From Neobacillus mesonae (GTDB lineage Bacteria; Bacillota; Bacilli; Bacillales; Cytobacillaceae), in NCBI RefSeq assembly GCF_001636315.1, contig NZ_KV440949.1, positions 4,606,084 through 4,670,083 of the forward strand: a stretch of 64,000 bases of DNA, in the 5' to 3' direction. How positions within the stretch are numbered: position 1 is the first letter of the stretch; each line of letters starts with the position of its first letter. A program made the translations under genes and the position numbers. Positions 1 to 64,000 of the stretch are shown here, one piece after another. Below the pieces are notes generated by a model, which was given only the letters and a program-made list of their open reading frames with translations, made no database searches and was not told the DNA's origin.

Positions 1-1308
1 ATTCAAGTTTTTGAAGTAGTAGTTCGTGAAATTTTCGGTAAAAAAGGCGACCAGGTAGTTGCGAAAAACATGGAAGCGATTAAAGCCGGTTTCAACTATA
101 CGAAGGAAAAAATGGATGGCAATGTGCCAACAATGCAACTTGAAAAAGCAGACGGCAAGCACCGTATGTTTATGATTGGTAACGATGCAATCGCATTAGG
201 AGCGCTTGCAGGCGGTTGCCGTTTCATGGCTGCATACCCAATTACTCCTGCTTCTGATATTATGGAGTATTTAATTAAGAAATTACCTGCACTTGGTGGC
301 AGTGTAATCCAAACGGAAGATGAAATTGCTGCATGTACAATGGCGATTGGTGCAGCTTATGGCGGTGTTCGTTCGCTTACAGCTTCTTCAGGTCCTGGAT
401 TATCATTAAAAACCGAGGCAATTGGCCTAGCAGGTATTACTGAAGTTCCGCTTGTCATTGTTGATACACAACGTGGCGGCCCTTCAACTGGTCTTCCAAC
501 GAAACAAGAGCATTCTGACTTGATGTCTATGATTTACAGTACTCATGGTGAAATTCCGAAGATCGTTATCGCACCAAGTACTGTTGAAGAAGCATTCTAT
601 GACACAGCGGAGGCATTTAACCTTGCTGAAGAATACCAATGCCCAGTTATTGTATTATCTGACTTACAATTATCTCTTGGAAAACAATCAGTTGAACCGC
701 TTGATTTTTCTAAAGTAGAAATTCGCCGTGGTAAGCTTGTTACAGAAGAACTTCCAGAGATTCCTAATAAAGGCTACTTCAAGCGCTATGAAGTAACGGA
801 AGACGGTGTTTCACCACGTACTGTTCCTGGTATGAAGAACGGTATTCACCATGTTACAGGTGTAGAGCATGCTGAAACTGGTAAACCATCTGAATCTGCA
901 GCCAACCGTGTTGCGCAAATGGATAAGCGTTTCCGCAAGGTTGAAAATATTCGTTTTAACACACCTGTATATAAAAATGCACCCCACGAAGATGCTGACC
1001 TGTTAATCGTTGGTTTTAACTCTACTCGTGGTGCCATTGAAGAAGCAATTGGACGCATTGAAAAAGATGGTATTAAAGTTAACCATGCACATGTGCGTTT
1101 AGTTCACCCATTCCCAACGGATGAACTGCTTCCATTAATTCGTTCAGCTAAGAAAGTAGCTGTAATTGAAAATAATGCAACTGGCCAATTAGCTAATCTT
1201 ATTAAGATGAATGTTGGGTATGCTGAAAAAATTAAAAAGATTGTTAAATATGACGGAAATCCATTCCTTCCTCATGAGGTTCATTCAAAATGTAAGGAGT
1301 TGTTCTAA
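1..1308 (+). CDS. korA: 2-oxoacid:ferredoxin oxidoreductase, alpha subunit (5'-truncated by window)
   Basis: The reading frame is open from base 1, so the gene begins upstream and only about 435 C-terminal residues are visible; the first internal ATG (base 70) is not the start. The motif AYPITPASD and the following thiamine-enzyme pyrimidine-domain sequence identify the alpha subunit of a two-subunit 2-oxoacid:acceptor oxidoreductase, which with the beta subunit oxidatively decarboxylates 2-oxoacids (2-oxoglutarate or pyruvate type) to acyl-CoA while reducing ferredoxin. The stop codon directly abuts the ATG of korB, indicating translational coupling. In Bacillus this pair commonly precedes miaB, ymcA and cotE, as here. 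The exact substrate cannot be read from the sequence. Confidence 0.93.
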   Translation: MQVFEVVVREIFGKKGDQVVAKNMEAIKAGFNYTKEKMDGNVPTMQLEKADGKHRMFMIGNDAIALGALAGGCRFMAAYPITPASDIMEYLIKKLPALGGSVIQTEDEIAACTMAIGAAYGGVRSLTASSGPGLSLKTEAIGLAGITEVPLVIVDTQRGGPSTGLPTKQEHSDLMSMIYSTHGEIPKIVIAPSTVEEAFYDTAEAFNLAEEYQCPVIVLSDLQLSLGKQSVEPLDFSKVEIRRGKLVTEELPEIPNKGYFKRYEVTEDGVSPRTVPGMKNGIHHVTGVEHAETGKPSESAANRVAQMDKRFRKVENIRFNTPVYKNAPHEDADLLIVGFNSTRGAIEEAIGRIEKDGIKVNHAHVRLVHPFPTDELLPLIRSAKKVAVIENNATGQLANLIKMNVGYAEKIKKIVKYDGNPFLPHEVHSKCKELF

Positions 1309-2175
1309 ATGGCCACTTTTAAAGACTTTAGAAATGATGTAAAACCTAACTGGTGCCCTGGCTGTGGTGACTTCTCTGTACAAGCAGCTATTCAACGTGC
1401 TGCTGCAAATGTTGGCTTAGAGCCGGAAAACTTAGCAGTTATTTCTGGTATCGGCTGCTCAGGACGTATTTCCGGTTACATTAACTCTTACGGTTTCCAT
1501 GGAATTCACGGCCGTTCTCTACCAATTGCACAAGGTGTAAAAATGGCTAACCGAGACCTTACCGTTATCGCATCAGGCGGTGACGGCGACGGATATGCGA
1601 TTGGTATGGCTCATACGATCCACTCAATCCGCCGTAACATTGATATTACTTATATCGTTATGGATAACCAGATTTATGGTTTAACTAAAGGTCAAACGTC
1701 ACCGCGTTCGGCTGTAGGTTTTAAAACAAAATCTACACCGATGGGTTCAATTGAACAAACTATTTCACCAATGGAAATGGCTTTAACAGCTGGAGCAACA
1801 TTTGTTGCACAAAGCTTCTCAACTGACTTGAAAGACCTTGTTGCATTGATCGAAGCAGGTATTAACCATAAAGGATTCTCTTTAATTAACGTATTCAGCC
1901 CATGTGTTACTTACAATAAGATCAACACATATGATTGGTTTAAAGAAAATCTGACAAAATTAAGCGATGTTGAGGGCTATGATTCGTCTAACCGCGAAAT
2001 GGCTATGCAAACATTGATGAAACATAATGGCCTTGTAACAGGATTAATTTATCAAAACACTGAGCGTCCTTCTTATCAAGAACTTCTTCATGGTTATTCT
2101 GAAAAACCATTAGCAAAAGCTGACCTTGACCTTAACCAGGAACATTTTGATAAATTAGTTGCAGAATTTATGTAA
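1309..2175 (+). CDS. korB: 2-oxoacid:ferredoxin oxidoreductase, beta subunit
   Basis: A 288-residue thiamine-diphosphate-binding beta subunit. CPGCGDFS (Cys16, Cys19) and GIGCSGR (Cys50) supply ligands typical of the [4Fe-4S] cluster of this family, and GGDGDGYAIG is the thiamine pyrophosphate/Mg motif. A further Cys occurs in FSPCVTYN near residue 200. It starts at the base following the korA stop and ends at a strong terminator, so korAB form the end of an operon. The length matches stand-alone beta subunits of Bacillus type. Confidence 0.94.
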   Translation: MATFKDFRNDVKPNWCPGCGDFSVQAAIQRAAANVGLEPENLAVISGIGCSGRISGYINSYGFHGIHGRSLPIAQGVKMANRDLTVIASGGDGDGYAIGMAHTIHSIRRNIDITYIVMDNQIYGLTKGQTSPRSAVGFKTKSTPMGSIEQTISPMEMALTAGATFVAQSFSTDLKDLVALIEAGINHKGFSLINVFSPCVTYNKINTYDWFKENLTKLSDVEGYDSSNREMAMQTLMKHNGLVTGLIYQNTERPSYQELLHGYSEKPLAKADLDLNQEHFDKLVAEFM

Positions 2176-2183
2176 GATTTAAT

Positions 2184-2221
2184 AAGAAAATCCCGGCAGG
2201 CATATCTGCCGGGATTTTCTT
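2184..2221 (+). terminator. Rho-independent terminator after korAB
   Basis: A perfect 16-bp inverted repeat (arms 2184-2199 and 2206-2221, 6-nt loop) with a GC-rich core and a T-rich 3' arm directly follows the korB stop codon. Confidence 0.88.
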
Positions 2222-2385
2222 ATATATGTGTCAATTTTAGCACACCTAGATTTTCTATTGTTTTCAATGAATGAAACCTTTATACTATAATAATGTGCGG
2301 ATAAAGCCTTATTTTTCACTGTGCAGGCAAAAAATTGATGTATTGATCGTATTTTTATTTTGATAAGAAAGGGGTTATTTCATAC

Positions 2386-3930
2386 ATGAATGAAAAACAA
2401 CGTTTAGAAGGTCAACAAGTAAATACGGCTAATTCTTCGGACAAAAAATCCGCCAAGGATTACAGCAAGTATTTCACCCAAGTCATCACCGCGCCTTCAT
2501 TAAAAGATGCAAAAAAACGTGGTAAGGAAGAAGTTCAATACCACAATGACTTTGTAATCCCTGAGGAATTTAAAGGGATGGGAGAAGGCCGCAAGTTTTA
2601 TATTAGAACTTATGGCTGTCAAATGAATGAGCACGATACTGAAGTTATGGCCGGGATCTTTTTGGCACTGGGATATGAGCCAACCGATCGCACAGAGGAT
2701 GCCAATGTTATTCTGCTAAATACATGTGCGATTCGTGAAAATGCGGAAAACAAAGTATTTGGCGAGCTTGGGCATTTAAAAGCATTAAAAATGGAAAAGC
2801 CAGATTTACTTCTTGGTGTTTGCGGCTGTATGTCCCAGGAAGAATCTGTTGTTAATAAAATTTTAAAAACGTATCAGCATGTTGATATGATTTTTGGTAC
2901 TCATAATATTCACCGTTTGCCTCAGATTTTAAATGAAGCTTACTTATCTAAAGAAATGGTTGTTGAGGTATGGTCTAAGGAGGGTGACGTCATTGAAAAC
3001 CTTCCGAAAGAACGCCGCGGCAAAATCAAGGCATGGGTTAACATTATGTACGGCTGTGATAAGTTCTGTACCTATTGTATTGTCCCTTATACACGAGGAA
3101 AAGAACGCAGCCGCCGCCCTGAGGAAATCATCCAGGAGGTCCGCCACTTAGCGGCTCAAGGCTATAAAGAGATCACACTGCTCGGGCAAAACGTTAATGC
3201 CTACGGGAAGGATTTTGAAGATATCAAGTATGGTCTTGGTGATTTAATGGATGAAATCAGAAAAATTGATATTCCGCGTGTTCGCTTTACGACAAGTCAT
3301 CCGCGTGACTTCGATGATCACTTAATTGAAGTTCTGGCAAAAGGCGGCAACCTGATGGATCATATTCATCTGCCTGTTCAATCAGGTTCAACAGACGTAC
3401 TAAAAATCATGGCTCGTAAATATACAAGAGAACAATATTTGGAGCTTGTCAGAAAGATTAAAGCGGCAATTCCAAATGTTTCGCTTACAACGGACATTAT
3501 TGTTGGATATCCGAATGAAACGGATGAGCAATTTGAAGAAACATTATCCCTATATCGTGAAGTAGGCTATGAAATTGCCTATACATTTATCTATTCACCA
3601 AGGGAAGGAACTCCTGCCGCTAAAATGGAAGATAATGTTCCAATGGAAGTGAAAAAGGAGCGCTTGCAGCGTTTAAATAACCTTGTAAATGAGCTTTCTG
3701 CAGAGGCAATGAAGAAATACGAGGGACAAATTGTTGAAGTACTAGTTGATGGGGAAAGCAAGAACAATCCTGATGTTCTAGCAGGCTACACAACAAAGAA
3801 CAAGTTAGTAAACTTTAGAGGCCCAAAATCTGCCATCGGTAATATTGTAAAAGTGAAAATTAATGAAGCGAAAACATGGTCATTAAATGGAGAAATGGTG
3901 GAAGAAATAGAACCAGCAGAGGTGAAATAA
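2386..3930 (+). CDS. miaB: tRNA-2-methylthio-N6-dimethylallyladenosine synthase MiaB
   Basis: This radical-SAM methylthiotransferase converts i6A37 of tRNA to ms2i6A37. The 514-residue protein has an N-terminal UPF0004 domain with cluster cysteines Cys78 (YGCQMN), Cys114 (NTCAIR) and Cys148 (GCMSQ), a radical-SAM CX3CX2C motif at Cys224/228/231 (CDKFCTYC), and a C-terminal TRAM domain from about residue 445. The length agrees with Bacillus YmcB (about 509). The ATG follows a GAAAGGGG ribosome site. The stop is one base before ricA, so the two are cotranscribed; RicA-containing complexes are reported to support MiaB activity in B. subtilis, which fits the pairing. Confidence 0.96.
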
Positions 3931-3931
3931 A

Positions 3932-4378
3932 GTGGCGAAGTATACAAAAGACGATATCGTCGCTCGTGCAGCAGAATTAGCCAGCATGATTGCAGATACG
4001 GAAGAAGTGGACTTTTTTAAACGAGCAGAAGCACATATTCATGAAAATCCGAAAGTAAAGACATTAATTTCTGATATTAAAGGATTGCAAAAGCAAGCAG
4101 TTAATCTTCAGCATTATGGCAAACCAGAAGCATTGAAAAAGGTTGAAGATAAAATTGCTTCTATCGAGGCGGAATTAGATGCAATTCCAGTCGTTCAGGA
4201 ATTCAAGCAGTCCCAGCTTGAAGTAAATGAATTACTTCAATTAATTGCTTCAACAATCTCTAATACCGTAACAGATGAAATTATCACCTCAACCGGTGGA
4301 GATTTATTAAGCGGGGAAACGGGAGCAAGCATTCAAAATGGCGTCTCTTGCGATAATGGGTGCGACCACGAGCATTAA
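3932..4378 (+). CDS. ricA: RicA/YmcA, Y-complex subunit
   Basis: A 148-residue, largely helical protein of the YmcA/YlbF family. In B. subtilis RicA joins RicF and RicT in a complex needed for biofilm formation, competence, sporulation and mRNA maturation by RNase Y. The C-terminus ends GVSCDNGCDHEH; two Cys and two His there match the region implicated in iron-sulfur binding in this family. It starts at a GTG one base after the miaB stop, with a GAGGTGA ribosome site inside the end of miaB. A terminator follows. Confidence 0.92.
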   Translation: MAKYTKDDIVARAAELASMIADTEEVDFFKRAEAHIHENPKVKTLISDIKGLQKQAVNLQHYGKPEALKKVEDKIASIEAELDAIPVVQEFKQSQLEVNELLQLIASTISNTVTDEIITSTGGDLLSGETGASIQNGVSCDNGCDHEH

Positions 4379-4385
4379 TCTTATG

Positions 4386-4416
4386 AACCAGGCTGTACTT
4401 TGCAGTCTGGTTTTTG
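4386..4416 (+). terminator. Terminator after miaB-ricA
   Basis: An imperfect stem (AACCAGGCTG pairing with CAGTCTGGTT) is followed by five Ts just downstream of the ricA stop. Confidence 0.78.
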
Positions 4417-4450
4417 TATTTCTAACAAACTCCCTTGTCATTAGCGCAGG

Positions 4451-4478
4451 CACACCTCCATTCATCCCGCATAATATG
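4451..4478 (+). promoter_or_regulatory. Candidate sigma-K promoter of cotE
   Basis: CACA (4451-4454) is followed after 15 nt by CATAATATG (4470-4478), close to the sigma-K pattern (mACm, 15-16 nt, CATAnnnTA). B. subtilis cotE is known to have a late sigma-K promoter in addition to a sigma-E one; no convincing sigma-E box was found here. Confidence 0.45.
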
Positions 4479-4581
4479 TCATGACTAAACTTTTATCCTG
4501 TATTAGAAAAATTTCAACTCACACTAGTCTAGACATTCGCATAGGATGAAATGAAACAGAAATGAGGAGGGTTCGCGCGAA

Positions 4582-5127
4582 ATGGGAGAATACAGAGAGA
4601 TATTTGCAAAGGCCGTAGTCGCGAAAGGACGTAAATATACCCAGTCCAATCATACGATTAGCCCGGCACATAATCCATCGAGCATTCTCGGCTGTTGGGT
4701 TATCAACCATAAATACAACGCGAAAAAAGTTGGTAAAACGGTGGAGATTCACGGTTCATACGACATCAACACTTGGTATTCTTATAACGATAATACCAAA
4801 ACGGAAGTCGTAACAGAACGTGTTCAGTACACGGATGTTATCAAGTTAAAGTACCGTGACCACGACAGCATGGATGATAACGAAATTATAGCAAAAGTGC
4901 TGCAGCAGCCGAATACCTGTGAAGCTGTTATTTCCCCAAACGGCAACAGAATTATCGTCCATGTGGAAAGAGAATTCCTTGTTGAGGTTATCGGTGAAAC
5001 AAAGGTTTGTGTAAGAGTTAATCCAGATGGCTGCAAAGATGAGGATGAAGAATGGGGAATGGACGTCGATGACGAAGAATTCGAAGAACTAAACCCGGAT
5101 TTCTTAGTCGGCGGCGAAGAGGAATAA
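4582..5127 (+). CDS. cotE: Outer spore coat morphogenetic protein CotE
   Basis: A 181-residue protein recognisably colinear with B. subtilis CotE ([67 protein letters not shown]). CotE directs assembly of the outer coat around the forespore from the mother cell. The C-terminal 35 residues are highly acidic ([15 protein letters not shown]), as in the family. The ATG has a GAGGAGGG ribosome site. It is monocistronic, lying between the ricA terminator and its own terminator. In B. subtilis mutS follows; here a catabolic island does. Confidence 0.96.
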
Positions 5128-5131
5128 AACT

Positions 5132-5165
5132 AACTAGGAGGTTTTTACTTCCTAGTTTTTCTTTT
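5132..5165 (+). terminator. Terminator after cotE
   Basis: A stem pairing AACTAGGAGG with CTTCCTAGTT is followed by a T-rich tail immediately after the cotE stop. Confidence 0.82.
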
Positions 5166-5224
5166 TTTAACCCGCATCTTTTGGTAATAAAATAAGCACC
5201 CTAATATTCGGAGGTGTGTGATAA

Positions 5225-5425
5225 ATGGAGCCAAAGCAGCCTGGAAATAAAAAAATGCCTGATTTTGATAAACTGAATGACCGTATCATTGCAGAAATAC
5301 CATCGCAACCGATGCTTGTCATTAAGACGAATCTCGATCCAAAGAATGTTACCGATAATAATCCGTATTATCAAAGCAGGGATATAAATGATCCGAAGGA
5401 ATTTAAAGAATACTTTGAGGAATAG
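5225..5425 (+). CDS. Small conserved-looking hypothetical protein (66 aa)
   Basis: I do not recognise this protein with certainty. It has 66 residues, is rich in Asp, Asn, Pro and Lys, has no membrane segment or cysteine, and ends in an acidic EFKEYFEE. A strong ribosome site (GGAGGTGTG, 5211-5219) at good spacing supports translation, and the gene is flanked by the cotE terminator and a small hairpin. Position next to cotE suggests, but does not show, a spore-related role. Confidence 0.68.
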   Translation: MEPKQPGNKKMPDFDKLNDRIIAEIPSQPMLVIKTNLDPKNVTDNNPYYQSRDINDPKEFKEYFEE

Positions 5426-5430
5426 CTTAA

Positions 5431-5449
5431 GCCAGGGGAAAGCCCTGGC
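5431..5449. terminator. Short hairpin between the small gene and lysR
   Basis: GCCAGGG and CCCTGGC form a 7-bp stem with a 5-nt loop between two convergent genes. The T-tract is weak in both directions, so it may be a poor bidirectional terminator. Confidence 0.45.
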
Positions 5450-5483
5450 TATATTGTTAAGAATAGGTAAATATTTATTTTAG

Positions 5484-6374
5484 TTATTTTGCATCTTCCA
5501 CAAATTGTATTTGAAATGTTTCAAGGAAACGGATGGCACTTTTGGAAAGGTACCGATCTTTAAGCCAGATTACGGCAGATTCTGATTCAATCTTACTTTC
5601 CTCAATTTCAATTATGTTTAAATTGTCTGTCGGAAACGAATTTAATGTGGATTTGGGCAAAATGGCGGCGCCAACTTCTGCCTGAACTAACGAGATCAGC
5701 ATTGTGGCATCTGGGCATTGACAAACAACATTTGGGACCAAGCCTTGGCTTTTAAACTTATCCACCACTAATTCAAATAAACCTACACCTTTTAAACGAT
5801 GTAATAATAGTAAGGGCAAATCGGCTATTTCATTTAATTTCATTGTTTTTTTATCTGACCATTTCTTGGGGATAACTAGCACAAACCGATCCTTTGGAAG
5901 AGGCAGAATTGAAAAATCTTTTAAATCCAGCGGCAGTCGAACGATTGCCAATTCAATGTCTCGATTTCTAACAAATGTTGATAAAAGGGAGGAATCCCCT
6001 TCTTGCAGCCTTATCGTGACTAACGGGTATTGTTTACGAAAATACTTCAGCCGCACTGGTATGTAAGAAAAACAGGTTTTAACAGAACCAATTGATAAAT
6101 TTCCTCTAATTCCTTCACCAACTTCTTTCACTTCCGAAACAGTGTCTTCAAAGCTTTTTAATAAGTCTTGGCTTTTTTTATATAAAATCTTTCCTGCCTC
6201 GGTTAACTCGAGGTTTTTTCCGTTTCGATCAAATAGAACGGTTCCAAGCTCCTGCTCTAATAATTTTAGCTGCTGGCTTAAGGGAGGCTGGGCCATGTGA
6301 AGCCTTTTTGCGGCACGCGTTATTTGTCCCTCTTGAACGATGGTAGAGAAATAACGTAGTTGTTTTAGATCCAT
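5484..6374 (-). CDS. LysR-family transcriptional regulator, divergent from hpaB
   Basis: A 296-residue LysR regulator with an N-terminal winged HTH (MDLKQLRYFSTIVQEGQITRAAKRLHMAQPPLSQQL) and a periplasmic-binding-fold effector domain from about residue 90. An upstream in-frame extension exists, but the ATG at 6374 is preceded by AGGAGGAG and starts at the canonical LysR position, so it is the start used here. It is transcribed away from hpaB across a 243-bp region rich in TATATGATTT elements, the standard arrangement for a LysR protein controlling its neighbour. The inducer is unknown; 4-hydroxyphenylacetate or a pathway intermediate is plausible. Confidence 0.93.
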   Translation of the reverse strand: MDLKQLRYFSTIVQEGQITRAAKRLHMAQPPLSQQLKLLEQELGTVLFDRNGKNLELTEAGKILYKKSQDLLKSFEDTVSEVKEVGEGIRGNLSIGSVKTCFSYIPVRLKYFRKQYPLVTIRLQEGDSSLLSTFVRNRDIELAIVRLPLDLKDFSILPLPKDRFVLVIPKKWSDKKTMKLNEIADLPLLLLHRLKGVGLFELVVDKFKSQGLVPNVVCQCPDATMLISLVQAEVGAAILPKSTLNSFPTDNLNIIEIEESKIESESAVIWLKDRYLSKSAIRFLETFQIQFVEDAK

Positions 6375-6390
6375 ATGACTCCTCCTGGTT

Positions 6391-6484
6391 TCGTATATGA
6401 TTTCATATATTTTAACATATACAATTTCGTATATACTTTTTTCGTATTGAAAACCAATTTTTTTTGTATTTTTCATATATGATA
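6391..6484. promoter_or_regulatory. lysR-hpaB intergenic control region with TATATGATTT repeats
   Basis: Three AT-rich dyads related to the ATCATATATGAT element lie here: TATATGATTTCATATAT around 6394-6410, CATATACAATTTCGTATATA around 6416-6435, and CATATATGATAA around 6474-6485. They resemble the operator family seen upstream of hpaI, the 17.2-kb dehydrogenase and gntR, but the spacing to recognisable -35/-10 boxes is poorer. TAACACATGTTA at about 6483-6494 is a further short dyad that could serve LysR. Confidence 0.55.
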
Positions 6485-6617
6485 ACACATGTTACATTGG
6501 TATTGTAAGTAAATTCAGATTATTCTTTTTTAAAAACGGTTACAAAAAGGGATGAGATTTCCTTCGTAACCAAATTTAAACCCATTGAAAAAGCTTTTTG
6601 AGAGGAGAAAACAAATA

Positions 6618-8099
6618 ATGCCAGCAAAAACAGGAAAACAGTATATTGAAAGAGTTGACCAAGCTCAAGCAAATGTCTGGATTAATGGAGAACAAGTAAA
6701 AGGGAAGGTATCAGAACATCCGGCTTTTAAAGGTGTAATGAAATCACAAGCTGAAATGTATGATATGCAGCATGATCCAGCAAAAAGGGATTTCATGACT
6801 TACACATCTCCAACAACTGGAGAACGAGTTGGTACATCCTATATGACTCCAAGAACAAAAGAAGATCTTGAAAAACGTCGTAAAATGATGCAGGAATGGG
6901 CTAAATTTAACGGTGGGATGATGGGACGTTCTCCGGATTATATTAATGTAGGCATAATGGCTTACGGAAACGCATCAGAAATGTTCGGAAAACAGGATCC
7001 ATTTTATGCGAAAAATATGCAGGCATACTATGAGTATTGCCGTGAGAACGACATTTCTTTAACCCATACATTAATCCAGCCGCAAGTAAATAGAGCGGTT
7101 AACGCCGCGCAATTACCAGACCCGTATATTGCTGCCCGTATCGTAGAAAAGACATCTGAAGGGGTTGTAATTCGCGGTGCACGTCTTCTTGCAACACAAG
7201 GGGGCATTACGGATGAAATCATGGTGTTCCCATCAACATTATTAAAGCAGGCAGAAGAGGAGAACCCTTACGCATATGCTTTTTCTATTCCAAATAACAC
7301 ACCAGGGTTAAAATTTATTTGCCGTGAATCATTAGATTATGGCAAATCCAATTTCGACCATCCACTTGGGTCACGTTTTGAGGAAATGGATACGATTGTT
7401 GTATTTGATGATGTGGTTGTTCCATGGAATCGTGTTTTTGCCTTAGGTGATGTAGGAGTGTGTAACCAGGCTTACAATGAAAGTAACGCTGTTATTCATA
7501 TGACACACCAGGTTGTATCCAAGAACATTATGAAAACTGAATTTGTCCTAGGAATTCTACAGTTAATGGTTGAGACTATTAATATTGGACAATTCCAGCA
7601 TGTTCAAGAAAAAATGTCCGAAGTCATCATCGCCTTAGAAACGATGAAGGCATATGTAAATGCTGCTGAAGCGAATGCAAAACTGGATAAGTGGGGCGTA
7701 ATGACACCTGACTTTACTCCGTTGAATATTGCACGCCATTACTTCCCGAAAATCTATCCTAGATTTAGTGAAATTATGCAGCTATTGGGAGCAAGCGGCT
7801 TAATGGCGATTCCAAATGAAGCAGACTTTAATTCCGAAATCCGCCCTGATTTAGATAAGTATTTACAAGCTGCCAACGGAGATGCCTATAACCGTGTTAA
7901 ATTATACCGTCTTGCATTCGATGTTTGTATGAGTGCATTCGGATCAAGACAGACACTATATGAGCGCTATTTCTTCGGGGATCCAGTAAGAATGGCAAGC
8001 AATTTATACAATGGCTATCAGAAACAGGATTATGTTGACCGTGTAAAAGATTTTTTAAATAAGTCTGGGAATCCGCAAAATAGCGAAATCAAGCTCTAA
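6618..8099 (+). CDS. hpaB: 4-hydroxyphenylacetate 3-monooxygenase, oxygenase component (copy 1)
   Basis: A 493-residue FADH2-dependent aromatic hydroxylase of the HpaB family that converts 4-hydroxyphenylacetate to 3,4-dihydroxyphenylacetate using reduced flavin from HpaC. Family blocks include MMGRSPDY, THTLIQPQVNR, GARLLATQGG and FDDVVVPWNRVF. The ATG at 6618 follows AGAGGAGA at good spacing; the 11-codon in-frame extension upstream has no ribosome site. The length fits the Bacillus/Thermus type (about 480-500). hpaC follows after a long-loop hairpin. A second, more divergent hpaB lies at 55.4-56.8 kb. Confidence 0.94.
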   Translation: MPAKTGKQYIERVDQAQANVWINGEQVKGKVSEHPAFKGVMKSQAEMYDMQHDPAKRDFMTYTSPTTGERVGTSYMTPRTKEDLEKRRKMMQEWAKFNGGMMGRSPDYINVGIMAYGNASEMFGKQDPFYAKNMQAYYEYCRENDISLTHTLIQPQVNRAVNAAQLPDPYIAARIVEKTSEGVVIRGARLLATQGGITDEIMVFPSTLLKQAEEENPYAYAFSIPNNTPGLKFICRESLDYGKSNFDHPLGSRFEEMDTIVVFDDVVVPWNRVFALGDVGVCNQAYNESNAVIHMTHQVVSKNIMKTEFVLGILQLMVETINIGQFQHVQEKMSEVIIALETMKAYVNAAEANAKLDKWGVMTPDFTPLNIARHYFPKIYPRFSEIMQLLGASGLMAIPNEADFNSEIRPDLDKYLQAANGDAYNRVKLYRLAFDVCMSAFGSRQTLYERYFFGDPVRMASNLYNGYQKQDYVDRVKDFLNKSGNPQNSEIKL

Positions 8100-8110
8100 A
8101 ATGTTTGGAT

Positions 8111-8173
8111 AAAAAGGGGACTGTTTTCTATCGACAAATGAAAATGCTCCAAATGGATGGACATCCCCTTTTT
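8111..8173 (+). terminator. Long-loop hairpin between hpaB and hpaC
   Basis: AAAAAGGGGA (8111-8120) pairs perfectly with TCCCCTTTTT (8164-8173) around a 43-nt loop. The T-rich right arm suggests partial termination, which would set the hpaB:hpaC ratio. Confidence 0.5.
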
Positions 8174-8209
8174 CAATGAATACAAATTTTTAACGGAGGA
8201 TTTATTAAA

Positions 8210-8686
8210 ATGGATGATCGTATGTTTAGAAATGCCATGGGGAAATTCGCAACAGGTGTAACAGTTATTACAACGGAATTAGATGGAGAAGTTCACGGCA
8301 TGACAGCCAATGCATTTATGTCAGTTTCCTTAAATCCGAAATTAGTGGTCATCTCCATTGGTGAGAAGGCAAAGATGCTAAATAAAATTAATGAATCGAA
8401 AAAATTCGCTGTCAACATACTGGCAGATGAGCAAAAGGAAGTTTCTATGATGTTTGCGGGACAAATCAAAGAGAAACGTGATATTGAATTTGACCGATTA
8501 GGGGACCTTCCAGTCATTAAGGATTCATTAGCGAATATTAGCTGTAAAGTGTACAGCCAGCATGTTGAAGGTGACCATACGCTGTTTATCGGAGAAGTAA
8601 CTGATATTGTTTTACGCGATGGAGAACCATTAGCATTTTATGAAGGTAAATATCGCGAAATTGCCAAGCTGGTAGACGTTAACTAA
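8210..8686 (+). CDS. hpaC: 4-hydroxyphenylacetate 3-monooxygenase, flavin reductase component (copy 1)
   Basis: A 158-residue short-chain NAD(P)H:flavin oxidoreductase of the HpaC/flavin-reductase-like family. It begins FRNAMGKFATGVTVITTE, with GMTANAFMSVSLNPKLVVISI as the flavin-binding block and EGDHTLFIGEV near the C-terminus. It delivers reduced flavin to HpaB. AACGGAGG precedes the ATG. The next gene, an FAD synthetase, starts 15 bases after the stop, so flavin production and use are coupled in one unit. A close paralogue lies at 42.2 kb. Confidence 0.93.
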   Translation: MDDRMFRNAMGKFATGVTVITTELDGEVHGMTANAFMSVSLNPKLVVISIGEKAKMLNKINESKKFAVNILADEQKEVSMMFAGQIKEKRDIEFDRLGDLPVIKDSLANISCKVYSQHVEGDHTLFIGEVTDIVLRDGEPLAFYEGKYREIAKLVDVN

Positions 8687-8701
8687 GAGGAGGTGAAAGG
8701 G

Positions 8702-9598
8702 ATGGAAATCATTCAAATTCAGCATCCCATTTCTGATTCATTGAAAAGTAAAATGGAGCCATGTGCCCTGGCCTTAGGATTTTTTGATGGAGTTCATAAA
8801 GGACATCAAAAGCTATTACAAAGAACGAAGGATATTGCGAAACGCAACAAACTTACATTTGCCGTGATGACCTTCTTTCCACATCCGCGTGAGATTATTA
8901 ATCCAAAGCAGGGGAAGATGAAATATTTAACGCCCATGGTCAGCAAAGAAGAACGTTTTCTTGAGATGGGTGTTGAAAAATTATTTGTTGTTCAATTTGA
9001 TCCGTACTTTTCATCCCTTTCACCAGAAGCGTTTGTCAGCCAATATATTATTGGAGTAAATTGTAAACATGTGGTTGCCGGCTTTGATTATCATTATGGA
9101 CGAATGGGAAAAGGAAATATGGAAACGCTGGAGAAGGATGGGAAAGGCAAGTTTTCAGTAACAACGGTTTCAAAAATGGATCATGTTGGCGAGAAAATTA
9201 GTTCTACTGCTATCCGACAGCTGCTTTCTATCGGGAATGTTAATTTAATTCCACATTTTTTAGGAGATTATTATAAAGTAAAAGGCATGGTGCAACAATC
9301 TTCACTCTTCTACAAAAATAATCAATTTTTAAAAATAAAGATTGATGAATCATATAGGATTCCAGCGAACGGAGTATATAACGTATTTGTTGACATAGAA
9401 GGCAGCCGTTTTAATGGTGTTTGCCATCAAGTCACTTATAAAAATAACAATGCCTCATTATTAGTGCATTTATCAAATTGTTTTATCGATACATCCCTAA
9501 AACAGGTTAATGTAATTTGGCTGCAAAAAGTTTTTACAAAGCAAAAAGAACACTCTGATTTTAGAAAGTATTTTGTTTACGATGAAATCGTCATCTAG
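8702..9598 (+). CDS. FAD synthetase-like protein with degenerate riboflavin-kinase domain
   Basis: The N-terminal half is a RibF-type FMN adenylyltransferase with GFFDGVHKGHQ, FFPHPREI, GFDYHYGRMGKG and the ISSTAIR motif. The C-terminal half aligns in position with riboflavin kinase but lacks the GFPTAN and GTRPTF motifs; only a GVY-like patch remains. It therefore probably makes FAD from FMN but does not phosphorylate riboflavin (inference). The ATG at 8702 is chosen over the in-frame GTG at 8693 because the latter overlaps the AGGAGGTG ribosome site. It is placed directly after hpaC, suggesting dedicated flavin supply for the monooxygenase. Length 298, near the RibF norm of about 310-320. 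Confidence 0.85.
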   Translation: MEIIQIQHPISDSLKSKMEPCALALGFFDGVHKGHQKLLQRTKDIAKRNKLTFAVMTFFPHPREIINPKQGKMKYLTPMVSKEERFLEMGVEKLFVVQFDPYFSSLSPEAFVSQYIIGVNCKHVVAGFDYHYGRMGKGNMETLEKDGKGKFSVTTVSKMDHVGEKISSTAIRQLLSIGNVNLIPHFLGDYYKVKGMVQQSSLFYKNNQFLKIKIDESYRIPANGVYNVFVDIEGSRFNGVCHQVTYKNNNASLLVHLSNCFIDTSLKQVNVIWLQKVFTKQKEHSDFRKYFVYDEIVI

Positions 9599-9643
9599 AG
9601 GGTGGCAAGAATTCGGGAGCTAATACTTGTAGTCATTTTACTA

Positions 9644-9672
9644 AGGGAGCCCATATTATTGGCTCTTTTTGT
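9644..9672 (+). terminator. Terminator after hpaB-hpaC-FAD synthetase unit
   Basis: GGGAGCC pairs with GGCTCTT around a short AT loop, followed by a T tract. Confidence 0.7.
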
Positions 9673-9726
9673 ATATATTAATTGTTTAAAGGGATCATAG
9701 AAATTATAAAAATATAATGAGTTTAT

Positions 9727-9745
9727 AAAAATCATATATGATTTT
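9727..9745. promoter_or_regulatory. Upstream ATCATATATGAT operator of hpaI
   Basis: A perfect palindrome AAAATCATATATGATTTT just upstream of the hpaI promoter. A second copy of the same palindrome lies inside the promoter spacer, giving a two-site arrangement suited to cooperative repressor binding. Confidence 0.72.
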
Positions 9746-9757
9746 TGCGAAAGATTA

Positions 9758-9786
9758 TTGAAATCATATACGATTTGGTATATGAT
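9758..9786 (+). promoter_or_regulatory. Sigma-A promoter of hpaI with operator in the spacer
   Basis: TTGAAA (9758-9763), 17-nt spacer, TATGAT (9781-9786). The spacer holds TCATATACGATTTGGTA, so AAATCATATAC and GTATATGATTT form an 11-bp inverted repeat that overlaps both boxes. Same architecture as the promoters at 17081, 20802 and 30173. Confidence 0.78.
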
Positions 9787-9892
9787 TTAATTGTATAAAA
9801 AATAACTACTCTTTATGAAGGGTAAGGATTCTATTTTTTTACTTCAATAAGTCTGAAAATAGATAAAATTAAAACAAAGGATGGGAAGCATA

Positions 9893-10813
9893 ATGTTTGA
9901 AGATGTAAAAAGACGCTTAAGAGGATCGATCGCACCAGTCATCACTCCATTTAATGAAGATGAGTCAATTGACTTTAAAACAATGAGCGATTTGATTAAC
10001 TGGCAAATTGAAAGCGGCAGCCATGGTATTTCAGTAACAGGCACTTCAGGCGAACCTAGTTCCTTGACAGTAAAAGAACGTGAACAAGTAATGGAGAATG
10101 CAGCTAAAACTATTAACGGAAGGGTTCCATTTGCTCCAGGTACCGGATCTGTCAATCATCAAGAGACCCTTCATTTAACAAAGGTGGCACAAGAGTTAGG
10201 TGCAGATGCTGCAATGGTTATTGTTCCTTATTACAACCGTCCATCCCAGCATGCTCTTTATAAGCATTTTAAAGCGGTTGCTGATTCTGTAGATATTCCT
10301 ATCATTATCTATAATATTCCAGGTCGTACAGCCGTCAATCTTGACGTTAAAACATATGCTAGATTAGTAGAAGATTGTCCAAATATCATTGGTTCTAAAG
10401 AAGCTAATAAAGACTTTGAACATGTTAATCGAGTGTTATTAAATTGTGGCAGAGACTTTCTCTTATATTCCGGTATTGAACTCCTTTGCTACCCAATGCT
10501 GACCATCGGAGGTGCTGGTTCGATTAGTGCTACTGCTAATGTTGCGCCGGTTCAAGTTGCTGAAATGCATAATGCATGGGAAGAAGGAAATTACGAAAGA
10601 GCACTTGAATTACACTATGATCTGATGCCATTAAACGATATTTTGTTTGCTGATACAAACCCTGCTCCTGTGAAAGCTGCCCTTGGAATGATGGGTAAAA
10701 TTAAACCAGTTTTACGTAAGCCAATGGATCTTCCAACTCAGCAGCTTCAAAATGAAATTCGTGAAGTCCTAAAAAAATATGTTGATTTACCAGATCATCA
10801 GCCAGCTAGATAA
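9893..10813 (+). CDS. hpaI: DapA-type 2,4-dihydroxyhept-2-ene-1,7-dioate aldolase (HpaI role)
   Basis: A 306-residue (beta/alpha)8 class I aldolase of the DapA/N-acetylneuraminate lyase superfamily: GSIAPVITPFNEDESID at the start, TGTSGEPSSL near residue 47, YYNRPSQ, IIYNIPGRTA with the conserved Tyr, and the Schiff-base Lys in GSKEANKD. Context, not lysine biosynthesis, argues for the final step of homoprotocatechuate breakdown, giving pyruvate and succinic semialdehyde; Gram-positive hpa clusters use this DapA-like enzyme rather than the class II HpaI of E. coli. The ATG at 9893 has a GGATGGGA ribosome site; the upstream ATG at 9881 overlaps AAAGG. It is driven by the operator-spacer promoter at 9758. 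Confidence 0.88.
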   Translation: MFEDVKRRLRGSIAPVITPFNEDESIDFKTMSDLINWQIESGSHGISVTGTSGEPSSLTVKEREQVMENAAKTINGRVPFAPGTGSVNHQETLHLTKVAQELGADAAMVIVPYYNRPSQHALYKHFKAVADSVDIPIIIYNIPGRTAVNLDVKTYARLVEDCPNIIGSKEANKDFEHVNRVLLNCGRDFLLYSGIELLCYPMLTIGGAGSISATANVAPVQVAEMHNAWEEGNYERALELHYDLMPLNDILFADTNPAPVKAALGMMGKIKPVLRKPMDLPTQQLQNEIREVLKKYVDLPDHQPAR

Positions 10814-10831
10814 TCAGTAGCGTTAATCGAT

Positions 10832-10866
10832 AGATAAACCTCCTAGATTTCTAGTGAGGTTTATCT
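10832..10866 (+). other. Strong hairpin between hpaI and hpaE
   Basis: AGATAAACCTC-CTAG pairs with CTAGTGAGGTTTATCT with one bulged base and a 4-nt loop. There is no T tract after it, so it more likely stabilises or processes the hpaI-hpaE mRNA than terminates it. Confidence 0.6.
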
Positions 10867-10892
10867 GTATAAAAATAGAGGATGTGAATAAG

Positions 10893-12419
10893 ATGAATAC
10901 CCAATTAAAAGATTTTAAAGAGAAAGCAGTTCATAAAAGGGTTGAAGATATTAAATTATATATTAATGGAGAATTTGTTGATGCCGAAAGCGGTGTTACA
11001 TTTGAAAACATTAATCCTTTTACAAATCAAGTAAACAATAACGTTGCTGAAGGCCGTGCAGCAGATATGGATAAGGCGGTTGCAGCTGCCAAATATGCTT
11101 TTGAAAAAGGTCCATGGGGCAGCTTAAAAGTTTCAGAGCGTATGAACTATATTAATCGGATTGCTGATTTAATTGATGAAGAAATTGAGGATATTGCAAT
11201 TCTGGAATCGTTAGATACCGGCCTGCCGATTAGTCAGACTAAAAATATGACAGCTCGTGCGGCAGAAAACTTCCGCTTTTACTCAAGAATGGTTCAAGCA
11301 AAATTACATGGCGAAGCCTATCCGGTGGATAATGAGTTTCTTAATTATACAATCTATAAACCACTAGGGGTTGTCGGCTTAATTACACCATGGAATGCAC
11401 CGTTTATGCTGGAGACTTGGAAAGTAGCACCAGCATTAGCGACTGGTAATACAGTCATCTTAAAGCCAGGCGAATTATCTCCATTAACAGCAAACAAACT
11501 TGCAGAAATTATTGATAAAGCCGGGCTCCCAAGTGGTGTTTTCAATGTAGTTCACGGTTTTGGTGAGACAGCAGGGGCTAGACTAGTTGAACATCCTAGT
11601 GTAAAGGCGATTTCCTTCACAGGTGAAACGACAACTGGATCTACGATTATAAAGAATTCGGCGGATTCCTTAAAGAAAACGTCAATGGAGCTGGGCGGTA
11701 AATCCCCGTTGATAGTTTTTAATGATGCTGACTTAGATCGTGCTCTTGATGCAGCTGTTTGGGGGATTTTCTCCTTTAATGGGGAACGTTGTACATCGAA
11801 TGCCCGGGTATTCCTTCATAAAAATATTAAAGACAAATTCGTAGCGGCACTCAAAGAAAGAGTAGCCAATATTAAAATCGGTGACCCAATGGATCCCTCC
11901 ACTGAATTAGGACCATTAATTGGAAAGGAACACTTCAATAAAGTTAAAAGTTACATTGAACTTGCCAAGGAGGAAGGCTGTGAAGTAGTTCAAGGAGTGG
12001 TTCCAGAAGAAGTAAAAGCAGGGAATTTTGTACCTCCTACCCTCCTGTTAAACGCCACTAATGATATGAGAGTGTGCCAGGAAGAAATTTTTGGTCCAGT
12101 CATGGCTGTCATAGAATTTGAAACAGAAGAGGAGGTAATTGCAGCAGCAAATGATGTCAAGTATGGCTTGGCTGGTTTTGTCTGGACAAATGATATTAAA
12201 CGAGGCCACCGCATTGCCCATGCTGTAGAAGCTGGAATGATTTGGATTAACGCACAGAATGTCAGAGACCTGCGCATTCCATTTGGCGGTACAAAAGCAA
12301 GTGGGATTGGAAGGGAAGGCGGCCACTATGCCATCTTTGAATTCTATACAGAGCCTAAGGTCATTCATGTTGCCTTAGGAGACCATCATATTCCACAGTT
12401 TGGTAAAGTGAAGAAGTAG
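10893..12419 (+). CDS. hpaE: 5-carboxymethyl-2-hydroxymuconate semialdehyde dehydrogenase
   Basis: A 508-residue NAD-dependent aldehyde dehydrogenase that oxidises the ring-cleavage semialdehyde to 5-carboxymethyl-2-hydroxymuconate. It shows TPWNAPFMLETWK, FTGETTTGS, MELGGKSP with the general-base Glu, and the catalytic Cys at about residue 300 in NGERCTSN. The C-terminal block LRIPFGGTKASGIGREGGHYAIEFY-like sequence is typical of HpaE. The ATG at 10893 follows AGAGGATGTG; an in-frame extension upstream lies within the hairpin and is not used. It sits between hpaI and hpaD. Confidence 0.93.
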   Translation: MNTQLKDFKEKAVHKRVEDIKLYINGEFVDAESGVTFENINPFTNQVNNNVAEGRAADMDKAVAAAKYAFEKGPWGSLKVSERMNYINRIADLIDEEIEDIAILESLDTGLPISQTKNMTARAAENFRFYSRMVQAKLHGEAYPVDNEFLNYTIYKPLGVVGLITPWNAPFMLETWKVAPALATGNTVILKPGELSPLTANKLAEIIDKAGLPSGVFNVVHGFGETAGARLVEHPSVKAISFTGETTTGSTIIKNSADSLKKTSMELGGKSPLIVFNDADLDRALDAAVWGIFSFNGERCTSNARVFLHKNIKDKFVAALKERVANIKIGDPMDPSTELGPLIGKEHFNKVKSYIELAKEEGCEVVQGVVPEEVKAGNFVPPTLLLNATNDMRVCQEEIFGPVMAVIEFETEEEVIAAANDVKYGLAGFVWTNDIKRGHRIAHAVEAGMIWINAQNVRDLRIPFGGTKASGIGREGGHYAIFEFYTEPKVIHVALGDHHIPQFGKVKK

Positions 12420-12480
12420 TCATTAACCTTTCCTGATTTAGTATCAAAGTTTATGAAAATGGTAATCGGAGGGGAACTGG

Positions 12481-13464
12481 ATGGATTTTAATATTATTCG
12501 AATTGCTAGAGCTGTTATTAATGTAAGTGACTTAAACCGTTCACGTGATTTTTACGTTAATGCTTTAGGCTTTGTTGAAACAGAAAGTGATGACCAGCAT
12601 ATTTATCTAAGAGGTTTGGAAGAACATACACACCACAGTTTAGTGTTAAAGAAATCCGATAAATTGGGGGTTCATGCCCTTGGTTATAAAGTAGCAAAAG
12701 AAGAGGATTTGGATAAATTAGCAGCCTTTTTTGAATCAAAGGGGTTAAAAACAAAGTGGTTGGAAGAAGGAAGCCAGCATGCGGTTGGCAGAGCCTTACA
12801 TGTTCACGATGTTTCTAGAATGCCATTAGAGTTTTTCTGCAAAATGGACGGTGCTGAGCGGCTCCTGCAACGATACGATTTGTATCGCGGGGCAAGAATT
12901 CAGCGGATCGACCATGTAAACTGTGCTGTTCCTGATGTGGAAAAAGCGTATGATTTCTTTATTAACGAATTAGGATTTGCCTGCTCGGAGTATACCTCTA
13001 CTGAAGACGATCGTATTTGGGCTGCTTGGCTTCACAGAAAACAGGGAGTGCATGACCAGGCCTTTATGAACGGCGAAGGGCCTAGACTTCATCATATCGG
13101 CTTCTGGCTTCCTGATCCATTAGCCCTAATTCATTGCTGTGATGTTCTTGCATCATTAGGCTATGGGGACAGTATTGAAAGGGGTCCGGGTCGTCATGGG
13201 CTTTCGAATGCGTTCTTCCTTTACTTAAGGGACCCGGATGGATACCGGATTGAGCTTTATAACGGGGACTATTTAACTAGCGATCCGGATTTCAAACCAA
13301 TCCGCTGGGATTTAGATGATCCAAGACGCCAAACTTTCTGGGGACATAAAGCTCCAGATAGCTGGTTTAATGAAACCTCTCCTTTTCTAGATATTGATAC
13401 AGGTGAAGAAATAACAGTTTCTGAAGCAAAATTAGCAAAAATTAAGCCAGAGTTTATAATATAA
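12481..13464 (+). CDS. hpaD: 3,4-dihydroxyphenylacetate 2,3-dioxygenase (copy 1)
   Basis: A 327-residue vicinal-oxygen-chelate extradiol dioxygenase that cleaves homoprotocatechuate. Two tandem glyoxalase-like halves are visible; the catalytic metal site lies in the second, with His145 (DHVN), His204/205 (LHHIGFW) and Glu258 (RIELYNGDY). The spacing agrees with Brevibacterium-type Fe/Mn enzymes. GGAGGGG precedes the ATG. It is the last gene of the hpaI-hpaE-hpaD unit and is followed by a strong bidirectional terminator. A paralogue begins 1.6 kb downstream. Confidence 0.93.
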   Translation: MDFNIIRIARAVINVSDLNRSRDFYVNALGFVETESDDQHIYLRGLEEHTHHSLVLKKSDKLGVHALGYKVAKEEDLDKLAAFFESKGLKTKWLEEGSQHAVGRALHVHDVSRMPLEFFCKMDGAERLLQRYDLYRGARIQRIDHVNCAVPDVEKAYDFFINELGFACSEYTSTEDDRIWAAWLHRKQGVHDQAFMNGEGPRLHHIGFWLPDPLALIHCCDVLASLGYGDSIERGPGRHGLSNAFFLYLRDPDGYRIELYNGDYLTSDPDFKPIRWDLDDPRRQTFWGHKAPDSWFNETSPFLDIDTGEEITVSEAKLAKIKPEFII

Positions 13465-13475
13465 TGAAATAAAGT

Positions 13476-13525
13476 AGAGGAGTAACTATTTGGGGAATTT
13501 CCATCTGAGTTACTCCTCTTTTTTG
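13476..13525. terminator. Bidirectional terminator between hpaD and the MFS gene
   Basis: A perfect 12-bp inverted repeat, AGAGGAGTAACT (13476-13487) and AGTTACTCCTCT (13508-13519), is followed by six Ts on the plus strand and lies between convergent genes. Confidence 0.85.
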
Positions 13526-13543
13526 TTTTAATGGACTGCTATA

Positions 13544-14758
13544 TCAACCTCCTGAACTAAAACCGCTGTTTTCTTTCCCAATTCCACTCGCCGCCTTTTT
13601 TGCTTGATTACTATTGACTAAAAACAAAACAACCAGTATCAAAATAAAGATTGAAGAAAGGCCAAACATTGCCTGATATCCAATCTTGCCGGCCGTAAAA
13701 CCCAAAACTGGAGCACCTACAGCCATCCCCAAATCCATCCCGGTTAGGATCATAGCGTTGGCCGTCCCTTTTTTGTTTGAGCTCACCTGGCTGACAGCCC
13801 ATGATTGAAGCGTTGGCTGCAGAGTCCCGTAGGCGGTACCAAAAAACACAGCCGCTAAAATTAATAGCCATAGAGAATTAATTATAGATAAGAGGAGCAG
13901 CCCTATCATTCCGGATAAGCCAGCAGGTATAATAAGCCGTTTATGGCCCACCTTATCATATAATCTACCTGAAACAGGGCGGATAAATATCATCATAATC
14001 ATAAAAACAAGAAAATAAATTGATATGCTTGCGCCTAACCCGGTTTCATCACCAAGACCATCAATAAAATTAAACACGCCTGTGAAAGTCACACAAAGGA
14101 GAAATACTAGAATGCTGGGAAACAGGGCTTTTTTATCAAAAATGTAATAGACTATTGAACTATTATTATTCTTAGATGGTTTTTCACCAGTACGATTGAT
14201 TTCTAAATTTTTTACATAGAAGCTGCAGGTCGCAATAATAAGAATGATGATAAGTGAAAGGGTAAGGACCATATTAAAATTAAAGGCATGGAGCACAGCC
14301 AATCCAGCAAATGGTGCAAAGCTTGCTCCTAAACTTGTGGCCATACCAAAATATCCTACCCCCTCCCCGAGACGGCTCGTTGGGACAGTAGTAGTCGCAA
14401 GCGTTGCCAAGAGGGTGGTGATAATTCCAAAACCAATTCCTTCAAAGATCCGCAGCAAAATTATAAACGAATACGAGCTATTACCATAACTTAGAGCGAT
14501 ACTGACAATTATGAATAGCAATGTTATGCAAATTGTCTTTTTGATTTTAATTCTAGGAAGAAAGATACTCACAAGAGGACGTGTGAAAATAGAAGCCAGC
14601 ATAAAAGCAGTTGTCATTGTTCCTCCAAGTGCCGGCTTATGAGTCAATTGTGTGATATAAACGGGGAAACTGGCATTTAACATGTGCAAGCTTAAGAAAA
14701 ATAGAAAGGTAATCAAGATAATCAGAAAAAATGGTTTTGACCATAATCGGGGTTTCAT
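13544..14758 (-). CDS. Major facilitator superfamily transporter in the hpa island
   Basis: A 404-residue, 12-helix MFS protein. The loop after helix 2 carries FTRPLVSIFLPRI, and the mid-protein IFIRPVSGRLYDKVGHKR is the second-half counterpart of the MFS A motif. A hydrophilic central loop (about residues 180-205) separates the halves. The substrate is not evident; by location and by its promoter, which carries the shared operator element, uptake or efflux of an aromatic acid is likely. GGGAGG lies 11 nt before the ATG. Drug-efflux function is an alternative, since the fold resembles YwoG-like exporters. Confidence 0.82.
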   Translation of the reverse strand: MKPRLWSKPFFLIILITFLFFLSLHMLNASFPVYITQLTHKPALGGTMTTAFMLASIFTRPLVSIFLPRIKIKKTICITLLFIIVSIALSYGNSSYSFIILLRIFEGIGFGIITTLLATLATTTVPTSRLGEGVGYFGMATSLGASFAPFAGLAVLHAFNFNMVLTLSLIIILIIATCSFYVKNLEINRTGEKPSKNNNSSIVYYIFDKKALFPSILVFLLCVTFTGVFNFIDGLGDETGLGASISIYFLVFMIMMIFIRPVSGRLYDKVGHKRLIIPAGLSGMIGLLLLSIINSLWLLILAAVFFGTAYGTLQPTLQSWAVSQVSSNKKGTANAMILTGMDLGMAVGAPVLGFTAGKIGYQAMFGLSSIFILILVVLFLVNSNQAKKAASGIGKENSGFSSGG

Positions 14759-14785
14759 TTCGCCTCAGACCTCCCAAATAGAAAA

Positions 14786-14814
14786 ATCATGTATGATTTC
14801 ATATACGATTTAAA
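14786..14814 (-). promoter_or_regulatory. Promoter of the MFS gene with shared operator element
   Basis: On the minus strand, TTTAAA (14814-14809), 17-nt spacer, CATGAT (14791-14786). The spacer contains TATATGAAATCATA, a variant of the element found in the hpaI, dehydrogenase, gntR and MBL promoters. Confidence 0.58.
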
Positions 14815-15113
14815 CTAACTATAAACAATAAATATATGTTAAATCAACATTTTAAGAATTACGTTTTTGAAACCTATTAACAATGTAAGTATTGAAAGTT
14901 GCGGGGGATCTAGTGATCTATTAATTGAAAAAAAGAAAGTTTGAGCCCTTGGCTATAGTAGGAAAAAGGGCTGCTTTTTTTAGATTTTTTTTTATAACAC
15001 AAAAATTATTCGGATAAATATAAATATTCTTTAAAATTATATTGACTCTCCTGTTACTGGAAACTTTATGATGATTATACAAATTAAAATATATTTTTAG
15101 GAGGATGAAACAT
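14815..15113 (+). other. Leader/intergenic region before the second hpaD
   Basis: No gene is visible in this gap of about 300 bp. It holds a terminator-like hairpin (14944-14972) and, downstream of it, a moderate sigma-A promoter with TTGACT at 15042-15047 and a TATGAT-like box at 15067-15072. Any transcript started upstream, for example from TTGAAA at about 14873, would meet the hairpin before hpaD2. Confidence 0.5.
14944..14983 (+). terminator. Terminator-like hairpin upstream of hpaD2
   Basis: AGCCCTT (14944-14950) pairs with AAGGGCT (14966-14972), followed by a run of Ts. It lies in a divergent region with no gene upstream on this strand, so it may be an attenuator. Confidence 0.55.
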
Positions 15114-16100
15114 ATGGATAAGAAAAATTTTGATATCGTCCGCCTGCATCATGCAGAAGTAACCGTAACGGATTTAGATCGTGCCCGGGAATTTTATGTT
15201 AATGGTTTGGGCTTTTTCGTAACGGAATCAGATGAAAACCATCTCTATTTAAGGGCGATTGAAGATGCAAATCATCATTGTTTAGTTTTAACAAAAGGGG
15301 AGCAGGCGAGCTTAAAGCATATTGCCTACCGCGTTAGTGCGGATGAGGATTTGGATGCGCTGGATGAATTATTTACAACTCTTGGTGTAAAAAAACGCTG
15401 GGTTGCCCCGAATGAGGAAAAAGGCCAAGGCCGTGCGCTTAAAATTCGGGACCCTGGCGGAATTCCAGTAGAATTCTTCTATGAAATGGATAAAGCGGAA
15501 AGAATGCTGCAAAATTACCATTTACAAGGGAATTCAAAAATAAAGCGAATTGATCACGCCAATTGTTTAATCACAAATATTGATGACCTTTATGCCTGGT
15601 ATAGCGAGCATTTAGGATTTAAAACATCCGAATACACCGTAAATGGGTATGGTGAGGAGGAAAACATTTGGGCCGCATGGATGCATCGAAAGCCTAGCGT
15701 TCATGACTTAGCACTCATTAGTGATAAAGGACCACGGTTCCATCATATAGGTTTTTGGATGGATGATGCAAAATCGATTTTGGATGCGTGTGATCATCTA
15801 GCCGCATTAGGGTATTACGCTAATATCGAACGTTCACCGGGCAGACATGGAACTTCCAATGCATTCTTTGTTTACCTTCGCGACCCTGACGGAAACAGGC
15901 TTGAGTTATATACTGGTGATTACTTTACAAATGATCCTGATTGGGAGCCTGTTAAATGGCATCTTGATCACCCGCAGCGGGCCACATTCTGGGGGGCATT
16001 GCCGCCAGATAGCTGGAAGAAAGAGGCTGTACCTGTAGAGGATATTTTTACAGGAGAGCTCCTCCCAATTCATACAATTCGCCGATATGAAAAAATATAG
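15114..16100 (+). CDS. hpaD: 3,4-dihydroxyphenylacetate 2,3-dioxygenase-like (copy 2)
   Basis: A 328-residue extradiol dioxygenase clearly paralogous to the 12.5-kb copy and keeping all metal-ligand motifs (DHANC, FHHIGFW, RLELYTGDY). The first half is well diverged, suggesting an old duplication or separate acquisition and possibly a different catechol preference. The ATG at 15114 is preferred over that at 15105, which overlaps the AGGAGG site. It is monocistronic, with its own upstream promoter and a terminator after it. Confidence 0.9.
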   Translation: MDKKNFDIVRLHHAEVTVTDLDRAREFYVNGLGFFVTESDENHLYLRAIEDANHHCLVLTKGEQASLKHIAYRVSADEDLDALDELFTTLGVKKRWVAPNEEKGQGRALKIRDPGGIPVEFFYEMDKAERMLQNYHLQGNSKIKRIDHANCLITNIDDLYAWYSEHLGFKTSEYTVNGYGEEENIWAAWMHRKPSVHDLALISDKGPRFHHIGFWMDDAKSILDACDHLAALGYYANIERSPGRHGTSNAFFVYLRDPDGNRLELYTGDYFTNDPDWEPVKWHLDHPQRATFWGALPPDSWKKEAVPVEDIFTGELLPIHTIRRYEKI

Positions 16101-16108
16101 TGAATGTA

Positions 16109-16148
16109 ACATTCCCTGCCTATTTAATGTGTTAGGGGATGTTTTTTT
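16109..16148 (+). terminator. Terminator after hpaD2
   Basis: ACATTCCCT pairs with AGGGGATGT (one mismatch), followed by seven Ts. Confidence 0.75.
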
Positions 16149-16215
16149 GTGTTAACGTTTTCAATTTTGTCAAAATATATTAATTTTTTTGATAATATAA
16201 AAGAAGGTGATGCAA

Positions 16216-17064
16216 ATGAAAAATAAATTGTCGATCGGACAAATGTCAAAGTTACATAACATTCCAATAAAAACGTTAAGATATTATGATGAAATCAACT
16301 TGTTTAAACCAATTGAGGTAAATGAGGAAAGCGGTTACCGTTACTATTCTACAGAACAGTTTAAACAATTGGATATCATTCATTATCTTAAAACTTTGGG
16401 TGTTCCGTTAAAAGAAATTAACCGTCAGCTGGGCAGCCGTGACATTAATGAATTTTTATCGGCTTTAAAACGACACCATCATACGATAGAAGAAAAAATT
16501 ACGGAATTGGAAAATATCAAAAGACGGGTAGAAATAAGAATCAAAGAAATTGATGGGAGCATGGGAATTCAGAATATTGGTGTCCCGGAAATTAAACACC
16601 TTCCGAGCAGAAAAGTAGTGCAACTACAAGGGGAAATTCGGTCTGTTCAAGAATTGGAGTTATCTCTTAGAAAGTTAAAAGGTGAATTTAAAAATATATC
16701 TCCGATCTTCCTAGGGAAAGTGGGATTAACCCGTACTATTTCAAGAGTGAAACAAAATAATTTTTTAGAATATAATTCAATCTTCTTATTATTGGAGGAA
16801 TTAGATGAACAGGAATATTTTCATGATTTGAGTACGATTTTTCCAGAAGGCGACTATTGCTGTATTTTTTACAGAGGAGTTCGGAGCGAGTCCCCGAAAT
16901 ATTATCAAATTCTATTAAACTATTTCGAAAATAATCATTTTGAGGTGGCTGGAGATTTTATCGAAAGGGCAATCATTGACCAATTTATTTCTAATGATGA
17001 AAATGCCTTCCTTACTGAAATCCAAGTTCCAATTAAGAAAAAGTTTGATATAAATCATATATGA
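16216..17064 (+). CDS. MerR-family transcriptional regulator with effector-binding domain
   Basis: A 282-residue MerR regulator. The HTH (LSIGQMSKLHNIPIKTLRYYDEINLFKP) is followed by a GYRYYS wing, a dimerising coiled coil (about residues 75-115) and a C-terminal region resembling GyrI-like ligand-binding domains of BmrR-type proteins. The ATG at 16216 fits the AGAAGGTG ribosome site better than the GTG/ATG at 16207/16210. The last codons and the stop lie inside an ATCATATATGA operator palindrome belonging to the next promoter. Its targets and inducer are unknown; it may act on the adjacent aldehyde dehydrogenase or on hpaD2. Confidence 0.87.
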   Translation: MKNKLSIGQMSKLHNIPIKTLRYYDEINLFKPIEVNEESGYRYYSTEQFKQLDIIHYLKTLGVPLKEINRQLGSRDINEFLSALKRHHHTIEEKITELENIKRRVEIRIKEIDGSMGIQNIGVPEIKHLPSRKVVQLQGEIRSVQELELSLRKLKGEFKNISPIFLGKVGLTRTISRVKQNNFLEYNSIFLLLEELDEQEYFHDLSTIFPEGDYCCIFYRGVRSESPKYYQILLNYFENNHFEVAGDFIERAIIDQFISNDENAFLTEIQVPIKKKFDINHI

Positions 17065-17065
17065 T
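17052..17065. promoter_or_regulatory. Operator palindrome overlapping the merR stop codon
   Basis: AAATCATATATGAT spans the 3' end of merR; its TGA supplies the merR stop. It lies 16 bp upstream of the next promoter and matches the element in that promoter's spacer. Confidence 0.68.
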
Positions 17066-17080
17066 ATTATTAAAATACCC

Positions 17081-17109
17081 TTGAAATCATATATGATTTA
17101 ATATATGAT
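17081..17109 (+). promoter_or_regulatory. Sigma-A promoter of the 17.2-kb dehydrogenase with operator in the spacer
   Basis: TTGAAA (17081-17086), 17-nt spacer, TATGAT (17104-17109). AAATCATATAT and ATATATGATTT form a perfect 11-bp inverted repeat separated by 6 nt across the spacer. Confidence 0.8.
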
Positions 17110-17183
17110 TTTGTTGTAGAAAGATTTTGAAAATTATTAAGAAAATATAATTAATTCAAAAACAGGTTAAGGGAGAGCTGAAT

Positions 17184-18623
17184 ATGGGCGTACAAACAGG
17201 ATTAAAAAAGAAGCTGTTTATTGATGGAGAATGGATAGAGGCACAAAATTATACTTCGTTAATTTCTCCTTATTCTGAAGAAATCATTGGGGAAATTCCC
17301 ACTGCAACTGAGGAGGAAGTAGAAAAAGCTATTGAAGCTGCATACCGGGCAAGAGAAGTGATGGCGAAAATGCCGGCTCATAAGCGGTCAGCAATCCTCG
17401 AAAAATTAGTCAGTTTATTAGAAGCACGGGCAGATGAAGCGGCGGAAATTATTGCCCTTGAAGCAGCAAAGCCTATTACAATAGCTAAGGGAGAGGTTGC
17501 ACGAACGATTCAAACCTATAAATTTGCAGCAGAGGAGGCTAAGCGTATTCACGGAGAAACAATTCAGCTTGATGCTGCGCCAGGCGGGGAAAACAGAGTC
17601 GCTTATACGGTTCGCGAACCGCTAGGAGTAATTGGTGCGATTACACCGTTTAATTTTCCAATGAACTTGGTAGCACATAAAGTTGGTCCTGCGATTGCTG
17701 CTGGAAATACGATTGTTTTAAAACCTGCTTCCCAAACACCACTATCCTCATACTTTTTAGCTGATCTGCTACATGAAGCTGGTCTTCCATCCGGAGCCCT
17801 TAATGTTGTTACAGGAAGCGGCCGGGTCGCAGGTGAAAAATTAGTTACAGATCCGAGGGTTCAAGCTATTACTTTTACGGGAAGTCCTGCTGTCGGGATT
17901 GGAATTCGCAATAAAGCAGGATTAAAAAGGGTGACGCTGGAGCTTGGATCTAACGCTGCCTTAATTGTAGATAAGGGTGTAGATGTAGATAAGATTATTC
18001 CACGATGTGTAACAGGGGCATTTTCTTTCCAGGGACAGGTTTGTATTTCACTTCAACGCGTATACATTCACGAAAGCTTATTTGATACGTTTGTCGAAAA
18101 ATTTGTTGAGGCATCCGCTAAACTTCAAATTGGTGATCCGTTAAATCCAAAAACCAATGTTTCTGCCCTTATTTCCAAGGGAGATGTCCAGCGTACATTA
18201 GATTGGATTGAGGAAGCAAAACAACATGGCGCGGAGGTTGCTGCAGGTGGAAGAGCAGAGGGTAATGTGCTGCTGCCAACAATCTTATTGAACGCTGACA
18301 AAGCACTAAAAGTATCCTGCCAGGAAGTATTTGCTCCAATCGTTATCATCAATAAGGTTCAGTCTGTAGAAGAAGCGTTTGAACTAGTAAATGATTCCCG
18401 CTACGGTCTTCAGGCCGGAATTTATACCGAGAACATCAATACAGCACTCCTTGCAGCCGAAAAATTACATGTTGGTGGTGTAATGATTAATGACATTCCG
18501 ACGTTCCGCGTTGATAACATGCCATATGGGGGCGTTAAAGAGAGCGGTGTTGGACGGGAAGGAATAAAATATGCAGTTGAAGAAATGACAGAAATGAAAT
18601 TAGTTGTATTCAATCGTAATTAA
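17184..18623 (+). CDS. Aldehyde dehydrogenase, probable succinic-semialdehyde type
   Basis: A 479-residue NAD(P)-dependent aldehyde dehydrogenase with TPFNFPMNLVAHK, FTGSPAVG, the general-base Glu in TLELGSNAA, and catalytic Cys287 in QGQVCISLQR. These features resemble the lactaldehyde/glyceraldehyde-phosphate/semialdehyde branch rather than HpaE. Because the pathway releases succinic semialdehyde, oxidation to succinate is the likely role (inference). It is transcribed from an operator-controlled promoter and closed by a terminator, so it is a single-gene unit between merR and hpaG. Confidence 0.85.
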   Translation: MGVQTGLKKKLFIDGEWIEAQNYTSLISPYSEEIIGEIPTATEEEVEKAIEAAYRAREVMAKMPAHKRSAILEKLVSLLEARADEAAEIIALEAAKPITIAKGEVARTIQTYKFAAEEAKRIHGETIQLDAAPGGENRVAYTVREPLGVIGAITPFNFPMNLVAHKVGPAIAAGNTIVLKPASQTPLSSYFLADLLHEAGLPSGALNVVTGSGRVAGEKLVTDPRVQAITFTGSPAVGIGIRNKAGLKRVTLELGSNAALIVDKGVDVDKIIPRCVTGAFSFQGQVCISLQRVYIHESLFDTFVEKFVEASAKLQIGDPLNPKTNVSALISKGDVQRTLDWIEEAKQHGAEVAAGGRAEGNVLLPTILLNADKALKVSCQEVFAPIVIINKVQSVEEAFELVNDSRYGLQAGIYTENINTALLAAEKLHVGGVMINDIPTFRVDNMPYGGVKESGVGREGIKYAVEEMTEMKLVVFNRN

Positions 18624-18640
18624 TTTACTGGCAGGGAATT

Positions 18641-18675
18641 GATCCCGCAATGGCACGCTGCGGGATCGTTTTTTT
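18641..18675 (+). terminator. Terminator after the 17.2-kb dehydrogenase
   Basis: A perfect 9-bp stem, GATCCCGCA and TGCGGGATC, with a 9-nt loop and a following T run. Confidence 0.88.
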
Positions 18676-18743
18676 TACTGCTATGATCATGAGTGTGCGG
18701 GTTTTTCATTTTGAACCACAGTAAATAGGAAGGTGTGAAATGA

Positions 18744-19538
18744 ATGAGTAAGGCAAAGATCAAGCTTCAGGGATTGCTTCAAGAAGAAGAAGTAATCGTC
18801 GAGGATGTACATGGGGCGGTAAGTCTAAGAGGAAAAAGTTGTAAGATTGATAATCTTCGTTTAGATGCTCCTGTATCAGGAACAGTTTATGGGACTCTAT
18901 TAAATTATGAAGGCGCATTGGAAAAGCTAGGGGATGCAGTAAACGAGCCTCCATATAAAGAAGCTCCAAAGGCACCGGTTTTATATATTAAGCCAGTGAA
19001 TACGTTAAATGGTTATGGTATGCCCATTCCAATCCCATCGGGTGTTCCGGAATTGGAGATGGGGGCCGCACTAGGAGTAGTTATCGGCTGCACAGCTACC
19101 AATGTTAGGGTAGAAGAAGCACTTGAATATGTTGAGGGATATACTGTCGTTAATGATGTGAGCATCCCGCATGAAAGTGTATACCGCCCCGCCATCAGCC
19201 AAAAAGTCAGGGATGGATTTTGCCCGGTTGGACCATGGGTGATCGACCGTGACGCTGTAGGCAATCCAAACTCGTTGGGAGTACGGGTCTATATTAATGG
19301 AGAATTACGCCAGGAAAATACGACTGCCAACTTAATCCGTTCCGTTGAGCAGCTAATTGCGGAAATTACAGAGTTTATGACATTGCAAAAAGGCGATACC
19401 TTGCTTGTGGGGGTGCCAGAGAATGCTCCATTAGCCTGTGCAGGGGACAAGGTCCGCGTTGAAATTGATCGTGTCGGTAAATTGGAAAATACAATCGTTC
19501 ATGAAGAGGAACTGGCAGCGGGGGGTACGAGAATATGA
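18744..19538 (+). CDS. hpaG1: HpaG, N-terminal-type subunit (fumarylacetoacetate hydrolase family)
   Basis: A 264-residue FAH-fold protein corresponding to the N-terminal half of the E. coli HpaG fusion: LLNYEGAL, APVLYIKPVNTLNGYG, NDVSIPHES, YRPAISQKVRDGFCPVGPWV. With the C-terminal-type subunit it carries out decarboxylation of 5-carboxymethyl-2-oxo-hex-3-ene-1,7-dioate and isomerisation of the product. The gene overlaps hpaG2 by four bases (ATGA). GGAAGGTGTGA is the ribosome site. The split arrangement is common in Gram-positives. Confidence 0.9.
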   Translation: MSKAKIKLQGLLQEEEVIVEDVHGAVSLRGKSCKIDNLRLDAPVSGTVYGTLLNYEGALEKLGDAVNEPPYKEAPKAPVLYIKPVNTLNGYGMPIPIPSGVPELEMGAALGVVIGCTATNVRVEEALEYVEGYTVVNDVSIPHESVYRPAISQKVRDGFCPVGPWVIDRDAVGNPNSLGVRVYINGELRQENTTANLIRSVEQLIAEITEFMTLQKGDTLLVGVPENAPLACAGDKVRVEIDRVGKLENTIVHEEELAAGGTRI

Positions 19539-20293
19539 AACGAGCTCGAGTAGCATATTCAGGAGCAATATATGAGGCTATTGAAGCAGAAGGCCGTCTT
19601 AAACTGAATGATGGCCGCATTGTTGAAGAACATGAGGTAGTGTGGCTGCCTCCTGTTACACCGCGCACTGTGTTCGCACTTGGATTAAATTATGCGGATC
19701 ATGCTAAAGAATTGGCATTTAATGCGCCGACTGAACCGCTTGTTTTCCTCAAAGGGCCGAACACGTTTGTAGGTCACCGGGCACAGACACGCCGGCCGGC
19801 AGATGTGACATACATGCATTATGAATGTGAACTAGCTGTTGTGATTGGACGTCAAGCCCGAAACGTAAAGCAAGAAAATGCTTATGAATATGTTGCCGGA
19901 TATACAGTGGCAAACGACTATGCCATTCGCGATTATTTGGAAAACTATTACCGTCCTAACCTGCGTGTGAAAAACCGTGATACCTGTACACCAATTGGCC
20001 CTTGGCTTGTGGATGCTAAGGACGTGCCGGATCCTATGAATCTGACATTAAGAACATTTGTTAATGGGAAACTAACTCAAGAAGGTTCAACAAAGGACAT
20101 GATTTTTGATATACCGTTTCTAATTGAATATTTAAGCAGTTTTATGACGTTAAATAAGGGAAATATTATTTTAACGGGAACTCCAGAGGGCGCTGTTGAT
20201 ACTGCTGTGGGTGACGAGGTAGTGACGGAAATCGAGGGAATCGGCCGTTTGGTGAATACAATTGCCGGAGATGAGACCTTTTTAAAAGCTTAA
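19535..20293 (+). CDS. hpaG2: HpaG, C-terminal-type subunit (decarboxylase/isomerase)
   Basis: A 252-residue FAH-family enzyme matching the C-terminal half of HpaG: FALGLNYADHAKEL, EPLVFLKGPNTF, YMHYECELAVVIGRQARNV, VANDYAIRDYLENYYRPNLRVKNRDT and LTGTPEGAV. Glu residues of the HYExE-like block and the following Asp are the usual divalent-metal ligands. It overlaps hpaG1 and is followed by hpaF with 17 bases to the true hpaF start, forming a three-gene operon. Confidence 0.92.
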   Translation: MKRARVAYSGAIYEAIEAEGRLKLNDGRIVEEHEVVWLPPVTPRTVFALGLNYADHAKELAFNAPTEPLVFLKGPNTFVGHRAQTRRPADVTYMHYECELAVVIGRQARNVKQENAYEYVAGYTVANDYAIRDYLENYYRPNLRVKNRDTCTPIGPWLVDAKDVPDPMNLTLRTFVNGKLTQEGSTKDMIFDIPFLIEYLSSFMTLNKGNIILTGTPEGAVDTAVGDEVVTEIEGIGRLVNTIAGDETFLKA

Positions 20294-20310
20294 TGAAAGG
20301 AGGGGCAGCC

Positions 20311-20697
20311 TTGCCTCACATCATTGTTGAATACACTGACAACATAAAAAATAAAGCAAGAATTCCGGAACTTCTCGAAAAAATAAATGGAGTGTTAATT
20401 TCAAAAAGTCCGCTGTTTCCAACAGGAGGTATCCGTTCACGTGCGATCGAGCTCCATGATTATCGTGTTGCCGATGGGAAAGAGGATGATGCATTTGTTC
20501 ACATCACACTTAAAATCGGTGCAGGACGTTCGGTGGAGGACAAAAAAGCCGTTTGTGATGCATTGTTTGAGATGACGAAAGACCATTTTGCTGAGCTTTT
20601 CTCAAAACGTTACCTTGCTTTATCAATGGAATTATTCGAATTTAATGAAGCTGGAACATATAAGCATAATAATATTCATCAGCGATATAAAAAATAA
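20311..20697 (+). CDS. hpaF: 5-carboxymethyl-2-hydroxymuconate delta-isomerase
   Basis: A 128-residue tautomerase-superfamily isomerase. The start is taken as the TTG at 20311, well spaced from AAAGGAGGGG, because this gives Met-Pro-His-Ile-Ile-Val-Glu-Tyr; removal of Met exposes Pro1, the catalytic base of this family. The ATG at 20293 would bury that proline. Other family features are ALELHDYRVADG-like sequence and GAGRSVEDKKAVCDALFE. It is the last gene of hpaG1-hpaG2-hpaF. Confidence 0.92.
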   Translation: MPHIIVEYTDNIKNKARIPELLEKINGVLISKSPLFPTGGIRSRAIELHDYRVADGKEDDAFVHITLKIGAGRSVEDKKAVCDALFEMTKDHFAELFSKRYLALSMELFEFNEAGTYKHNNIHQRYKK

Positions 20698-20707
20698 TTG
20701 TGGTATT

Positions 20708-20752
20708 AAAAACCGGTAAAGGGGACTATTTACAGCCCCCCTACCGGTTTTT
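20708..20752 (+). terminator. Terminator after hpaF
   Basis: A perfect 11-bp stem, AAAAACCGGTA (20708-20718) and TACCGGTTTTT (20742-20752), with an inner GGGG/CCCC stem. Confidence 0.85.
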
Positions 20753-20801
20753 ATTTTGTGAATATTTCGATAATATAATATACGATTTCTTTAAAAAAAT
20801 C

Positions 20802-20830
20802 TTGTAATCATATATGATTTAGTATATGAT
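20802..20830 (+). promoter_or_regulatory. Autoregulatory, apparently leaderless promoter of gntR
   Basis: TTGTAA (20802-20807), 17-nt spacer, TATGAT (20825-20830). The spacer holds the ATCATATATGAT operator. Transcription starting about 7 nt after the -10 box would begin at or next to the ATG at 20837, and no ribosome site is present, so the mRNA is predicted to be leaderless. Confidence 0.72.
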
Positions 20831-20836
20831 TCTTAT

Positions 20837-21520
20837 ATGAGACAAAATAACCAAAACCAATCAATCAGTAAAACTCAATATGCTTACGAATATCTTCGTA
20901 CACAAATTTTAGATGGAGTCTATGGACCGGGACAGCGCATTATCATTGATCAGGTGGCTAAAGAATTGGGAGCAAGTACCATACCCGTTAGGGAGGCTAT
21001 TCGCCAGCTAGAAGTAGATGGTTTAATTCAGTATAAGCCTTATAGTGGTGCAATAGTAAGTGTTATCAATGAGAATGAGTATATAGAAACCCTATCTGTA
21101 GTTGCCATTCTGGATGGTTATGCAACAGCTTTAAGTTCTCGTAATATGACAGAATCTCAAATTGAGAAACTTAAAGAGTTGAATAAGCAAATGGAAGATG
21201 CCCTTTACGAGTTTGAGTTTGAACAGTTTGGGGTATTGAACCGTCAATTCCACTCCATCATTTATCAAGAGTGCGGGAACTCTTTCTTACAAGAGGAAAT
21301 TCGCCAAGCACAGCTGCGATTAGATCGTGTCCGCAGCTCTATATTTACCTTAGTACCACAAAGGTCCCGGCAATCAATTGAGGAGCATGCAAAGATAATA
21401 CACTTGATCCAGGAAAAAGCTCCTATTGATGAGATTGAAAAGGCAGTCCGTCAACATCGATTAAATACCATTGAAGCCTTCAAAAACAGAATGAAACCGG
21501 GTAAAGACAAAAAAGAATAA
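20837..21520 (+). CDS. GntR/FadR-type (FCD) transcriptional regulator, candidate repressor of the hpa regulon
   Basis: A 227-residue GntR protein. The winged HTH (residues about 15-75) contains LGASTIPVREAIRQLEVDGLI; the C-terminal all-helical FCD domain has His residues in RQFHSIIYQ, EEHAKIIHL and RQHRLNT consistent with metal-assisted effector binding. Its own promoter carries the operator element repeated at six places across 6-30 kb, the reason for proposing it as the shared repressor (inference). A pathway intermediate would be the expected inducer. The gene follows the hpaF terminator. Confidence 0.9.
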   Translation: MRQNNQNQSISKTQYAYEYLRTQILDGVYGPGQRIIIDQVAKELGASTIPVREAIRQLEVDGLIQYKPYSGAIVSVINENEYIETLSVVAILDGYATALSSRNMTESQIEKLKELNKQMEDALYEFEFEQFGVLNRQFHSIIYQECGNSFLQEEIRQAQLRLDRVRSSIFTLVPQRSRQSIEEHAKIIHLIQEKAPIDEIEKAVRQHRLNTIEAFKNRMKPGKDKKE

Positions 21521-21737
21521 TATAAAAAAAGAAAGGAGATTTTTTTTACAAAAATATTTCGGAAAATAATCTATATTCAAAACAGATAATTAATTATGTA
21601 ATGAGCTTTTGAAGTTTTTTGTTAATAACTGGTTGTGATCTTGTGCATTGGAATGATTCTTTATTATTAGAAATTTATAGTCTATATATTGTTTAGAATC
21701 TATTGAAATTATCCAATTTTTAAAAGGAGTGGAAGAA

Positions 21738-22925
21738 ATGAGTGTCAATACGAATACCGAAATCACCCTCCAACAATTAAATGAAGATCCATACCCAATT
21801 TACGCTAGGTTAAGAAAAGAAGCACCCGTTTGTTTTATTAGCAGTTTAGACCGCTGGTTAGTGACTGGTTGGGATGACTGCAAATATATTGAGGAAAACC
21901 ATCATATTTTTTCTGCAAATGAAAACCCTTCCATGATGACCAAAACAATGGGTTTAACGATGCTTCGTCAAGATGGTGCAAGCCATCGAAGGCTGCGAAT
22001 GGCTGTTGAACAGCCGTTACGCCCAAAAGCTGTAAGAAATAAATGGACCAATATTTTTGAGGGAGATTCAGCAGAATTAATTGACCGTTTTATCGAAGAT
22101 GGTGAAGCCGATTTGGTAAAGCAATTTGCGGGGCCCTTTGCTGGCAGGACATTGAAGAGAATGATTGGGCTTGAAAATGTTTCCGATCAAGAAATTCAGG
22201 ATTGGTCTATTGCCTTTATGGATGGTATGGGTAATTACAACGATGATCCTGTGATCTGGAATCGGACAGAAGAGGTCAATCAAAGAATAAATAATGCCAT
22301 AGACGAAGTACTTCCTTTTATAAAGAAGCAGCCGAATGATACGATTCTTTCGAGTATGATCCACACCTACACAGACTTAAAGGAGCAGCTGACGATTGAA
22401 GAAATCCGTGCAAATGTCAAGCTTATTATATCAGGAGGGCTAAATGAGCCACGAGATGGAATATCCTCAGCTGTATGGGCTTTATTGACATATCCAGATC
22501 AATGGAAGCAGGTAAGTGATAATCCCCAATTATATGCCAGTCTTTCAGAAGAAGCAATTCGCTACATAGCACCTGTAGGAATGTACCCGAGACAAGTAGC
22601 AGTTGATACTATATTAAATGGAGTGGAGTTGAAAAAAGGAGATAAAGTTATGGTTTGCTTATCATCTGCAAACCGAGATGAGAGGTTTTGGACCGATCCT
22701 GATCATTTTGATCTCACACGTGAAAAAGTGAAAGGTCACATGGCCTTTTCAATGGGTTCTCATTACTGTGTGGGGGCATGGATGGCCAGGTTACAGCTTG
22801 CTATTGCGGTACCAATGATTATGGAGCGTCTTCCCAATTTAAGATTTCATCCAAATAAGGAATCAAAATTTTGGGGGTTTGGCTTTAGAGGTCTATTAAA
22901 TTTGCATGTACAGTGGGATGTCTAA
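21738..22925 (+). CDS. Cytochrome P450
   Basis: A 395-residue soluble bacterial P450. The haem-ligand loop is FSMGSHYCVGAW with Cys344; the ExxR motif is present as EEAIRY. The I-helix reads ISGGLNEPRDGI, so the usual acid-Thr pair (as in GGxDT) is replaced by Asn-Glu-Pro. The ATG at 21738 follows AAGGAG; the in-frame GTG at 21729 overlaps it. It heads a long operon with an ABC importer and a Rieske oxygenase, so an aromatic or related plant compound is a likely substrate, possibly O-demethylation or ring hydroxylation (inference). No dedicated reductase is nearby. Confidence 0.93.
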   Translation: MSVNTNTEITLQQLNEDPYPIYARLRKEAPVCFISSLDRWLVTGWDDCKYIEENHHIFSANENPSMMTKTMGLTMLRQDGASHRRLRMAVEQPLRPKAVRNKWTNIFEGDSAELIDRFIEDGEADLVKQFAGPFAGRTLKRMIGLENVSDQEIQDWSIAFMDGMGNYNDDPVIWNRTEEVNQRINNAIDEVLPFIKKQPNDTILSSMIHTYTDLKEQLTIEEIRANVKLIISGGLNEPRDGISSAVWALLTYPDQWKQVSDNPQLYASLSEEAIRYIAPVGMYPRQVAVDTILNGVELKKGDKVMVCLSSANRDERFWTDPDHFDLTREKVKGHMAFSMGSHYCVGAWMARLQLAIAVPMIMERLPNLRFHPNKESKFWGFGFRGLLNLHVQWDV

Positions 22926-22955
22926 TCCATTTTAAAACTATTTAGGGGTGTTTAT

Positions 22956-24143
22956 ATGAAGAAAAGATCAATCATGACATTATTATTACTTATTAGCATG
23001 TTAGTATTAGGCGCTTGTAATTCCAGCACTGAAACAGCATCCAGCAAAAAGGATTCCGATACAATTAAAATTGCAGGAATCTTCTCTTCTTCCGGTGGTG
23101 CTGCACCTCTAGGTGAACCAGGATTAGAAACATTAAAAATGATCGTCAAAAAACAAAATGAAGCTGGCGGAATCAACGGAAAAAAGATTGAGTTAATTAC
23201 CTATGATGATAAGTCAGATCAAAATGAAGCAGTATTAGCGATGAAGAAAGCGATTACGCAGGATAAGGTATCTGTCGTTATCGGTGGAACCATCAGTGGT
23301 AACGCTTTGGCAATGCTTACATTAGCGGAGCAAAATAAAATACCTTTCATTGCAACATCATCAAGTTATCAAATCTATCAAAAAGAAGATGGTTCTTCCC
23401 GTGAATGGATATTTAAAATACCTCACAATGATAGTCATGCGGTCGAAAGAATTTTGCAATACTTACAAGAAAAAGGCCTATCCAAAGTGGCGTGGCTGAA
23501 TGTATCCAATTCCTTTGGAACCAGCGCACATACAGAATTTAAAAAGTTAGCTTCCAAATATGGCGTAGAACCATTAATTGAAGATGAATTCGAGGTAACT
23601 GTCAAAGATGCAAAACCGATGTTGACTCGTGTTCAAAAGGTAAATCCACAAGCCATTATCGTTTGGGGAACAGTTCAAGAATCTTCGGTTGTCATGAAAA
23701 ATATTCGCGAATTAGGAATTAAATTGCCGGTATTAGGAAGTCATGGCATTGGCTCTGATCAATTAATTAGTTTAGGTGGAGATGCCGTAAATGATGTTGT
23801 GTTTCCTATCGGTAAATTGATTGTTGCCGATCAATTAGATGATGCCGATCCACAAAAGAAAATTCTGTTGGATTACAAAGAAATGTATGAAAAGGAATAC
23901 AACAAAGGAGTCAGCTCATTTGGAGCACATTCATGGGATGCATTCTATATGCTTGTAAAAGCTATTGAAAAAGTAGGAAATGATCCGGCAAAGATTAGGG
24001 ATTATCTTGAAAATGATCTTGGGGATTTTGTAGGTTTAAACGGAATCTTTAATATAACTAAGGAAAACCATAATGGCCTAAAAACAGACAGTCTTGTAAT
24101 GGTAAGAATTAAAGATGGAAAATGGACAATTGAAGAAAAATAA
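22956..24143 (+). CDS. ABC transporter substrate-binding lipoprotein (branched-chain amino acid/aromatic type)
   Basis: A 395-residue LivK-like periplasmic-binding-protein type I. Residues 1-20 are a lipoprotein signal with lipobox LVLGAC (lipidated Cys21), followed by a Ser-rich linker. Mature sequence begins IKIAGIFSSSGGAAPLGEPG. LivK-type receptors in catabolic clusters often bind aromatic acids rather than leucine; genomic context favours that here. AGGGGTG precedes the ATG. It lies 30 bp after the P450 gene. Confidence 0.92.
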   Translation: MKKRSIMTLLLLISMLVLGACNSSTETASSKKDSDTIKIAGIFSSSGGAAPLGEPGLETLKMIVKKQNEAGGINGKKIELITYDDKSDQNEAVLAMKKAITQDKVSVVIGGTISGNALAMLTLAEQNKIPFIATSSSYQIYQKEDGSSREWIFKIPHNDSHAVERILQYLQEKGLSKVAWLNVSNSFGTSAHTEFKKLASKYGVEPLIEDEFEVTVKDAKPMLTRVQKVNPQAIIVWGTVQESSVVMKNIRELGIKLPVLGSHGIGSDQLISLGGDAVNDVVFPIGKLIVADQLDDADPQKKILLDYKEMYEKEYNKGVSSFGAHSWDAFYMLVKAIEKVGNDPAKIRDYLENDLGDFVGLNGIFNITKENHNGLKTDSLVMVRIKDGKWTIEEK

Positions 24144-24223
24144 ATTTCAAGATTTTAAGATTGGTTTTTAAAAAGTAAAGATGACAAAATTCACCAGAAT
24201 GTAAATCAAATCGGAGGGATACT

Positions 24224-25105
24224 ATGGATTTTTCCAGCCAGTTTATTCAACTGCTATTTTCCGGATTAACGATTGGATCGATATATGCATTAATAGCCAT
24301 TGGCTTTGTCATCATCTACAATGTTACGGGCGTTTTAAATTTAGCCCAAGGTGAATTTGCCATGTTTGGTGCATTAATCAGTATATCTTTTGTTAAGATG
24401 GGGCTGCCTCTTTGGGCAGCCATTATTTTAAGTATTTTAATAGTTTGTGTTATCGGGGGGGTGTTTGAAAGGACGGCCATCTATCCTGCGCGTAATTCAT
24501 CGGTCCCAACCCTAATTATTATTACGATAGGTGTATCCATTGCTTTTAAAGGAATTGCGATCCTCATTTGGGGAACACAGCCGCAATCCCTGCCGCCATT
24601 TACAGATAATACTCCGATCAAATTTTTAAATGCTGTCCTATTGCCGCAAAATATTTGGGCGATCGGATTATCACTCGTTAGTTTAGTTGTTATGTTTTAT
24701 TTATTTAATAAAACATTTATTGGGAAAGCATTAACTGCCTGCGTAGTGAACCAATTTGCTGCAAGATTAATGGGAATTAAACCTGAAAAAATGTCTCTGC
24801 TTGCCGTATCAACAAGTGCAGGCCTTGGAGCACTCGCCGGGATCGTTATGGCTCCAATTTCTGGTGCCACCTATGATATGGGAATGATGATTGGTCTGAA
24901 AGCTTTCGTTGCTGCAGTAGTCGGCGGTTTAACGAATGTTCCCGCAGCTATCCTAGGGGCATTCCTAATCGGTATTTTGGAGTCATTTGCTGAAGGTTTT
25001 TGGTCTGCAGGTTTGAAAGATGTTGTCAGCTTCTCGCTATTATTGCTTATTTTATTCCTTAAGCCAGAAGGATTATTTGCAAAAGCTTCCGGAAAACGGG
25101 TATAA
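24224..25105 (+). CDS. ABC transporter permease, LivH type
   Basis: A 293-residue inner-membrane permease with about eight hydrophobic helices. It begins QLLFSGLTIGSIYALIAIGFVIIYNVTGVLNLAQGEF, the signature of the LivH family, and ends with FLKPEGLFAK. CGGAGGG is the ribosome site. It pairs with the LivM-type permease 14 bp downstream to form the channel of the importer. Confidence 0.93.
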   Translation: MDFSSQFIQLLFSGLTIGSIYALIAIGFVIIYNVTGVLNLAQGEFAMFGALISISFVKMGLPLWAAIILSILIVCVIGGVFERTAIYPARNSSVPTLIIITIGVSIAFKGIAILIWGTQPQSLPPFTDNTPIKFLNAVLLPQNIWAIGLSLVSLVVMFYLFNKTFIGKALTACVVNQFAARLMGIKPEKMSLLAVSTSAGLGALAGIVMAPISGATYDMGMMIGLKAFVAAVVGGLTNVPAAILGAFLIGILESFAEGFWSAGLKDVVSFSLLLLILFLKPEGLFAKASGKRV

Positions 25106-25119
25106 GGGAGGAAGTTTGA

Positions 25120-26178
25120 ATGAATAAGAAGGATCTAAAAAAAATATATAAAAGCAGCACCATGGCATTAATCATTCTCCCTATTCTGGTTGGTTTACTG
25201 CCTGTTGTTGTCCAGTCTAACTATATCTTTACTGTATTAATTATGATTGGAATTTATGCGATTGTTTGTAACGGCTTAACGATGTTAATTGGCTATGCAG
25301 GACAAATTTCATTAGGTCATGCAGCATTTTATGGCATAGGTGCCTATTCTTCAGCAATTATATCAGGGACATACGGTATATCGCCCTGGATTGGTATGAT
25401 TGTAGGAATGATCATTGCCGCGATAGTTGCTGTCATTGTAGGGATTCCAACATTTAAATTAAAGGGGCATTATTTAGCATTAGCTACATTGGGATTCGGC
25501 ATCATTGTTTTTACTTTGTTTAAAGAGTTTCGTGATTTAACCGGGGGATCAAACGGATTTTTTGGTATCCCATCCCTAAGTTTATTTGGATTTGAGTTCA
25601 ATAGTGATGCACGATATTTCTATTTAGTTTGGTTTTTTGTAATTGTTGGTATTATTTTCTCCCGTAACATCATTCATTCTAGGATTGGCCGTGCCCTTAG
25701 ATCGATTGAAGGAAGTGAAATTGCTTCGGATGCTGTTGGGGTAAATATCATGAATTATAAGCTGCAAGTGTTTGTGTTTAGTGCGATGTTTGCTTCTTTA
25801 GCAGGTTCCCTTTTAGCTCATTATGTCTCATTCATTAATCCTGATTTATTTGGGGTGATGACCTCTATTTATTTCTTGATTATGGTTATTATCGGCGGTT
25901 CCCAAAATATCTGGGGATCGATGATAGGAGCTGCCGCTTATGTAGCACTCGGGGAATTGCTGAAACATTACATCCCTATTATCCTTCCAAATGCAGGAGG
26001 AGAATTTGAAATTGTCTTCTTTGGGCTTTTATTAGTTGTAACGCTTATATACATGCCTAATGGACTATCTCCACAAATTGAGAAGGTGTTTAATAAGTTT
26101 AATAGTAAAAAGAAGGGCATCCAAGCTCCTTTGCAGGTAAGTAAAAAGCATATTGCCTCTGGAGGGGAGAACCAATGA
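25120..26178 (+). CDS. ABC transporter permease, LivM type
   Basis: A 352-residue permease with the LivM core motif GYAGQISLGHAAFYGIGAY and about nine transmembrane helices; the loop GGSNGFFGIPSL is also typical. A basic C-terminal tail of about 25 residues follows the last helix. The stop overlaps the start of the livG-type gene by four bases (ATGA), indicating coupled translation. Confidence 0.93.
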   Translation: MNKKDLKKIYKSSTMALIILPILVGLLPVVVQSNYIFTVLIMIGIYAIVCNGLTMLIGYAGQISLGHAAFYGIGAYSSAIISGTYGISPWIGMIVGMIIAAIVAVIVGIPTFKLKGHYLALATLGFGIIVFTLFKEFRDLTGGSNGFFGIPSLSLFGFEFNSDARYFYLVWFFVIVGIIFSRNIIHSRIGRALRSIEGSEIASDAVGVNIMNYKLQVFVFSAMFASLAGSLLAHYVSFINPDLFGVMTSIYFLIMVIIGGSQNIWGSMIGAAAYVALGELLKHYIPIILPNAGGEFEIVFFGLLLVVTLIYMPNGLSPQIEKVFNKFNSKKKGIQAPLQVSKKHIASGGENQ

Positions 26179-26966
26179 GCGGGGATAAGGTAATCTTAAA
26201 AGTAGAGAATCTTACAAAGAAATTTGGGGGTGTTACAGCAGTTAATCAAGTATCCTTTGATGTGAAAGAAGGCGAAATTTTTGCTGTAATTGGACCTAAC
26301 GGCGCAGGGAAAACGACGTTATTTAATATGATTACAGGTGTATTGCCTGTATCCGCCGGGGAAGTATTTTTTGAGAATAAAAAGTTAACTAGAAAAAAGC
26401 CATATCAAATTGCAAAATCAGGAATTACCCGGACATTTCAGAATCTAGAAGTTTTCAGTAACATGTCCGTAATCGAAAATGTCATGACGGGTGCGCATTT
26501 AACGATGAAAACCAATTTGCTGACTGCTGGTTTACGATTGCCTTCGGTCACAAAAGAAGAACTTAAGATTATGGAATTGGCGATGGAATGCTTAGACCGG
26601 GTAGGCATATCGCATTTGGCACACGAATTGTCCATCACTTTGCCGTATGGAAATCAAAGACTTTTGGAAATTGCCCGAGCGGCTGCATCAAATCCGAAAC
26701 TAATCCTTTTGGATGAGCCAATGGCTGGGTTAAATCCAGAGGAATCTCGGAAACTGGTTGATGTCATTTTAAAAATGCGGGCAGATGGGATGACTTTTGT
26801 TTTCGTTGAACACGATATGGAAACGGTTATGTCAATTTCTGACCGAATTGTTGTAGTAGACAACGGTGTTAAAATTGGTGAAGGGACACCGGATGAAATA
26901 TATCAAAACCCTAAGGTAGTTGCTGCCTATCTGGGTGATGAAGAGGAGGAGGAAGTTTTTGCTTAA
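26175..26966 (+). CDS. ABC transporter ATP-binding protein, LivG type
   Basis: A 263-residue ATPase with Walker A GPNGAGKTT, the LivG-type signature LPYGNQRLLEIARA, Walker B LILLDEP and the family block MAGLNPEES. FVEHDMETVM contains the switch His. It powers the importer with the LivF-type ATPase, whose start overlaps its 3' end by eight bases. Confidence 0.93.
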   Translation: MSGDKVILKVENLTKKFGGVTAVNQVSFDVKEGEIFAVIGPNGAGKTTLFNMITGVLPVSAGEVFFENKKLTRKKPYQIAKSGITRTFQNLEVFSNMSVIENVMTGAHLTMKTNLLTAGLRLPSVTKEELKIMELAMECLDRVGISHLAHELSITLPYGNQRLLEIARAAASNPKLILLDEPMAGLNPEESRKLVDVILKMRADGMTFVFVEHDMETVMSISDRIVVVDNGVKIGEGTPDEIYQNPKVVAAYLGDEEEEEVFA

Positions 26967-27699
26967 AGTAGAAAATCTCCATACCTATCATGGCTTTCTT
27001 CACGTACTGCAGGGCATTGACTTTGAATTAAACGAAGGGGAGCTGTTAGCCATCGTGGGCTCCAATGGCGCCGGGAAAAGTACCTTACTAGGAACGCTTG
27101 CCGGCATATATTCACCAAAGGAAGGTTCTGTTACCTATAAGGGTGAAGATATTACTAAATATAACGTTCAAAAGGTTGTAGCGAAAGGAATATGTTTAGT
27201 ACCGGAACGCCGGCAAATTTTTTCCTCTCTTTCTGTTAAAGATAATTTGTTATTAGGAGCCTATCATCGCTATCAAAAGGACAAAAAAAATATTCAAAAT
27301 GAATATGAAGAAATTGTCGAATTGTTCCCACGTTTAAAGCAAATGTTGGATCGTCCTGGTGGTTTATTATCTGGCGGAGAACAGCAAATGCTGGCAATTG
27401 GCCGTGGATTAATGGCAAAGCCAAAGGTGTTAATGCTTGATGAGCCTTCTCTTGGATTAGCTCCTTTAATTGTAAAGGATATCATGAACATTTTAAAAAG
27501 ATTAACTAAAGAAATGGGAACTACCATCATTTTAGTTGAACAAAATGTAAAGGCAGCATTAAAAGTTGCTGACCGGGGATGTGTGTTAGCACATGGAAAA
27601 ATGGCCATTTCTGGAACAGCAGAGGAGCTATTAAAGAATCCTAAGGTTCAAGAAGCCTATTTTGGTAAGACAAATCAAACTGAAACACTGACTAGGTGA
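26959..27699 (+). CDS. ABC transporter ATP-binding protein, LivF type
   Basis: A 246-residue LivF-like ATPase with Walker A GSNGAGKST, signature LSGGEQQMLAIGR, Walker B VLMLDEP and ILVEQNVKAALKVADR. The start is taken as TTG at 26959 because GGAGGAGG lies seven bases upstream and the product then begins LKVENLHTYHG as in the family; an upstream in-frame ATG (26920) would overlap livG by 47 bases and lacks a ribosome site. Confidence 0.9.
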   Translation: MLKVENLHTYHGFLHVLQGIDFELNEGELLAIVGSNGAGKSTLLGTLAGIYSPKEGSVTYKGEDITKYNVQKVVAKGICLVPERRQIFSSLSVKDNLLLGAYHRYQKDKKNIQNEYEEIVELFPRLKQMLDRPGGLLSGGEQQMLAIGRGLMAKPKVLMLDEPSLGLAPLIVKDIMNILKRLTKEMGTTIILVEQNVKAALKVADRGCVLAHGKMAISGTAEELLKNPKVQEAYFGKTNQTETLTR

Positions 27700-27778
27700 A
27701 TAATAGTCGTCTATATCATTAAGGCATCCAAGCTTCTATATTAATGGAAGAAATCCGGTTTGAAAGGGATGAATCGGG

Positions 27779-28087
27779 ATGAGTGAAATGAAAAAGTTAG
27801 GAAATATCAAAGATTTAATTGAAGGAGAATTATTTACTTATTTCGTAGACAACTCCTCAATAGCTGTAACAAAAATCGGGGAATCTGTTTTTGCGATTGA
27901 GAATCTATGCAGTCATGCGAAGTGCAGCTTGGATGAAGGGTTAATTGAGGAGGAGACGGTTGTTTGTCCATGCCACGGAGCTGTATTTGATCTACATACA
28001 GGGGATCCGCTTAATCCTCCAGCAACAAAGCCAATTAAAATATTTCAAGTTTCCATTTCAGGAGAAGAGCTTTATATCAAACTATAA
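27779..28087 (+). CDS. Rieske [2Fe-2S] ferredoxin
   Basis: A 102-residue Rieske-type ferredoxin with CSH (Cys44, His46) and CPCH (Cys63, His66) as cluster ligands. It should pass electrons to the oxygenase encoded immediately downstream, and conceivably to the upstream P450. It is of the soluble three-component dioxygenase type (NirD/BphF-like). The matching ferredoxin reductase is not in the window. Confidence 0.92.
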   Translation: MSEMKKLGNIKDLIEGELFTYFVDNSSIAVTKIGESVFAIENLCSHAKCSLDEGLIEEETVVCPCHGAVFDLHTGDPLNPPATKPIKIFQVSISGEELYIKL

Positions 28088-28164
28088 TGAAAATAGTTTG
28101 AGTGGAAACCGGATATTTATTCACTTCTAGTTCATTTAATTCACAAAAAGGGGTTGAATGCAAC

Positions 28165-29502
28165 ATGAAAATGGAAGATTTTCTGCAAATTAAAGAAAAA
28201 GTTGCAGAAGGGTATCTACCACAATGGGTAATTACAGACCCGGAAGTATATAGTTTAGAACAAGAAAAAATCTTTGCAAAAACATGGTTGTTTTTAGGGC
28301 ATGAATCAGAATTAAAAGAACCTGGCAGTTTTGTCACTAGAATGATGGCTGATGACCCGATTCTTTTAATGAAAAATAAACAAGGTGAAATTAAGGCCTT
28401 TCTTAACTCTTGTACTCATAGGGGTACGAAACTATGTACTGAGGATTTTGGTAATAAGAAAACGCATACATGTCCTTATCACGGATGGAGCTACAATACG
28501 AACGGAGAACTAATTGGGATTGTTGCAGGTAATAAAATATACGGAGAATCGATGGATAAGAGTGAATGGGGACTTCGGATGGTTCCCCGTGTAGAAAGCT
28601 ACCAAAGGATGATTTTCGGGAATCTTGATCAAAACGCGATTTCTTTAGAAGAGTATCTAGGTGAGATGAAGTGGTATTTTGATATCATGCTCGGGCGAAG
28701 CGATGGCGGAATGGAAGTAACAGGTGTTCCACAGCGATGGATTGCAAAGGCTAATTGGAAAATGACGAGTGAAAACTTTAACGCCGATCCTTACCATGTT
28801 CAGACAACCCATCGATCTGCAGTAGAAATGAAATTGACGCCGACAGATCCGTTATATGCATCTTATGGTCACCAAGTTGTGCTATCGAATGGTCATGGAA
28901 TCAATGTCATAACGTCTGCCACTGGAAGAGGGGCAAACCAATATCAGGGTATGCCTGAAGATATGTGGCCGATGTTTGAAAAGAATTTAAGTAAGGACCA
29001 ATTAGAGGTATTCTCAAGGGTAACAAACTTTGTAGGCGGGGTTTTTCCAAATCTATCTTTCCTAAGTTCTCAAAGCGGAACCGAGGGCAATAAGTATAAT
29101 CATTTACAATTTCGTGTATGGCGACCACTCGGACCGGATAAGGTGGAAATCTGGGTGTGGCATATGATTGATAAAGCATTGCCAAAAGAATACAAAGAGA
29201 AATCATATAGAGGTTTTCTAGCAACATTTGGTGCAGCAGGCACACTTGAACAAGATGACACGGAAAACTGGGCACGGATTGTTGAGGCAAGCCAAGGCAG
29301 GATGGCACGAGATCGAAAATTAAATTATAACAATGTAGTAAACTATTTAATGGGCTTTGATAATATGGAACCGGATTCGGAGTTTCCAGGACCAGGTAAT
29401 GCATATCCAACCTGTTACACCGACCATGTTGCTAGAAGTATGCATAAATATTGGCTGGAGCTGATTATGAAGGATCTAGAGGTGAAGGCTAATGGAAGCT
29501 GA
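28165..29502 (+). CDS. Rieske ring-hydroxylating oxygenase, alpha subunit
   Basis: A 445-residue catalytic subunit. The Rieske domain has CTH (Cys83, His85) and CPYHGWSY (Cys103, His106). The mononuclear-iron domain carries ENFNADPYHVQTTH with bridging Asp208 and iron ligands His211 and His216. It likely dihydroxylates or mono-oxygenates an aromatic compound; the substrate cannot be assigned from sequence. The ATG at 28165 is preferred to an upstream in-frame start lacking a ribosome site. Its 3' end overlaps the beta-subunit gene by 11 bases. Confidence 0.93.
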   Translation: MKMEDFLQIKEKVAEGYLPQWVITDPEVYSLEQEKIFAKTWLFLGHESELKEPGSFVTRMMADDPILLMKNKQGEIKAFLNSCTHRGTKLCTEDFGNKKTHTCPYHGWSYNTNGELIGIVAGNKIYGESMDKSEWGLRMVPRVESYQRMIFGNLDQNAISLEEYLGEMKWYFDIMLGRSDGGMEVTGVPQRWIAKANWKMTSENFNADPYHVQTTHRSAVEMKLTPTDPLYASYGHQVVLSNGHGINVITSATGRGANQYQGMPEDMWPMFEKNLSKDQLEVFSRVTNFVGGVFPNLSFLSSQSGTEGNKYNHLQFRVWRPLGPDKVEIWVWHMIDKALPKEYKEKSYRGFLATFGAAGTLEQDDTENWARIVEASQGRMARDRKLNYNNVVNYLMGFDNMEPDSEFPGPGNAYPTCYTDHVARSMHKYWLELIMKDLEVKANGS

Positions 29503-29992
29503 TTTACATTATGAGATCTCACAGTTCTTGTATAAGGAAGTATATTTGCTGGATCATCGTCAATACAGGGAATGGCTTGATTTGTTAGCTGATGATGTAG
29601 AGTATATAATGCCTTTACGTGTAACAGTAGAAAATAAACATGAAACAAATTTGTCGAAAGAAATGACATATTTTACTGATTATAAAAAAGATCTTACAAT
29701 GAAAGTAGAAAGACTTTATACGAAGTCAGCCTGGGTGGAAAATCCGGCACCAAGACAGCGACATTTTATTAGTAACATCGTTATTGAACCAACAGAAGTG
29801 GAAGGGGAATATAACGTAAAAAGTTATTTTCTTTTTAAACGCAGCAGGGCCTCGGAACCAAATACAGAAGAGCTTTTCGGCGAGCGTGAGGATATTATCC
29901 GGAGAGCAGAGGACGGCTGGAAGCTGGCGAAGCGTACGATTCACCCTGATCAGGCTGTTTTGACCGTTATGAATTTAAGTATGTTTTTATAA
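29492..29992 (+). CDS. Rieske ring-hydroxylating oxygenase, beta subunit
   Basis: A 166-residue small subunit of the SnoaL/NTF2-like ring-hydroxylating beta family: ISQFLYKEVYLLDHRQYREWLDLL at the start, PRQRHFISNIVI in the middle. It is structural, forming alpha3beta3 hexamers. It is the last gene of the P450-ABC-Rieske unit and is followed by a strong terminator. Together the alpha and beta subunits resemble benzoate/cumate/biphenyl-type enzymes in general organisation. Confidence 0.92.
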   Translation: MEADLHYEISQFLYKEVYLLDHRQYREWLDLLADDVEYIMPLRVTVENKHETNLSKEMTYFTDYKKDLTMKVERLYTKSAWVENPAPRQRHFISNIVIEPTEVEGEYNVKSYFLFKRSRASEPNTEELFGEREDIIRRAEDGWKLAKRTIHPDQAVLTVMNLSMFL

Positions 29993-30001
29993 AGGACCGA
30001 T

Positions 30002-30045
30002 AAAACCCCGATACATGGACTTTAATTCCTTGTATCGGGGTTTTT
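30002..30045 (+). terminator. Terminator after the P450-ABC-Rieske operon
   Basis: A perfect 14-bp stem (AAAACCCCGATACA and TGTATCGGGGTTTT) with a 15-nt loop and a T-run. Confidence 0.9.
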
Positions 30046-30172
30046 GATTAACTTAGCATCGAATTAAATGTGATTTTTATTGTGCTCTTTTGACGAGAAA
30101 CACTTAAGCTCCTATTAATAATTACAATAAGAAATTTCAAGATTATAAATTCAGAATATTGATAAAAGGGTA

Positions 30173-30201
30173 TTGAAATCATATATGATTGGATATATAA
30201 T
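30173..30201 (+). promoter_or_regulatory. Sigma-A promoter of MBL1 with operator in the spacer
   Basis: TTGAAA (30173-30178), 17-nt spacer, TATAAT (30196-30201). The spacer contains TCATATATGATTGGATA, and a further TATATGATA follows at 30205-30213. It is the strongest -10 box of the family. Confidence 0.78.
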
Positions 30202-30279
30202 TTTGTATATGATAGGAGCTAAGATAAACTCTGGCTTTGCCTCCTATTGTAAGCTGTCGCAACCTTCTGAAAAGAAATG

Positions 30280-30295
30280 ACTCAAAGCGCTTTTT
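30280..30295. promoter_or_regulatory. Candidate cre (CcpA) site upstream of MBL1
   Basis: TCAAAGCGCTTTTTGA contains the AAAGCGCTTT core of catabolite-responsive elements, with mismatches at the flanks. Confidence 0.42.
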
Positions 30296-30362
30296 GATAT
30301 TTCTTTTTAGCACTTTTGTCTAAAATGGTTAAAAGTTTATAAATACATAAGGAGTGAACTGA

Positions 30363-31199
30363 ATGAGTAATACGAATCTATCTATTGTTATGTTGGGAAC
30401 CGGGAGTCCTCGGCCGGATTTGGAACGATCGGGGCCTGCCCAAGTTCTATTCCTTGATGATCTTCCAATTTTAATTGACTGCGGTGAGGGCACAACAACG
30501 CAATTAATGAAAGCCAATATTCCACCGCAAAATATCAAGCACTTATTTTTCACCCATCTTCATTCGGATCACTTTTTTGGTTACGGTCAGTTTCTTTTAG
30601 GCGGCTGGGGGCTTGGGCGACGTGAATTAACCGTTATAGGTCCTAAAGGAATAAAAGAATTTCATGACACGTTAGTACGAATGTTTCATGATGACATTTC
30701 CTACAGAACATCATTAGGCAGACCGGGAAATGGAGTACTTGACGTCAAAATTATTGAAATCGACGAGCCTGGAATCGTTCCATGTGATATCCCTGCAAAG
30801 GTTACTGCATCTGAAATGGTCCATAATGTTCCAACATTTGGTTTCCGTTTTGAAACGGAAGAAAAAGCGGTTGTTTTTTCAGGGGATACTGCCCCGACTC
30901 CAGCTATTATAGAACTAGCGCGAAATGCAGATGTTTTAGTTCAAGATGCTTGTCTCGCAGCAACAGGTGTATATCGGAACACAAAAGACCCCGAATTACA
31001 AAAGATTTGGGAAAATTTACAGAAAGAACATTGCACACCACAACAAGCCGGAGAGATCGCCCAAGAAGCCGGTGTGAAAAAACTGGTTATGACTCACTTT
31101 TTACCGAATGTTAACGCGGAAGAAGTACAGCAGGAGGCTGCAAATTCCTTTGATGGTGAGGCTATCGTCGGGAAAGATTTACTGAAAATCACAGTTTAG
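30363..31199 (+). CDS. MBL-fold metal hydrolase, paralogue 1
   Basis: A 278-residue metallo-beta-lactamase-fold enzyme of the RNase Z/arylsulfatase-like subgroup. It shows MLGTGSPRPD, ILIDCGEGT, the binuclear metal motif THLHSDH (His65, His67, Asp69, His70), a further metal-binding segment in VFSGDTAPTP, and a C-terminal His in MTHFLPN. The tRNA-binding exosite arm of true RNase Z is not evident, and three paralogues in one catabolic region argue for a small-molecule hydrolase (ester, lactone or sulfate ester; unknown). AAGGAGTG precedes the ATG. Driven by the operator-spacer promoter at 30173. Confidence 0.85.
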   Translation: MSNTNLSIVMLGTGSPRPDLERSGPAQVLFLDDLPILIDCGEGTTTQLMKANIPPQNIKHLFFTHLHSDHFFGYGQFLLGGWGLGRRELTVIGPKGIKEFHDTLVRMFHDDISYRTSLGRPGNGVLDVKIIEIDEPGIVPCDIPAKVTASEMVHNVPTFGFRFETEEKAVVFSGDTAPTPAIIELARNADVLVQDACLAATGVYRNTKDPELQKIWENLQKEHCTPQQAGEIAQEAGVKKLVMTHFLPNVNAEEVQQEAANSFDGEAIVGKDLLKITV

Positions 31200-31345
31200 T
31201 GCCGGGGAGGATTTTCCTCCTCCTGATGATGAAAGATTAAGATTATGATAAGTTTTATCCGAGTTGGTTAGAAGTTTCTGGAGTCTATGAAAAAATAGAT
31301 TGTTCGAAATGAATGAAAAACCAAAAAACGTTTAAAGGAGAGTAA

Positions 31346-32209
31346 ATGATGGGCAATGGTCAACTTTCAATCACAATGTTAGGAACTGGGAGTCCCCGCC
31401 CCGATTTGGAACGGTCCGGACCTGCCCAAGTTTTATTCATTGATGATCTTCCGATATTAATAGATTGTGGCGAGGGAACAACCGCCCAATTAATGAAAGC
31501 CGATATTCCGCCACAAAATATTAAGCATTTATTTTTTACCCATCTCCATTCTGATCATTTCTTTGGTTACGGCCAGTTTCTTCTTGGCGGATGGGGTCTA
31601 GGCAGAAGGGAATTAACCATAATTGGGCCCAAGGGAATAAAAGAGTTTCACGAAACATTAGTAAGGATGTTTTATGACGATATATCCTACCGAACATCGC
31701 TGGGAAGACCAGGGAATGGTGTCTTGGATGTCAAATTCATCGAAATCGACCAGCCGGGGAGAGTGGAGGTTGATATACCTGCACAAGTCATAGCTGCCGA
31801 AATGGTTCATAATGTCCCGACATTTGGCTACCGCTTTCAAACAGATGAGCAGGCTGTGGTTTTCTCAGGGGATACGGCCCCGACTCCAGCAATCATTGAA
31901 TTAGCCCGCAATGCTGATATCCTAGTACAGGATGCAGGTCTTGCTCAGACGGCAGTTTATCGAAATACAAAAAGTGTTGAGTTACAGAATATTTGGGATA
32001 ATTTGCAAAAGGAGCATTGTACTCCAGCGCAGGCTGGCGAAATCGCACAAAAGGCATGCGTAAAAACACTCGTGCTGACTCACTTCTTACCAAATATTGA
32101 TGAAGAAGAAACGTATCAAGAGGCAGCTTGCACATTCAATGGGGAAATTATCGTAGGAAGGGATTTACATGTCATTCCTGTCGCCCAAGCAATAACAAAA
32201 CAATATTAA
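31346..32209 (+). CDS. MBL-fold metal hydrolase, paralogue 2
   Basis: A 287-residue near-duplicate of the preceding gene: long blocks such as DLERSGPAQVLF, DIPPQNIKHLFFTHLHSDHF (motif at His66-His71) and GGWGLGRREL are shared almost exactly, with divergence concentrated in the C-terminal 90 residues. All metal ligands are kept. Two ATGs (31346 and 31349) are both compatible with AAAGGAG. A tandem duplication retaining both active sites suggests different substrates or stereochemistry rather than dosage alone (inference). Confidence 0.85.
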   Translation: MMGNGQLSITMLGTGSPRPDLERSGPAQVLFIDDLPILIDCGEGTTAQLMKADIPPQNIKHLFFTHLHSDHFFGYGQFLLGGWGLGRRELTIIGPKGIKEFHETLVRMFYDDISYRTSLGRPGNGVLDVKFIEIDQPGRVEVDIPAQVIAAEMVHNVPTFGYRFQTDEQAVVFSGDTAPTPAIIELARNADILVQDAGLAQTAVYRNTKSVELQNIWDNLQKEHCTPAQAGEIAQKACVKTLVLTHFLPNIDEEETYQEAACTFNGEIIVGRDLHVIPVAQAITKQY

Positions 32210-32251
32210 ACCTGTTTAAATAAAAAAATTTGGTCAAATAGGAGATGTTTT

Positions 32252-33511
32252 ATGAGGTGGGTAATTGTTGTATTTCTGTTCCTTTTATACATTATCAATT
32301 ATGCAGATAAGGCTATAGTTGGTTATTCGGCAGAACCGATTATGAACGATTTAGCCCTTAATTACACTCAATGGGGTCTAGTCGGCAGCAGCTTTTACTG
32401 GTTATTTTCAATTGCAGGTATTGTAGGAGCGGCGTTGACGGATAAAATAGGTACGAAAAAAATGCTGACGATTATGGCGATTGTTTGGACCATTTGTCAG
32501 CTAGGTGCTTTTGCTATTTATAGCTTACCTTTACTGATCTTTTCTCGTGTCTTGCTAGGTGCTTTTGAAGGACCTTATCTAGCTACTGCTGTTAGTCATA
32601 TTAGTAAGTGGTTTCCTCCAGAACGACGGGCGTTTGCTATGTCTCTTGTAAATTGCGGCAGTATGGGTGCTAAATTGATGGCTCCGATGCTTATTGCAGT
32701 TATTCACACATACAGCTGGCGTATTGGTTTTGGGTTATTAGGTTCTCTTAGTCTCATTTGGGTTGTTTTATGGCTTATATTCGGTCGCGAACTGCCAAAA
32801 AATAAAGTGAATTATGAGGAATCTAATGAAAATTTACCAACAGCGAATTGGAAGGAAATCTCTAAAATACTGCTATCACCAAACTTCATTTTTACTACTT
32901 TAGCCTTCTTTTCCGCGTTTTGGGTTTTGACATGGTCATTTGTATGGATGCCGATTTACTTAACTAAAATAATTCACTTAACTCCGATGCAAATGGGCTA
33001 TGTTATTTCAGCAATTGGCATTATCACTTCTCTCGGTTCAATTGCTGCGGCAGTGCTATCTGACAAAGTATTGAAAAAAACAAAAAGCCATCGAAAATCG
33101 CGCGTATTTGTTTCCGGAGGGGCTTTAGTTATAGGGGCAATCTCCTTATTTTTAATCACAATGGTTCAATCAACTGTAATGGCGATTATTCTGCTTTGTC
33201 TAGGTTTAACCTTAGTCAATACCATGTTCGCGATAGCACCACAAATTGCTGTTCATTTGCTCCCTGAAAGAAAGGGGCTAATTACTGGAGTATTAGTAGG
33301 ACTTGCCAATACAGCTGGAATCGTTGGTCCGATTATTACGGGATTTGTCGTTCAATTTGCCGGTAAAAATGAGTCAATGGGTTTTAATTATTCTGTTATG
33401 CTCACTGCCGGTATCGTTGTTTTAGCAAATGTACTCTATTTGATTTTTACAAAACCTGACGTGCAAAAACAAAATAAAGATCAAACCCTTATAAATCAAG
33501 TAGCAAACTAA
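32252..33511 (+). CDS. MFS transporter, anion:cation symporter-like
   Basis: A 419-residue MFS permease with about 12 helices, beginning LLYIINYADKAIVGYSAEPIMNDL, a pattern of the ACS (organic anion) family that includes aromatic and sugar-acid carriers. ALTDKIGTKKML is the loop 2-3 A motif. Located 42 bp after MBL2 and upstream of gabD-like and aminotransferase genes, it probably imports the substrate of the hydrolases or exports a product; the solute cannot be named. AGGAGATG precedes the ATG. Confidence 0.87.
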   Translation: MRWVIVVFLFLLYIINYADKAIVGYSAEPIMNDLALNYTQWGLVGSSFYWLFSIAGIVGAALTDKIGTKKMLTIMAIVWTICQLGAFAIYSLPLLIFSRVLLGAFEGPYLATAVSHISKWFPPERRAFAMSLVNCGSMGAKLMAPMLIAVIHTYSWRIGFGLLGSLSLIWVVLWLIFGRELPKNKVNYEESNENLPTANWKEISKILLSPNFIFTTLAFFSAFWVLTWSFVWMPIYLTKIIHLTPMQMGYVISAIGIITSLGSIAAAVLSDKVLKKTKSHRKSRVFVSGGALVIGAISLFLITMVQSTVMAIILLCLGLTLVNTMFAIAPQIAVHLLPERKGLITGVLVGLANTAGIVGPIITGFVVQFAGKNESMGFNYSVMLTAGIVVLANVLYLIFTKPDVQKQNKDQTLINQVAN

Positions 33512-33534
33512 AAAATGCTTCTGTTGCAAAAGCT

Positions 33535-33548
33535 GGAAAGCGCTTTAG
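33535..33548. promoter_or_regulatory. Candidate cre site upstream of the gabD-like gene
   Basis: GGAAAGCGCTTTAG shares the AAAGCGCTTT core with the site at 30280. It lies about 50 bp before the dehydrogenase start, between it and the MFS gene. Confidence 0.42.
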
Positions 33549-33597
33549 TGTGTTTTATCTTTAGAAAAAAAACGGTTTAATGAAAGGAGAATTTAAT

Positions 33598-35055
33598 ATG
33601 ACGACAGTAAAATCAGTTAAAACACTTCAATTATATATCAATGGCGAATGGGTTGATGCCAAATCAGGAGAATTTTTTGATGTCATTAGTCCGGCAACCG
33701 GAGAGGTCATTTATCGGGCGGCCAATGGAAGAGCTGACGATGCTAAGAGGGCGATCGATGCATCTTACTCGGCATTCCCAAAATGGTCGAAAATATCATC
33801 GAAAGAAAGAGCCGCGATTTTATTTCGTCTATATCAGCTAATGCATGAAAATCTTGAGGATTTAGCACAGACTATTTCAAACGAGATGGGGAAACCAATC
33901 AAACAGGCTCGTGGGGAAGTAATGAACGCTGCTGAATATGTCCTCTGGAATGCGGAAGAAGGTAAACGAATCTATGGAACTACGATTAAAGGCTTTGAAG
34001 AAAACAAAAGATTACAAGTGATTAAACAGCCTGTTGGTCCGGTTGCTGCGATTACACCTTGGAATTTCCCGCTTGCAATGGTTACTAGGAAAATATCACC
34101 TGCTCTTGCATCGGGATGTACGTTGGTATTAAAACCGGCGGAACAAACACCAGGGTCTGCCGCAAAATTTTTTGAACTAGCTGAAAAAGCCGGAGTTCCT
34201 AAAGGTGTAATTAATTTAGTGACTGGTTCCCCGGCAGAGATTGGCGATGCCTTCTTGTCCGACAAACGGATTCGCAAAATAACCTTTACCGGCTCAACAA
34301 GAGTAGGGAAATTGTTAATGAAGAAGGCTACTGATCAAGTTAAAAGAGTATCGATGGAGCTGGGCGGTCACGCACCATTTATCGTTTTTGAAGACGCTGA
34401 CATTGACCAAACCGTTTCAAGCATTATGAAAAGTAAATATTTTAACTGTGGTCAAACCTGTATTTCGCCAAATCGAATTTATGTTCAAGAATCAGTCAAA
34501 GAAAAATTCCTTACCAAATTAAAAGAGAAGGTAGAATCATTGCAAATTGGCTATGGATTAGAAGAACAGGTAGATTTAGGTCCGGTTGTTAGTCAAGCTG
34601 GATTAGAAAAGGTAAAAAGCCATGTAAAAGATGCTGTTCAAAAAGGTGCCGTCCTTATTAGCGGAGGAGATGAATTCCCAGTTCAAGGTTATGAAAACGG
34701 ATACTTCTATTTACCTACCATTCTTGCAGATGTGAATGAAGAAATGCAGATTGCCAATGAGGAAACATTTGGTCCGGTAGCAGCTGTATTAACTTTTAAA
34801 ACAGAAGATGAGGTAATTGAAAAGGCCAATAATAGCGATTACGGACTTGCAGCCTATTGTTTTACAAAAGACCTTTCAAGATCAGTCAGAGTTTCAGAAG
34901 CCCTGGAGTATGGAATGGTAGGAATCAATGATACAGTGATGTCCCAGGTACAGGGTCCTTTTGGAGGAATCAAGGAAAGCGGTCTGGGTAGAGAGGGCGG
35001 ACCGAACGGGTTAGCCGATTTTCTCGAAACAAAATTTATTTCTACTATTATTTAA
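33598..35055 (+). CDS. Succinate-semialdehyde dehydrogenase-like (GabD type)
   Basis: A 485-residue aldehyde dehydrogenase with TPWNFPLAMVTRK, FTGSTRVGK, general-base Glu in MELGGHAPF and catalytic Cys288 in NCGQTCISPNR. The FGGIKESGLGREGG C-terminal block is also typical of GabD. The ATG at 33598 follows AAAGGAGA; a nearby upstream in-frame ATG overlaps that site. With the aminotransferase 43 bp downstream and an amine-type permease after it, it fits an amine or GABA route to succinate, and could also serve the hpa pathway. Confidence 0.86.
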   Translation: MTTVKSVKTLQLYINGEWVDAKSGEFFDVISPATGEVIYRAANGRADDAKRAIDASYSAFPKWSKISSKERAAILFRLYQLMHENLEDLAQTISNEMGKPIKQARGEVMNAAEYVLWNAEEGKRIYGTTIKGFEENKRLQVIKQPVGPVAAITPWNFPLAMVTRKISPALASGCTLVLKPAEQTPGSAAKFFELAEKAGVPKGVINLVTGSPAEIGDAFLSDKRIRKITFTGSTRVGKLLMKKATDQVKRVSMELGGHAPFIVFEDADIDQTVSSIMKSKYFNCGQTCISPNRIYVQESVKEKFLTKLKEKVESLQIGYGLEEQVDLGPVVSQAGLEKVKSHVKDAVQKGAVLISGGDEFPVQGYENGYFYLPTILADVNEEMQIANEETFGPVAAVLTFKTEDEVIEKANNSDYGLAAYCFTKDLSRSVRVSEALEYGMVGINDTVMSQVQGPFGGIKESGLGREGGPNGLADFLETKFISTII

Positions 35056-35098
35056 GGATATTTCTCATTTGGAAAATACATTTTAGGAGGGGCTTTTC

Positions 35099-36481
35099 AT
35101 GATAAAGAATATCACACAAGAAGAAATTAATATTGATCATTTAAGAGAGTTAGATAAAAAGTATTTTTTACATCCAACCACATCGATTAAACAGCATCAA
35201 GCAAATGGTCCATCGGTTATTTTTACAGAAGGAAAAGGTATTTATTTAAAAGATGTAAAGGGTGATACGTATATTGACGGACTTTCATCCTTATGGAATG
35301 TAAACATCGGTCATGGCAGGGAAGAAATCGTTGATGTGATTAGTGAACAAATGAAAAAGCTTGCCTATAGCTCGACCTTTCAAAACTTTTCACATGAACC
35401 TGTCATTCAGCTTTCTGAGAAAATTGCTTCCCTTACGCCTGGAGATTTAAATGTAAGTTTTTATACTTCTGGCGGTTCGGAATCGAATGAAACGGCATTT
35501 AAGCTGGTGAGACATTACTGGAAATTGAAAGGTAAAGAAAAGCGTACGAAAATTATTGCCCTTGAACGCGGATATCATGGTATTACAATGGGCGCAACAA
35601 GTGCAACAGGGATCACACCATTTCAAAACATGGCGACTGCCAACGCCCCAGACTTTTTCCATGCAAAACCATTTCAATTAAATTGCGAATTAGGGGACAA
35701 AGTGGATGCAAATTATCCAAGAAGTATAAGGGGAATTATCGAGAAAGAAGGTTCTGAAACTGTTGCTGCTGTTATTTTAGAACCGGTCCAAGGTGCAGGA
35801 GGCATTAACATTCCACCTGATGGATATTTGCAGGCGGTAAGAAAACTATGTGATGAGTATGGAATCTTGATGATTGCCGACGAAGTGATCTGTGGATTCG
35901 GGCGAACCGGCAAAATGTTTGGTGTCGATAATTGGAATGTTGTGCCAGATGTCATGTCCGTAGCTAAAGGGATTACCAGCGCTTACATTCAACTAGGTGC
36001 AGTTATCATTACTGAACGTTTGCGGGACGAATTAGCAGAAATTTCAACCGATGTTTTATTCCATGGCTTTACTTATAGCGGTCATCCTAGTGCATGTGCG
36101 GCTGCCTTGAAAAATATTGAAATTATAGAAACCGAAAATTTAGTGGCAAATGCTAAAAATATGGAGGATGAACTTTTAAAAGGGTTTCAATATCTTGAAG
36201 AGAAACATTCAATCGTGACAAAAACAAGAGCGAAAGGTTTAATGGGGGCATTTGAATTATTCGTTGACCGTGATAGCGGTACACCGTTTGACCCTTCTGC
36301 TTTAGCAGCGCCAAAAGTGATTCAGGAGTGTTTTAAGAGAAAATTGATTGCCCGTCCTGTTGTATTTGAAGGATCTAACATTATTACCATCGCTCCGCCT
36401 TTGATTGCGAACAAGCAGGAAATTGAAAAAATCATCGTGATTCTTTCTGATTCCATTACAGCATTTGAAAAACAAATCTAG
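35099..36481 (+). CDS. Class III (omega) aminotransferase
   Basis: A 460-residue PLP-dependent fold-type I aminotransferase. It has LWNVNIGHG, YTSGGSESNETAFKLVRHYW, the YHG pyridine-stacking block, IADEVICGFGRTGKMF with the PLP-binding Asp, and the Schiff-base Lys in SVAKGITSAY. Close relatives act on putrescine, GABA, beta-alanine or taurine. The neighbouring GabD-like dehydrogenase and PuuP-like permease suggest amine transamination to an aldehyde (inference). AGGAGGGG precedes the ATG. Confidence 0.87.
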   Translation: MIKNITQEEINIDHLRELDKKYFLHPTTSIKQHQANGPSVIFTEGKGIYLKDVKGDTYIDGLSSLWNVNIGHGREEIVDVISEQMKKLAYSSTFQNFSHEPVIQLSEKIASLTPGDLNVSFYTSGGSESNETAFKLVRHYWKLKGKEKRTKIIALERGYHGITMGATSATGITPFQNMATANAPDFFHAKPFQLNCELGDKVDANYPRSIRGIIEKEGSETVAAVILEPVQGAGGINIPPDGYLQAVRKLCDEYGILMIADEVICGFGRTGKMFGVDNWNVVPDVMSVAKGITSAYIQLGAVIITERLRDELAEISTDVLFHGFTYSGHPSACAAALKNIEIIETENLVANAKNMEDELLKGFQYLEEKHSIVTKTRAKGLMGAFELFVDRDSGTPFDPSALAAPKVIQECFKRKLIARPVVFEGSNIITIAPPLIANKQEIEKIIVILSDSITAFEKQI

Positions 36482-36497
36482 TTGGAATTTAAATGAG

Positions 36498-36511
36498 ATT
36501 ATCTAGATAAT
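36498..36511. repeat. 14-bp perfect palindrome
   Basis: ATTATCTAGATAAT, just after the aminotransferase stop. It could be an operator for the downstream permease; no regulator is assigned. Confidence 0.35.
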
Positions 36512-36520
36512 TTTAAAAAA

Positions 36521-36627
36521 ACCATCAGATCAGTTAATAATTGAGGTTACAACTTGTCGCTTCCTATTCTGGGATGTTGGTGCGAGGAACCTTAATTATT
36601 CTTTAGATCAGGTGGTGGCATTTTTTT
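36521..36627 (+). terminator. Long imperfect hairpin with T run between aminotransferase and permease
   Basis: Arms at 36521-36546 and 36590-36616 pair over about 22 of 26 positions around a 43-nt interior, followed closely by seven Ts (36621-36627). It resembles a terminator with an enlarged, possibly structured interior, so an attenuator or ligand-responsive leader for the permease is possible. It matches no riboswitch class I recognise. Confidence 0.5.
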
Positions 36628-36712
36628 GCCTTTAAATCCCTAAAGACCACAAATTAGCAAGCTTTTGAAATAAAAAAGTTTTGACAACCAATTAACTAAG
36701 GAGGCTTGATTT

Positions 36713-38068
36713 ATGGGGAAAAACGCAGCAGGGAAGCAAGAATTAAAAAAGGTGTTAAAAACGCGGGATCTTGTTATTTTTGGTTTGATATTTATTTCGC
36801 CGAATTCAGCTCAGTCATTATTTGGCGGCCTTACCACCTCCTCTCATGGTCACGGATTACTTGCTATTTTAGTAGGCCTTGTTGCAATGATATTTACAGC
36901 ATTTAGCTATGGAAAGATGGCAAGTATCGTTCCAAAAGCCGGTTCCACTTACAGTTTCGCCACACATGCGCTAAATCCAACAATCGGTTTTATTGCTGGC
37001 TGGGCGATTCTTTTAGATTATTTAATCTTTCCTATGCTGGTTTACAAATTAGGTTCTAGTTTTGCTGTAGAAATGATGCCGTTTATGCCGTTATGGCTGA
37101 TGCTTTTCATTTTTATTGTCCCAATGACTATTTTTAATTATTTAGGTATGAAGGTTTCTAAGCACCTTAATCTCATTATGTTACTCCTAAAATTATTGAG
37201 CGTTACTTTGTTCCTTGGATTCGCCATCCATGCCCTTACAAATGGTGTAGGTGCTGGACATGTCGTCGATTTGAAAGGGATTTTTGATACGCAAACATTT
37301 TCCATGAATGCTCTAATTGCAGGTTCATCGATCGCTGTACTTTCCTATATTGGGTTTGATGCAATCACCGCTTTATCGGAAGATGCGCAAGTTTCTGGGA
37401 AAACAGTCGGACGCGCTGTCATTATCACCTGCCTAATAAGCGCTGGTTTAATTGGTATTCAAATCTATTTCGCAACACTACTTCACCCAGATTTCACCAC
37501 ATTTAAAAATCCTGATACTGCTTTTTATGAAATAGCCCTTGCTGCTGGCGGAAGCAGTCTTGCCATTATGACTACAATACTCCTTAATATTACAGGAGCT
37601 GCTACAGCATTAGCCGGTCAGGCGTCCGGTTCGAGAGTTCTGTTTGGGATGGCGCGTGATGGAGTACTACCAAGCTTTCTAAGCCAATTACATCCAAAGT
37701 ATAAAACTCCAGTTAATAGTGTTTTACTTTTAGCAGTGCTTGGCTATATTGGAGCCTTGCTAATCCCAATTAGATTGTTCTTTTTGATCGTAGTATTTGG
37801 AGCATTAATCGGCTTTATCTTTGTAAATTTAGCCGTCATCCTAGAATTTTATATCAAACGAAAAGAGAGAAACGGGGGTCAGATTTTTTTCAATTTTATT
37901 TCACCGTTATTAGGAATCGCAGTGTGTATTTATATTTTAATAGGCATGGATGCTACTGGGAAAATCGTGGGTGTTTCATGGCTGCTAATAGGGTTCCTAT
38001 TCTTAGCGGTAAAAACGAAAGGTTTTAAAACAAGACTAAAATTGGATAGCTTAAGCGAAAATTTATAG
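36713..38068 (+). CDS. APC-superfamily permease, putrescine importer-like (PuuP)
   Basis: A 451-residue amino acid/polyamine permease with about 12 helices. It begins RDLVIFGLIFISPNSAQSLFGG and has the APC features YGKMASIVPKAGSTYSFA and GFDAITALSEDAQ; overall it most resembles PuuP/YkbA-type amine importers. AAGGAGG precedes the ATG. Located after a GabD-like dehydrogenase and a class III aminotransferase, it likely imports the amine they degrade; substrate identity is inferred. Confidence 0.85.
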   Translation: MGKNAAGKQELKKVLKTRDLVIFGLIFISPNSAQSLFGGLTTSSHGHGLLAILVGLVAMIFTAFSYGKMASIVPKAGSTYSFATHALNPTIGFIAGWAILLDYLIFPMLVYKLGSSFAVEMMPFMPLWLMLFIFIVPMTIFNYLGMKVSKHLNLIMLLLKLLSVTLFLGFAIHALTNGVGAGHVVDLKGIFDTQTFSMNALIAGSSIAVLSYIGFDAITALSEDAQVSGKTVGRAVIITCLISAGLIGIQIYFATLLHPDFTTFKNPDTAFYEIALAAGGSSLAIMTTILLNITGAATALAGQASGSRVLFGMARDGVLPSFLSQLHPKYKTPVNSVLLLAVLGYIGALLIPIRLFFLIVVFGALIGFIFVNLAVILEFYIKRKERNGGQIFFNFISPLLGIAVCIYILIGMDATGKIVGVSWLLIGFLFLAVKTKGFKTRLKLDSLSENL

Positions 38069-38135
38069 TATGCAATAGAGGAAACGTTGAGAGATCGAAT
38101 TCATACATTCCCCTGAATAAGAAAGGAGTTAAAGA

Positions 38136-38969
38136 ATGTCAGAAATTGCATTAACCATGTTAGGAACCGGAAGTCCAAGACCAGATATAGAACGTTCCGG
38201 ACCGGCACAAGTATTGACTATTGATGGAACACATATCTTAATTGATTGTGGAGAAGGGACATCGACACAACTGTTAAAGGCTGGCATTCCCTTAGAATCG
38301 ATTAATCATTTATGGATCACCCATTTACATTCCGACCATTTATTTGGCTATGCCCAATTTTTGATTGGCGGTCAAGGAAACGGGCGGCGGGAATTGACCA
38401 TAGTTGGACCAAAAGGGATTAAAAAATACCACCAAAGAATATTAGAATTATACGAAGAGGATCTCAATTACCGACTTTCATTAGGGCGGTCGCCGAAGGG
38501 ATTACTGGATGTTAATATTATTGAAATAATAGAATCTGGTGAGATAAAAACGGATATTCCTGCTTATGTGACTTGTGCAGAAATGGTTCATAATGTTAAG
38601 ACATTTGGATATCGGTTCTATATCGAGGATAAGGTAGTTGTTATTTCCGGTGATACGGCACCAACACCTAATATCGTTGAACTTGCTCGTGGTGCGAATT
38701 TATTAGTCCTTGATTCTGCTCTTACGACCACCTCTGTCTATACAAAGGGTGGAAATAAAGAATTTAGCAAAGTTTTTGAAAACCTAAAAAAAGAACATTG
38801 TACTCCAGTTCAATGCGGACAAATTGCCCAAGAAGCAGAGGTAAAAACTTTGGTACTTACTCACTTTTTACCTGAGGCGGATGGTGAGGAAGCCTTTGCT
38901 GAAACATCTTCAGTATTTGCAGGTGAAGTGATTGTACCAAAGGATTTACAAAAAATAAAAGTAGATTAA
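38136..38969 (+). CDS. MBL-fold metal hydrolase, paralogue 3
   Basis: A 277-residue third member of the local MBL family. It keeps MLGTGSPRPD, ILIDCGEGT, THLHSDH, SGDTAPTP and LTHFLPE but is clearly more diverged than paralogues 1 and 2 (for example GGQGNGRREL and LNYRLSLGRSPKG). AAAGGAG precedes the ATG. It is 67 bp downstream of the permease, so one MBL enzyme belongs to each side of the transporter-dehydrogenase block. Confidence 0.85.
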   Translation: MSEIALTMLGTGSPRPDIERSGPAQVLTIDGTHILIDCGEGTSTQLLKAGIPLESINHLWITHLHSDHLFGYAQFLIGGQGNGRRELTIVGPKGIKKYHQRILELYEEDLNYRLSLGRSPKGLLDVNIIEIIESGEIKTDIPAYVTCAEMVHNVKTFGYRFYIEDKVVVISGDTAPTPNIVELARGANLLVLDSALTTTSVYTKGGNKEFSKVFENLKKEHCTPVQCGQIAQEAEVKTLVLTHFLPEADGEEAFAETSSVFAGEVIVPKDLQKIKVD

Positions 38970-38977
38970 CTAAAAAG

Positions 38978-39007
38978 TCCCTTTGCACCTGAAAAAATGC
39001 AAAGGGA
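38978..39007 (+). terminator. Terminator after MBL3
   Basis: A perfect 10-bp stem, TCCCTTTGCA and TGCAAAGGGA, with a 10-nt loop; the following tail is AT-rich rather than a clean T run. Confidence 0.62.
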
Positions 39008-39043
39008 TAATAATTTAGTAAAGATTTTCTCTCTTCCTTTAAA

Positions 39044-39077
39044 AACTTTTTACCAAAGTGGATAAAAGTTGTATAAT
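39044..39077 (+). promoter_or_regulatory. Sigma-A promoter of the ROK gene with overlapping dyad
   Basis: TTTACC (39049-39054), 17-nt spacer, TATAAT (39072-39077). AACTTTTTACC (39044-39054) and GTGGATAAAAGTT (39058-39070) form a dyad over the -35 box and spacer, a good autorepression site for the ROK protein. Confidence 0.65.
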
Positions 39078-39109
39078 AAGGGTAATAGCGATAAAGGAAG
39101 ATGAGTCTT

Positions 39110-40327
39110 ATGCTAAAACAATTCCATAACCCCATGTCCCAAAAATTAATGAATACTAAATTGTTATATAAGCTAATTCGAACAAATGGTCCAGTAACAA
39201 AAAATGCACTTATTGAACTCACTGGTTTAAAGCAAACTACTTGCGGAAGAATCGTAGAGGAGCTTGTTCAGGAAGGTTTAATCATTGAAAGTGGTACTGA
39301 CAGATCGAGCGGCGGACGGAAACCTATTATGTATGATATTAATTCCAAACTATACTATTGTATAGGGATTGATATTTCCCGTACCTTTACAAAAGTACTG
39401 TTATTAGATATTCATTTGAAAGTGAAGGACGAAGCAAAATTAAGGATGGACCATACGTGTAGCCCCGAGAAAACCATTTCTTTTATAATCAATGCCATCG
39501 AAAAAATGTTGAATAAAAATCAAATTCAACACGCCCAATTATTGGGAATCGGAATTGGGGCGATTGAACCGCTTGATCGGGAAAAGGGCATTATATTTAA
39601 TCCGCTTTATTTTCCTGCAAATAATTGGAGAAATATCAGGATCTCAGAAATTTTGAGAAATCATTTCAATACAAGAATTCTTGTTGATAGCGGGGTTAAT
39701 ACGGCTATTCGGGCAGAATATGAAATAGGCTTGAATAGTGTGGTCGGCAATCTCGCTTACACGATTGCAGGTGTAGGGATACGACTTGGTTTGATGACCA
39801 ATCATCAACTTTTTCATAGTCCTGCTACAGGTTTTGGAAAATATGGCAATGGACATATGGTGGTAAATACGAATGGAAGGAAATGTGACTGCGGCAATTA
39901 TGGCTGTGTCCAAACTTATTCAAGTATATTAGCTTTAAAGGAGGAAATCATCCATCATTTAAAGCGCGGACATTCTTCAATTTTAACCGAAAAGATTGCC
40001 AATCCCGACGAAATTGAATTTGAAGATATTTGTTGGGCGCTAAAGAATGATGATCAACTTTGTTCCTTTATTGTCAAAGATTTTGGTTTTTACACAGGAA
40101 TGGGCGTAGCGAACATCATTAACCTATTCCAGCCTGATATTTTCATCTTAGAGGGTCCAATGTATAGCCGGCTGGAATTATTTTATGAAACGGTAACGAA
40201 AACAGCGAGTGAAAGAATTGGAAAAATATATCCGGGCTATGAGGTGAAATTCAGTCATGGATACCTCGGTGAAAACGCAGCTGCAATCGGGGCGGGGAGT
40301 ATGGTTTTAGGTTACTACATAGATTAA
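39110..40327 (+). CDS. ROK-family transcriptional regulator
   Basis: A 405-residue XylR/NagC-type protein. An N-terminal winged HTH (residues about 15-70, GPVTKNALIELTGLKQTTCGRIVEELVQEGLI) is followed by a ROK sugar-kinase fold with GIDISRTFTKVLLLD and the zinc motif CDCGNYGCVQ; the final residue, normally Glu in ROK kinases, is Gln, consistent with a regulator without kinase activity. The ATG at 39110 is spaced better from AAAGGAAG than that at 39101. It is only 13 bp from the ChrA pair, an unusual partner for a sugar-type regulator. Confidence 0.87.
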   Translation: MLKQFHNPMSQKLMNTKLLYKLIRTNGPVTKNALIELTGLKQTTCGRIVEELVQEGLIIESGTDRSSGGRKPIMYDINSKLYYCIGIDISRTFTKVLLLDIHLKVKDEAKLRMDHTCSPEKTISFIINAIEKMLNKNQIQHAQLLGIGIGAIEPLDREKGIIFNPLYFPANNWRNIRISEILRNHFNTRILVDSGVNTAIRAEYEIGLNSVVGNLAYTIAGVGIRLGLMTNHQLFHSPATGFGKYGNGHMVVNTNGRKCDCGNYGCVQTYSSILALKEEIIHHLKRGHSSILTEKIANPDEIEFEDICWALKNDDQLCSFIVKDFGFYTGMGVANIINLFQPDIFILEGPMYSRLELFYETVTKTASERIGKIYPGYEVKFSHGYLGENAAAIGAGSMVLGYYID

Positions 40328-40340
40328 GAGGGGGATCGGT

Positions 40341-40934
40341 ATGAACAGGTTTAAGAAAATGAAACTCTTATGGAGTCTCTTTTTTACCTTTATGAAAATA
40401 AGTCCATTTTCCTTTGGTGGTGGTTATGCCATGATTCCCTTACTAGAGAGGGCCGTGACGGAAAAGAAAAAGTGGGCTAAAAAAGAAGATATAACCGATG
40501 TACTGGTGATGGCACAGACAGTTCCGGGATCCATTGCTGTCAATACCGCAACATTTATTGGTTATCGGCTTGCTGGTTTATCAGGGGCAGTGGTTGGAAC
40601 ATTGGGGATTGTAACACCAACCTTTATTATTATTGTGCTGCTTGCTGCATTATTTTTGAACTTTCAGCAAAACCCGATTGTCGCCGCAGCTTTGATGGGG
40701 ATTAGGCCGGCAATTGTTGCACTAATTATTTATGCCGCAATTAAAATCGGTAAGACCGCCATTTTTGATATAAAAACGCTTATTTTTGCAGTTATTTCCT
40801 TGATCTTATTTTTGTTTGTTCATATGCATCCTATAGTAATTCTAGTTGCAGGCGGATTAGGCGGTATTCTATTAAATATGAAAAATTTGATCAGTACCAA
40901 TGAAAAGGACCAAGAAAAATCACGAGGGGCTTAA
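40341..40934 (+). CDS. Chromate transporter family protein, first half-size subunit
   Basis: A 197-residue short-chain ChrA protein with about six helices; SPFSFGGGYAMIPLLE and VPGSIAVNTATFIGYRLAG are the CHR-domain signatures. Short-chain ChrA proteins come as adjacent pairs (YwrB/YwrA type in B. subtilis), as here. Chromate efflux is the known family function; the native anion may differ. GAGGGGGAT precedes the ATG. Confidence 0.88.
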   Translation: MNRFKKMKLLWSLFFTFMKISPFSFGGGYAMIPLLERAVTEKKKWAKKEDITDVLVMAQTVPGSIAVNTATFIGYRLAGLSGAVVGTLGIVTPTFIIIVLLAALFLNFQQNPIVAAALMGIRPAIVALIIYAAIKIGKTAIFDIKTLIFAVISLILFLFVHMHPIVILVAGGLGGILLNMKNLISTNEKDQEKSRGA

Positions 40935-40953
40935 AGGAGAAAGGGGGAGTTAG

Positions 40954-41496
40954 GTGTATTGGGAACTATTTCTGTCATTTTTGAAAATTGGATTTATCTC
41001 CTTCGGCGGCGGTTATGCGATGATTCCAGTAATCGAATATGAAGTCCAATCACACGGGTGGATGACGACACAGCAATTTACTGATGCTGTAGCAGTTGCT
41101 GGAATGTCCCCTGGACCCATTGCTACCAATAGTGCTGTATTTGTTGGTTATAAGATTGGAGGATTGCTTGGCGCCATTGTTTCCGCCGTTGCAGTTTCAC
41201 TCCCATCTATTTTGATTGTTGTGTTGATTTCACTGTTTATCAAAAAGATGAAAAACCAATCTGTTATTCAATATGCTTTTTATGGATTACGACCGGTAGT
41301 AACTGGATTAATTGTTTATGCCGCAATTAAATTTGCTGTTCAAAATGATATTATTGGCGACGTTAATTTATATGGATTTAATTTTACAGGTGTATTGTTT
41401 ATTTTAAGCGGAGTTTGTTTGCTTCTTTTCACAAAAATAAATCCAGTCATGATTATTCTTTTGTCAGGGGTTTTTGGTGTAATTATCTATTCTTAA
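40954..41496 (+). CDS. Chromate transporter family protein, second half-size subunit
   Basis: A 180-residue partner of the preceding gene with the same CHR motifs (ISFGGGYAMIPVIE, SPGPIATNSAVFVGYKIGG). It starts at a GTG preceded by AAGGGGGAG, 19 bp after its partner. The pair probably assembles as an antiparallel heterodimer, as described for short-chain ChrA pairs. A bidirectional terminator follows. Confidence 0.87.
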   Translation: MYWELFLSFLKIGFISFGGGYAMIPVIEYEVQSHGWMTTQQFTDAVAVAGMSPGPIATNSAVFVGYKIGGLLGAIVSAVAVSLPSILIVVLISLFIKKMKNQSVIQYAFYGLRPVVTGLIVYAAIKFAVQNDIIGDVNLYGFNFTGVLFILSGVCLLLFTKINPVMIILLSGVFGVIIYS

Positions 41497-41498
41497 TG

Positions 41499-41528
41499 AA
41501 AAAGCCAGGTTATTTTACCTGGCTTTTT
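41499..41528. terminator. Bidirectional terminator between chrA pair and acetyltransferase
   Basis: A perfect 12-bp stem, AAAAAGCCAGGT and ACCTGGCTTTTT, with a 6-nt loop between convergent genes. The acetyltransferase stop lies inside it. Confidence 0.87.
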
Positions 41529-42064
41529 TCCCATTCATGTTTTAACAGGGACAAAACATATGTATCATGTGATTGTTTGTTTTGATAAATATAATCCCGC
41601 AGCAATCCTTCATTTGTGAAGCCAAGCTTTTTAAGAAGATTCAGGGAAACTGTGTTTTCTGGATAAACAACGGCCCCAACCCGGTGTAAATCCAACTGTT
41701 CAAAACTAAAGTTAAGAACCTCCTTTAAAGCTTCAGTAGCGAAACCGTTCCGCCAATAGGATGGGTGCAATTCATAACCAATCTCAGCCCGTTTGTTATT
41801 CAGCTGCAGCGCATTCAAGCCAATCGTGCCAATAATTTTTTGATTCTCTTTTAATTTAATGCCCCAGCGGATCCCGCGTTTTTCATGAAAGTTTTTATGA
41901 TACATATCAATTAATTTTGTTGCCTCGGCAGGCAATATAAATGGATCAGTCCCATAGTATTTTGTCACTTCCTCCAAGGACAAAATACTAAAGATACTGT
42001 CTAAATGTTGATGGGTAATTTCGATTAATTTCAGTCTTTTTGTCTCTAAAATTGGAAACCTCAA
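41510..42064 (-). CDS. GNAT acetyltransferase, RimJ/RimL type
   Basis: A 184-residue N-acetyltransferase with the family start RFPILETKRLKLIEI, GTIGLNALQLNNKRAEIGYELHPSYWRNGFATEAL as the acetyl-CoA-binding region, and ENTVSLNLLKKLGFTNEGLLRDY. A TTG at 42064 is chosen because AGAGGTG is six bases upstream; a GTG at 42073 would overlap that site. Likely acetylates a ribosomal protein or other N-terminus. It appears unrelated to its catabolic neighbours. Confidence 0.83.
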   Translation of the reverse strand: MRFPILETKRLKLIEITHQHLDSIFSILSLEEVTKYYGTDPFILPAEATKLIDMYHKNFHEKRGIRWGIKLKENQKIIGTIGLNALQLNNKRAEIGYELHPSYWRNGFATEALKEVLNFSFEQLDLHRVGAVVYPENTVSLNLLKKLGFTNEGLLRDYIYQNKQSHDTYVLSLLKHEWEKSQVK

Positions 42065-42218
42065 AACCGGCACCTCTTTTTTTCATCAATAAAGTTAAAT
42101 ATTTCACTAATTCTAGTGTATATTGGGTGATTATAAAAATAAAGTAAAACACATTCATTTCATTTGAATAAGGTACATAGTCTTATATTAACGGAGTAAG
42201 CAGAGAGGAGTCATGTGA

Positions 42219-42686
42219 ATGGATGATCGTCAATTTCGAAATGCAATGGGGAAATTTGCCACAGGGGTAACGGTAGTAGCAACAGAAGTAGACGGTAATG
42301 TGTATGGGATGACGGCAAATGCATTTATGTCGGTTTCCCTTCAACCAAAGCTTGTGGTAATTTCCGTCGCAGAAAAAGCTCAAATGCTGAAGAAAATCAA
42401 ACAAAGCGGAACGTTTTCGGTGAATATTTTAGCCGCTGAGCAAAAGGAATTATCGATGATTTTTGCTGGTCAGCTTAAAGAACACCGTGATGTTGAATTT
42501 GAGCATCTAGGAAAAATGCCAGTAATACCGGGTGCTATAGCGCAAATAACCTGTGAAGTATCCGTGGCTCATGTAGAGGGTGACCATACATTGTTTATTG
42601 GAAAGGTAACAAACATTCAATTAGAGGATGGGGAGCCGCTGATCTATTACAGTGGGAAATATAGAAAATTAGAAAATGATGATTAA
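42219..42686 (+). CDS. hpaC: HpaC-like flavin reductase (copy 2)
   Basis: A 155-residue close paralogue of the 8.2-kb HpaC (FRNAMGKFATGVTVVATE, GMTANAFMSVSLQPKLVVISV, EGDHTLFIGKV). It is a single-gene unit between an acetyltransferase and the sigma-54 activator gene, with AGAGGAG before the ATG and a terminator after. No oxygenase is adjacent; the nearest unpaired partner is the second hpaB at 55.4 kb. Confidence 0.9.
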   Translation: MDDRQFRNAMGKFATGVTVVATEVDGNVYGMTANAFMSVSLQPKLVVISVAEKAQMLKKIKQSGTFSVNILAAEQKELSMIFAGQLKEHRDVEFEHLGKMPVIPGAIAQITCEVSVAHVEGDHTLFIGKVTNIQLEDGEPLIYYSGKYRKLENDD

Positions 42687-42690
42687 AGGA

Positions 42691-42735
42691 AAATACCAGC
42701 ATTATCCGGGAATTTCAGGATAAGCTGGTATTTTT
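42691..42735. terminator. Bidirectional terminator after hpaC2
   Basis: AAATACCAGC-ATTATCC pairs with GGATAA-GCTGGTATTT with one bulge; T-rich tails on both strands serve hpaC2 and the convergent activator gene. Confidence 0.85.
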
Positions 42736-42738
42736 GTT

Positions 42739-44445
42739 TTAAGGCTTAGCCAAGCCATGCTTTTTAATATGATACTGTAAGCTTTGCCTTGTAATCCCCA
42801 ATTGTTTGGCTGCTTTTGAAATATTCCAGTTCGTTTCATCTAAAACTTTTTGAATGTAATGCTCTTGCGAATTGGCAAAGATTGATTTAAGCGGGTTCTT
42901 GATGACTTCCTTTTGATTACGGCCTTTAGACGAACTAGCTGTCACAATTTTATTTCGTAAATAAGCAGGAAGATGCTCGCTATTAATTTCCTTTTCTGTT
43001 TCATTTGATTGGATAATTAAATTCTCTATCAGATGCTCAAGTTCTCTTGTATTTCCGGGCCATTGATATTGCAGGAGCATTGCTCTTAGTGCTGACGATA
43101 GCGGAGGGACTGATTTATTAAATTTGTGTTGGTATTTTTCGATAAAGTGATCAATAAAAAATAAAATATCCTCGGTTCTCTCTCTTAATGGCGGAATGAA
43201 AATACTTGTATGAGCAATCCGGTAAAATAAATCAAGGCGCATTTTTCCTTCTTCGGTTAATTTCACCGGGTCCTCATTTGAGGCACTTATAACGGTGCAT
43301 TCAACAGGAGAAACATCGTTTGAACCAACTCGGCGTACTAACCGCTCCTGTAATACCCTCATTAGCTTTGATTGAAGTGTCAGCGGCATAGAGTTAATTT
43401 CGTCTAGAAAAAGGGTACCTTTTTTGGCATATTCAAAAAGACCCATCTGGTTTGAAGCCCCCGTAAACGCTCCTTTCACAGTACCAAATAAGGTGCTCTC
43501 CAATAAGGTTTCCGGAATAGCCGCACAGTTAACGGCAACAAATGGCTGTTCCGCTCTCGGACTGTGATTGTGCATACTTTGGGCAAACAGTTCCTTCCCT
43601 GTCCCTGTTTCTCCGACGATCAGTACATCCGTATTATGAATGGCAATATTTTGGGCCTCTTGAATCAAATTTTTTAAGGCTAGGCTTTTTCCTTTAATAT
43701 TTTCAAAAGTAAAAGAAGTCCCGTTTTTAAACGGCTTTGAGTCTGAATCAGGTTGAACAATCTGCCTTTTCATCTCAATTGTTTGATGCAGCCGATTTTT
43801 TAAATGAGATTCATTGGTACTTATGGAAAAGACGGCAATCGTCTCACCGTCTTTTTGAATCGGAAAGGTACTGTAATTGACGTATCTAGGAATTCCATTT
43901 ACTGTCGAATGCGCCCGATATCTTGAGAAAATTGGCTTGCCTGTGTTAAATGTATGCCTGTGCTCTGAGTATTGCGGATTATAGTTATAGGCGGACCACA
44001 AATGTTTCCCGATAATTTCACGGTGGTCCAGGCCCTCTAGTTTTTCTTGAGCATGATTATACAACACAATTCTGCCCTCATGGTTACTCATCATGACCCC
44101 TTCATCAAGGGATTCGATAATTTTTTCAAGGCAAAATAATCTTGTATTTGGACTTTCCGTTATATTGGTAAGGTCTTCTATACACAAAACTGTGTAGATA
44201 ACATCCGCAGTAAACTTTTTTACCTCAACCATGAGTTTTCTTTGATTCAATTTAATAGGAAAGCAACTGTTTTCGACTAAATTCTTCGCAAGACAGGGAA
44301 AAAGTACAGAAATATGTATCCCTTCATTGATCTCTAGCGGAAGGGTTGGATTAATGTCATAGGATAAAATATGAAAACTATCATTTAATACAATAACCCC
44401 GTCAACATAATTTTTTAAGATAGAACCGATGGATTTTGCAATCAA
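42739..44445 (-). CDS. Sigma-54-dependent transcriptional activator (PAS-AAA+-Fis), candidate hut activator
   Basis: A 568-residue enhancer-binding protein. Residues about 1-100 form an uncharacterised sensory region, about 105-215 a PAS domain, then the AAA+ domain with Walker A GETGTGKE (278-285), the sigma-54-contact loop GAFTGA (325-330) and Walker B TLFLDE (344-349), and a C-terminal Fis-type HTH (NISKAAKQLGITRQSLQYHIKKHG). It starts at a TTG preceded by AGGGGGG. Divergent from hutU, whose promoter is a consensus sigma-54 site, it is the obvious candidate regulator (inference). General layout is RocR/BkdR-like. Confidence 0.92.
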   Translation of the reverse strand: MIAKSIGSILKNYVDGVIVLNDSFHILSYDINPTLPLEINEGIHISVLFPCLAKNLVENSCFPIKLNQRKLMVEVKKFTADVIYTVLCIEDLTNITESPNTRLFCLEKIIESLDEGVMMSNHEGRIVLYNHAQEKLEGLDHREIIGKHLWSAYNYNPQYSEHRHTFNTGKPIFSRYRAHSTVNGIPRYVNYSTFPIQKDGETIAVFSISTNESHLKNRLHQTIEMKRQIVQPDSDSKPFKNGTSFTFENIKGKSLALKNLIQEAQNIAIHNTDVLIVGETGTGKELFAQSMHNHSPRAEQPFVAVNCAAIPETLLESTLFGTVKGAFTGASNQMGLFEYAKKGTLFLDEINSMPLTLQSKLMRVLQERLVRRVGSNDVSPVECTVISASNEDPVKLTEEGKMRLDLFYRIAHTSIFIPPLRERTEDILFFIDHFIEKYQHKFNKSVPPLSSALRAMLLQYQWPGNTRELEHLIENLIIQSNETEKEINSEHLPAYLRNKIVTASSSKGRNQKEVIKNPLKSIFANSQEHYIQKVLDETNWNISKAAKQLGITRQSLQYHIKKHGLAKP

Positions 44446-44548
44446 GTTAAAAGCCCCCCTTATTAAGATAAAGACCTTGCTAAGAATATAACACTTGTTT
44501 TGAATTTTTTAAATAGTCTGCACGCAAAAAATATCTGCACCCATCTAA

Positions 44549-44563
44549 ATGTAATCGCTTTCG
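44549..44563. promoter_or_regulatory. Candidate cre (CcpA) site upstream of hutU
   Basis: ATGTAATCGCTTTCG matches the cre consensus WTGNAANCGNWNNCW at all but the last position. Catabolite repression of hut genes is established in B. subtilis. Confidence 0.58.
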
Positions 44564-44607
44564 TAATTAACAGCCCGGAGAACTATTATTTCGACAAAAA
44601 TAGTGCC

Positions 44608-44655
44608 AAATCCATCTGCACTCGATTTGCAGAATTTGGATTTTTTTGAGTGCAG
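44608..44655. promoter_or_regulatory. Candidate upstream activating sequence for the sigma-54 activator
   Basis: CTGCACTC (44616-44623) and GAGTGCAG (44648-44655) are a perfect 8-bp inverted repeat; TCTGCA and TGCAGA form a second, nested one. AAATCCA and TGGATTT flank the inner dyad and, with the following seven Ts, could also fold as a terminator-like hairpin. The site lies about 75-130 bp upstream of the -24/-12 promoter, a normal enhancer distance. Confidence 0.55.
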
Positions 44656-44723
44656 GAGAGGGCTTTTTTATAGTTTAATAGGCTTTTTTGCAAAAAAAAT
44701 AAAAATTTGTCCCTTTTTCTAAT

Positions 44724-44740
44724 TTGGCACGCAACTTGCA
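44724..44740 (+). promoter_or_regulatory. Sigma-54 (SigL) promoter of hutU
   Basis: TTTGGCACGCAACTTGCA has GG at -24 and GC at -12 with the invariant 10-nt spacing, matching the consensus TGGCAC-N5-TTGC exactly. Confidence 0.9.
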
Positions 44741-44795
44741 ATATATAAAAGCGAGTACAAACAATACAACTTTATCAATCTAGGAGGAATTGTAC

Positions 44796-46517
44796 ATGAC
44801 AAAACCAGAAATCTTATATTCAGTAAAGGCGCAAAGAGGAGACGTCCTACGCTGTAAGGGCTGGAGACAAGAGTCGATCTTAAGAATGCTTGAAAATAAC
44901 ATGGAAAATGCTGAGAAGCCAGAAGAGCTAGTTATTTATGGTGGGATTGGTAAAGCAGCACGTAACTGGGAATCCTATCATGCAATTGTAGATTCTTTAA
45001 AAGAACTTGAAGATGATGAAACACTAGTTGTTCAATCCGGTATGCCTGTGGCAATCTTCAAAACTCATAAATATGCTCCAACGGTTGTTATGGCAACTAC
45101 CAATATTATGAAAGCTGACTGGCCGACTTTCTATGATCTTCAAGATAAGAACTTAACAATGTATGCAAACTACACAGCTGCTCCATGGGAGTATATCGGG
45201 ACACAAGGTGTTATCCAAGGTACATTTGAAACACTTTCGGCAATTGCCCGACTTCACTATAATGATTCCCTTGTTGGGAAAATCCTGTTAACTGCCGGTG
45301 CCGGCGGAATGGGCGGCAACCAGACAAGAGCGATGACAATGCATGGCGGGGTTGCCATTCTATGTGATTCTAACATTGAAATTATTAATCGCAGAATTGA
45401 AAAAGGATTTATTGATTGTATAGCAGATTCATTGGATGAAGCAATTGAAATGGCGAAGCAGCACGCAGCAGAAGGGAAGCCGCTTGGGGTTGCAGTAGTT
45501 GGAAACGCTGCCGATATTTTTGAAGAAGTGCTGCAAAAAGGCTGGCTGCCTGACATCGCAACATCCATGACACCTGCACATGACCCAATTTCTTATCTGC
45601 CGGCTGGTTACACGGTAGCAGAAGCAGAAGAGCTTCGTGACACAAACCGTGAGCTTTACTTGGATAAAGCCCGCGAGACAATGATTCGCGAGTTGAAAGC
45701 ATTGATCAAATTCTTAGACCTTGGCGTTAAATCTTTCGAATACGGCACAAGTATCCGTAAAGAGTGTATTGATGCTGGATTTGATGAGAAAGAAGCGAAG
45801 CGCCTGCCTGGTTTCGTAGCTGAATACATCCGTCCATTATTCTGTGAAGGCCGCGGTCCTTTTCGCTGGGTATGTCTATCAGGTGAAGCAGATGACTTGC
45901 GCAAAATCGATGAAATGATTCTTGAAGAATTTGCTGATGACCTGCTTGTAACACGCTGGATCAAGCTTGCCATGAAACATATTCCAATTGAAGCACTTCC
46001 AGCACGTATTTGTTATATGGGCTTCGGTCAGCGTAAGAAATTCGCTTTAAAGGTAAATGACATGATCCGTAAAGGCGAGCTCGCCGGACCTGTGGCATTC
46101 TCACGTGACAACCTTGACTCCGGTTCAATCGTGAACCCAACATTCGAATCAGAAAACATGAAAGACGGCGGAGATTTAATCTCTGACTGGCCAGTATTGA
46201 ATGGCTTGTTAAACGCTGTTGGTATGTGTGATCTAATCGCCCTGCAAGCAAACTACTCTATGGGTGAAGCCGTTCATACAGGTGTAACAATGATTGCAGA
46301 TGGTACTGCTGAATCTGACATGAGACTTGAAGTAGCCATGACAGTGGACTCTGGTATTGGGGTTATCCGCCACGCTCAAGCGGGTTATGAAATTGCCCGT
46401 GACGTAGCAAACGGAAAAGGAAAACTGACAGACGAAAGCATTAAAGTTCCGTTATGGTGGTCACCAAAAGCGACATTTGGTCCAAAAGATTTAGAAAAAG
46501 AAAATGTAAAAGCATAA
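44796..46517 (+). CDS. hutU: Urocanate hydratase
   Basis: A 573-residue NAD-containing urocanase that converts urocanate to imidazolone propionate. Family blocks include QSGMPVAIFKTHKYAPTVVMAT, AGAGGMGGNQTRAM (dinucleotide site) and PARICYMGFGQRKK with the essential Cys at residue 406. The ATG at 44796 is seven bases from AGGAGG; an in-frame TTG at 44790 is too close. It is the first gene of the hut locus and reads from the sigma-54 promoter. A partial terminator separates it from the next gene. Confidence 0.95.
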   Translation: MTKPEILYSVKAQRGDVLRCKGWRQESILRMLENNMENAEKPEELVIYGGIGKAARNWESYHAIVDSLKELEDDETLVVQSGMPVAIFKTHKYAPTVVMATTNIMKADWPTFYDLQDKNLTMYANYTAAPWEYIGTQGVIQGTFETLSAIARLHYNDSLVGKILLTAGAGGMGGNQTRAMTMHGGVAILCDSNIEIINRRIEKGFIDCIADSLDEAIEMAKQHAAEGKPLGVAVVGNAADIFEEVLQKGWLPDIATSMTPAHDPISYLPAGYTVAEAEELRDTNRELYLDKARETMIRELKALIKFLDLGVKSFEYGTSIRKECIDAGFDEKEAKRLPGFVAEYIRPLFCEGRGPFRWVCLSGEADDLRKIDEMILEEFADDLLVTRWIKLAMKHIPIEALPARICYMGFGQRKKFALKVNDMIRKGELAGPVAFSRDNLDSGSIVNPTFESENMKDGGDLISDWPVLNGLLNAVGMCDLIALQANYSMGEAVHTGVTMIADGTAESDMRLEVAMTVDSGIGVIRHAQAGYEIARDVANGKGKLTDESIKVPLWWSPKATFGPKDLEKENVKA

Positions 46518-46536
46518 TTTAACGATAATTTTGGCG

Positions 46537-46577
46537 GCTGTTCCTATGATTGACCTTTCAGGGGCAGCCTTCTTTTT
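46537..46577 (+). terminator. Terminator-like hairpin after hutU
   Basis: GGCTGTTCCT pairs with AGGGGCAGCC (one mismatch), followed by TTCTTTTT. It may attenuate transcription into the downstream hut genes. Confidence 0.62.
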
Positions 46578-46589
46578 AAAATTTGAGCG

Positions 46590-46602
46590 GGTGCCTGACA
46601 CC
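46590..46602. repeat. GGTGCCTGACACC dispersed repeat, single copy
   Basis: The 13-bp sequence is identical to the core of the large palindrome at 54572-54620 and is nearly self-complementary. Such GGTGCCTGACACC elements recur in several Bacillus-group genomes, from memory; the count in this genome is unknown. Confidence 0.6.
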
Positions 46603-46637
46603 ATAAACATATCTCCCCATTGAAAGAGGTGGAACAT

Positions 46638-47993
46638 ATGAAAGAACTTCAAGGATCCGTTGAAACCCAGCAGTTCAATCAAAATGTTGATGTAAAGCCG
46701 TCCATCTATTCTATTTCCAACATTTTAAAATTTCTAATCTTTAGCATGATTGGAATCTTTATGTTTTTTATTCCGATTGAATGGAACGGAAAGAGTTCTA
46801 TTCCACTAGACCATTTCGTAACATGGGTTCGCAACATTGTTGGAAAGGGTGCTTCTTATTACGTATTAATCTTAGTAATGTTAGGGGCAATACACCCTTT
46901 TTATAAAAAGACATGGAAGAAAAACGCTGTCGAAGCAGTCATAACCTTATTTAAGGTACTCGGGGCAATTGCTACCATTATGGTTATTTTTAATATCGGT
47001 CCTGCCTGGCTGATGGCTGAAGATATGGGGCCGTATTGGTTGAACTTTTTGCTGATTCCAATCGGCATGCTTGTTCCAATCGGTGCGGTATTTTTAGCCT
47101 TGCTAGTTGGTTATGGACTATTGGAGTTTATCGGAATATTTATGCAGCCGATTATGAGACCAATTTGGAAAACTCCGGGAAGGTCAGCAATCGACGCTGT
47201 TGCTTCATTTGTCGGCAGTTATTCAATTGGGCTGTTAATTACCAACAGAGTGTACAAGGAAGGGAAATATACGAAAAGAGAAGCGGTGATTATTGCTACT
47301 GGTTTTTCAACTGTTTCTGCAACATTCATGATTGTAGTAGCAAAAACTCTAGATTTAATGCATATATGGAACCTTTATTTTTGGTTAACATTAGTCGTCA
47401 CGTTTGCGGTTACTGCCATTACGGTAAGGTTAAGACCAATTAGTAAAATGAGTGATGAGTATTATTCCGGCGAAGGGTATCCTGAGGAAGTAATAAAGAA
47501 GGACCGGATCAAAGTCGCCTGGAATCAAGCGATGATCACTGCGGAGTCTGCTCCAAAACTATGGAAAAATATCTTTGATAATGTAAAAGACGGTGTCCTA
47601 ATGGCAATGGGAATTCTGCCAACCATTATGTCAATCGGTTTATTAGGCCTAATATTAGTGAATCAGACACCCGTTTTTGATTATTTAGGCTATATTTTTT
47701 ACCCGCTGACAGCTATTTTGCAAATACCAGAGCCGTTTCTTGCGGCTAAGGCTGCAGCTATTAATCTAGTAGATATGTTTGTGCCGTCATTAGTTGTTTT
47801 GAAAACCAGCTTAGAGACAAGATTCATTATTGGATCCTTGTCCATATCGGTCATTCTTTTCTTTTCCTCGTTGATCCCGTGCATTATGTCTACGGAAATC
47901 CCGTTGAGGATGAGAGATATTCTTTCAATCTGGTTCATTAGAACAGTATTTTCCCTTTTGCTAATCACACCGCTTGCTTTTCTGTTTTTATAA
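46638..47993 (+). CDS. YjiH family membrane protein (nucleoside-recognition/GATE domain)
   Basis: A 451-residue polytopic protein with about 11 hydrophobic segments, resembling the YjiH family. Conserved-looking stretches are GSYSIGLLITNRVYKEGKYTKREAVIIATGFSTVSATFM and LPTIMSIGLLGLILV. Family function is unknown, but homologues occur in hut loci, so histidine or urocanate transport is a reasonable inference. The ATG at 46638 follows AGAGGTGG; the TTG at 46620 lacks a ribosome site. Confidence 0.83.
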   Translation: MKELQGSVETQQFNQNVDVKPSIYSISNILKFLIFSMIGIFMFFIPIEWNGKSSIPLDHFVTWVRNIVGKGASYYVLILVMLGAIHPFYKKTWKKNAVEAVITLFKVLGAIATIMVIFNIGPAWLMAEDMGPYWLNFLLIPIGMLVPIGAVFLALLVGYGLLEFIGIFMQPIMRPIWKTPGRSAIDAVASFVGSYSIGLLITNRVYKEGKYTKREAVIIATGFSTVSATFMIVVAKTLDLMHIWNLYFWLTLVVTFAVTAITVRLRPISKMSDEYYSGEGYPEEVIKKDRIKVAWNQAMITAESAPKLWKNIFDNVKDGVLMAMGILPTIMSIGLLGLILVNQTPVFDYLGYIFYPLTAILQIPEPFLAAKAAAINLVDMFVPSLVVLKTSLETRFIIGSLSISVILFFSSLIPCIMSTEIPLRMRDILSIWFIRTVFSLLLITPLAFLFL

Positions 47994-48074
47994 AAGCGAG
48001 CTGTGATTTTTATAAAAGCTATATCACCTCTAGTGGAGCTAGATAAGTGAAAAATAATCATGGAGGTTTAATAA

Positions 48075-49328
48075 ATGTCTGAAACGAAGGTGAAGACAAA
48101 GGTTGATTTAGTCATTGCTCATGCAGCAGAGGCTTTGACATGTGTGGGAGAAACTATGGAAGACATTGGTGTTATCACGAATGCCTGGATTGCCATTAAA
48201 AATAACAAAATTGCCGGGGTAGGATCAGAGGAAGAGATTAAGAGACATTTTGAATTTGATTCAAACAGTTTAATCGATGCTTCAGACAAAGTGGTTGTCC
48301 CTGGCTTTGTCGATTCCCATACACATTTAGTGTTTCACGGAACACGTGTTGAAGAATATGCGGCAAAACTGACAGGAAAACCGGAAAAGCTAGAGAAGCT
48401 TGCCATAACAACCGGACCAAACCGAACAATTGAACTAACAAGAAATACGCCGGCAGAAGAATTATTTCACCAATCAAAGAAACGTATGCTGACGATGCTT
48501 GAGCAAGGAATCACTACAGTTGAAAGTAAAAGCGGCTATGGGCTGACAACAGATAGTGAAATCAAAATTCTTGAGGTAAGCAGACGCCTCCAGAAAGAAA
48601 CACCACTTGATGTAATCAACACGTTTTTAGGTGCCCATGGAATTCCAGAAAACATGACAAAAGAGGAATATGTTGATGTTATTGTCAACGAAATGATTCC
48701 GAAAGTCGCGGAACGGAAGCTTGCAGAGTTCTGCGATGTTTGGTGTGATGATGGTTATTTTACTGCGGAGGAATCAGAGAGGATTCTCAGAGCTGGCTTA
48801 AAGAATGGAATGAAACCGAAAATTCATGCTGATGCCTATTCTTACATAGGTGGTTCCGACTTAGCAGCAGAAATGAAAATGGTTTCCATTGACCATTTAA
48901 ATTATACACCTATAGAGGCAATGGAAAAATTAGCGGAGGCAAAAGTAACGGCTGTCCTCATGCCTGCACTTGATTTTGCCGTTGGACATAAGCGTCCATT
49001 TGATGCAAGACAGATGCTTGATTTAGGAGTGGAAGTAGCACTTGCCACCGATTTATGTCCTGCCAGCTATACACAATCCATGCAGTTTGTTATTCAGCTT
49101 GCTTGCCGTTTGTATAAGTTTTCCGTTGAAGAAGCAATTAAAGCAGCGACAGTGGGCGGGGCAAGAGCACTTGATCTCGATGACCGTGGCGTTATTCAGG
49201 AGGGAAAACTGGCAGATTTACAAATTTGGGATGTTCCATCCTATAAGCATGTGGCATATGAGCTTGGAGTTAATATTGTAGAAACGGTTATTAAAAGCGG
49301 CGAAATAGTAGTTAACCGCAAAGCTTAA
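48075..49328 (+). CDS. hutI: Imidazolonepropionase
   Basis: A 417-residue amidohydrolase that hydrolyses imidazolone propionate to N-formimino-L-glutamate. Metal-binding His residues are in FVDSHTHLVFHGTR and IHADAYSYIGGSDLAAE; TTVESKSGYGLT and ATDLCPAS are family blocks, the latter with the catalytic Asp. ATGGAGG precedes the ATG. It lies between the YjiH gene and the M20 hydrolase. Confidence 0.95.
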   Translation: MSETKVKTKVDLVIAHAAEALTCVGETMEDIGVITNAWIAIKNNKIAGVGSEEEIKRHFEFDSNSLIDASDKVVVPGFVDSHTHLVFHGTRVEEYAAKLTGKPEKLEKLAITTGPNRTIELTRNTPAEELFHQSKKRMLTMLEQGITTVESKSGYGLTTDSEIKILEVSRRLQKETPLDVINTFLGAHGIPENMTKEEYVDVIVNEMIPKVAERKLAEFCDVWCDDGYFTAEESERILRAGLKNGMKPKIHADAYSYIGGSDLAAEMKMVSIDHLNYTPIEAMEKLAEAKVTAVLMPALDFAVGHKRPFDARQMLDLGVEVALATDLCPASYTQSMQFVIQLACRLYKFSVEEAIKAATVGGARALDLDDRGVIQEGKLADLQIWDVPSYKHVAYELGVNIVETVIKSGEIVVNRKA

Positions 49329-49347
49329 ATTTTGGAGGGATTTATAA

Positions 49348-50514
49348 ATGACGACCAAACTTTCATCACGTGCAGCAGAGCAGGTAAATGGAGAACGTCT
49401 ATTGGATTTGTTTTTAGAATTAGCGAAAATAAACGCACCAAGCACGAAGGAGCAGCTAGTTGCAGATTACTTAAAAAAGGCACTCCCAGAGCTTGGTTTT
49501 ACGCTGGAGTTTGACGATGCTCACAAAAATTTCGATGGTGAAGTAGGGAACTTGGTTGCCTGGCACGAAGGAACAGACCCATCGATCCCTCCATTATTCT
49601 TCTCGACTCACATGGATACGGTTCTGCCGACGGAAGGCCTAAAACCAGTCATAAAAGATGGTGTTATTCATTCTGACGGTACCACGATTTTAGGGGCAGA
49701 TGATAGAGCGGCATTAGCGGCATATCTTGAGGCCGTGAGAGCAATCATCGAAGGCGGAATTCCACATGGTCCAATCGAATTTATCTTAACGGTAAATGAG
49801 CAGCCTGGATTAGTTGGTGCCCGTTATATGGATTATTCGAAAGCAAAGAGTAAAACAGGCTATATTTTCGACAGCAGCGGCGATGTTGGGCAAATCATTC
49901 TAAAGGGACCTTATAGCTCTCGTATTTGGATTGAAGTTGAGGGTAATGCAGCCCATATTGCCCTTAATTCAGAAGAAGGAAATAGTGCGATATTAATCGC
50001 AGCTGAAGGACTTTCTAATATGAAGCTTGGTGAAATCGATGAAGGCACATTGGCTAATATCGGAATCATTAATGGCGGCGAACTTACTTCGATTATTCCT
50101 GGCAGTGTAACGATTGCAGGAGAGGTCAGAAGTTTTTCAAAGGTAAAGCTGGATGCACAGCTAAAGCATATGGAGGAAGTGATGCAGCAAGCAGCTGAGA
50201 AAAAGGGCGGATTAGTAAAAGTCAGAGTTGAGAAAAAATATTTAGGCTTCGATATTCCAAAAGAAGACATCTTGGTTAAAACAGCATTAACGGCTGCTGG
50301 AAATATTCATGTAAGCCCATATTTAACTGAAACACTTGGCGGGGCTGATACAAACGTATTAAATGAGAATGGATTAACGTGTTTAACACTTGGTTTAGGG
50401 TTCCAGAATATCCATTCCTTCAGAGAATGCATCAGCGTTGAGAATCTAGTGAATACGGGAAGACTGACAGCGGCGCTAATTGAACAATGGTATGTAAACC
50501 ATAAGGAAAAATAG
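49348..50514 (+). CDS. M20-family metallohydrolase (PepT/YqjE-like) with altered metal site
   Basis: A 388-residue zinc peptidase-fold hydrolase. STHMDTV and GADDRAALAAYL carry the first metal ligands, and HSF near the C-terminus the last His. The usual EE(I/M)GL catalytic block reads NEQPGL, so the Glu after the catalytic Glu, normally a metal ligand, is Gln. It is 20 bp after hutI. hutG, the usual next enzyme of the pathway, is absent from this locus; this protein may act on a histidine dipeptide or on a pathway intermediate (inference). GGAGGG precedes the ATG. Confidence 0.83.
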   Translation: MTTKLSSRAAEQVNGERLLDLFLELAKINAPSTKEQLVADYLKKALPELGFTLEFDDAHKNFDGEVGNLVAWHEGTDPSIPPLFFSTHMDTVLPTEGLKPVIKDGVIHSDGTTILGADDRAALAAYLEAVRAIIEGGIPHGPIEFILTVNEQPGLVGARYMDYSKAKSKTGYIFDSSGDVGQIILKGPYSSRIWIEVEGNAAHIALNSEEGNSAILIAAEGLSNMKLGEIDEGTLANIGIINGGELTSIIPGSVTIAGEVRSFSKVKLDAQLKHMEEVMQQAAEKKGGLVKVRVEKKYLGFDIPKEDILVKTALTAAGNIHVSPYLTETLGGADTNVLNENGLTCLTLGLGFQNIHSFRECISVENLVNTGRLTAALIEQWYVNHKEK

Positions 50515-50599
50515 AATCATTTGAACGAAACACCTCTGTAATGGCAGAAATAGTAGAATTAAATAGTAGAATTTATGGACTGAATAGGGCAGTCTCATT

Positions 50600-50671
50600 A
50601 ATGCGTGACACCACATAAGTACAATGACAATAATTACTGTTCTTTAGAAAAAGTTCTTGGGGTCACGCATT
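50600..50671. repeat. Inverted repeat AATGCGTGACACC / GGGGTCACGCATT
   Basis: Two 13-nt arms (50600-50612, 50659-50671) with one mismatch flank 46 nt in the 227-bp gap between the M20 and NhaC-like genes. It shares the TGACACC half with the GGTGCCTGACACC repeat and may belong to the same repeat family. Nothing else is seen in the gap. Confidence 0.55.
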
Positions 50672-50741
50672 TGTTTTGGGAATGCCCTTTTAGGCCGAAA
50701 CAGTCTGTTTGAAAACTAAATATATTTGAAGAGGTGGTAAG

Positions 50742-52061
50742 ATGCTAACGAATCCAGTAGTAGTTTCCGTCCTTGTTTTAACTGTCTTAAGTCTTTGCCG
50801 TGTACATGTTATTTTTGCCTTAATCATTTCAGCCATCGTTGCAGGGGTAACAGCAAACTTGTCAATAACAGATACGGTTAATACGATGATAGGCGGAATG
50901 GGCGGACAGGCCCAAACTGCTTTGAGTTATGTATTACTAGGAATTTTTGCCGCAATGATAGCGCATTCAGGTATTACTACTATCTTAATTAATAAACTGC
51001 TAGCTATGAAGAAAAAGAGCAAAATTTTGCTTTTGTTTATGTTTGCGGGTATTGCTTGTCTTTCGGGCACTTTAATTCCCGTTCATATTGCTTTTATTCC
51101 AATCCTAGTTCCGCCTTTATTGCTGTTCTTTAATTATTTAAAAATGGACCGCAGGGCAATGGCCTGTGCGCTGACTTTTGGGTTAAAGACACCTTATATT
51201 GTAATCCCTGCGGGGTACGGGATTATCTTCCATGGGATTATAACATCTGAGATGAATGCCAATGGTATGAAAATCGCCCAATCACAAATTCCGTTAGCCA
51301 TGTTGATTCCGGCGATTGGAATGATTGTAGGCTTAATTATTGCAATTTTTATCTCTTATCGCAAACCAAGAAGCTACGGTGAGGATGACCCAATGGCTGC
51401 CTTTGCTGAAGTTAGTGCGGCATCAGAGGGGGATAAACGAAAGTTACATTTGAAGGATTATATAACATTAGCTTCCATTTTAATTGCTCTAGCAACCCAG
51501 CTAATGGCCGGATCGCTTGTATTAGGGGCTCTCGCCGGGATTATTGTTATGTTTGCCGGCAGAATAGCAACATTGGGTGAAGGTGAACAGCTCGTCCAGG
51601 ATGGCGTAAAGCTGATGGGTGCGATTGCCTTTGTGATGCTGATTGCATCAGGTTATGCAACTATTCTAAAGGAAACAGGGGCGATTACTTCATTAGTGGA
51701 AGCTGTAGATTCGATTGTCGGAGGCAGCAAGCTGGTAGCGGCAATAGTTTTATTATTAATCGGTTTATTAGTAACCATGGGTATTGGGACTTCGTTTGGA
51801 ACTGTTCCAATCCTGGCCGCTGTTTTCGTTCCGCTTTGTATGCTAATTGGCTTTAGTCCACTTGCAACAGCGGCTTTACTAGGGACCGCGGGAGCATTAG
51901 GGGATGCCGGCTCTCCAGCATCCGATAGTACGCTTGGACCAACATCCGGTTTAAATGCAGACGGGAAACATGATCATATTTGGGATACATGTGTGCCGAC
52001 ATTTATTCACTATAATATCCCGCTTTTTGTATTTGGCGTAATTGCAGCATTAGTTTTATAA
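50742..52061 (+). CDS. NhaC/YuiF-like ion-coupled amino acid transporter
   Basis: A 439-residue membrane protein of the Na+/H+-antiporter-family (IT superfamily) type, with about 11-12 helices and re-entrant regions; the C-terminal LLGTAGALGDAGSPASDSTLGPTSGLNADG is a strong family signature. It is annotated in many genomes as an antiporter, but B. subtilis YuiF-type members are thought to carry amino acids; the hut context favours histidine import (inference). GAAGAGGTGG precedes the ATG. Confidence 0.85.
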   Translation: MLTNPVVVSVLVLTVLSLCRVHVIFALIISAIVAGVTANLSITDTVNTMIGGMGGQAQTALSYVLLGIFAAMIAHSGITTILINKLLAMKKKSKILLLFMFAGIACLSGTLIPVHIAFIPILVPPLLLFFNYLKMDRRAMACALTFGLKTPYIVIPAGYGIIFHGIITSEMNANGMKIAQSQIPLAMLIPAIGMIVGLIIAIFISYRKPRSYGEDDPMAAFAEVSAASEGDKRKLHLKDYITLASILIALATQLMAGSLVLGALAGIIVMFAGRIATLGEGEQLVQDGVKLMGAIAFVMLIASGYATILKETGAITSLVEAVDSIVGGSKLVAAIVLLLIGLLVTMGIGTSFGTVPILAAVFVPLCMLIGFSPLATAALLGTAGALGDAGSPASDSTLGPTSGLNADGKHDHIWDTCVPTFIHYNIPLFVFGVIAALVL

Positions 52062-52114
52062 TAGTCTGATAGACGGAAAATTCAGCCAAGATATTTAAAT
52101 GGAGTTGACGTAGA

Positions 52115-53635
52115 ATGAGTAATAGTAAATTAGTAGATTTAGAATTGATTGAACTTGATGGGATGACTTTAGATCGTAAAAAGATTGAAAGAATTGCAAG
52201 AGGCATGGCCCATGTAACGGTACCAGAAGCAAATCTAATAAGGGTGCGTGCTAGCCGGGAACGAATTGAGAAGCAAATTAATGATGGAAAAGTAATATAT
52301 GGTGTAAACACTGGCTTTGGAAAGTTAAGTGATATTGAAATTGAAAAAGATGACATTGCTAAATTACAGTTAAATCTTTTACGGGCAGATGCAGTTGGAG
52401 TGGGAGAGCCGCTGCCGACACCAGTTGTAAGAGCGATGATGACGCTTCGGGCAAATTCCTTGGTGAAAGGATTTTCAGGAATAAGAGAGGAAACGTTAAA
52501 GCTATTAATTGACATGATTAACGAAGGGGTCCATCCTATTGTTCCTTGCAAGGGTTCAGTTGGAGCCAGCGGTGATTTAGCACCACTATCCCATGTGGCC
52601 ATCGTATTAGTAGGAGAAGGGAAAGCGGAATTTCAAGGGGAGACCCTGCCGGGAGGAGAAGCGCTTAAACGTGCTGGCCTTAAACCGGTGGCTTTAGAGG
52701 CAAAAGAAGGACTGGCTCTGATTAATGGAACACAGGCAATGACGGCTGTTGGAACGATTGCCATTAATGAAGCGGAACGTGTAGGATTAGCCGCTGATAT
52801 GGCTGCATGCTTAACGATGGAAGCGCTTAAAGGAATCATTTCGGCCTTTGACAGTGACCTGCTTGCTGTCCGCCCGCATCCGGAACTGGAAATAGTGGCT
52901 TCCCGCATGAGAAAATGGCTTGAAGGCAGTAAACGAATTACTCACCAAGGGGAAATTCGTGTCCAGGATGCCTATTCCATCCGCTGTATCCCGCAAGTAC
53001 ACGGTGCTTCCTGGCAGGCGTTTCAGTATGTCGAAGACCGCTTAAAGGTAGAAATGAATGCGGTAACAGATAACCCGATTGTATTGGAAAGCGGCGAAAT
53101 TATTTCGGGGGGGCACTTCCATGGACAGCCGATTGCGCTTGCTATGGACTTTTTAAAGGTTGCAACAGCAGAGTGGGCCAATATTTCAGAGCGCCGAATT
53201 GAGCGGCTGGTTAACCCGCAATTAAGCGGATTGTCACCTTTCTTGGCAGTTGATCCAGGCTTAGAATGCGGTTTGATGGTTCCTCAGTATGCTGCTGCTT
53301 CTCTTGTATCTGAGAATAAAGTACTGGCCCATCCGGCAAGTGTGGATTCGATTCCAACGTCAGCAAACCAAGAAGATCATGTTAGCATGGGTACGATTGC
53401 TTCACGCCAAGCGAGAGAAATTATTCATAATTCTGCACGGGTCATTGCGATTGAAATGATTTGTGCGTCTCAAGCGATTTACCTGGAAGGTGCCGAAAGA
53501 GACTTAGCGCCGAAAACAAGGGAGTTCCTGGAGAAAATACGTGAGATTTGTCCACCGCTTGAAAGTGACCGAGCGATTTCGGATCAAATGGAGGAACTGG
53601 CGCAGTTTATTTTAAGGGAAAATCTATTAAACTAA
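52115..53635 (+). CDS. hutH: Histidine ammonia-lyase
   Basis: A 506-residue lyase that deaminates histidine to urocanate. The MIO cofactor triad Ala151-Ser152-Gly153 is in GSVGASGDLAPLSH. Other blocks are VNTGFGKLSD, INGTQAMTA and QEDHVSMG. The first enzyme of the pathway is encoded last, whereas in B. subtilis hutH is near the front after hutP; no hutP is present here. It ends the operon at a strong terminator. Confidence 0.95.
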   Translation: MSNSKLVDLELIELDGMTLDRKKIERIARGMAHVTVPEANLIRVRASRERIEKQINDGKVIYGVNTGFGKLSDIEIEKDDIAKLQLNLLRADAVGVGEPLPTPVVRAMMTLRANSLVKGFSGIREETLKLLIDMINEGVHPIVPCKGSVGASGDLAPLSHVAIVLVGEGKAEFQGETLPGGEALKRAGLKPVALEAKEGLALINGTQAMTAVGTIAINEAERVGLAADMAACLTMEALKGIISAFDSDLLAVRPHPELEIVASRMRKWLEGSKRITHQGEIRVQDAYSIRCIPQVHGASWQAFQYVEDRLKVEMNAVTDNPIVLESGEIISGGHFHGQPIALAMDFLKVATAEWANISERRIERLVNPQLSGLSPFLAVDPGLECGLMVPQYAAASLVSENKVLAHPASVDSIPTSANQEDHVSMGTIASRQAREIIHNSARVIAIEMICASQAIYLEGAERDLAPKTREFLEKIREICPPLESDRAISDQMEELAQFILRENLLN

Positions 53636-53644
53636 TTGATATTG

Positions 53645-53675
53645 AAGGGGAGCCAGGATTCTGGCTCCCCTTTTT
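53645..53675 (+). terminator. Terminator of the hut operon
   Basis: A perfect 12-bp stem, AAGGGGAGCCAG and CTGGCTCCCCTT, with a 4-nt loop and T run. Confidence 0.92.
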
Positions 53676-53795
53676 AAAATACATAAACGACATTTCTATT
53701 TTCCGAAAATTTTGATACCATAATATAATAAATAAACTAGTTATTGACACGCTAAAAATTCTGAAACAAGTCTTAGATTGAGAGGCGATAAAAAA

Positions 53796-54593
53796 ATGGT
53801 ACTACAGCTAGAAGATGTTTCGTTAAAACGAGAAGGAAAATGGATCCTACAAAACATTAACTGGGAAATTAATCAAGGTGAGCATTGGGTGTTATTCGGG
53901 TTAAACGGGTCCGGTAAGACAGCGATATTAAATTTATTAAACGCTTATCATTTTCCGACACAAGGGAAGATTACCGTACTTGGTTTGGAATTTGGGAAGA
54001 CCTACTTAGGTGAAAAGCTGCGTAAACAAATTGGGTTTGTTTCTTCCTCCTTACAGGAAAAGCTTTACCCAAATGATAATGCGTTTGAGGTCGTGTTAAG
54101 CGGTGCATTTGCTTCCATTGGTTTATATGAAACACCGACAGATGAAATGAGGGAAAAGGCAGGTACATTGCTGGAGGAGATGGGATGTGATAAATATGCC
54201 AATCGGAGGTACGAATCATTGTCACAAGGGGAAAAACAGCGAGTGCAAATAGCCCGTGCCTTAATGGGAGAACCATCATTGCTTATTCTTGACGAGCCGA
54301 CAAATGGATTAGACTTTATTGCACGCGAGAAACTGCTGGAAACGGTTGAACGAATTGCCGCAAAACCAAATGCGCCGTCAATCATTTACGTAACCCACCA
54401 TGTAGAAGAAATATTGCCAGTATTCAATAAAACATTACTGTTAAAAGCAGGACAAATATTCGCCGCTGGCAACACCCAAGAAATGCTATCAAGCATACAG
54501 CTCTCGGAGTATTTTGACCTACCCGTTAGTGTTGTATGGGAGAACAATCGACCATTATTATCCAAAAAGCAAACGGTGTCAGGCACCATGTGA
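53796..54593 (+). CDS. ABC-type ATPase, YlmA-like (molybdate/other family, soluble)
   Basis: A 265-residue ATPase close in length and sequence character to B. subtilis YlmA. Walker A is GLNGSGKTA, signature LSQGEKQRVQIARAL, Walker B LLILDEP and switch His in YVTHHVEE. No membrane partner is adjacent. The last six residues (TVSGTM) are encoded by the left arm of a 49-bp repeat palindrome, so the C-terminus has been extended or replaced by repeat insertion. ATG 53796 follows GAGAGG. Confidence 0.85.
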   Translation: MVLQLEDVSLKREGKWILQNINWEINQGEHWVLFGLNGSGKTAILNLLNAYHFPTQGKITVLGLEFGKTYLGEKLRKQIGFVSSSLQEKLYPNDNAFEVVLSGAFASIGLYETPTDEMREKAGTLLEEMGCDKYANRRYESLSQGEKQRVQIARALMGEPSLLILDEPTNGLDFIAREKLLETVERIAAKPNAPSIIYVTHHVEEILPVFNKTLLLKAGQIFAAGNTQEMLSSIQLSEYFDLPVSVVWENNRPLLSKKQTVSGTM

Positions 54594-54620
54594 AATTTTC
54601 ACATGGTGCCTGACACCGTT
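54572..54620. repeat. 49-bp perfect palindrome containing GGTGTCAGGCACC
   Basis: Arms 54572-54595 and 54597-54620 are perfectly complementary over 24 bp with one central base. The outer core GGTGTCAGGCACC is the inverse of the 46590 repeat. It covers the end of the ABC ATPase gene and the gap to the convergent lysE gene. It could act as a bidirectional terminator or a mobile REP-type element. Confidence 0.9.
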
Positions 54621-54630
54621 AAAGAAACCG

Positions 54631-55260
54631 TTAATGCGCCTTCTCAAATGCTAATTTAATACCGAAACCTAACAGTGCTATGCCTGTAAGTCCTTGGACG
54701 GCTTTTTCGGTAGAGGGGCGTTTCATAAAGGCGCTGATTTGGTTGATTAAATAAATATATGGGATAAACCAGATTAATGTTAATAACGTATAGGTTAAGC
54801 CCATGATTAGAAACGGGAGGAGCGGTTCTTGCCCATGATCTACGAATTGAGGTAAAAAGGTCAAGAAAAAAACCGCTACTTTTGGATTAAGCAGATTCGT
54901 TAGAAAACCTTGGCGAAAACAATTCATCTGCCCCTCTTCAAGTATTGATGCTGTTTCTAACACATCTGAGGCTTCTTTTTTTCTTAATGACCATAATGTT
55001 TTAAACCCAAGATAGCCTAGATAAACAGCGCCGACATATTTGAGGATAGAAAATAACATGGCTGATTTTACAATTAATGCCGAGAGCCCGATTACTGCTG
55101 CCGTAGTGTGGATTAATAAGGCGCAGCACGTTCCGAATAATGTTTTTAGACCGCCTGTTTTTCCAACTGTAAGAGTATTCTTAGTTGCAATTGCGGTATC
55201 CGGTCCGGGTAAAATAATAAGAAGAATGCACAAAACTATAAAAGGATAAAAATGCTGCAA
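54631..55260 (-). CDS. LysE/RhtB-family amino acid exporter
   Basis: A 209-residue six-helix exporter with the family signature ILPGPDTAIATKNTLTVGKTGGLKTLFG and GFLTNLLNPKVAVFFLTFLPQFV. Exports an amino acid or homoserine-lactone-like compound; substrate unknown. It starts at TTG after GGGGGG. The stop is 10 bp from the large palindrome, which may terminate it. Confidence 0.88.
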   Translation of the reverse strand: MQHFYPFIVLCILLIILPGPDTAIATKNTLTVGKTGGLKTLFGTCCALLIHTTAAVIGLSALIVKSAMLFSILKYVGAVYLGYLGFKTLWSLRKKEASDVLETASILEEGQMNCFRQGFLTNLLNPKVAVFFLTFLPQFVDHGQEPLLPFLIMGLTYTLLTLIWFIPYIYLINQISAFMKRPSTEKAVQGLTGIALLGFGIKLAFEKAH

Positions 55261-55342
55261 AAGAATGCCCCCCTATTCAAAAAGGTTTTATAAGATTCAG
55301 ATTATTTATAATGTATCATAGAGGACCATACTAATGGAATAG

Positions 55343-55384
55343 AAAAAAGCTGTTCTCAAAATATTTTGTGAGGACAGCTTTTTA
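55343..55384. terminator. Terminator of hpaB2
   Basis: AAAAAGCTGT pairs with ACAGCTTTTT, with further pairing (CTCA/TGAG) inside. It lies just beyond the hpaB2 stop on the minus strand. Confidence 0.8.
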
Positions 55385-55399
55385 AAGGAACAGCCAGTG

Positions 55400-56848
55400 C
55401 TATTCATTTTCATCTATTTCTAAAAAATCGGTAACCTGCTTAATATGTTCATCCATCGGATAAGTTTTATATAGGAGACTAGATAACCGTATAGGATCCC
55501 CAAAAAAATACCTTTCATATTGGGTTTGTCTGGTCCCAAATGAACTCATCGTCAGTTCCCATGCAAGGCGGAAAATTTTCACCCGGTCTTCAGCATTACG
55601 GCAAGCACCTTGCAGATATTGATCCAAATCTGGTTTAATCACCGATTTGAAATCCTCTTCCTTTGGAATTGTGACAATTCCGCTTGCACCAACTAATTGA
55701 ATAATTTCACTGAACCGTGGATATATTCGTGGGAAAATATTCGTCGCAACCTGCAGAGTAGGCATATTTGGCCGTAAATATCCCCATTTATCCAATTCCG
55801 CTTCGACTTCCGATTTGATTAACAGTGCTTTGAGTGTTTCAAGGCCAATGATAATTTCCGATAACTTTTCCTGGATATGCTGATAGGTGCTGACATTGAT
55901 CGTTTCAACCAGCAGTCCCGCCACTCCAAGCACAAATTCCGTTTTGGCGATTTGTCTTGTGACCGCCTGATGTGTAGCGTAGTGGTGGAAGGAGCTTTGC
56001 TGCATAAATTCATTTGCGGCATCGACATTATCATAAAAAAAGACACGGTCCCATGGTACTAACACATCGTCAAAAACTAAAATGGTATCCATTTCCTCAT
56101 AGCGCGAGCTTAGCGGATAATTGTAGGAGGATTCACCGCCGACAAAAGATTCCCGACAAATGAATTTTAGTCCTTTTGTATTAGAGGGAATAGAAAAAGC
56201 ATATGCTTCTTCTTCCATATAGACTCCACCAGCAGCATAGACCAGCACTTCATCTGTTAAACCGCCTTGTGTTGCTAACAGCCGTGCACCCTTCACGATA
56301 ATCCCATCTTCCGTTTTATCAATAACTCTTGCAGATATCGGCTCTTTTGAAAAATTTATATTGAGCTGGGAACGGTTTACCTGGGGTGTAATGAACGTGT
56401 GTGTAAAGGACAGATCGTTTTCTTTAGCCCTTTGATAAAGGGATTGAATATTTTCGGGAAAACAGTTTTCTCTTCCTTCAAGCAGGGCGGCCGAAGAAGC
56501 AAAAGCCATGACAACGGAATTCATATAATCAGGGCTCCTGCCCATCATCCCATGGGCGTGCTTTGACCAAATCTCCATCATGGTTCTTCTTTTCAATAAA
56601 TCCTCATATGTTTTAGGCTGCATATAGGAAAGCCCAATCCGTTTTCCTGTGTCCGGTGACTGGTAGGTCAGCTTGCTTTGGAGGTTTGGGTCATGCTGTA
56701 AGTCGTAAAGTGCTGCTTTGCTTTGGAGAAGTCCTTTAAAGGCGGGATGCTCAGAAATCTTTCCTTCAACCTTTTTTCCATCTAGCCATATATTAGCATG
56801 AAGTCTGTCAATACGATCAATAAATTCCTTTCCGTTAATGGCTCCCAT
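55400..56848 (-). CDS. hpaB: 4-hydroxyphenylacetate 3-monooxygenase-like oxygenase (copy 2)
   Basis: A 482-residue HpaB-family oxygenase with MMGRSPDYMN, THTFITPQVNRS, GARLLATQGG and FDDVLVPWDRVF. It is well diverged from the 6.6-kb copy, so its substrate may differ (another phenol). It stands alone on the minus strand beside the GerP-like cassette. AAGGAGTG precedes the ATG. A flavin reductase is not adjacent; hpaC2 at 42.2 kb or hpaC1 could serve it. Confidence 0.91.
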   Translation of the reverse strand: MGAINGKEFIDRIDRLHANIWLDGKKVEGKISEHPAFKGLLQSKAALYDLQHDPNLQSKLTYQSPDTGKRIGLSYMQPKTYEDLLKRRTMMEIWSKHAHGMMGRSPDYMNSVVMAFASSAALLEGRENCFPENIQSLYQRAKENDLSFTHTFITPQVNRSQLNINFSKEPISARVIDKTEDGIIVKGARLLATQGGLTDEVLVYAAGGVYMEEEAYAFSIPSNTKGLKFICRESFVGGESSYNYPLSSRYEEMDTILVFDDVLVPWDRVFFYDNVDAANEFMQQSSFHHYATHQAVTRQIAKTEFVLGVAGLLVETINVSTYQHIQEKLSEIIIGLETLKALLIKSEVEAELDKWGYLRPNMPTLQVATNIFPRIYPRFSEIIQLVGASGIVTIPKEEDFKSVIKPDLDQYLQGACRNAEDRVKIFRLAWELTMSSFGTRQTQYERYFFGDPIRLSSLLYKTYPMDEHIKQVTDFLEIDENE

Positions 56849-57011
56849 ATAATCACTCCTTAATTCGGGCCATTAAAATAATGATTTGACTAGTTTTATT
56901 TTATTGGATAACTTGGTGACTTGTTCATATATAATGGTGCATTTATCAATAAAAGGCGGATGCCTCAAACCCAGCCTTATACTTAAAAGGCCCTTTAATT
57001 AATGGTCTTTT

Positions 57012-57040
57012 CACTTCAAATGGGCTAATGACATAGTATG
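57012..57040 (+). promoter_or_regulatory. Candidate sigma-K promoter of the first GerP-like unit
   Basis: CACT (57012-57015), 16-nt spacer, CATAGTATG (57032-57040); this matches mACm-N15/16-CATAnnnTA except for the last base, as does the cotE candidate. Confidence 0.55.
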
Positions 57041-57074
57041 GATTTAAAAGATTTTGAGAAAGGGTTTGGAATGT

Positions 57075-57479
57075 ATGAATCATCGCACAGATTACAGTTA
57101 TTGGCCTTTTCCAGCAATTCAATTTCCATACTTTATATCCGGGTATATTACAAATGTAAATTTCAACCCGAATGAAGCCAAGCAGAAGATTGAGATAGAA
57201 AAAAAGGCAGAGGAAAATAAAAAGAATAAAAAGGACAAAGTGACTAAAGCCTTGATTCATATTGAAAACCTGCAAGCGGGGACAGTTTCGAATGCATCTG
57301 GGATTTTCACTGGTAAAAATATTCAAATAGGGTGGAGTTCTCATGGCAAATCTAATTCAGGATTTGGCTCTCTAGGGGGCCGTAATAATAAAGTAAACAA
57401 AAACACGAACGTTGTTTATGATAACGATCAAATCGATACCCCTATTGATGGCAGGGAAGTCCTTTATGAGAGAAAATAA
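57075..57479 (+). CDS. GerPA/GerPF-like protein with N-terminal extension
   Basis: A 134-residue protein. Residues about 60-125 form a GerPA/PF-like module (IHIENLQAG, ASGIFTGKNIQIGWSSHGKSNSGFGS, VVYDNDQIDTPI). The N-terminal 55 residues include an aromatic stretch (YSYWPFPAIQFPYFISGY) and a Lys/Glu-rich linker not typical of GerP proteins. GerP proteins are inner-coat proteins that allow germinants to reach the cortex. ATG 57075 follows GAGAAAGGG. First gene of a four-gene unit. Confidence 0.72.
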   Translation: MNHRTDYSYWPFPAIQFPYFISGYITNVNFNPNEAKQKIEIEKKAEENKKNKKDKVTKALIHIENLQAGTVSNASGIFTGKNIQIGWSSHGKSNSGFGSLGGRNNKVNKNTNVVYDNDQIDTPIDGREVLYERK

Positions 57480-57566
57480 ATTAATAATTTAGTAATGTGA
57501 AACATATCATTCTAAAATAGGGATGGTTTGTATACGTTAGAAGTAATGGACGGGAGGGGGCAGTTG

Positions 57567-58127
57567 ATGCTTGATGATAAAGAAAAGTTGGACAAACTTT
57601 ACAATCAAGTACAAAAAATCCACTCCATGCTGGAAAAAATGACAAAGAATGAAAAGGTTTATTTTATTAATATAGAAAAAGTAGATTTTCATGGGCCGAT
57701 ATTGGACGAGCTGGAATTTATTTTTGATAAAATCGATGTCAAAGAGGTAAGCGGCGCGCTAAATATAGGCAATAATTTTGGAGTAAGTGTTGAAGGGAAT
57801 AATGAGAATAAGAATAAAAATGTGAAAGCTTCGGGTATGAACATAAATTCAAAGGAAAAGGTTGAAAAAACCTCCAACACAAATACAACTGCTAATGAGG
57901 AAAATCCAAGCGGTGAAAAGTTTTCTGATCTTGAGAAAATATTAGAGAAGAAGCTTGAGCAGGCATTCCAAAAAGGCCCTAAAACAAAGAAAAAAAGTCA
58001 CGATTCCCCCAAGAATAGGGAGCAAAACCTCCGTGTTCTTCCTGTTGAGAACTTAAAGCAACCCGGCCAGCTGCGCAAAATCAGCATAAATAATAAAACT
58101 ATTGTGAAGCCGGATCATGAAAGCTAA
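57567..58127 (+). CDS. GerPC-like coat protein
   Basis: A 186-residue protein. The N-terminal coiled-coil (LDDKEKLDKLYNQVQKIHSML) is followed by VYFINIEKVDFHG and IDVKEVSGALNIGNN, resembling the GerPC pattern of helical N-terminus plus 'EGTLNIG' block. The C-terminal half is low-complexity and basic (KGPKTKKKSHDSPKNRE). The ATG at 57567 has GGGAGGGGG upstream; longer in-frame starts lack one. Likely the scaffold partner of the small GerPA/PF-like proteins (inference). Confidence 0.65.
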   Translation: MLDDKEKLDKLYNQVQKIHSMLEKMTKNEKVYFINIEKVDFHGPILDELEFIFDKIDVKEVSGALNIGNNFGVSVEGNNENKNKNVKASGMNINSKEKVEKTSNTNTTANEENPSGEKFSDLEKILEKKLEQAFQKGPKTKKKSHDSPKNREQNLRVLPVENLKQPGQLRKISINNKTIVKPDHES

Positions 58128-58209
58128 ATTTAATTCTTGAATATATAAGCTTCTAGTGAATATACCTAACAATATCTTGCTACTCCGTAATCAATTGGAG
58201 GGGATTACA

Positions 58210-58425
58210 TTGAAAATTGTCCTTAAACAATTAAATGTAGAGAAGGTTAGTCATTCTTCAGGTTTGTTCTCAGGAGAAAATTTACAAATGGATTGGAAAT
58301 CTTATAAGAAAATAAACGAAGGTTTTGGAACAATGCAAGGAAGTCGCAACGTGTCAACCAATAATCAGCATATTGTGAAAAAGGTTGATTTTGAGGGCAG
58401 AAAAGTAACTAAAGATGAGTCGTAA
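58210..58425 (+). CDS. Small GerPA/GerPF-like protein
   Basis: A 71-residue single-module protein: VSHSSGLFSGENLQMDWKS, then INEGFGTMQGSRN. It starts at a TTG preceded by GGAGGGG, giving the normal GerPA/PF length (about 70-75); an earlier GTG would add 18 residues without a ribosome site. It ends 14 bp before the next gene. Confidence 0.7.
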   Translation: MKIVLKQLNVEKVSHSSGLFSGENLQMDWKSYKKINEGFGTMQGSRNVSTNNQHIVKKVDFEGRKVTKDES

Positions 58426-58439
58426 CAGGAGGTGTACCT

Positions 58440-58826
58440 ATGTCCAATAGTTTGTCTCCTAATTTTTTTATTAAGACGTTTACCATTCATTCGGTGGATG
58501 GTGCTTCGTGTGTAAACATTGGCACCAATCGTCCAATTGGTTTTACAAGCTTTAAAAAACATAATCAAGGCTTTGGATCTGTTAGCGGCAGTCATAATAC
58601 CATTGATGGAATAAAAACATTATTAAACGATGAATCCCTATTTGATCTGTTTAGAGATTCAACGAATGAGGATATGGCGTGGGCGAAAGAAATAAGAGAT
58701 CTGGTGATATCAAAAGTGATGAATTATTTGGAGGAGGCCGGGGAGGCAGAGGATTCCGAAATCGATGAAGAAAATCCTATTGAATTTTTTGATGATCATG
58801 GCATAGACGAAGATGAAGATAATTGA
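58440..58826 (+). CDS. GerPA/GerPF-like protein with acidic C-terminal tail
   Basis: A 128-residue protein. The N-terminal 65 residues carry the module (FTIHSVDGASCVNIGTNRP, KKHNQGFGSVSGSHN); the rest is a helical and then very acidic tail (AEDSEIDEENPIEFFDDHG). AGGAGGTG gives a clear start. The module keeps a Cys (ASCVN) not seen in the others. Last gene of the first unit, followed by a terminator. Confidence 0.68.
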   Translation: MSNSLSPNFFIKTFTIHSVDGASCVNIGTNRPIGFTSFKKHNQGFGSVSGSHNTIDGIKTLLNDESLFDLFRDSTNEDMAWAKEIRDLVISKVMNYLEEAGEAEDSEIDEENPIEFFDDHGIDEDEDN

Positions 58827-58840
58827 CCAAAAGCAAAGAG

Positions 58841-58871
58841 AGCATTGGGTAACAAAATCCAATGCTTTTTT
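58841..58871 (+). terminator. Terminator of the first GerP-like unit
   Basis: AGCATTGG and CCAATGCT form a perfect 8-bp stem followed by six Ts. Confidence 0.85.
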
Positions 58872-58891
58872 ATATTTCTTTGGAAAAAATG

Positions 58892-58919
58892 AACAATGAA
58901 AATGTTCAATCATACTGTA
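58892..58919 (+). promoter_or_regulatory. Candidate sigma-K promoter of the second GerP-like unit
   Basis: AACA (58892-58895), 15-nt spacer, CATACTGTA (58911-58919), a full match to mACm-N15/16-CATAnnnTA. Confidence 0.65.
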
Positions 58920-58999
58920 TTATGGAAGGGTTTTAGGGAGAGGAGTCTATTCACCTGGATTTGTCATTATAAAAAATGACCATGGTTCGGAGGCTGGAG

Positions 59000-59533
59000 A
59001 TGGAAAATAAAATTATCCATGATGTAAATATAACGGGAATAACGGTCCATAACATTGATTCATCATCCGGTATTTTTGTGGGTATAAATAACGCTAATTA
59101 TTGGACTTCACAACTTAAAGCTAATCAAGGATTCGGACCACTATCTTCTTCACAAGCCATTCAAAACATTAATGTTGTGGTCGATAATGATTGCATTGAT
59201 GCCCCTATAGAAAATAATGTTCAAATCCCTAACAGACAAGATTTTATCGGTGTGGATGTCAAAAAGGCTGATGAAGCTGCATTAGTAAATCATCATAACA
59301 TTATACAGGAAATTAATAATATTGATGTGGATGCAATAAATGTGTTCTCTATGGATACGAATGCAGCCATTTCCGTTGGAGAGAATGTATTAGACGGATG
59401 GTCCGCCCACTCGAAACGCAATGAGGGAACAGGGCGCTCAATGGGTATTACGGAGCAGATATTAAATACAAATATTATCATGGATCAGGACATCATTGAT
59501 GCCCAGATGAACGATGTTAAGATTACAAAATAA
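59000..59533 (+). CDS. Tandem two-module GerPA/GerPF-like protein
   Basis: A 177-residue protein with two modules in tandem: residues about 8-75 (SSSGIFVGINNANYWTSQ, NQGFGPLSS, VVDNDCIDAPI) and about 108-172 (NAAISVGENVLDGWSAHSK, NEGTG, IMDQDIIDAQM). The second module is nearer to that of the next gene than to the first, suggesting intragenic gain by duplication. CGGAGG precedes the ATG at 59000. First gene of the second unit. Confidence 0.72.
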   Translation: MENKIIHDVNITGITVHNIDSSSGIFVGINNANYWTSQLKANQGFGPLSSSQAIQNINVVVDNDCIDAPIENNVQIPNRQDFIGVDVKKADEAALVNHHNIIQEINNIDVDAINVFSMDTNAAISVGENVLDGWSAHSKRNEGTGRSMGITEQILNTNIIMDQDIIDAQMNDVKITK

Positions 59534-59553
59534 ATAAGAAAGAGGTGTCTTTC

Positions 59554-59799
59554 ATGGCGATTCCTGTGGGAGTTGGAGCAATCAACATCATTATGCAGAA
59601 TACGAATAGTTCTGTTTCAGTAGGCGAAAACCAGATTTCAGGTTGGTCTGCACATAGAAAGACGAACAACGGAGTAGGTAACCAGGCCGGATTTTATGTC
59701 AATATATCGAATCTCTCGCTTATCTGGGATAATGATTTAAATGACGGGCAAATCATCGATCCGGATATTATTCCTGGTCTTCAAACGCAAGCACTTTAA
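59554..59799 (+). CDS. Small GerPA/GerPF-like protein
   Basis: An 81-residue single-module protein: VGVGAINIIMQNTNSSVSVGENQ, GWSAHRKTNNGVGNQAG and LIWDNDLNDGQI. The start 'MAIPVGVGAINI' resembles GerPF, which begins MPAIVGAV. AAGAGGTG is the ribosome site. A terminator follows. Confidence 0.73.
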   Translation: MAIPVGVGAINIIMQNTNSSVSVGENQISGWSAHRKTNNGVGNQAGFYVNISNLSLIWDNDLNDGQIIDPDIIPGLQTQAL

Positions 59800-59824
59800 G
59801 TTTAACTATGCTATCTCTAAGAAG

Positions 59825-59854
59825 AAAAACGCAAGGAATCTCTTGCGTTTTTTT
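59825..59854 (+). terminator. Terminator of the second GerP-like unit
   Basis: AAAAACGCAAG and CTTGCGTTTTT form an 11-bp stem with a T run. Confidence 0.88.
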
Positions 59855-59879
59855 ACATATTCCAAAATAAGTAAAATCT

Positions 59880-61166
59880 TTATACTTTTTGTGTCAATTC
59901 AATTTGAGCTCTTGTGGGTGACCCAATGTTAAACAAAAGAAATAATATTCCCCCACCTATAGGTAAAGCATAGGCTGGAATATGATTTAAGAGAACCCCG
60001 GCAGTAATCATTGCAGCTGGGAGCATCGTTTTTGCAATGCTAATGCCAATACTTAACACTCTACCCCGATATTCATCCGGTATTTCTTTTTGCATAATAA
60101 AAGCGATTGGAATATCAATCAATGCCACCGCTACGCCTAATAAGAACATCACTGAACAGTAAAAAGTTAAATAAAAACCAGGGATCAGCTTTAGCTCACC
60201 AAATAGTAATGGAATTCCAGCAATAATCAGTAAAAAAGAAAGCGAAAAACTAATATATTTTAAAAGTAAGGAATACGAAATATTTTTGATGACTTTTTTC
60301 ACTACCATTGCCCCGATAATCATTCCTACTGGAAATGCAGCTTGGATCACACCGAATTCCTTTGGCCCAAGTTTTAGGACGGTATTAATAATGTATGGCA
60401 TTGGAATGGTAATCGAAAAACCTAGAAAGAAATTTAATGAAATCAACAGTACAAATAACTTCATGATATTTTTCCTTTGGATTAAGTAGGAAAGGCCATC
60501 CTTAATATCCTTCAAAAACTGAATTTTTTTACTTGGCACATGGTCCATTATTTTTCTTTTAAATAAATCAAATTGAATAAATAGTAACGACACACCAGAC
60601 AGGATAAAAGTTATACCGGTAATGATAATAAAAGTCTTTATGTCAAAAATGGCAAATACAATCCCGCCTAACATGGGCCCTGTTATGGAGGAAACGGAAT
60701 CAATAATTTTACTTATTGAATTTATTCTCATTAGGTTCTGTTCCGATACGATGTTTGGTTTCCCGGCTTCGATGGCGACGCCAAAGAATGTTGAGAATAC
60801 CGTCATGAGAAAGGTTGTCGAATAGATAAGGAAAAGGCTTAGTCCAAAAAACTGACTTAACAAATAAACCGAAATGAACAACATTCCGTTAACAAGATCC
60901 ATTGAAACAACTAACCGTTTCTTATTTATTTTATCGGCAAGCACCCCGGCAAAAGGATTGATAATAATCATCGGGATGATTCCTAAAATTAGGGTTAGAG
61001 CAAAACTCAAGGCTGACCCCGTTTGTTTTAACACGTACAGCCCCAACGCAAATTGATAAATCGTTGTCCCAAAGCTTGAAACTGTCTTTCCGGCTGAATA
61101 TAAATATAAATTTCTTAATTCTAATTCATTCTTTTTTCCTTGGTTGCTCATTGATAGTTCATTCAT
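59880..61166 (-). CDS. MFS transporter, macrolide-efflux-like (MFS_3)
   Basis: A 428-residue exporter-type MFS protein with 12 helices, NLYLYSAGKTVSSFGTTIYQFALGLYVL at helix 1 and GVLADKINKKRLVVSMD as the A motif. GEMEVAL-type siderophore exporters and macrolide exporters share this family. It is encoded 116 bp downstream of, and in the same direction as, a MerR-methyltransferase fusion that may control it. GAGGTGA precedes the ATG. Confidence 0.85.
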   Translation of the reverse strand: MNELSMSNQGKKNELELRNLYLYSAGKTVSSFGTTIYQFALGLYVLKQTGSALSFALTLILGIIPMIIINPFAGVLADKINKKRLVVSMDLVNGMLFISVYLLSQFFGLSLFLIYSTTFLMTVFSTFFGVAIEAGKPNIVSEQNLMRINSISKIIDSVSSITGPMLGGIVFAIFDIKTFIIITGITFILSGVSLLFIQFDLFKRKIMDHVPSKKIQFLKDIKDGLSYLIQRKNIMKLFVLLISLNFFLGFSITIPMPYIINTVLKLGPKEFGVIQAAFPVGMIIGAMVVKKVIKNISYSLLLKYISFSLSFLLIIAGIPLLFGELKLIPGFYLTFYCSVMFLLGVAVALIDIPIAFIMQKEIPDEYRGRVLSIGISIAKTMLPAAMITAGVLLNHIPAYALPIGGGILFLLFNIGSPTRAQIELTQKV

Positions 61167-61265
61167 GATTGATTCACCTCAACAAAATTTCTTAAACTAA
61201 GCTTACACCGTCAGGTAAACCCCACAGCAATAGGCGTATTCAGGTGAATTTTGCGAAAAAAATAA

Positions 61266-61291
61266 AAAAGATAGGGTTAACCCTATCTTTT
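61266..61291 (-). terminator. 26-bp perfect palindrome after the MerR fusion gene
   Basis: Perfect self-complementarity over 61266-61291 (core GATAGGGTTAACCCTATC) with a T-rich tail on the minus strand. It overlaps the end of the MerR fusion gene. Confidence 0.8.
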
Positions 61292-62500
61292 GCCGAAAAA
61301 ACTATAGGAAACGACTTCTTCTCCTTCAACAAAGAAATCTTCGTATTTTCCTCCTCTGGTAATCGAATCCGAAATTTTTTCATCCAGCGTTTTATAACGT
61401 AAGCCGTTAATTTTTTTCTTTATATGAGTAAGTGTGAAATTATCTCGATAGCTGGAAGCTATTTTACTTTTTTGACTAAAATTTCTAAATGTTAAATAGG
61501 TCCCTAATAAGGATCCTTCCGGTTTGATAAGCGAATCAACTTGGCTTAGCAAAAATTCCTCATTTTCAAAGCTGTAATTACTTGTCCCCGTTCCATCAAT
61601 TAGTAGATCAACAGAGTGATGGGGCAGCGGAATTTCAAGGAAATCTGCACAAATAAACAGAAATTTTCTTTTCGAATGAGATCGTTCCAGCAAGTTTTTT
61701 AAAAATTGATGGCGTTCAAGGTTGTGATCTACACAAATATAGAGGCAGTCCTCTGGCAAGGATTGATAAACATTCCTTAGAAAAAAACCGATTCCGGTGC
61801 CTAATTCCATTACTACTTTTTGATGCAAATCCATTTGCTCGAGCTTCCTTTTCGACCATTGAAGGCATTTATTAAGATTTTCCAGGAAGAGTGGGTCGGT
61901 TTCATGAATATATTTCGAGATACTATTTTCCAGTCGATTTCTATTTTTCGTTTTGAATTGCTTTCCTGCCATTAAAATGCCAGATTCAATCAAATATTCC
62001 TCACCACAGTTACATGGCAGCTTTCCGCTTATGATCTGATTTCTGTTGATCACGCCTTCTTTTAGAGTTAGCAGACTATTACAATGATGACATGTTAGCA
62101 TGCCCAGCAGCGTAAGATCGATTCCCATTTTTGAAGAAGACTCCAATGTTTTGGCTGATAACTCATCTAATTTTAACTTTAGCTTTTTCTTTGCTTTCAT
62201 TAAGTTATTAATTTCATGTTCCAGATTTTCATATTTATCTAAAAAAAGAGATTGATAGTACGTATCTTCTTCATAAGGGGTTAATTGGCCAAAGTTTTTA
62301 TAATGGGAAATCGTTTTGATTTCGTTTAAACTAAAGCCCATTCCTTTCAGTTCCAAAATATGCTCCAAATCTTTTTGGCAGACCTCATCGAAGAAGTATT
62401 GTCCACCCTTCTTTTCGGGAACAATCAATCCTAAATCCATATAGTGCCTAATGGTGTCTATTGTTAGCCCATTTACTTGACCAAATTTGCCGATTCTCAT
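61283..62500 (-). CDS. MerR-type HTH fused to zinc ribbon and SAM methyltransferase
   Basis: A 405-residue fusion. Residues 1-70 are a MerR HTH (RIGKFGQVNGLTIDTIRHYMDLGLIVPEKKGGQYFF); about 80-130 a coiled coil; about 135-165 a four-Cys-type ribbon (CHHC and CNC); about 205-390 a class I methyltransferase with motif I MELGTGIGFF and LLIDGTGTSNYSF. The domain combination suggests a regulator whose effector domain is a methyltransferase fold; a catalytic role is possible. ATG 62500 follows GGAGTG; a longer start is unsupported. It probably regulates the MFS gene that follows (inference). Confidence 0.82.
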   Translation of the reverse strand: MRIGKFGQVNGLTIDTIRHYMDLGLIVPEKKGGQYFFDEVCQKDLEHILELKGMGFSLNEIKTISHYKNFGQLTPYEEDTYYQSLFLDKYENLEHEINNLMKAKKKLKLKLDELSAKTLESSSKMGIDLTLLGMLTCHHCNSLLTLKEGVINRNQIISGKLPCNCGEEYLIESGILMAGKQFKTKNRNRLENSISKYIHETDPLFLENLNKCLQWSKRKLEQMDLHQKVVMELGTGIGFFLRNVYQSLPEDCLYICVDHNLERHQFLKNLLERSHSKRKFLFICADFLEIPLPHHSVDLLIDGTGTSNYSFENEEFLLSQVDSLIKPEGSLLGTYLTFRNFSQKSKIASSYRDNFTLTHIKKKINGLRYKTLDEKISDSITRGGKYEDFFVEGEEVVSYSFFGKR

Positions 62501-62699
62501 CTTATCACTCCAGAACAAAATTCATTCCCTCATTAACTTATTCTCTTAGAAAATCGAAATCCCTACAACATTCCTTAAATATTACATGGAAAAGGCAGAC
62601 GGGACAATTATCCATTTTTTCTAATCTATTATATTAGCATTTCCCCTGTTGGAGGGAGGCGCATAAATATAAGTAAACAATTAAGGAGGTGCATTTGTT

Positions 62700-62828
62700 A
62701 TGTGCGGTTGGTGCGGATGCGGCGGTTATGGATACGGCGGAGGCTTTGGTTATGGCGGCTTTAGCCCGTTTGTTTTAATCGTTGTATTGTTTATCCTTTT
62801 AATTATCGTTGGAGCTAGTTTCTACTAA
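62700..62828 (+). CDS. YjcZ-family small sporulation peptide
   Basis: A 42-residue peptide: a Cys/Gly/Tyr-rich N-terminus ([20 protein letters not shown]) and a single C-terminal hydrophobic helix ([19 protein letters not shown]), the YjcZ/SscA pattern. SscA acts in coat assembly. AAGGAGGTG is well spaced from the ATG and a terminator follows. The three Cys residues in the first seven positions are notable. Confidence 0.88.
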
Positions 62829-62835
62829 ATAAATC

Positions 62836-62875
62836 AAAAAATGAGGCGATCTGAATAAGACCGCCTCATTTTTTA
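62836..62875 (+). terminator. Terminator after the YjcZ-like peptide gene
   Basis: AAAAAATGAGGCG and CGCCTCATTTTTT form a 13-bp stem with a 13-nt loop. Confidence 0.9.
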
Positions 62876-62936
62876 GTGTTAGGAACCATTTGATAATTTG
62901 AGGAATAAAAATGTAGGGATAAACTTATAAGGAGGG

Positions 62937-63662
62937 ATGAAGCTGACTTTAGATATATTTCTTGTTGTTTTACTCTCATCTCTTGCCTACATTCTTGGGG
63001 GCTTTATAGTTTTAATCCGAAAAAATTGGTCCGAAAAGACTTTATTGTCATTAGTTGCTCTTAGTGCGGGTTTATTGTTATCGATCGCTATTTTGGATTT
63101 AATTCCGGAAGTACAAGAGGTTTTTCATCATAGCAGTTTGTTCGTTTTAATAGGATTTATTATTATGTATATAATCTTCCTGCCAGCATTAAACGGTAAA
63201 AACGGACTAGATCACGTTGAGCATGCTGCTGGAACCGGACTAACAATCGGGATGCTGCTTCATAATTTATTCGAAGGCTTATCGATTGGCATCAGCTATT
63301 CTGCATCTTTTGAATTAGGTGTTTTTGTTTCCATCGCATTGATCATTCATAAAATACCGGAAGGGCTTTCTTATACGTCAGTAATGCTTGCTTTTCTAAA
63401 CGGCAGGAAAAAAACCACTATGTATCTAATCATTCAAGGGATTTTTACTTGGATCGGAGCAGGAATTGGGATTTTACTTGCGGGGCTTAAAGATTTTCAA
63501 GAGATAATTATCGCCGTTGGACTATCCGTAACAGCCGGGATTTTCTTATATCTTAGCGGAACATTATTACTGCCGATCATTAATCGAGGAACCTTTAAAA
63601 GTACACCGCTGTTCTTTATCGGCGGGATTTTACTTTATTTTATCTTACATGGTATTTCTTAG
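62937..63662 (+). CDS. ZIP-family metal transporter
   Basis: A 241-residue transporter with about eight helices. Helix 4 has HNLFEGLSIGISY and helix 5 HKIPEGLSYT, the two HxxxEG metal-site motifs of ZIP proteins, giving zinc or other divalent-metal movement. The AAGGAGGG site directly abuts the ATG; a CTG two codons later would be better spaced, so the start is uncertain by two residues. Confidence 0.9.
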   Translation: MKLTLDIFLVVLLSSLAYILGGFIVLIRKNWSEKTLLSLVALSAGLLLSIAILDLIPEVQEVFHHSSLFVLIGFIIMYIIFLPALNGKNGLDHVEHAAGTGLTIGMLLHNLFEGLSIGISYSASFELGVFVSIALIIHKIPEGLSYTSVMLAFLNGRKKTTMYLIIQGIFTWIGAGIGILLAGLKDFQEIIIAVGLSVTAGIFLYLSGTLLLPIINRGTFKSTPLFFIGGILLYFILHGIS

Positions 63663-63960
63663 CTAAGGCATGTTTTTATAATAGTATCGCCTTATAGTAT
63701 ATTAATTTAGGGAACTGCGAATACAACTATAAATGCCAAAAGTTTTTGTTAAAAACAAGGGTAGGATGGCATTAGAGCTCTCAAAAAAGGCATCATTTAT
63801 CCCTACAGGTATCTCCGCTTTTCAAACATGATTTCGGTCACTACTGTTGTATTTTTATCAACCATCTTATTTTTATCACAAAAAGAAGACCCTATCATTC
63901 GGTGATTGAGTCTTCTTTTTCCAAGGGTTATTTAGAATCAATGAATCCAGCAAGATAAAG
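63663..63960. other. Non-coding stretch after the ZIP gene
   Basis: About 300 bases with no convincing reading frame or ribosome site. The only recognisable feature is the terminator at 63880-63920. Confidence 0.5.
63880..63920. terminator. Bidirectional terminator near the window end
   Basis: AAAAAGAAGAC (63880-63890) and GTCTTCTTTTT (63910-63920) form a perfect 11-bp stem; T-rich on both strands. Confidence 0.82.
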
Positions 63961-64000
63961 CTACGCTGTTTTTTTTGATTGTTTCTCTCCTTGTGCAGCC
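63961..64000 (-). CDS. Possible C-terminal end of a gene entering from the right
   Basis: On the minus strand a frame open from the window edge encodes AAQGEKQSKKTA followed by a stop at 63961, 40 bp before the terminator. Too short to identify; the basic ending and position are compatible with a real gene end. Confidence 0.35.
   Translation of the reverse strand, partial: AAQGEKQSKKTA

Follow-up and report, generated by a model that had tools for sequence, protein, structure and literature searches.

According to a review (PMC11841064), GerP is located in the inner layer of the spore coat, where germinants are believed to pass through channels that it forms, and gerPA, together with cotM, has been assigned to the sigma-K regulon (PMC517825). 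Genes of the gerPF family also occur outside the gerP operon: gerPF2 and gerPF3 of Bacillus anthracis are described as extra gerPF genes, and the part of that report available to us mentions neither a GerPC paralogue nor an Hsp20 protein (PMC2817736). Both CotM and CotP are listed among spore coat genes (PMC3533761). Our literature searches yielded no description, among the matches listed, of a cassette of the kind reported here. CotM and CotP are Hsp20-type proteins, and a gerPA-family pair beside an Hsp20 gene is represented in B. subtilis by ydgA-ydgB-cotP.

Results

The window analysed, a stretch of 64,000 nucleotides from Neobacillus mesonae, harbours a cassette of six genes at positions 57013-59854 of the forward strand, arranged in two units with one sigma-K-type box and one terminator each. 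Six copies of a GerPA/GerPF-like module are spread over five of the encoded proteins, and the sixth protein is GerPC-like. The first unit encodes P1 (57075..57479; 134 aa, a single module with an N-terminal extension), P2 (57567..58127; about 186 aa, GerPC-like), P3 (58210..58425; about 71 aa, a short single module) and P4 (58440..58826; 128 aa, a module with an acidic tail), while the second encodes P5 (59000..59533; about 177 aa, two tandem modules) and P6 (59554..59799; about 81 aa, a single module). All six frames are open and have plausible ribosome-binding sites. The starts of P2 (57567), P3 (58210, TTG), P5 (59000) and P6 (59554) are likely corrections, read from ribosome-binding sites, as for P3, and from the lengths of homologues; P1 might instead begin at an in-frame GTG at 57240. 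A hidden Markov model (HMM) built from the window's own six modules placed the P1 module between residues 68 and 136 of the longer ORF, recovered two module domains in P5, and recovered the module in related loci with low E-values, calculated for a small set of ORFs. Because residues 1-46 of P1 had no stop-free match in the 60 genomes searched, the extension of this protein is so far unique. The preliminary description of this DNA had proposed a two-unit cassette with an N-terminally extended, a tandem and an acidic-tailed member, and its genes, their order, the boxes and the terminators were all found in place, the three unusual members being P1, P5 and P4, respectively.

In Pfam, PF10676 (gerPA) was the top match of P3 (E 0.0015), P4 (E 0.054), P5 (E 0.0029, over two stretches) and P6 (E 0.013), and the second match of P1 (E 0.011), with 14.2-19.2 bits against a gathering cut-off of 27.3 bits. 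The top match of P2 was PF10737 (GerPC; E 0.081), with 13.4 bits against a cut-off of 22.4, a value that the GerPC-like protein of one related locus (L198) exceeds with 24.4 bits. A PF10676 search of the whole genome gave no match within the window, and NCBIfam and PHROGs searches of the six proteins returned nothing useful. Profile-profile comparison, controlled with 20 column shuffles each, matched the module family to canonical GerPF with a probability of 92.3% (shuffle maximum 2.2%) and to GerPA with 85.8% (9.6%), and the P2 family (A4) to canonical GerPC with 94.2% (1.5%). The six modules of the window by themselves reached 58.6% with GerPF and only 2.7% with GerPA; the P4 sub-family (A2) by itself failed to match any canonical GerP profile, staying at or below 3.8%, and the module family scored only 4.5-19.9% with GerPB, GerPD and GerPE. 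These data support homology, at the level of profiles, of the modules to GerPA/GerPF and of P2 to GerPC, upholding both kinships claimed in the preliminary description, albeit with sub-threshold scores in Pfam.

A PDB sequence search with the P6 alignment (A5, 101 rows) returned only CurA (E 0.0076) and Lmo0181 (E 0.31), neither of which was taken as a homologue, and hence no convincing relative of known structure for the module family. The AlphaFold2 models of P2 (with A4, 32 rows) and P6 (with A5) had mean pLDDT values of 61.5 and 65.2, respectively, too poor for assigning a fold, and the N-terminal helix was the sole confident part of the P2 model.

The box of unit 1 (57013..57040), AC-N17-CATAGTATG, is one base off the CATAnnnTA type that had been ascribed to both units, and that of unit 2 (58893..58919) reads AC-N16-CATACTGTA. 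The units end in hairpin terminators at 58836..58871 (z -5.37) and 59823..59854 (z -4.30, missed by the pattern scan), respectively. The pattern AC-N16-CATAnnnTA was observed five times in the window versus 2.0 expected, and 6 of 100 shuffles contained at least five. The boxes are thus weak on their own and become convincing through conservation: a slightly looser pattern precedes 20 of 22 tandem genes, a set of rows that includes close congeners and two entries from one locus (L106), versus 10 of 443 control ORFs, the first genes of cassettes and the controls being chosen by a mechanical ORF rule. Moreover, each box has an aligned counterpart in Lederbergia citri, lying in a conserved block that is followed by divergent leader DNA. 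As the other upstream classes rarely carry the looser pattern (Hsp20-first 9/90, single-module 12/102, GerPC-like 1/17, P4-first 0/21), it is the tandem-gene unit (P5, alignment A1) that carries the promoter evidence. From these boxes we infer sigma-K-type control of the cassette, with expression probably late in the mother cell.

One might suppose that small proteins rich in Asn, Gly and Asp resemble GerP by chance, with neither kinship to it nor a tie to sporulation, the more so as the Pfam scores are sub-threshold and the window contains the perfect box pattern several times. However, the profile matches lie far above those of the shuffles, the boxes are conserved well beyond the controls, and the modules recur in clusters with a GerPC-like partner, so that such a coincidence appears extremely improbable.

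A canonical gerP operon was sought elsewhere in the genome and found at C1:4238102-4240125, apart from the cassette, which disposes of the objection that the cassette might be the genome's sole gerP locus, in synteny with known gerP. The genome also has two further GerPC-like loci and further module clusters, which leaves the "second" system of the preliminary description correct as one separate from gerP, but not as a count. The cassette resembles gerPABCDEF in having six genes, one of the GerPC type and others for small module proteins, with profile-level homology of both, and probably in sigma-K-type control, known for gerPA from the regulon (PMC517825) and predicted for the cassette from its boxes. 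It differs in that the gerPA-PF composition and order are not present in one operon, a terminator separating the two units; in that all six proteins fall below the Pfam cut-offs and P2 has no significant match beyond the GerPC core; and in the presence of tandem and acidic-tailed members.

Related cassettes were found in Bacillaceae, Paenibacillus and Alicyclobacillus, with a patchy occurrence outside the class; the congener N. drentensis also has the cassette. An Hsp20-like gene, as labelled by an HMM grown over three rounds, was present in 79 of 80 loci recruited through P4 (best 80 of 136) and in 25 of 27 recruited through the GerPC-like gene, a set in which a single family contributes nine of the 18 same-class loci, eight of them from one genus; in contrast, none of 30 canonical gerPC loci, for which shorter flanks were examined, had one. 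In the GerPC-recruited set, L223 and L229 are without Hsp20, L226 and L229 are without a module gene, and in L220 an overlapping frame bore the label that hid the GerPC-like one. Three of five Hsp20-bearing proteins submitted to Pfam scored above the cut-off (those of L059 and L055 did not), and one genome contains a GerPC-Hsp20 fusion frame. SpoIVA was present in 138 of 159 genomes and consequently does not discriminate as a marker of spore formers; it was found in seven of the eight GerPC-like-positive genomes besides that of the window, the eighth (G176) being 72% complete. HpaB, the neighbouring monooxygenase, matched only the window's own region among the stretches compared and was rejected as a partner; its adjacency looks incidental.

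The same gene-level pairing of modules with Hsp20 is seen in the gerPA-family type, found in a record labelled B. tequilensis and in the 462 kb cluster of this genome. Unlike the cassette, these loci have fewer modules, which pass the PF10676 cut-off, and the GerPC-like frame of this type is only 68 aa at 462 kb here and 126 aa in N. drentensis.

The cassette shares its GerPC-like gene and module genes (P2 with P1 and P3-P6) with the Hsp20-GerPC type of its relatives. In Lederbergia citri, the nearest relative found, the gene order is as in the window and P4 is 64% identical, but an Hsp20-like gene lies between the counterparts of P2 and P3, whereas inspection of the P2-P3 gap and of the whole cassette in the window revealed none. 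This empty gap, together with a best match of only 28% identity in the rest of the genome, could be read as a sign of a decaying paralogous cassette whose Hsp20 gene is already gone and which retains little function; with six open frames, plausible ribosome-binding sites, and intact promoter blocks and terminators, we regard decay as improbable.

Discussion

From the gene content, profile-level homology, gene linkage and promoter conservation described above, a hypothesis may be put forward: the cassette is probably a GerP-type spore-coat assembly, paralogous to the gerP of the same genome, which would be driven by sigma-K and may set passage through the coat. Late in sporulation, sigma-K of the mother cell would transcribe both units. 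The scaffold would be the GerPC-like protein, in which an N-terminal helix precedes a conserved core, and the module proteins, one of them acidic-tailed and one tandem, would pack with it into a complex located in the coat. In the relatives, the Hsp20-like protein would belong to the same assembly as a chaperone or a structural partner of the GerPC-like subunit. By analogy with GerP, the likeliest effect would be control of coat passage for germinants, Ca-DPA or harmful agents.

The linkage to Hsp20-like genes, with CotM and CotP as known coat proteins of the Hsp20 type, and the occurrence of several such clusters in one genome alongside an intact gerP also fit a structural or protective coat layer, in which the modules (and Hsp20 in the relatives) are building blocks that have only ancestry in common with GerP and play no part in germinant passage. 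Since the GerPC-like subunit marks the cassette as kin of the gerP type and not of a plain coat protein, we consider such a layer rather unlikely, though a more serious contender than decay or chance.

Taken together with its Hsp20-bearing relatives, the cassette suggests that a second kind of GerP-type assembly in the spore coat has been overlooked. More tentatively, spore formers of several classes of the phylum might possess an undescribed coat assembly consisting of a GerPC core to which several GerPA-like modules and a small heat-shock protein of the alpha-crystallin type are bound. Both gerP itself and the gerPA-type loci linked to Hsp20 would then have arisen by specialisation from a single old system, with the cassette of the window as a version without Hsp20.

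Passage of small molecules through the spore coat is understood mainly from gerP, a single operon whose products are believed to make up channels (PMC11841064). With Hsp20 as a class of partner and a natural GerPC-Hsp20 fusion frame, a recurring sister cassette offers a testable way into the question of how GerP-type assemblies are built and why several are present in some species. GerPC relatives, moreover, exist outside the class of the window.

Results

The window corresponds to C1:4606084-4670083 in a genome of 5.8 Mb. The GerP-like cassette lies on its + strand at positions 57013-59854 and comprises six genes in two units: P1, P2, P3 and P4 followed by one terminator, and P5 and P6 followed by another (hairpin z -5.37 and -4.30, respectively, both folding far more stably than 200 shuffles). 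P2 is GerPC-like, and the other five proteins carry a GerPA/GerPF-like module, in tandem in P5. Because of the ribosome-binding sites and the lengths of homologues, the likely starts of P2, P3, P5 and P6 were placed further inward, at 57567, 58210 (TTG), 59000 and 59554. Residues 1-46 of P1 had no stop-free match among 60 genomes.

Pfam assigned gerPA (PF10676) to P1, P3, P4, P5 and P6 with E-values of 0.0015-0.054, another family being slightly ahead for P1, and GerPC (PF10737) to P2 with an E-value of 0.081. All six proteins were under the curated cut-offs, and families were therefore built from relatives. In profile comparisons the module family (361 segments) matched canonical GerPF with 92.3% and canonical GerPA with 85.8% probability, while 20 column-shuffled targets reached at most 2.2% and 9.6%, respectively; the canonical subunits are named here by gene order. 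The six window modules alone gave 58.6% to GerPF and only 2.7% to GerPA; with the P4 sub-family by itself, no canonical GerP profile exceeded 3.8%. The GerPC-like family (32 rows) matched canonical GerPC with 94.2% probability (column shuffles, maximum 1.5%), and both families gave 0.1% against Hsp20. The GerPC-like protein of locus L198 clears the Pfam GerPC cut-off, and those of L196 and L040 matched the canonical GerPC HMM at 2.5e-6 and 1.5e-4 (E-values for a small ORF set); these single proteins bridge the gap to the canonical family. Canonical GerPB, PD and PE matched one another with 90.5-94.3% and GerPA with 56.6-73.5% probability, but GerPF with only 5.1-29.1% and the cassette module family with only 4.5-19.9%; the idea that gerP itself, like the cassette, consists of GerPC and five module proteins is thus suggestive rather than proven.

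The canonical gerP operon of the same genome is located apart from the window (C1:4238102-4240125), and a module profile built on P6 found 17 matches genome-wide, six of them in the cassette. Two further GerPC-like genes were detected. One, at C1:1662835, is inside a second module cluster (L040:2764-4825, C1:1662763-1664824) that has its own GerPC-like and P4-like genes and in which no Hsp20 was found; the other, at C1:427379, adjoins an Hsp20 gene, with no module gene seen nearby. In a cluster at 462 kb, a pair of gerPA-family genes is accompanied by two Hsp20-like genes and a GerPC-like frame of 68 aa. At L196:2302-4039 and L043:2019-3793, a GerPC-like frame follows Hsp20 genes that adjoin two genes of gerPA type; it is 126 aa long in N. 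drentensis (L196) and just 68 aa in the genome of the window (L043). Four single-module genes follow one another at L041:3767-4869 (C1:4933766-4934868); neither a GerPC-like nor an Hsp20 gene was found next to this row. Clusters resembling that of L040 occur in other Neobacillus (L057, L058 and L195). Upstream of its cassette, the window has ABC-ATPase and exporter genes (53778-55260; named by eye) whose counterparts in genome G059 (L057:2031-3558; 77% and 74% identity) lie beside a cluster of this second type, so that one neighbourhood holds different cassettes depending on the species. On the minus strand of the window, 61283-62518 adjoins an MFS transporter gene and encodes a protein that combines a MerR-type DNA-binding domain at the N-terminus with a methyltransferase domain at the C-terminus.

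A scan with the P4 family yielded 136 related stretches. The best 80 of these 136 came from Bacillaceae, Paenibacillus, Alicyclobacillus, a Thermoactinomycetaceae MAG, a Halanaerobiales MAG and others, and of these P4-recruited loci 79 had an Hsp20-like gene, 75 a GerPC-like gene, 74 both and 24 a tandem module. Of five Hsp20-bearing proteins compared with Pfam, three exceeded the HSP20 cut-off, with E-values between 2.1e-12 and 3.2e-16; the other two, that of Lederbergia citri included (E 0.035), fell short of it. To avoid recruitment by P4, the GerPC-like family was searched in two even samples without the window's genome, giving nine loci in 8/158 genomes of the phylum sample, all outside the window's class (E<=1e-5), and 18 loci in 16/150 genomes of the class sample (E<=1e-7). 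Hsp20-like genes were nearby in 9/9 and 16/18 of these loci, as were module genes (9/9 and 16/18). No Hsp20-like ORF was found within 1.5 kb at 30 canonical gerPC loci, an uneven comparison, since flanks of up to ~5 kb were used at the other loci. In one genome outside the class, a single 246-aa frame (L204:4522-5262, minus strand) joins a GerPC-like part (E 1.4e-12 with our own HMM; GerPC not named by Pfam) to an HSP20 domain at residues 142-235 (Pfam, E 2.1e-12). No such fusion was seen in 101 other stretches (the window and L039-L138), and the frame, known from this genome only, might result from a sequencing error. Within the genus, the GerPC-like profile had matches (E<=1e-3) in 45 of 61 genomes, a count that includes the genome of the window. 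The true share is below 45/61, since among the weakest matches there are some that overlap canonical GerPC (two checked, G019 and G021). The distribution of the system is patchy.

In a tree with few columns and many open forks, P4 of the window clustered with that of L. citri (support 100/97), and P4 of the six congeners that carry this type of cassette (L047-L052) fell into another clade. The L. citri order is P1, P2, an Hsp20-like gene on the opposite strand, P3, P4, P5 and P6, otherwise that of the window, where no gene lies between P2 and P3; the closest protein to this Hsp20-like one in the window's genome (28% identity) belongs to the cluster at 462 kb. The promoter blocks of both units are conserved between the two species, but the leader sequences are not. 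The window's version could have been acquired by transfer, or it could be an old paralogue.

The box AC-N15-17-CATAnnnT[A/G], written in the letters of the sigma-K consensus, was present upstream of 20/22 tandem-module genes and of 42/252 cassette first genes, compared with 10/443 control ORFs from those loci; shuffles averaged 3.7/252. A spacing of 16-18 gave 20/22, 41/252 and 11/443, and the strict TA form 15/22, 29/252 and 4/443. Only 9/90 upstream regions with Hsp20 first, and 0/21 with P4 first, had the box.

Discussion

The sigma-K promoter gap, and gerPA and cotM as members of the sigma-K regulon, have been described (PMC517825), and a review places GerP in the inner coat and describes it as thought to form germinant channels (PMC11841064). 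Our observations are of gene content, profile homology, linkage and promoter conservation. In the mechanism we propose, sigma-K probably drives the cassette in the mother cell, and its proteins would probably join the coat in a complex of GerP type, scaffolded by the GerPC-like protein, to which Hsp20 probably binds in the relatives. By analogy only, the cassette may adjust what passes through the coat.

Extra gerPF genes are already known in B. anthracis (PMC2817736). By title and abstract, no description of a GerPC paralogue or a GerP-Hsp20 cluster was found among the matches listed, with subscription journals mostly outside the scope, which limits the reach of this negative. In a record labelled Bacillus tequilensis KCTC 13622 (L097), a complete cassette that includes Hsp20 coexists with a separate site at which an Hsp20 gene adjoins two gerPA-family genes. 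Since both arrangements are present there, this relative of a laboratory species may permit tests.
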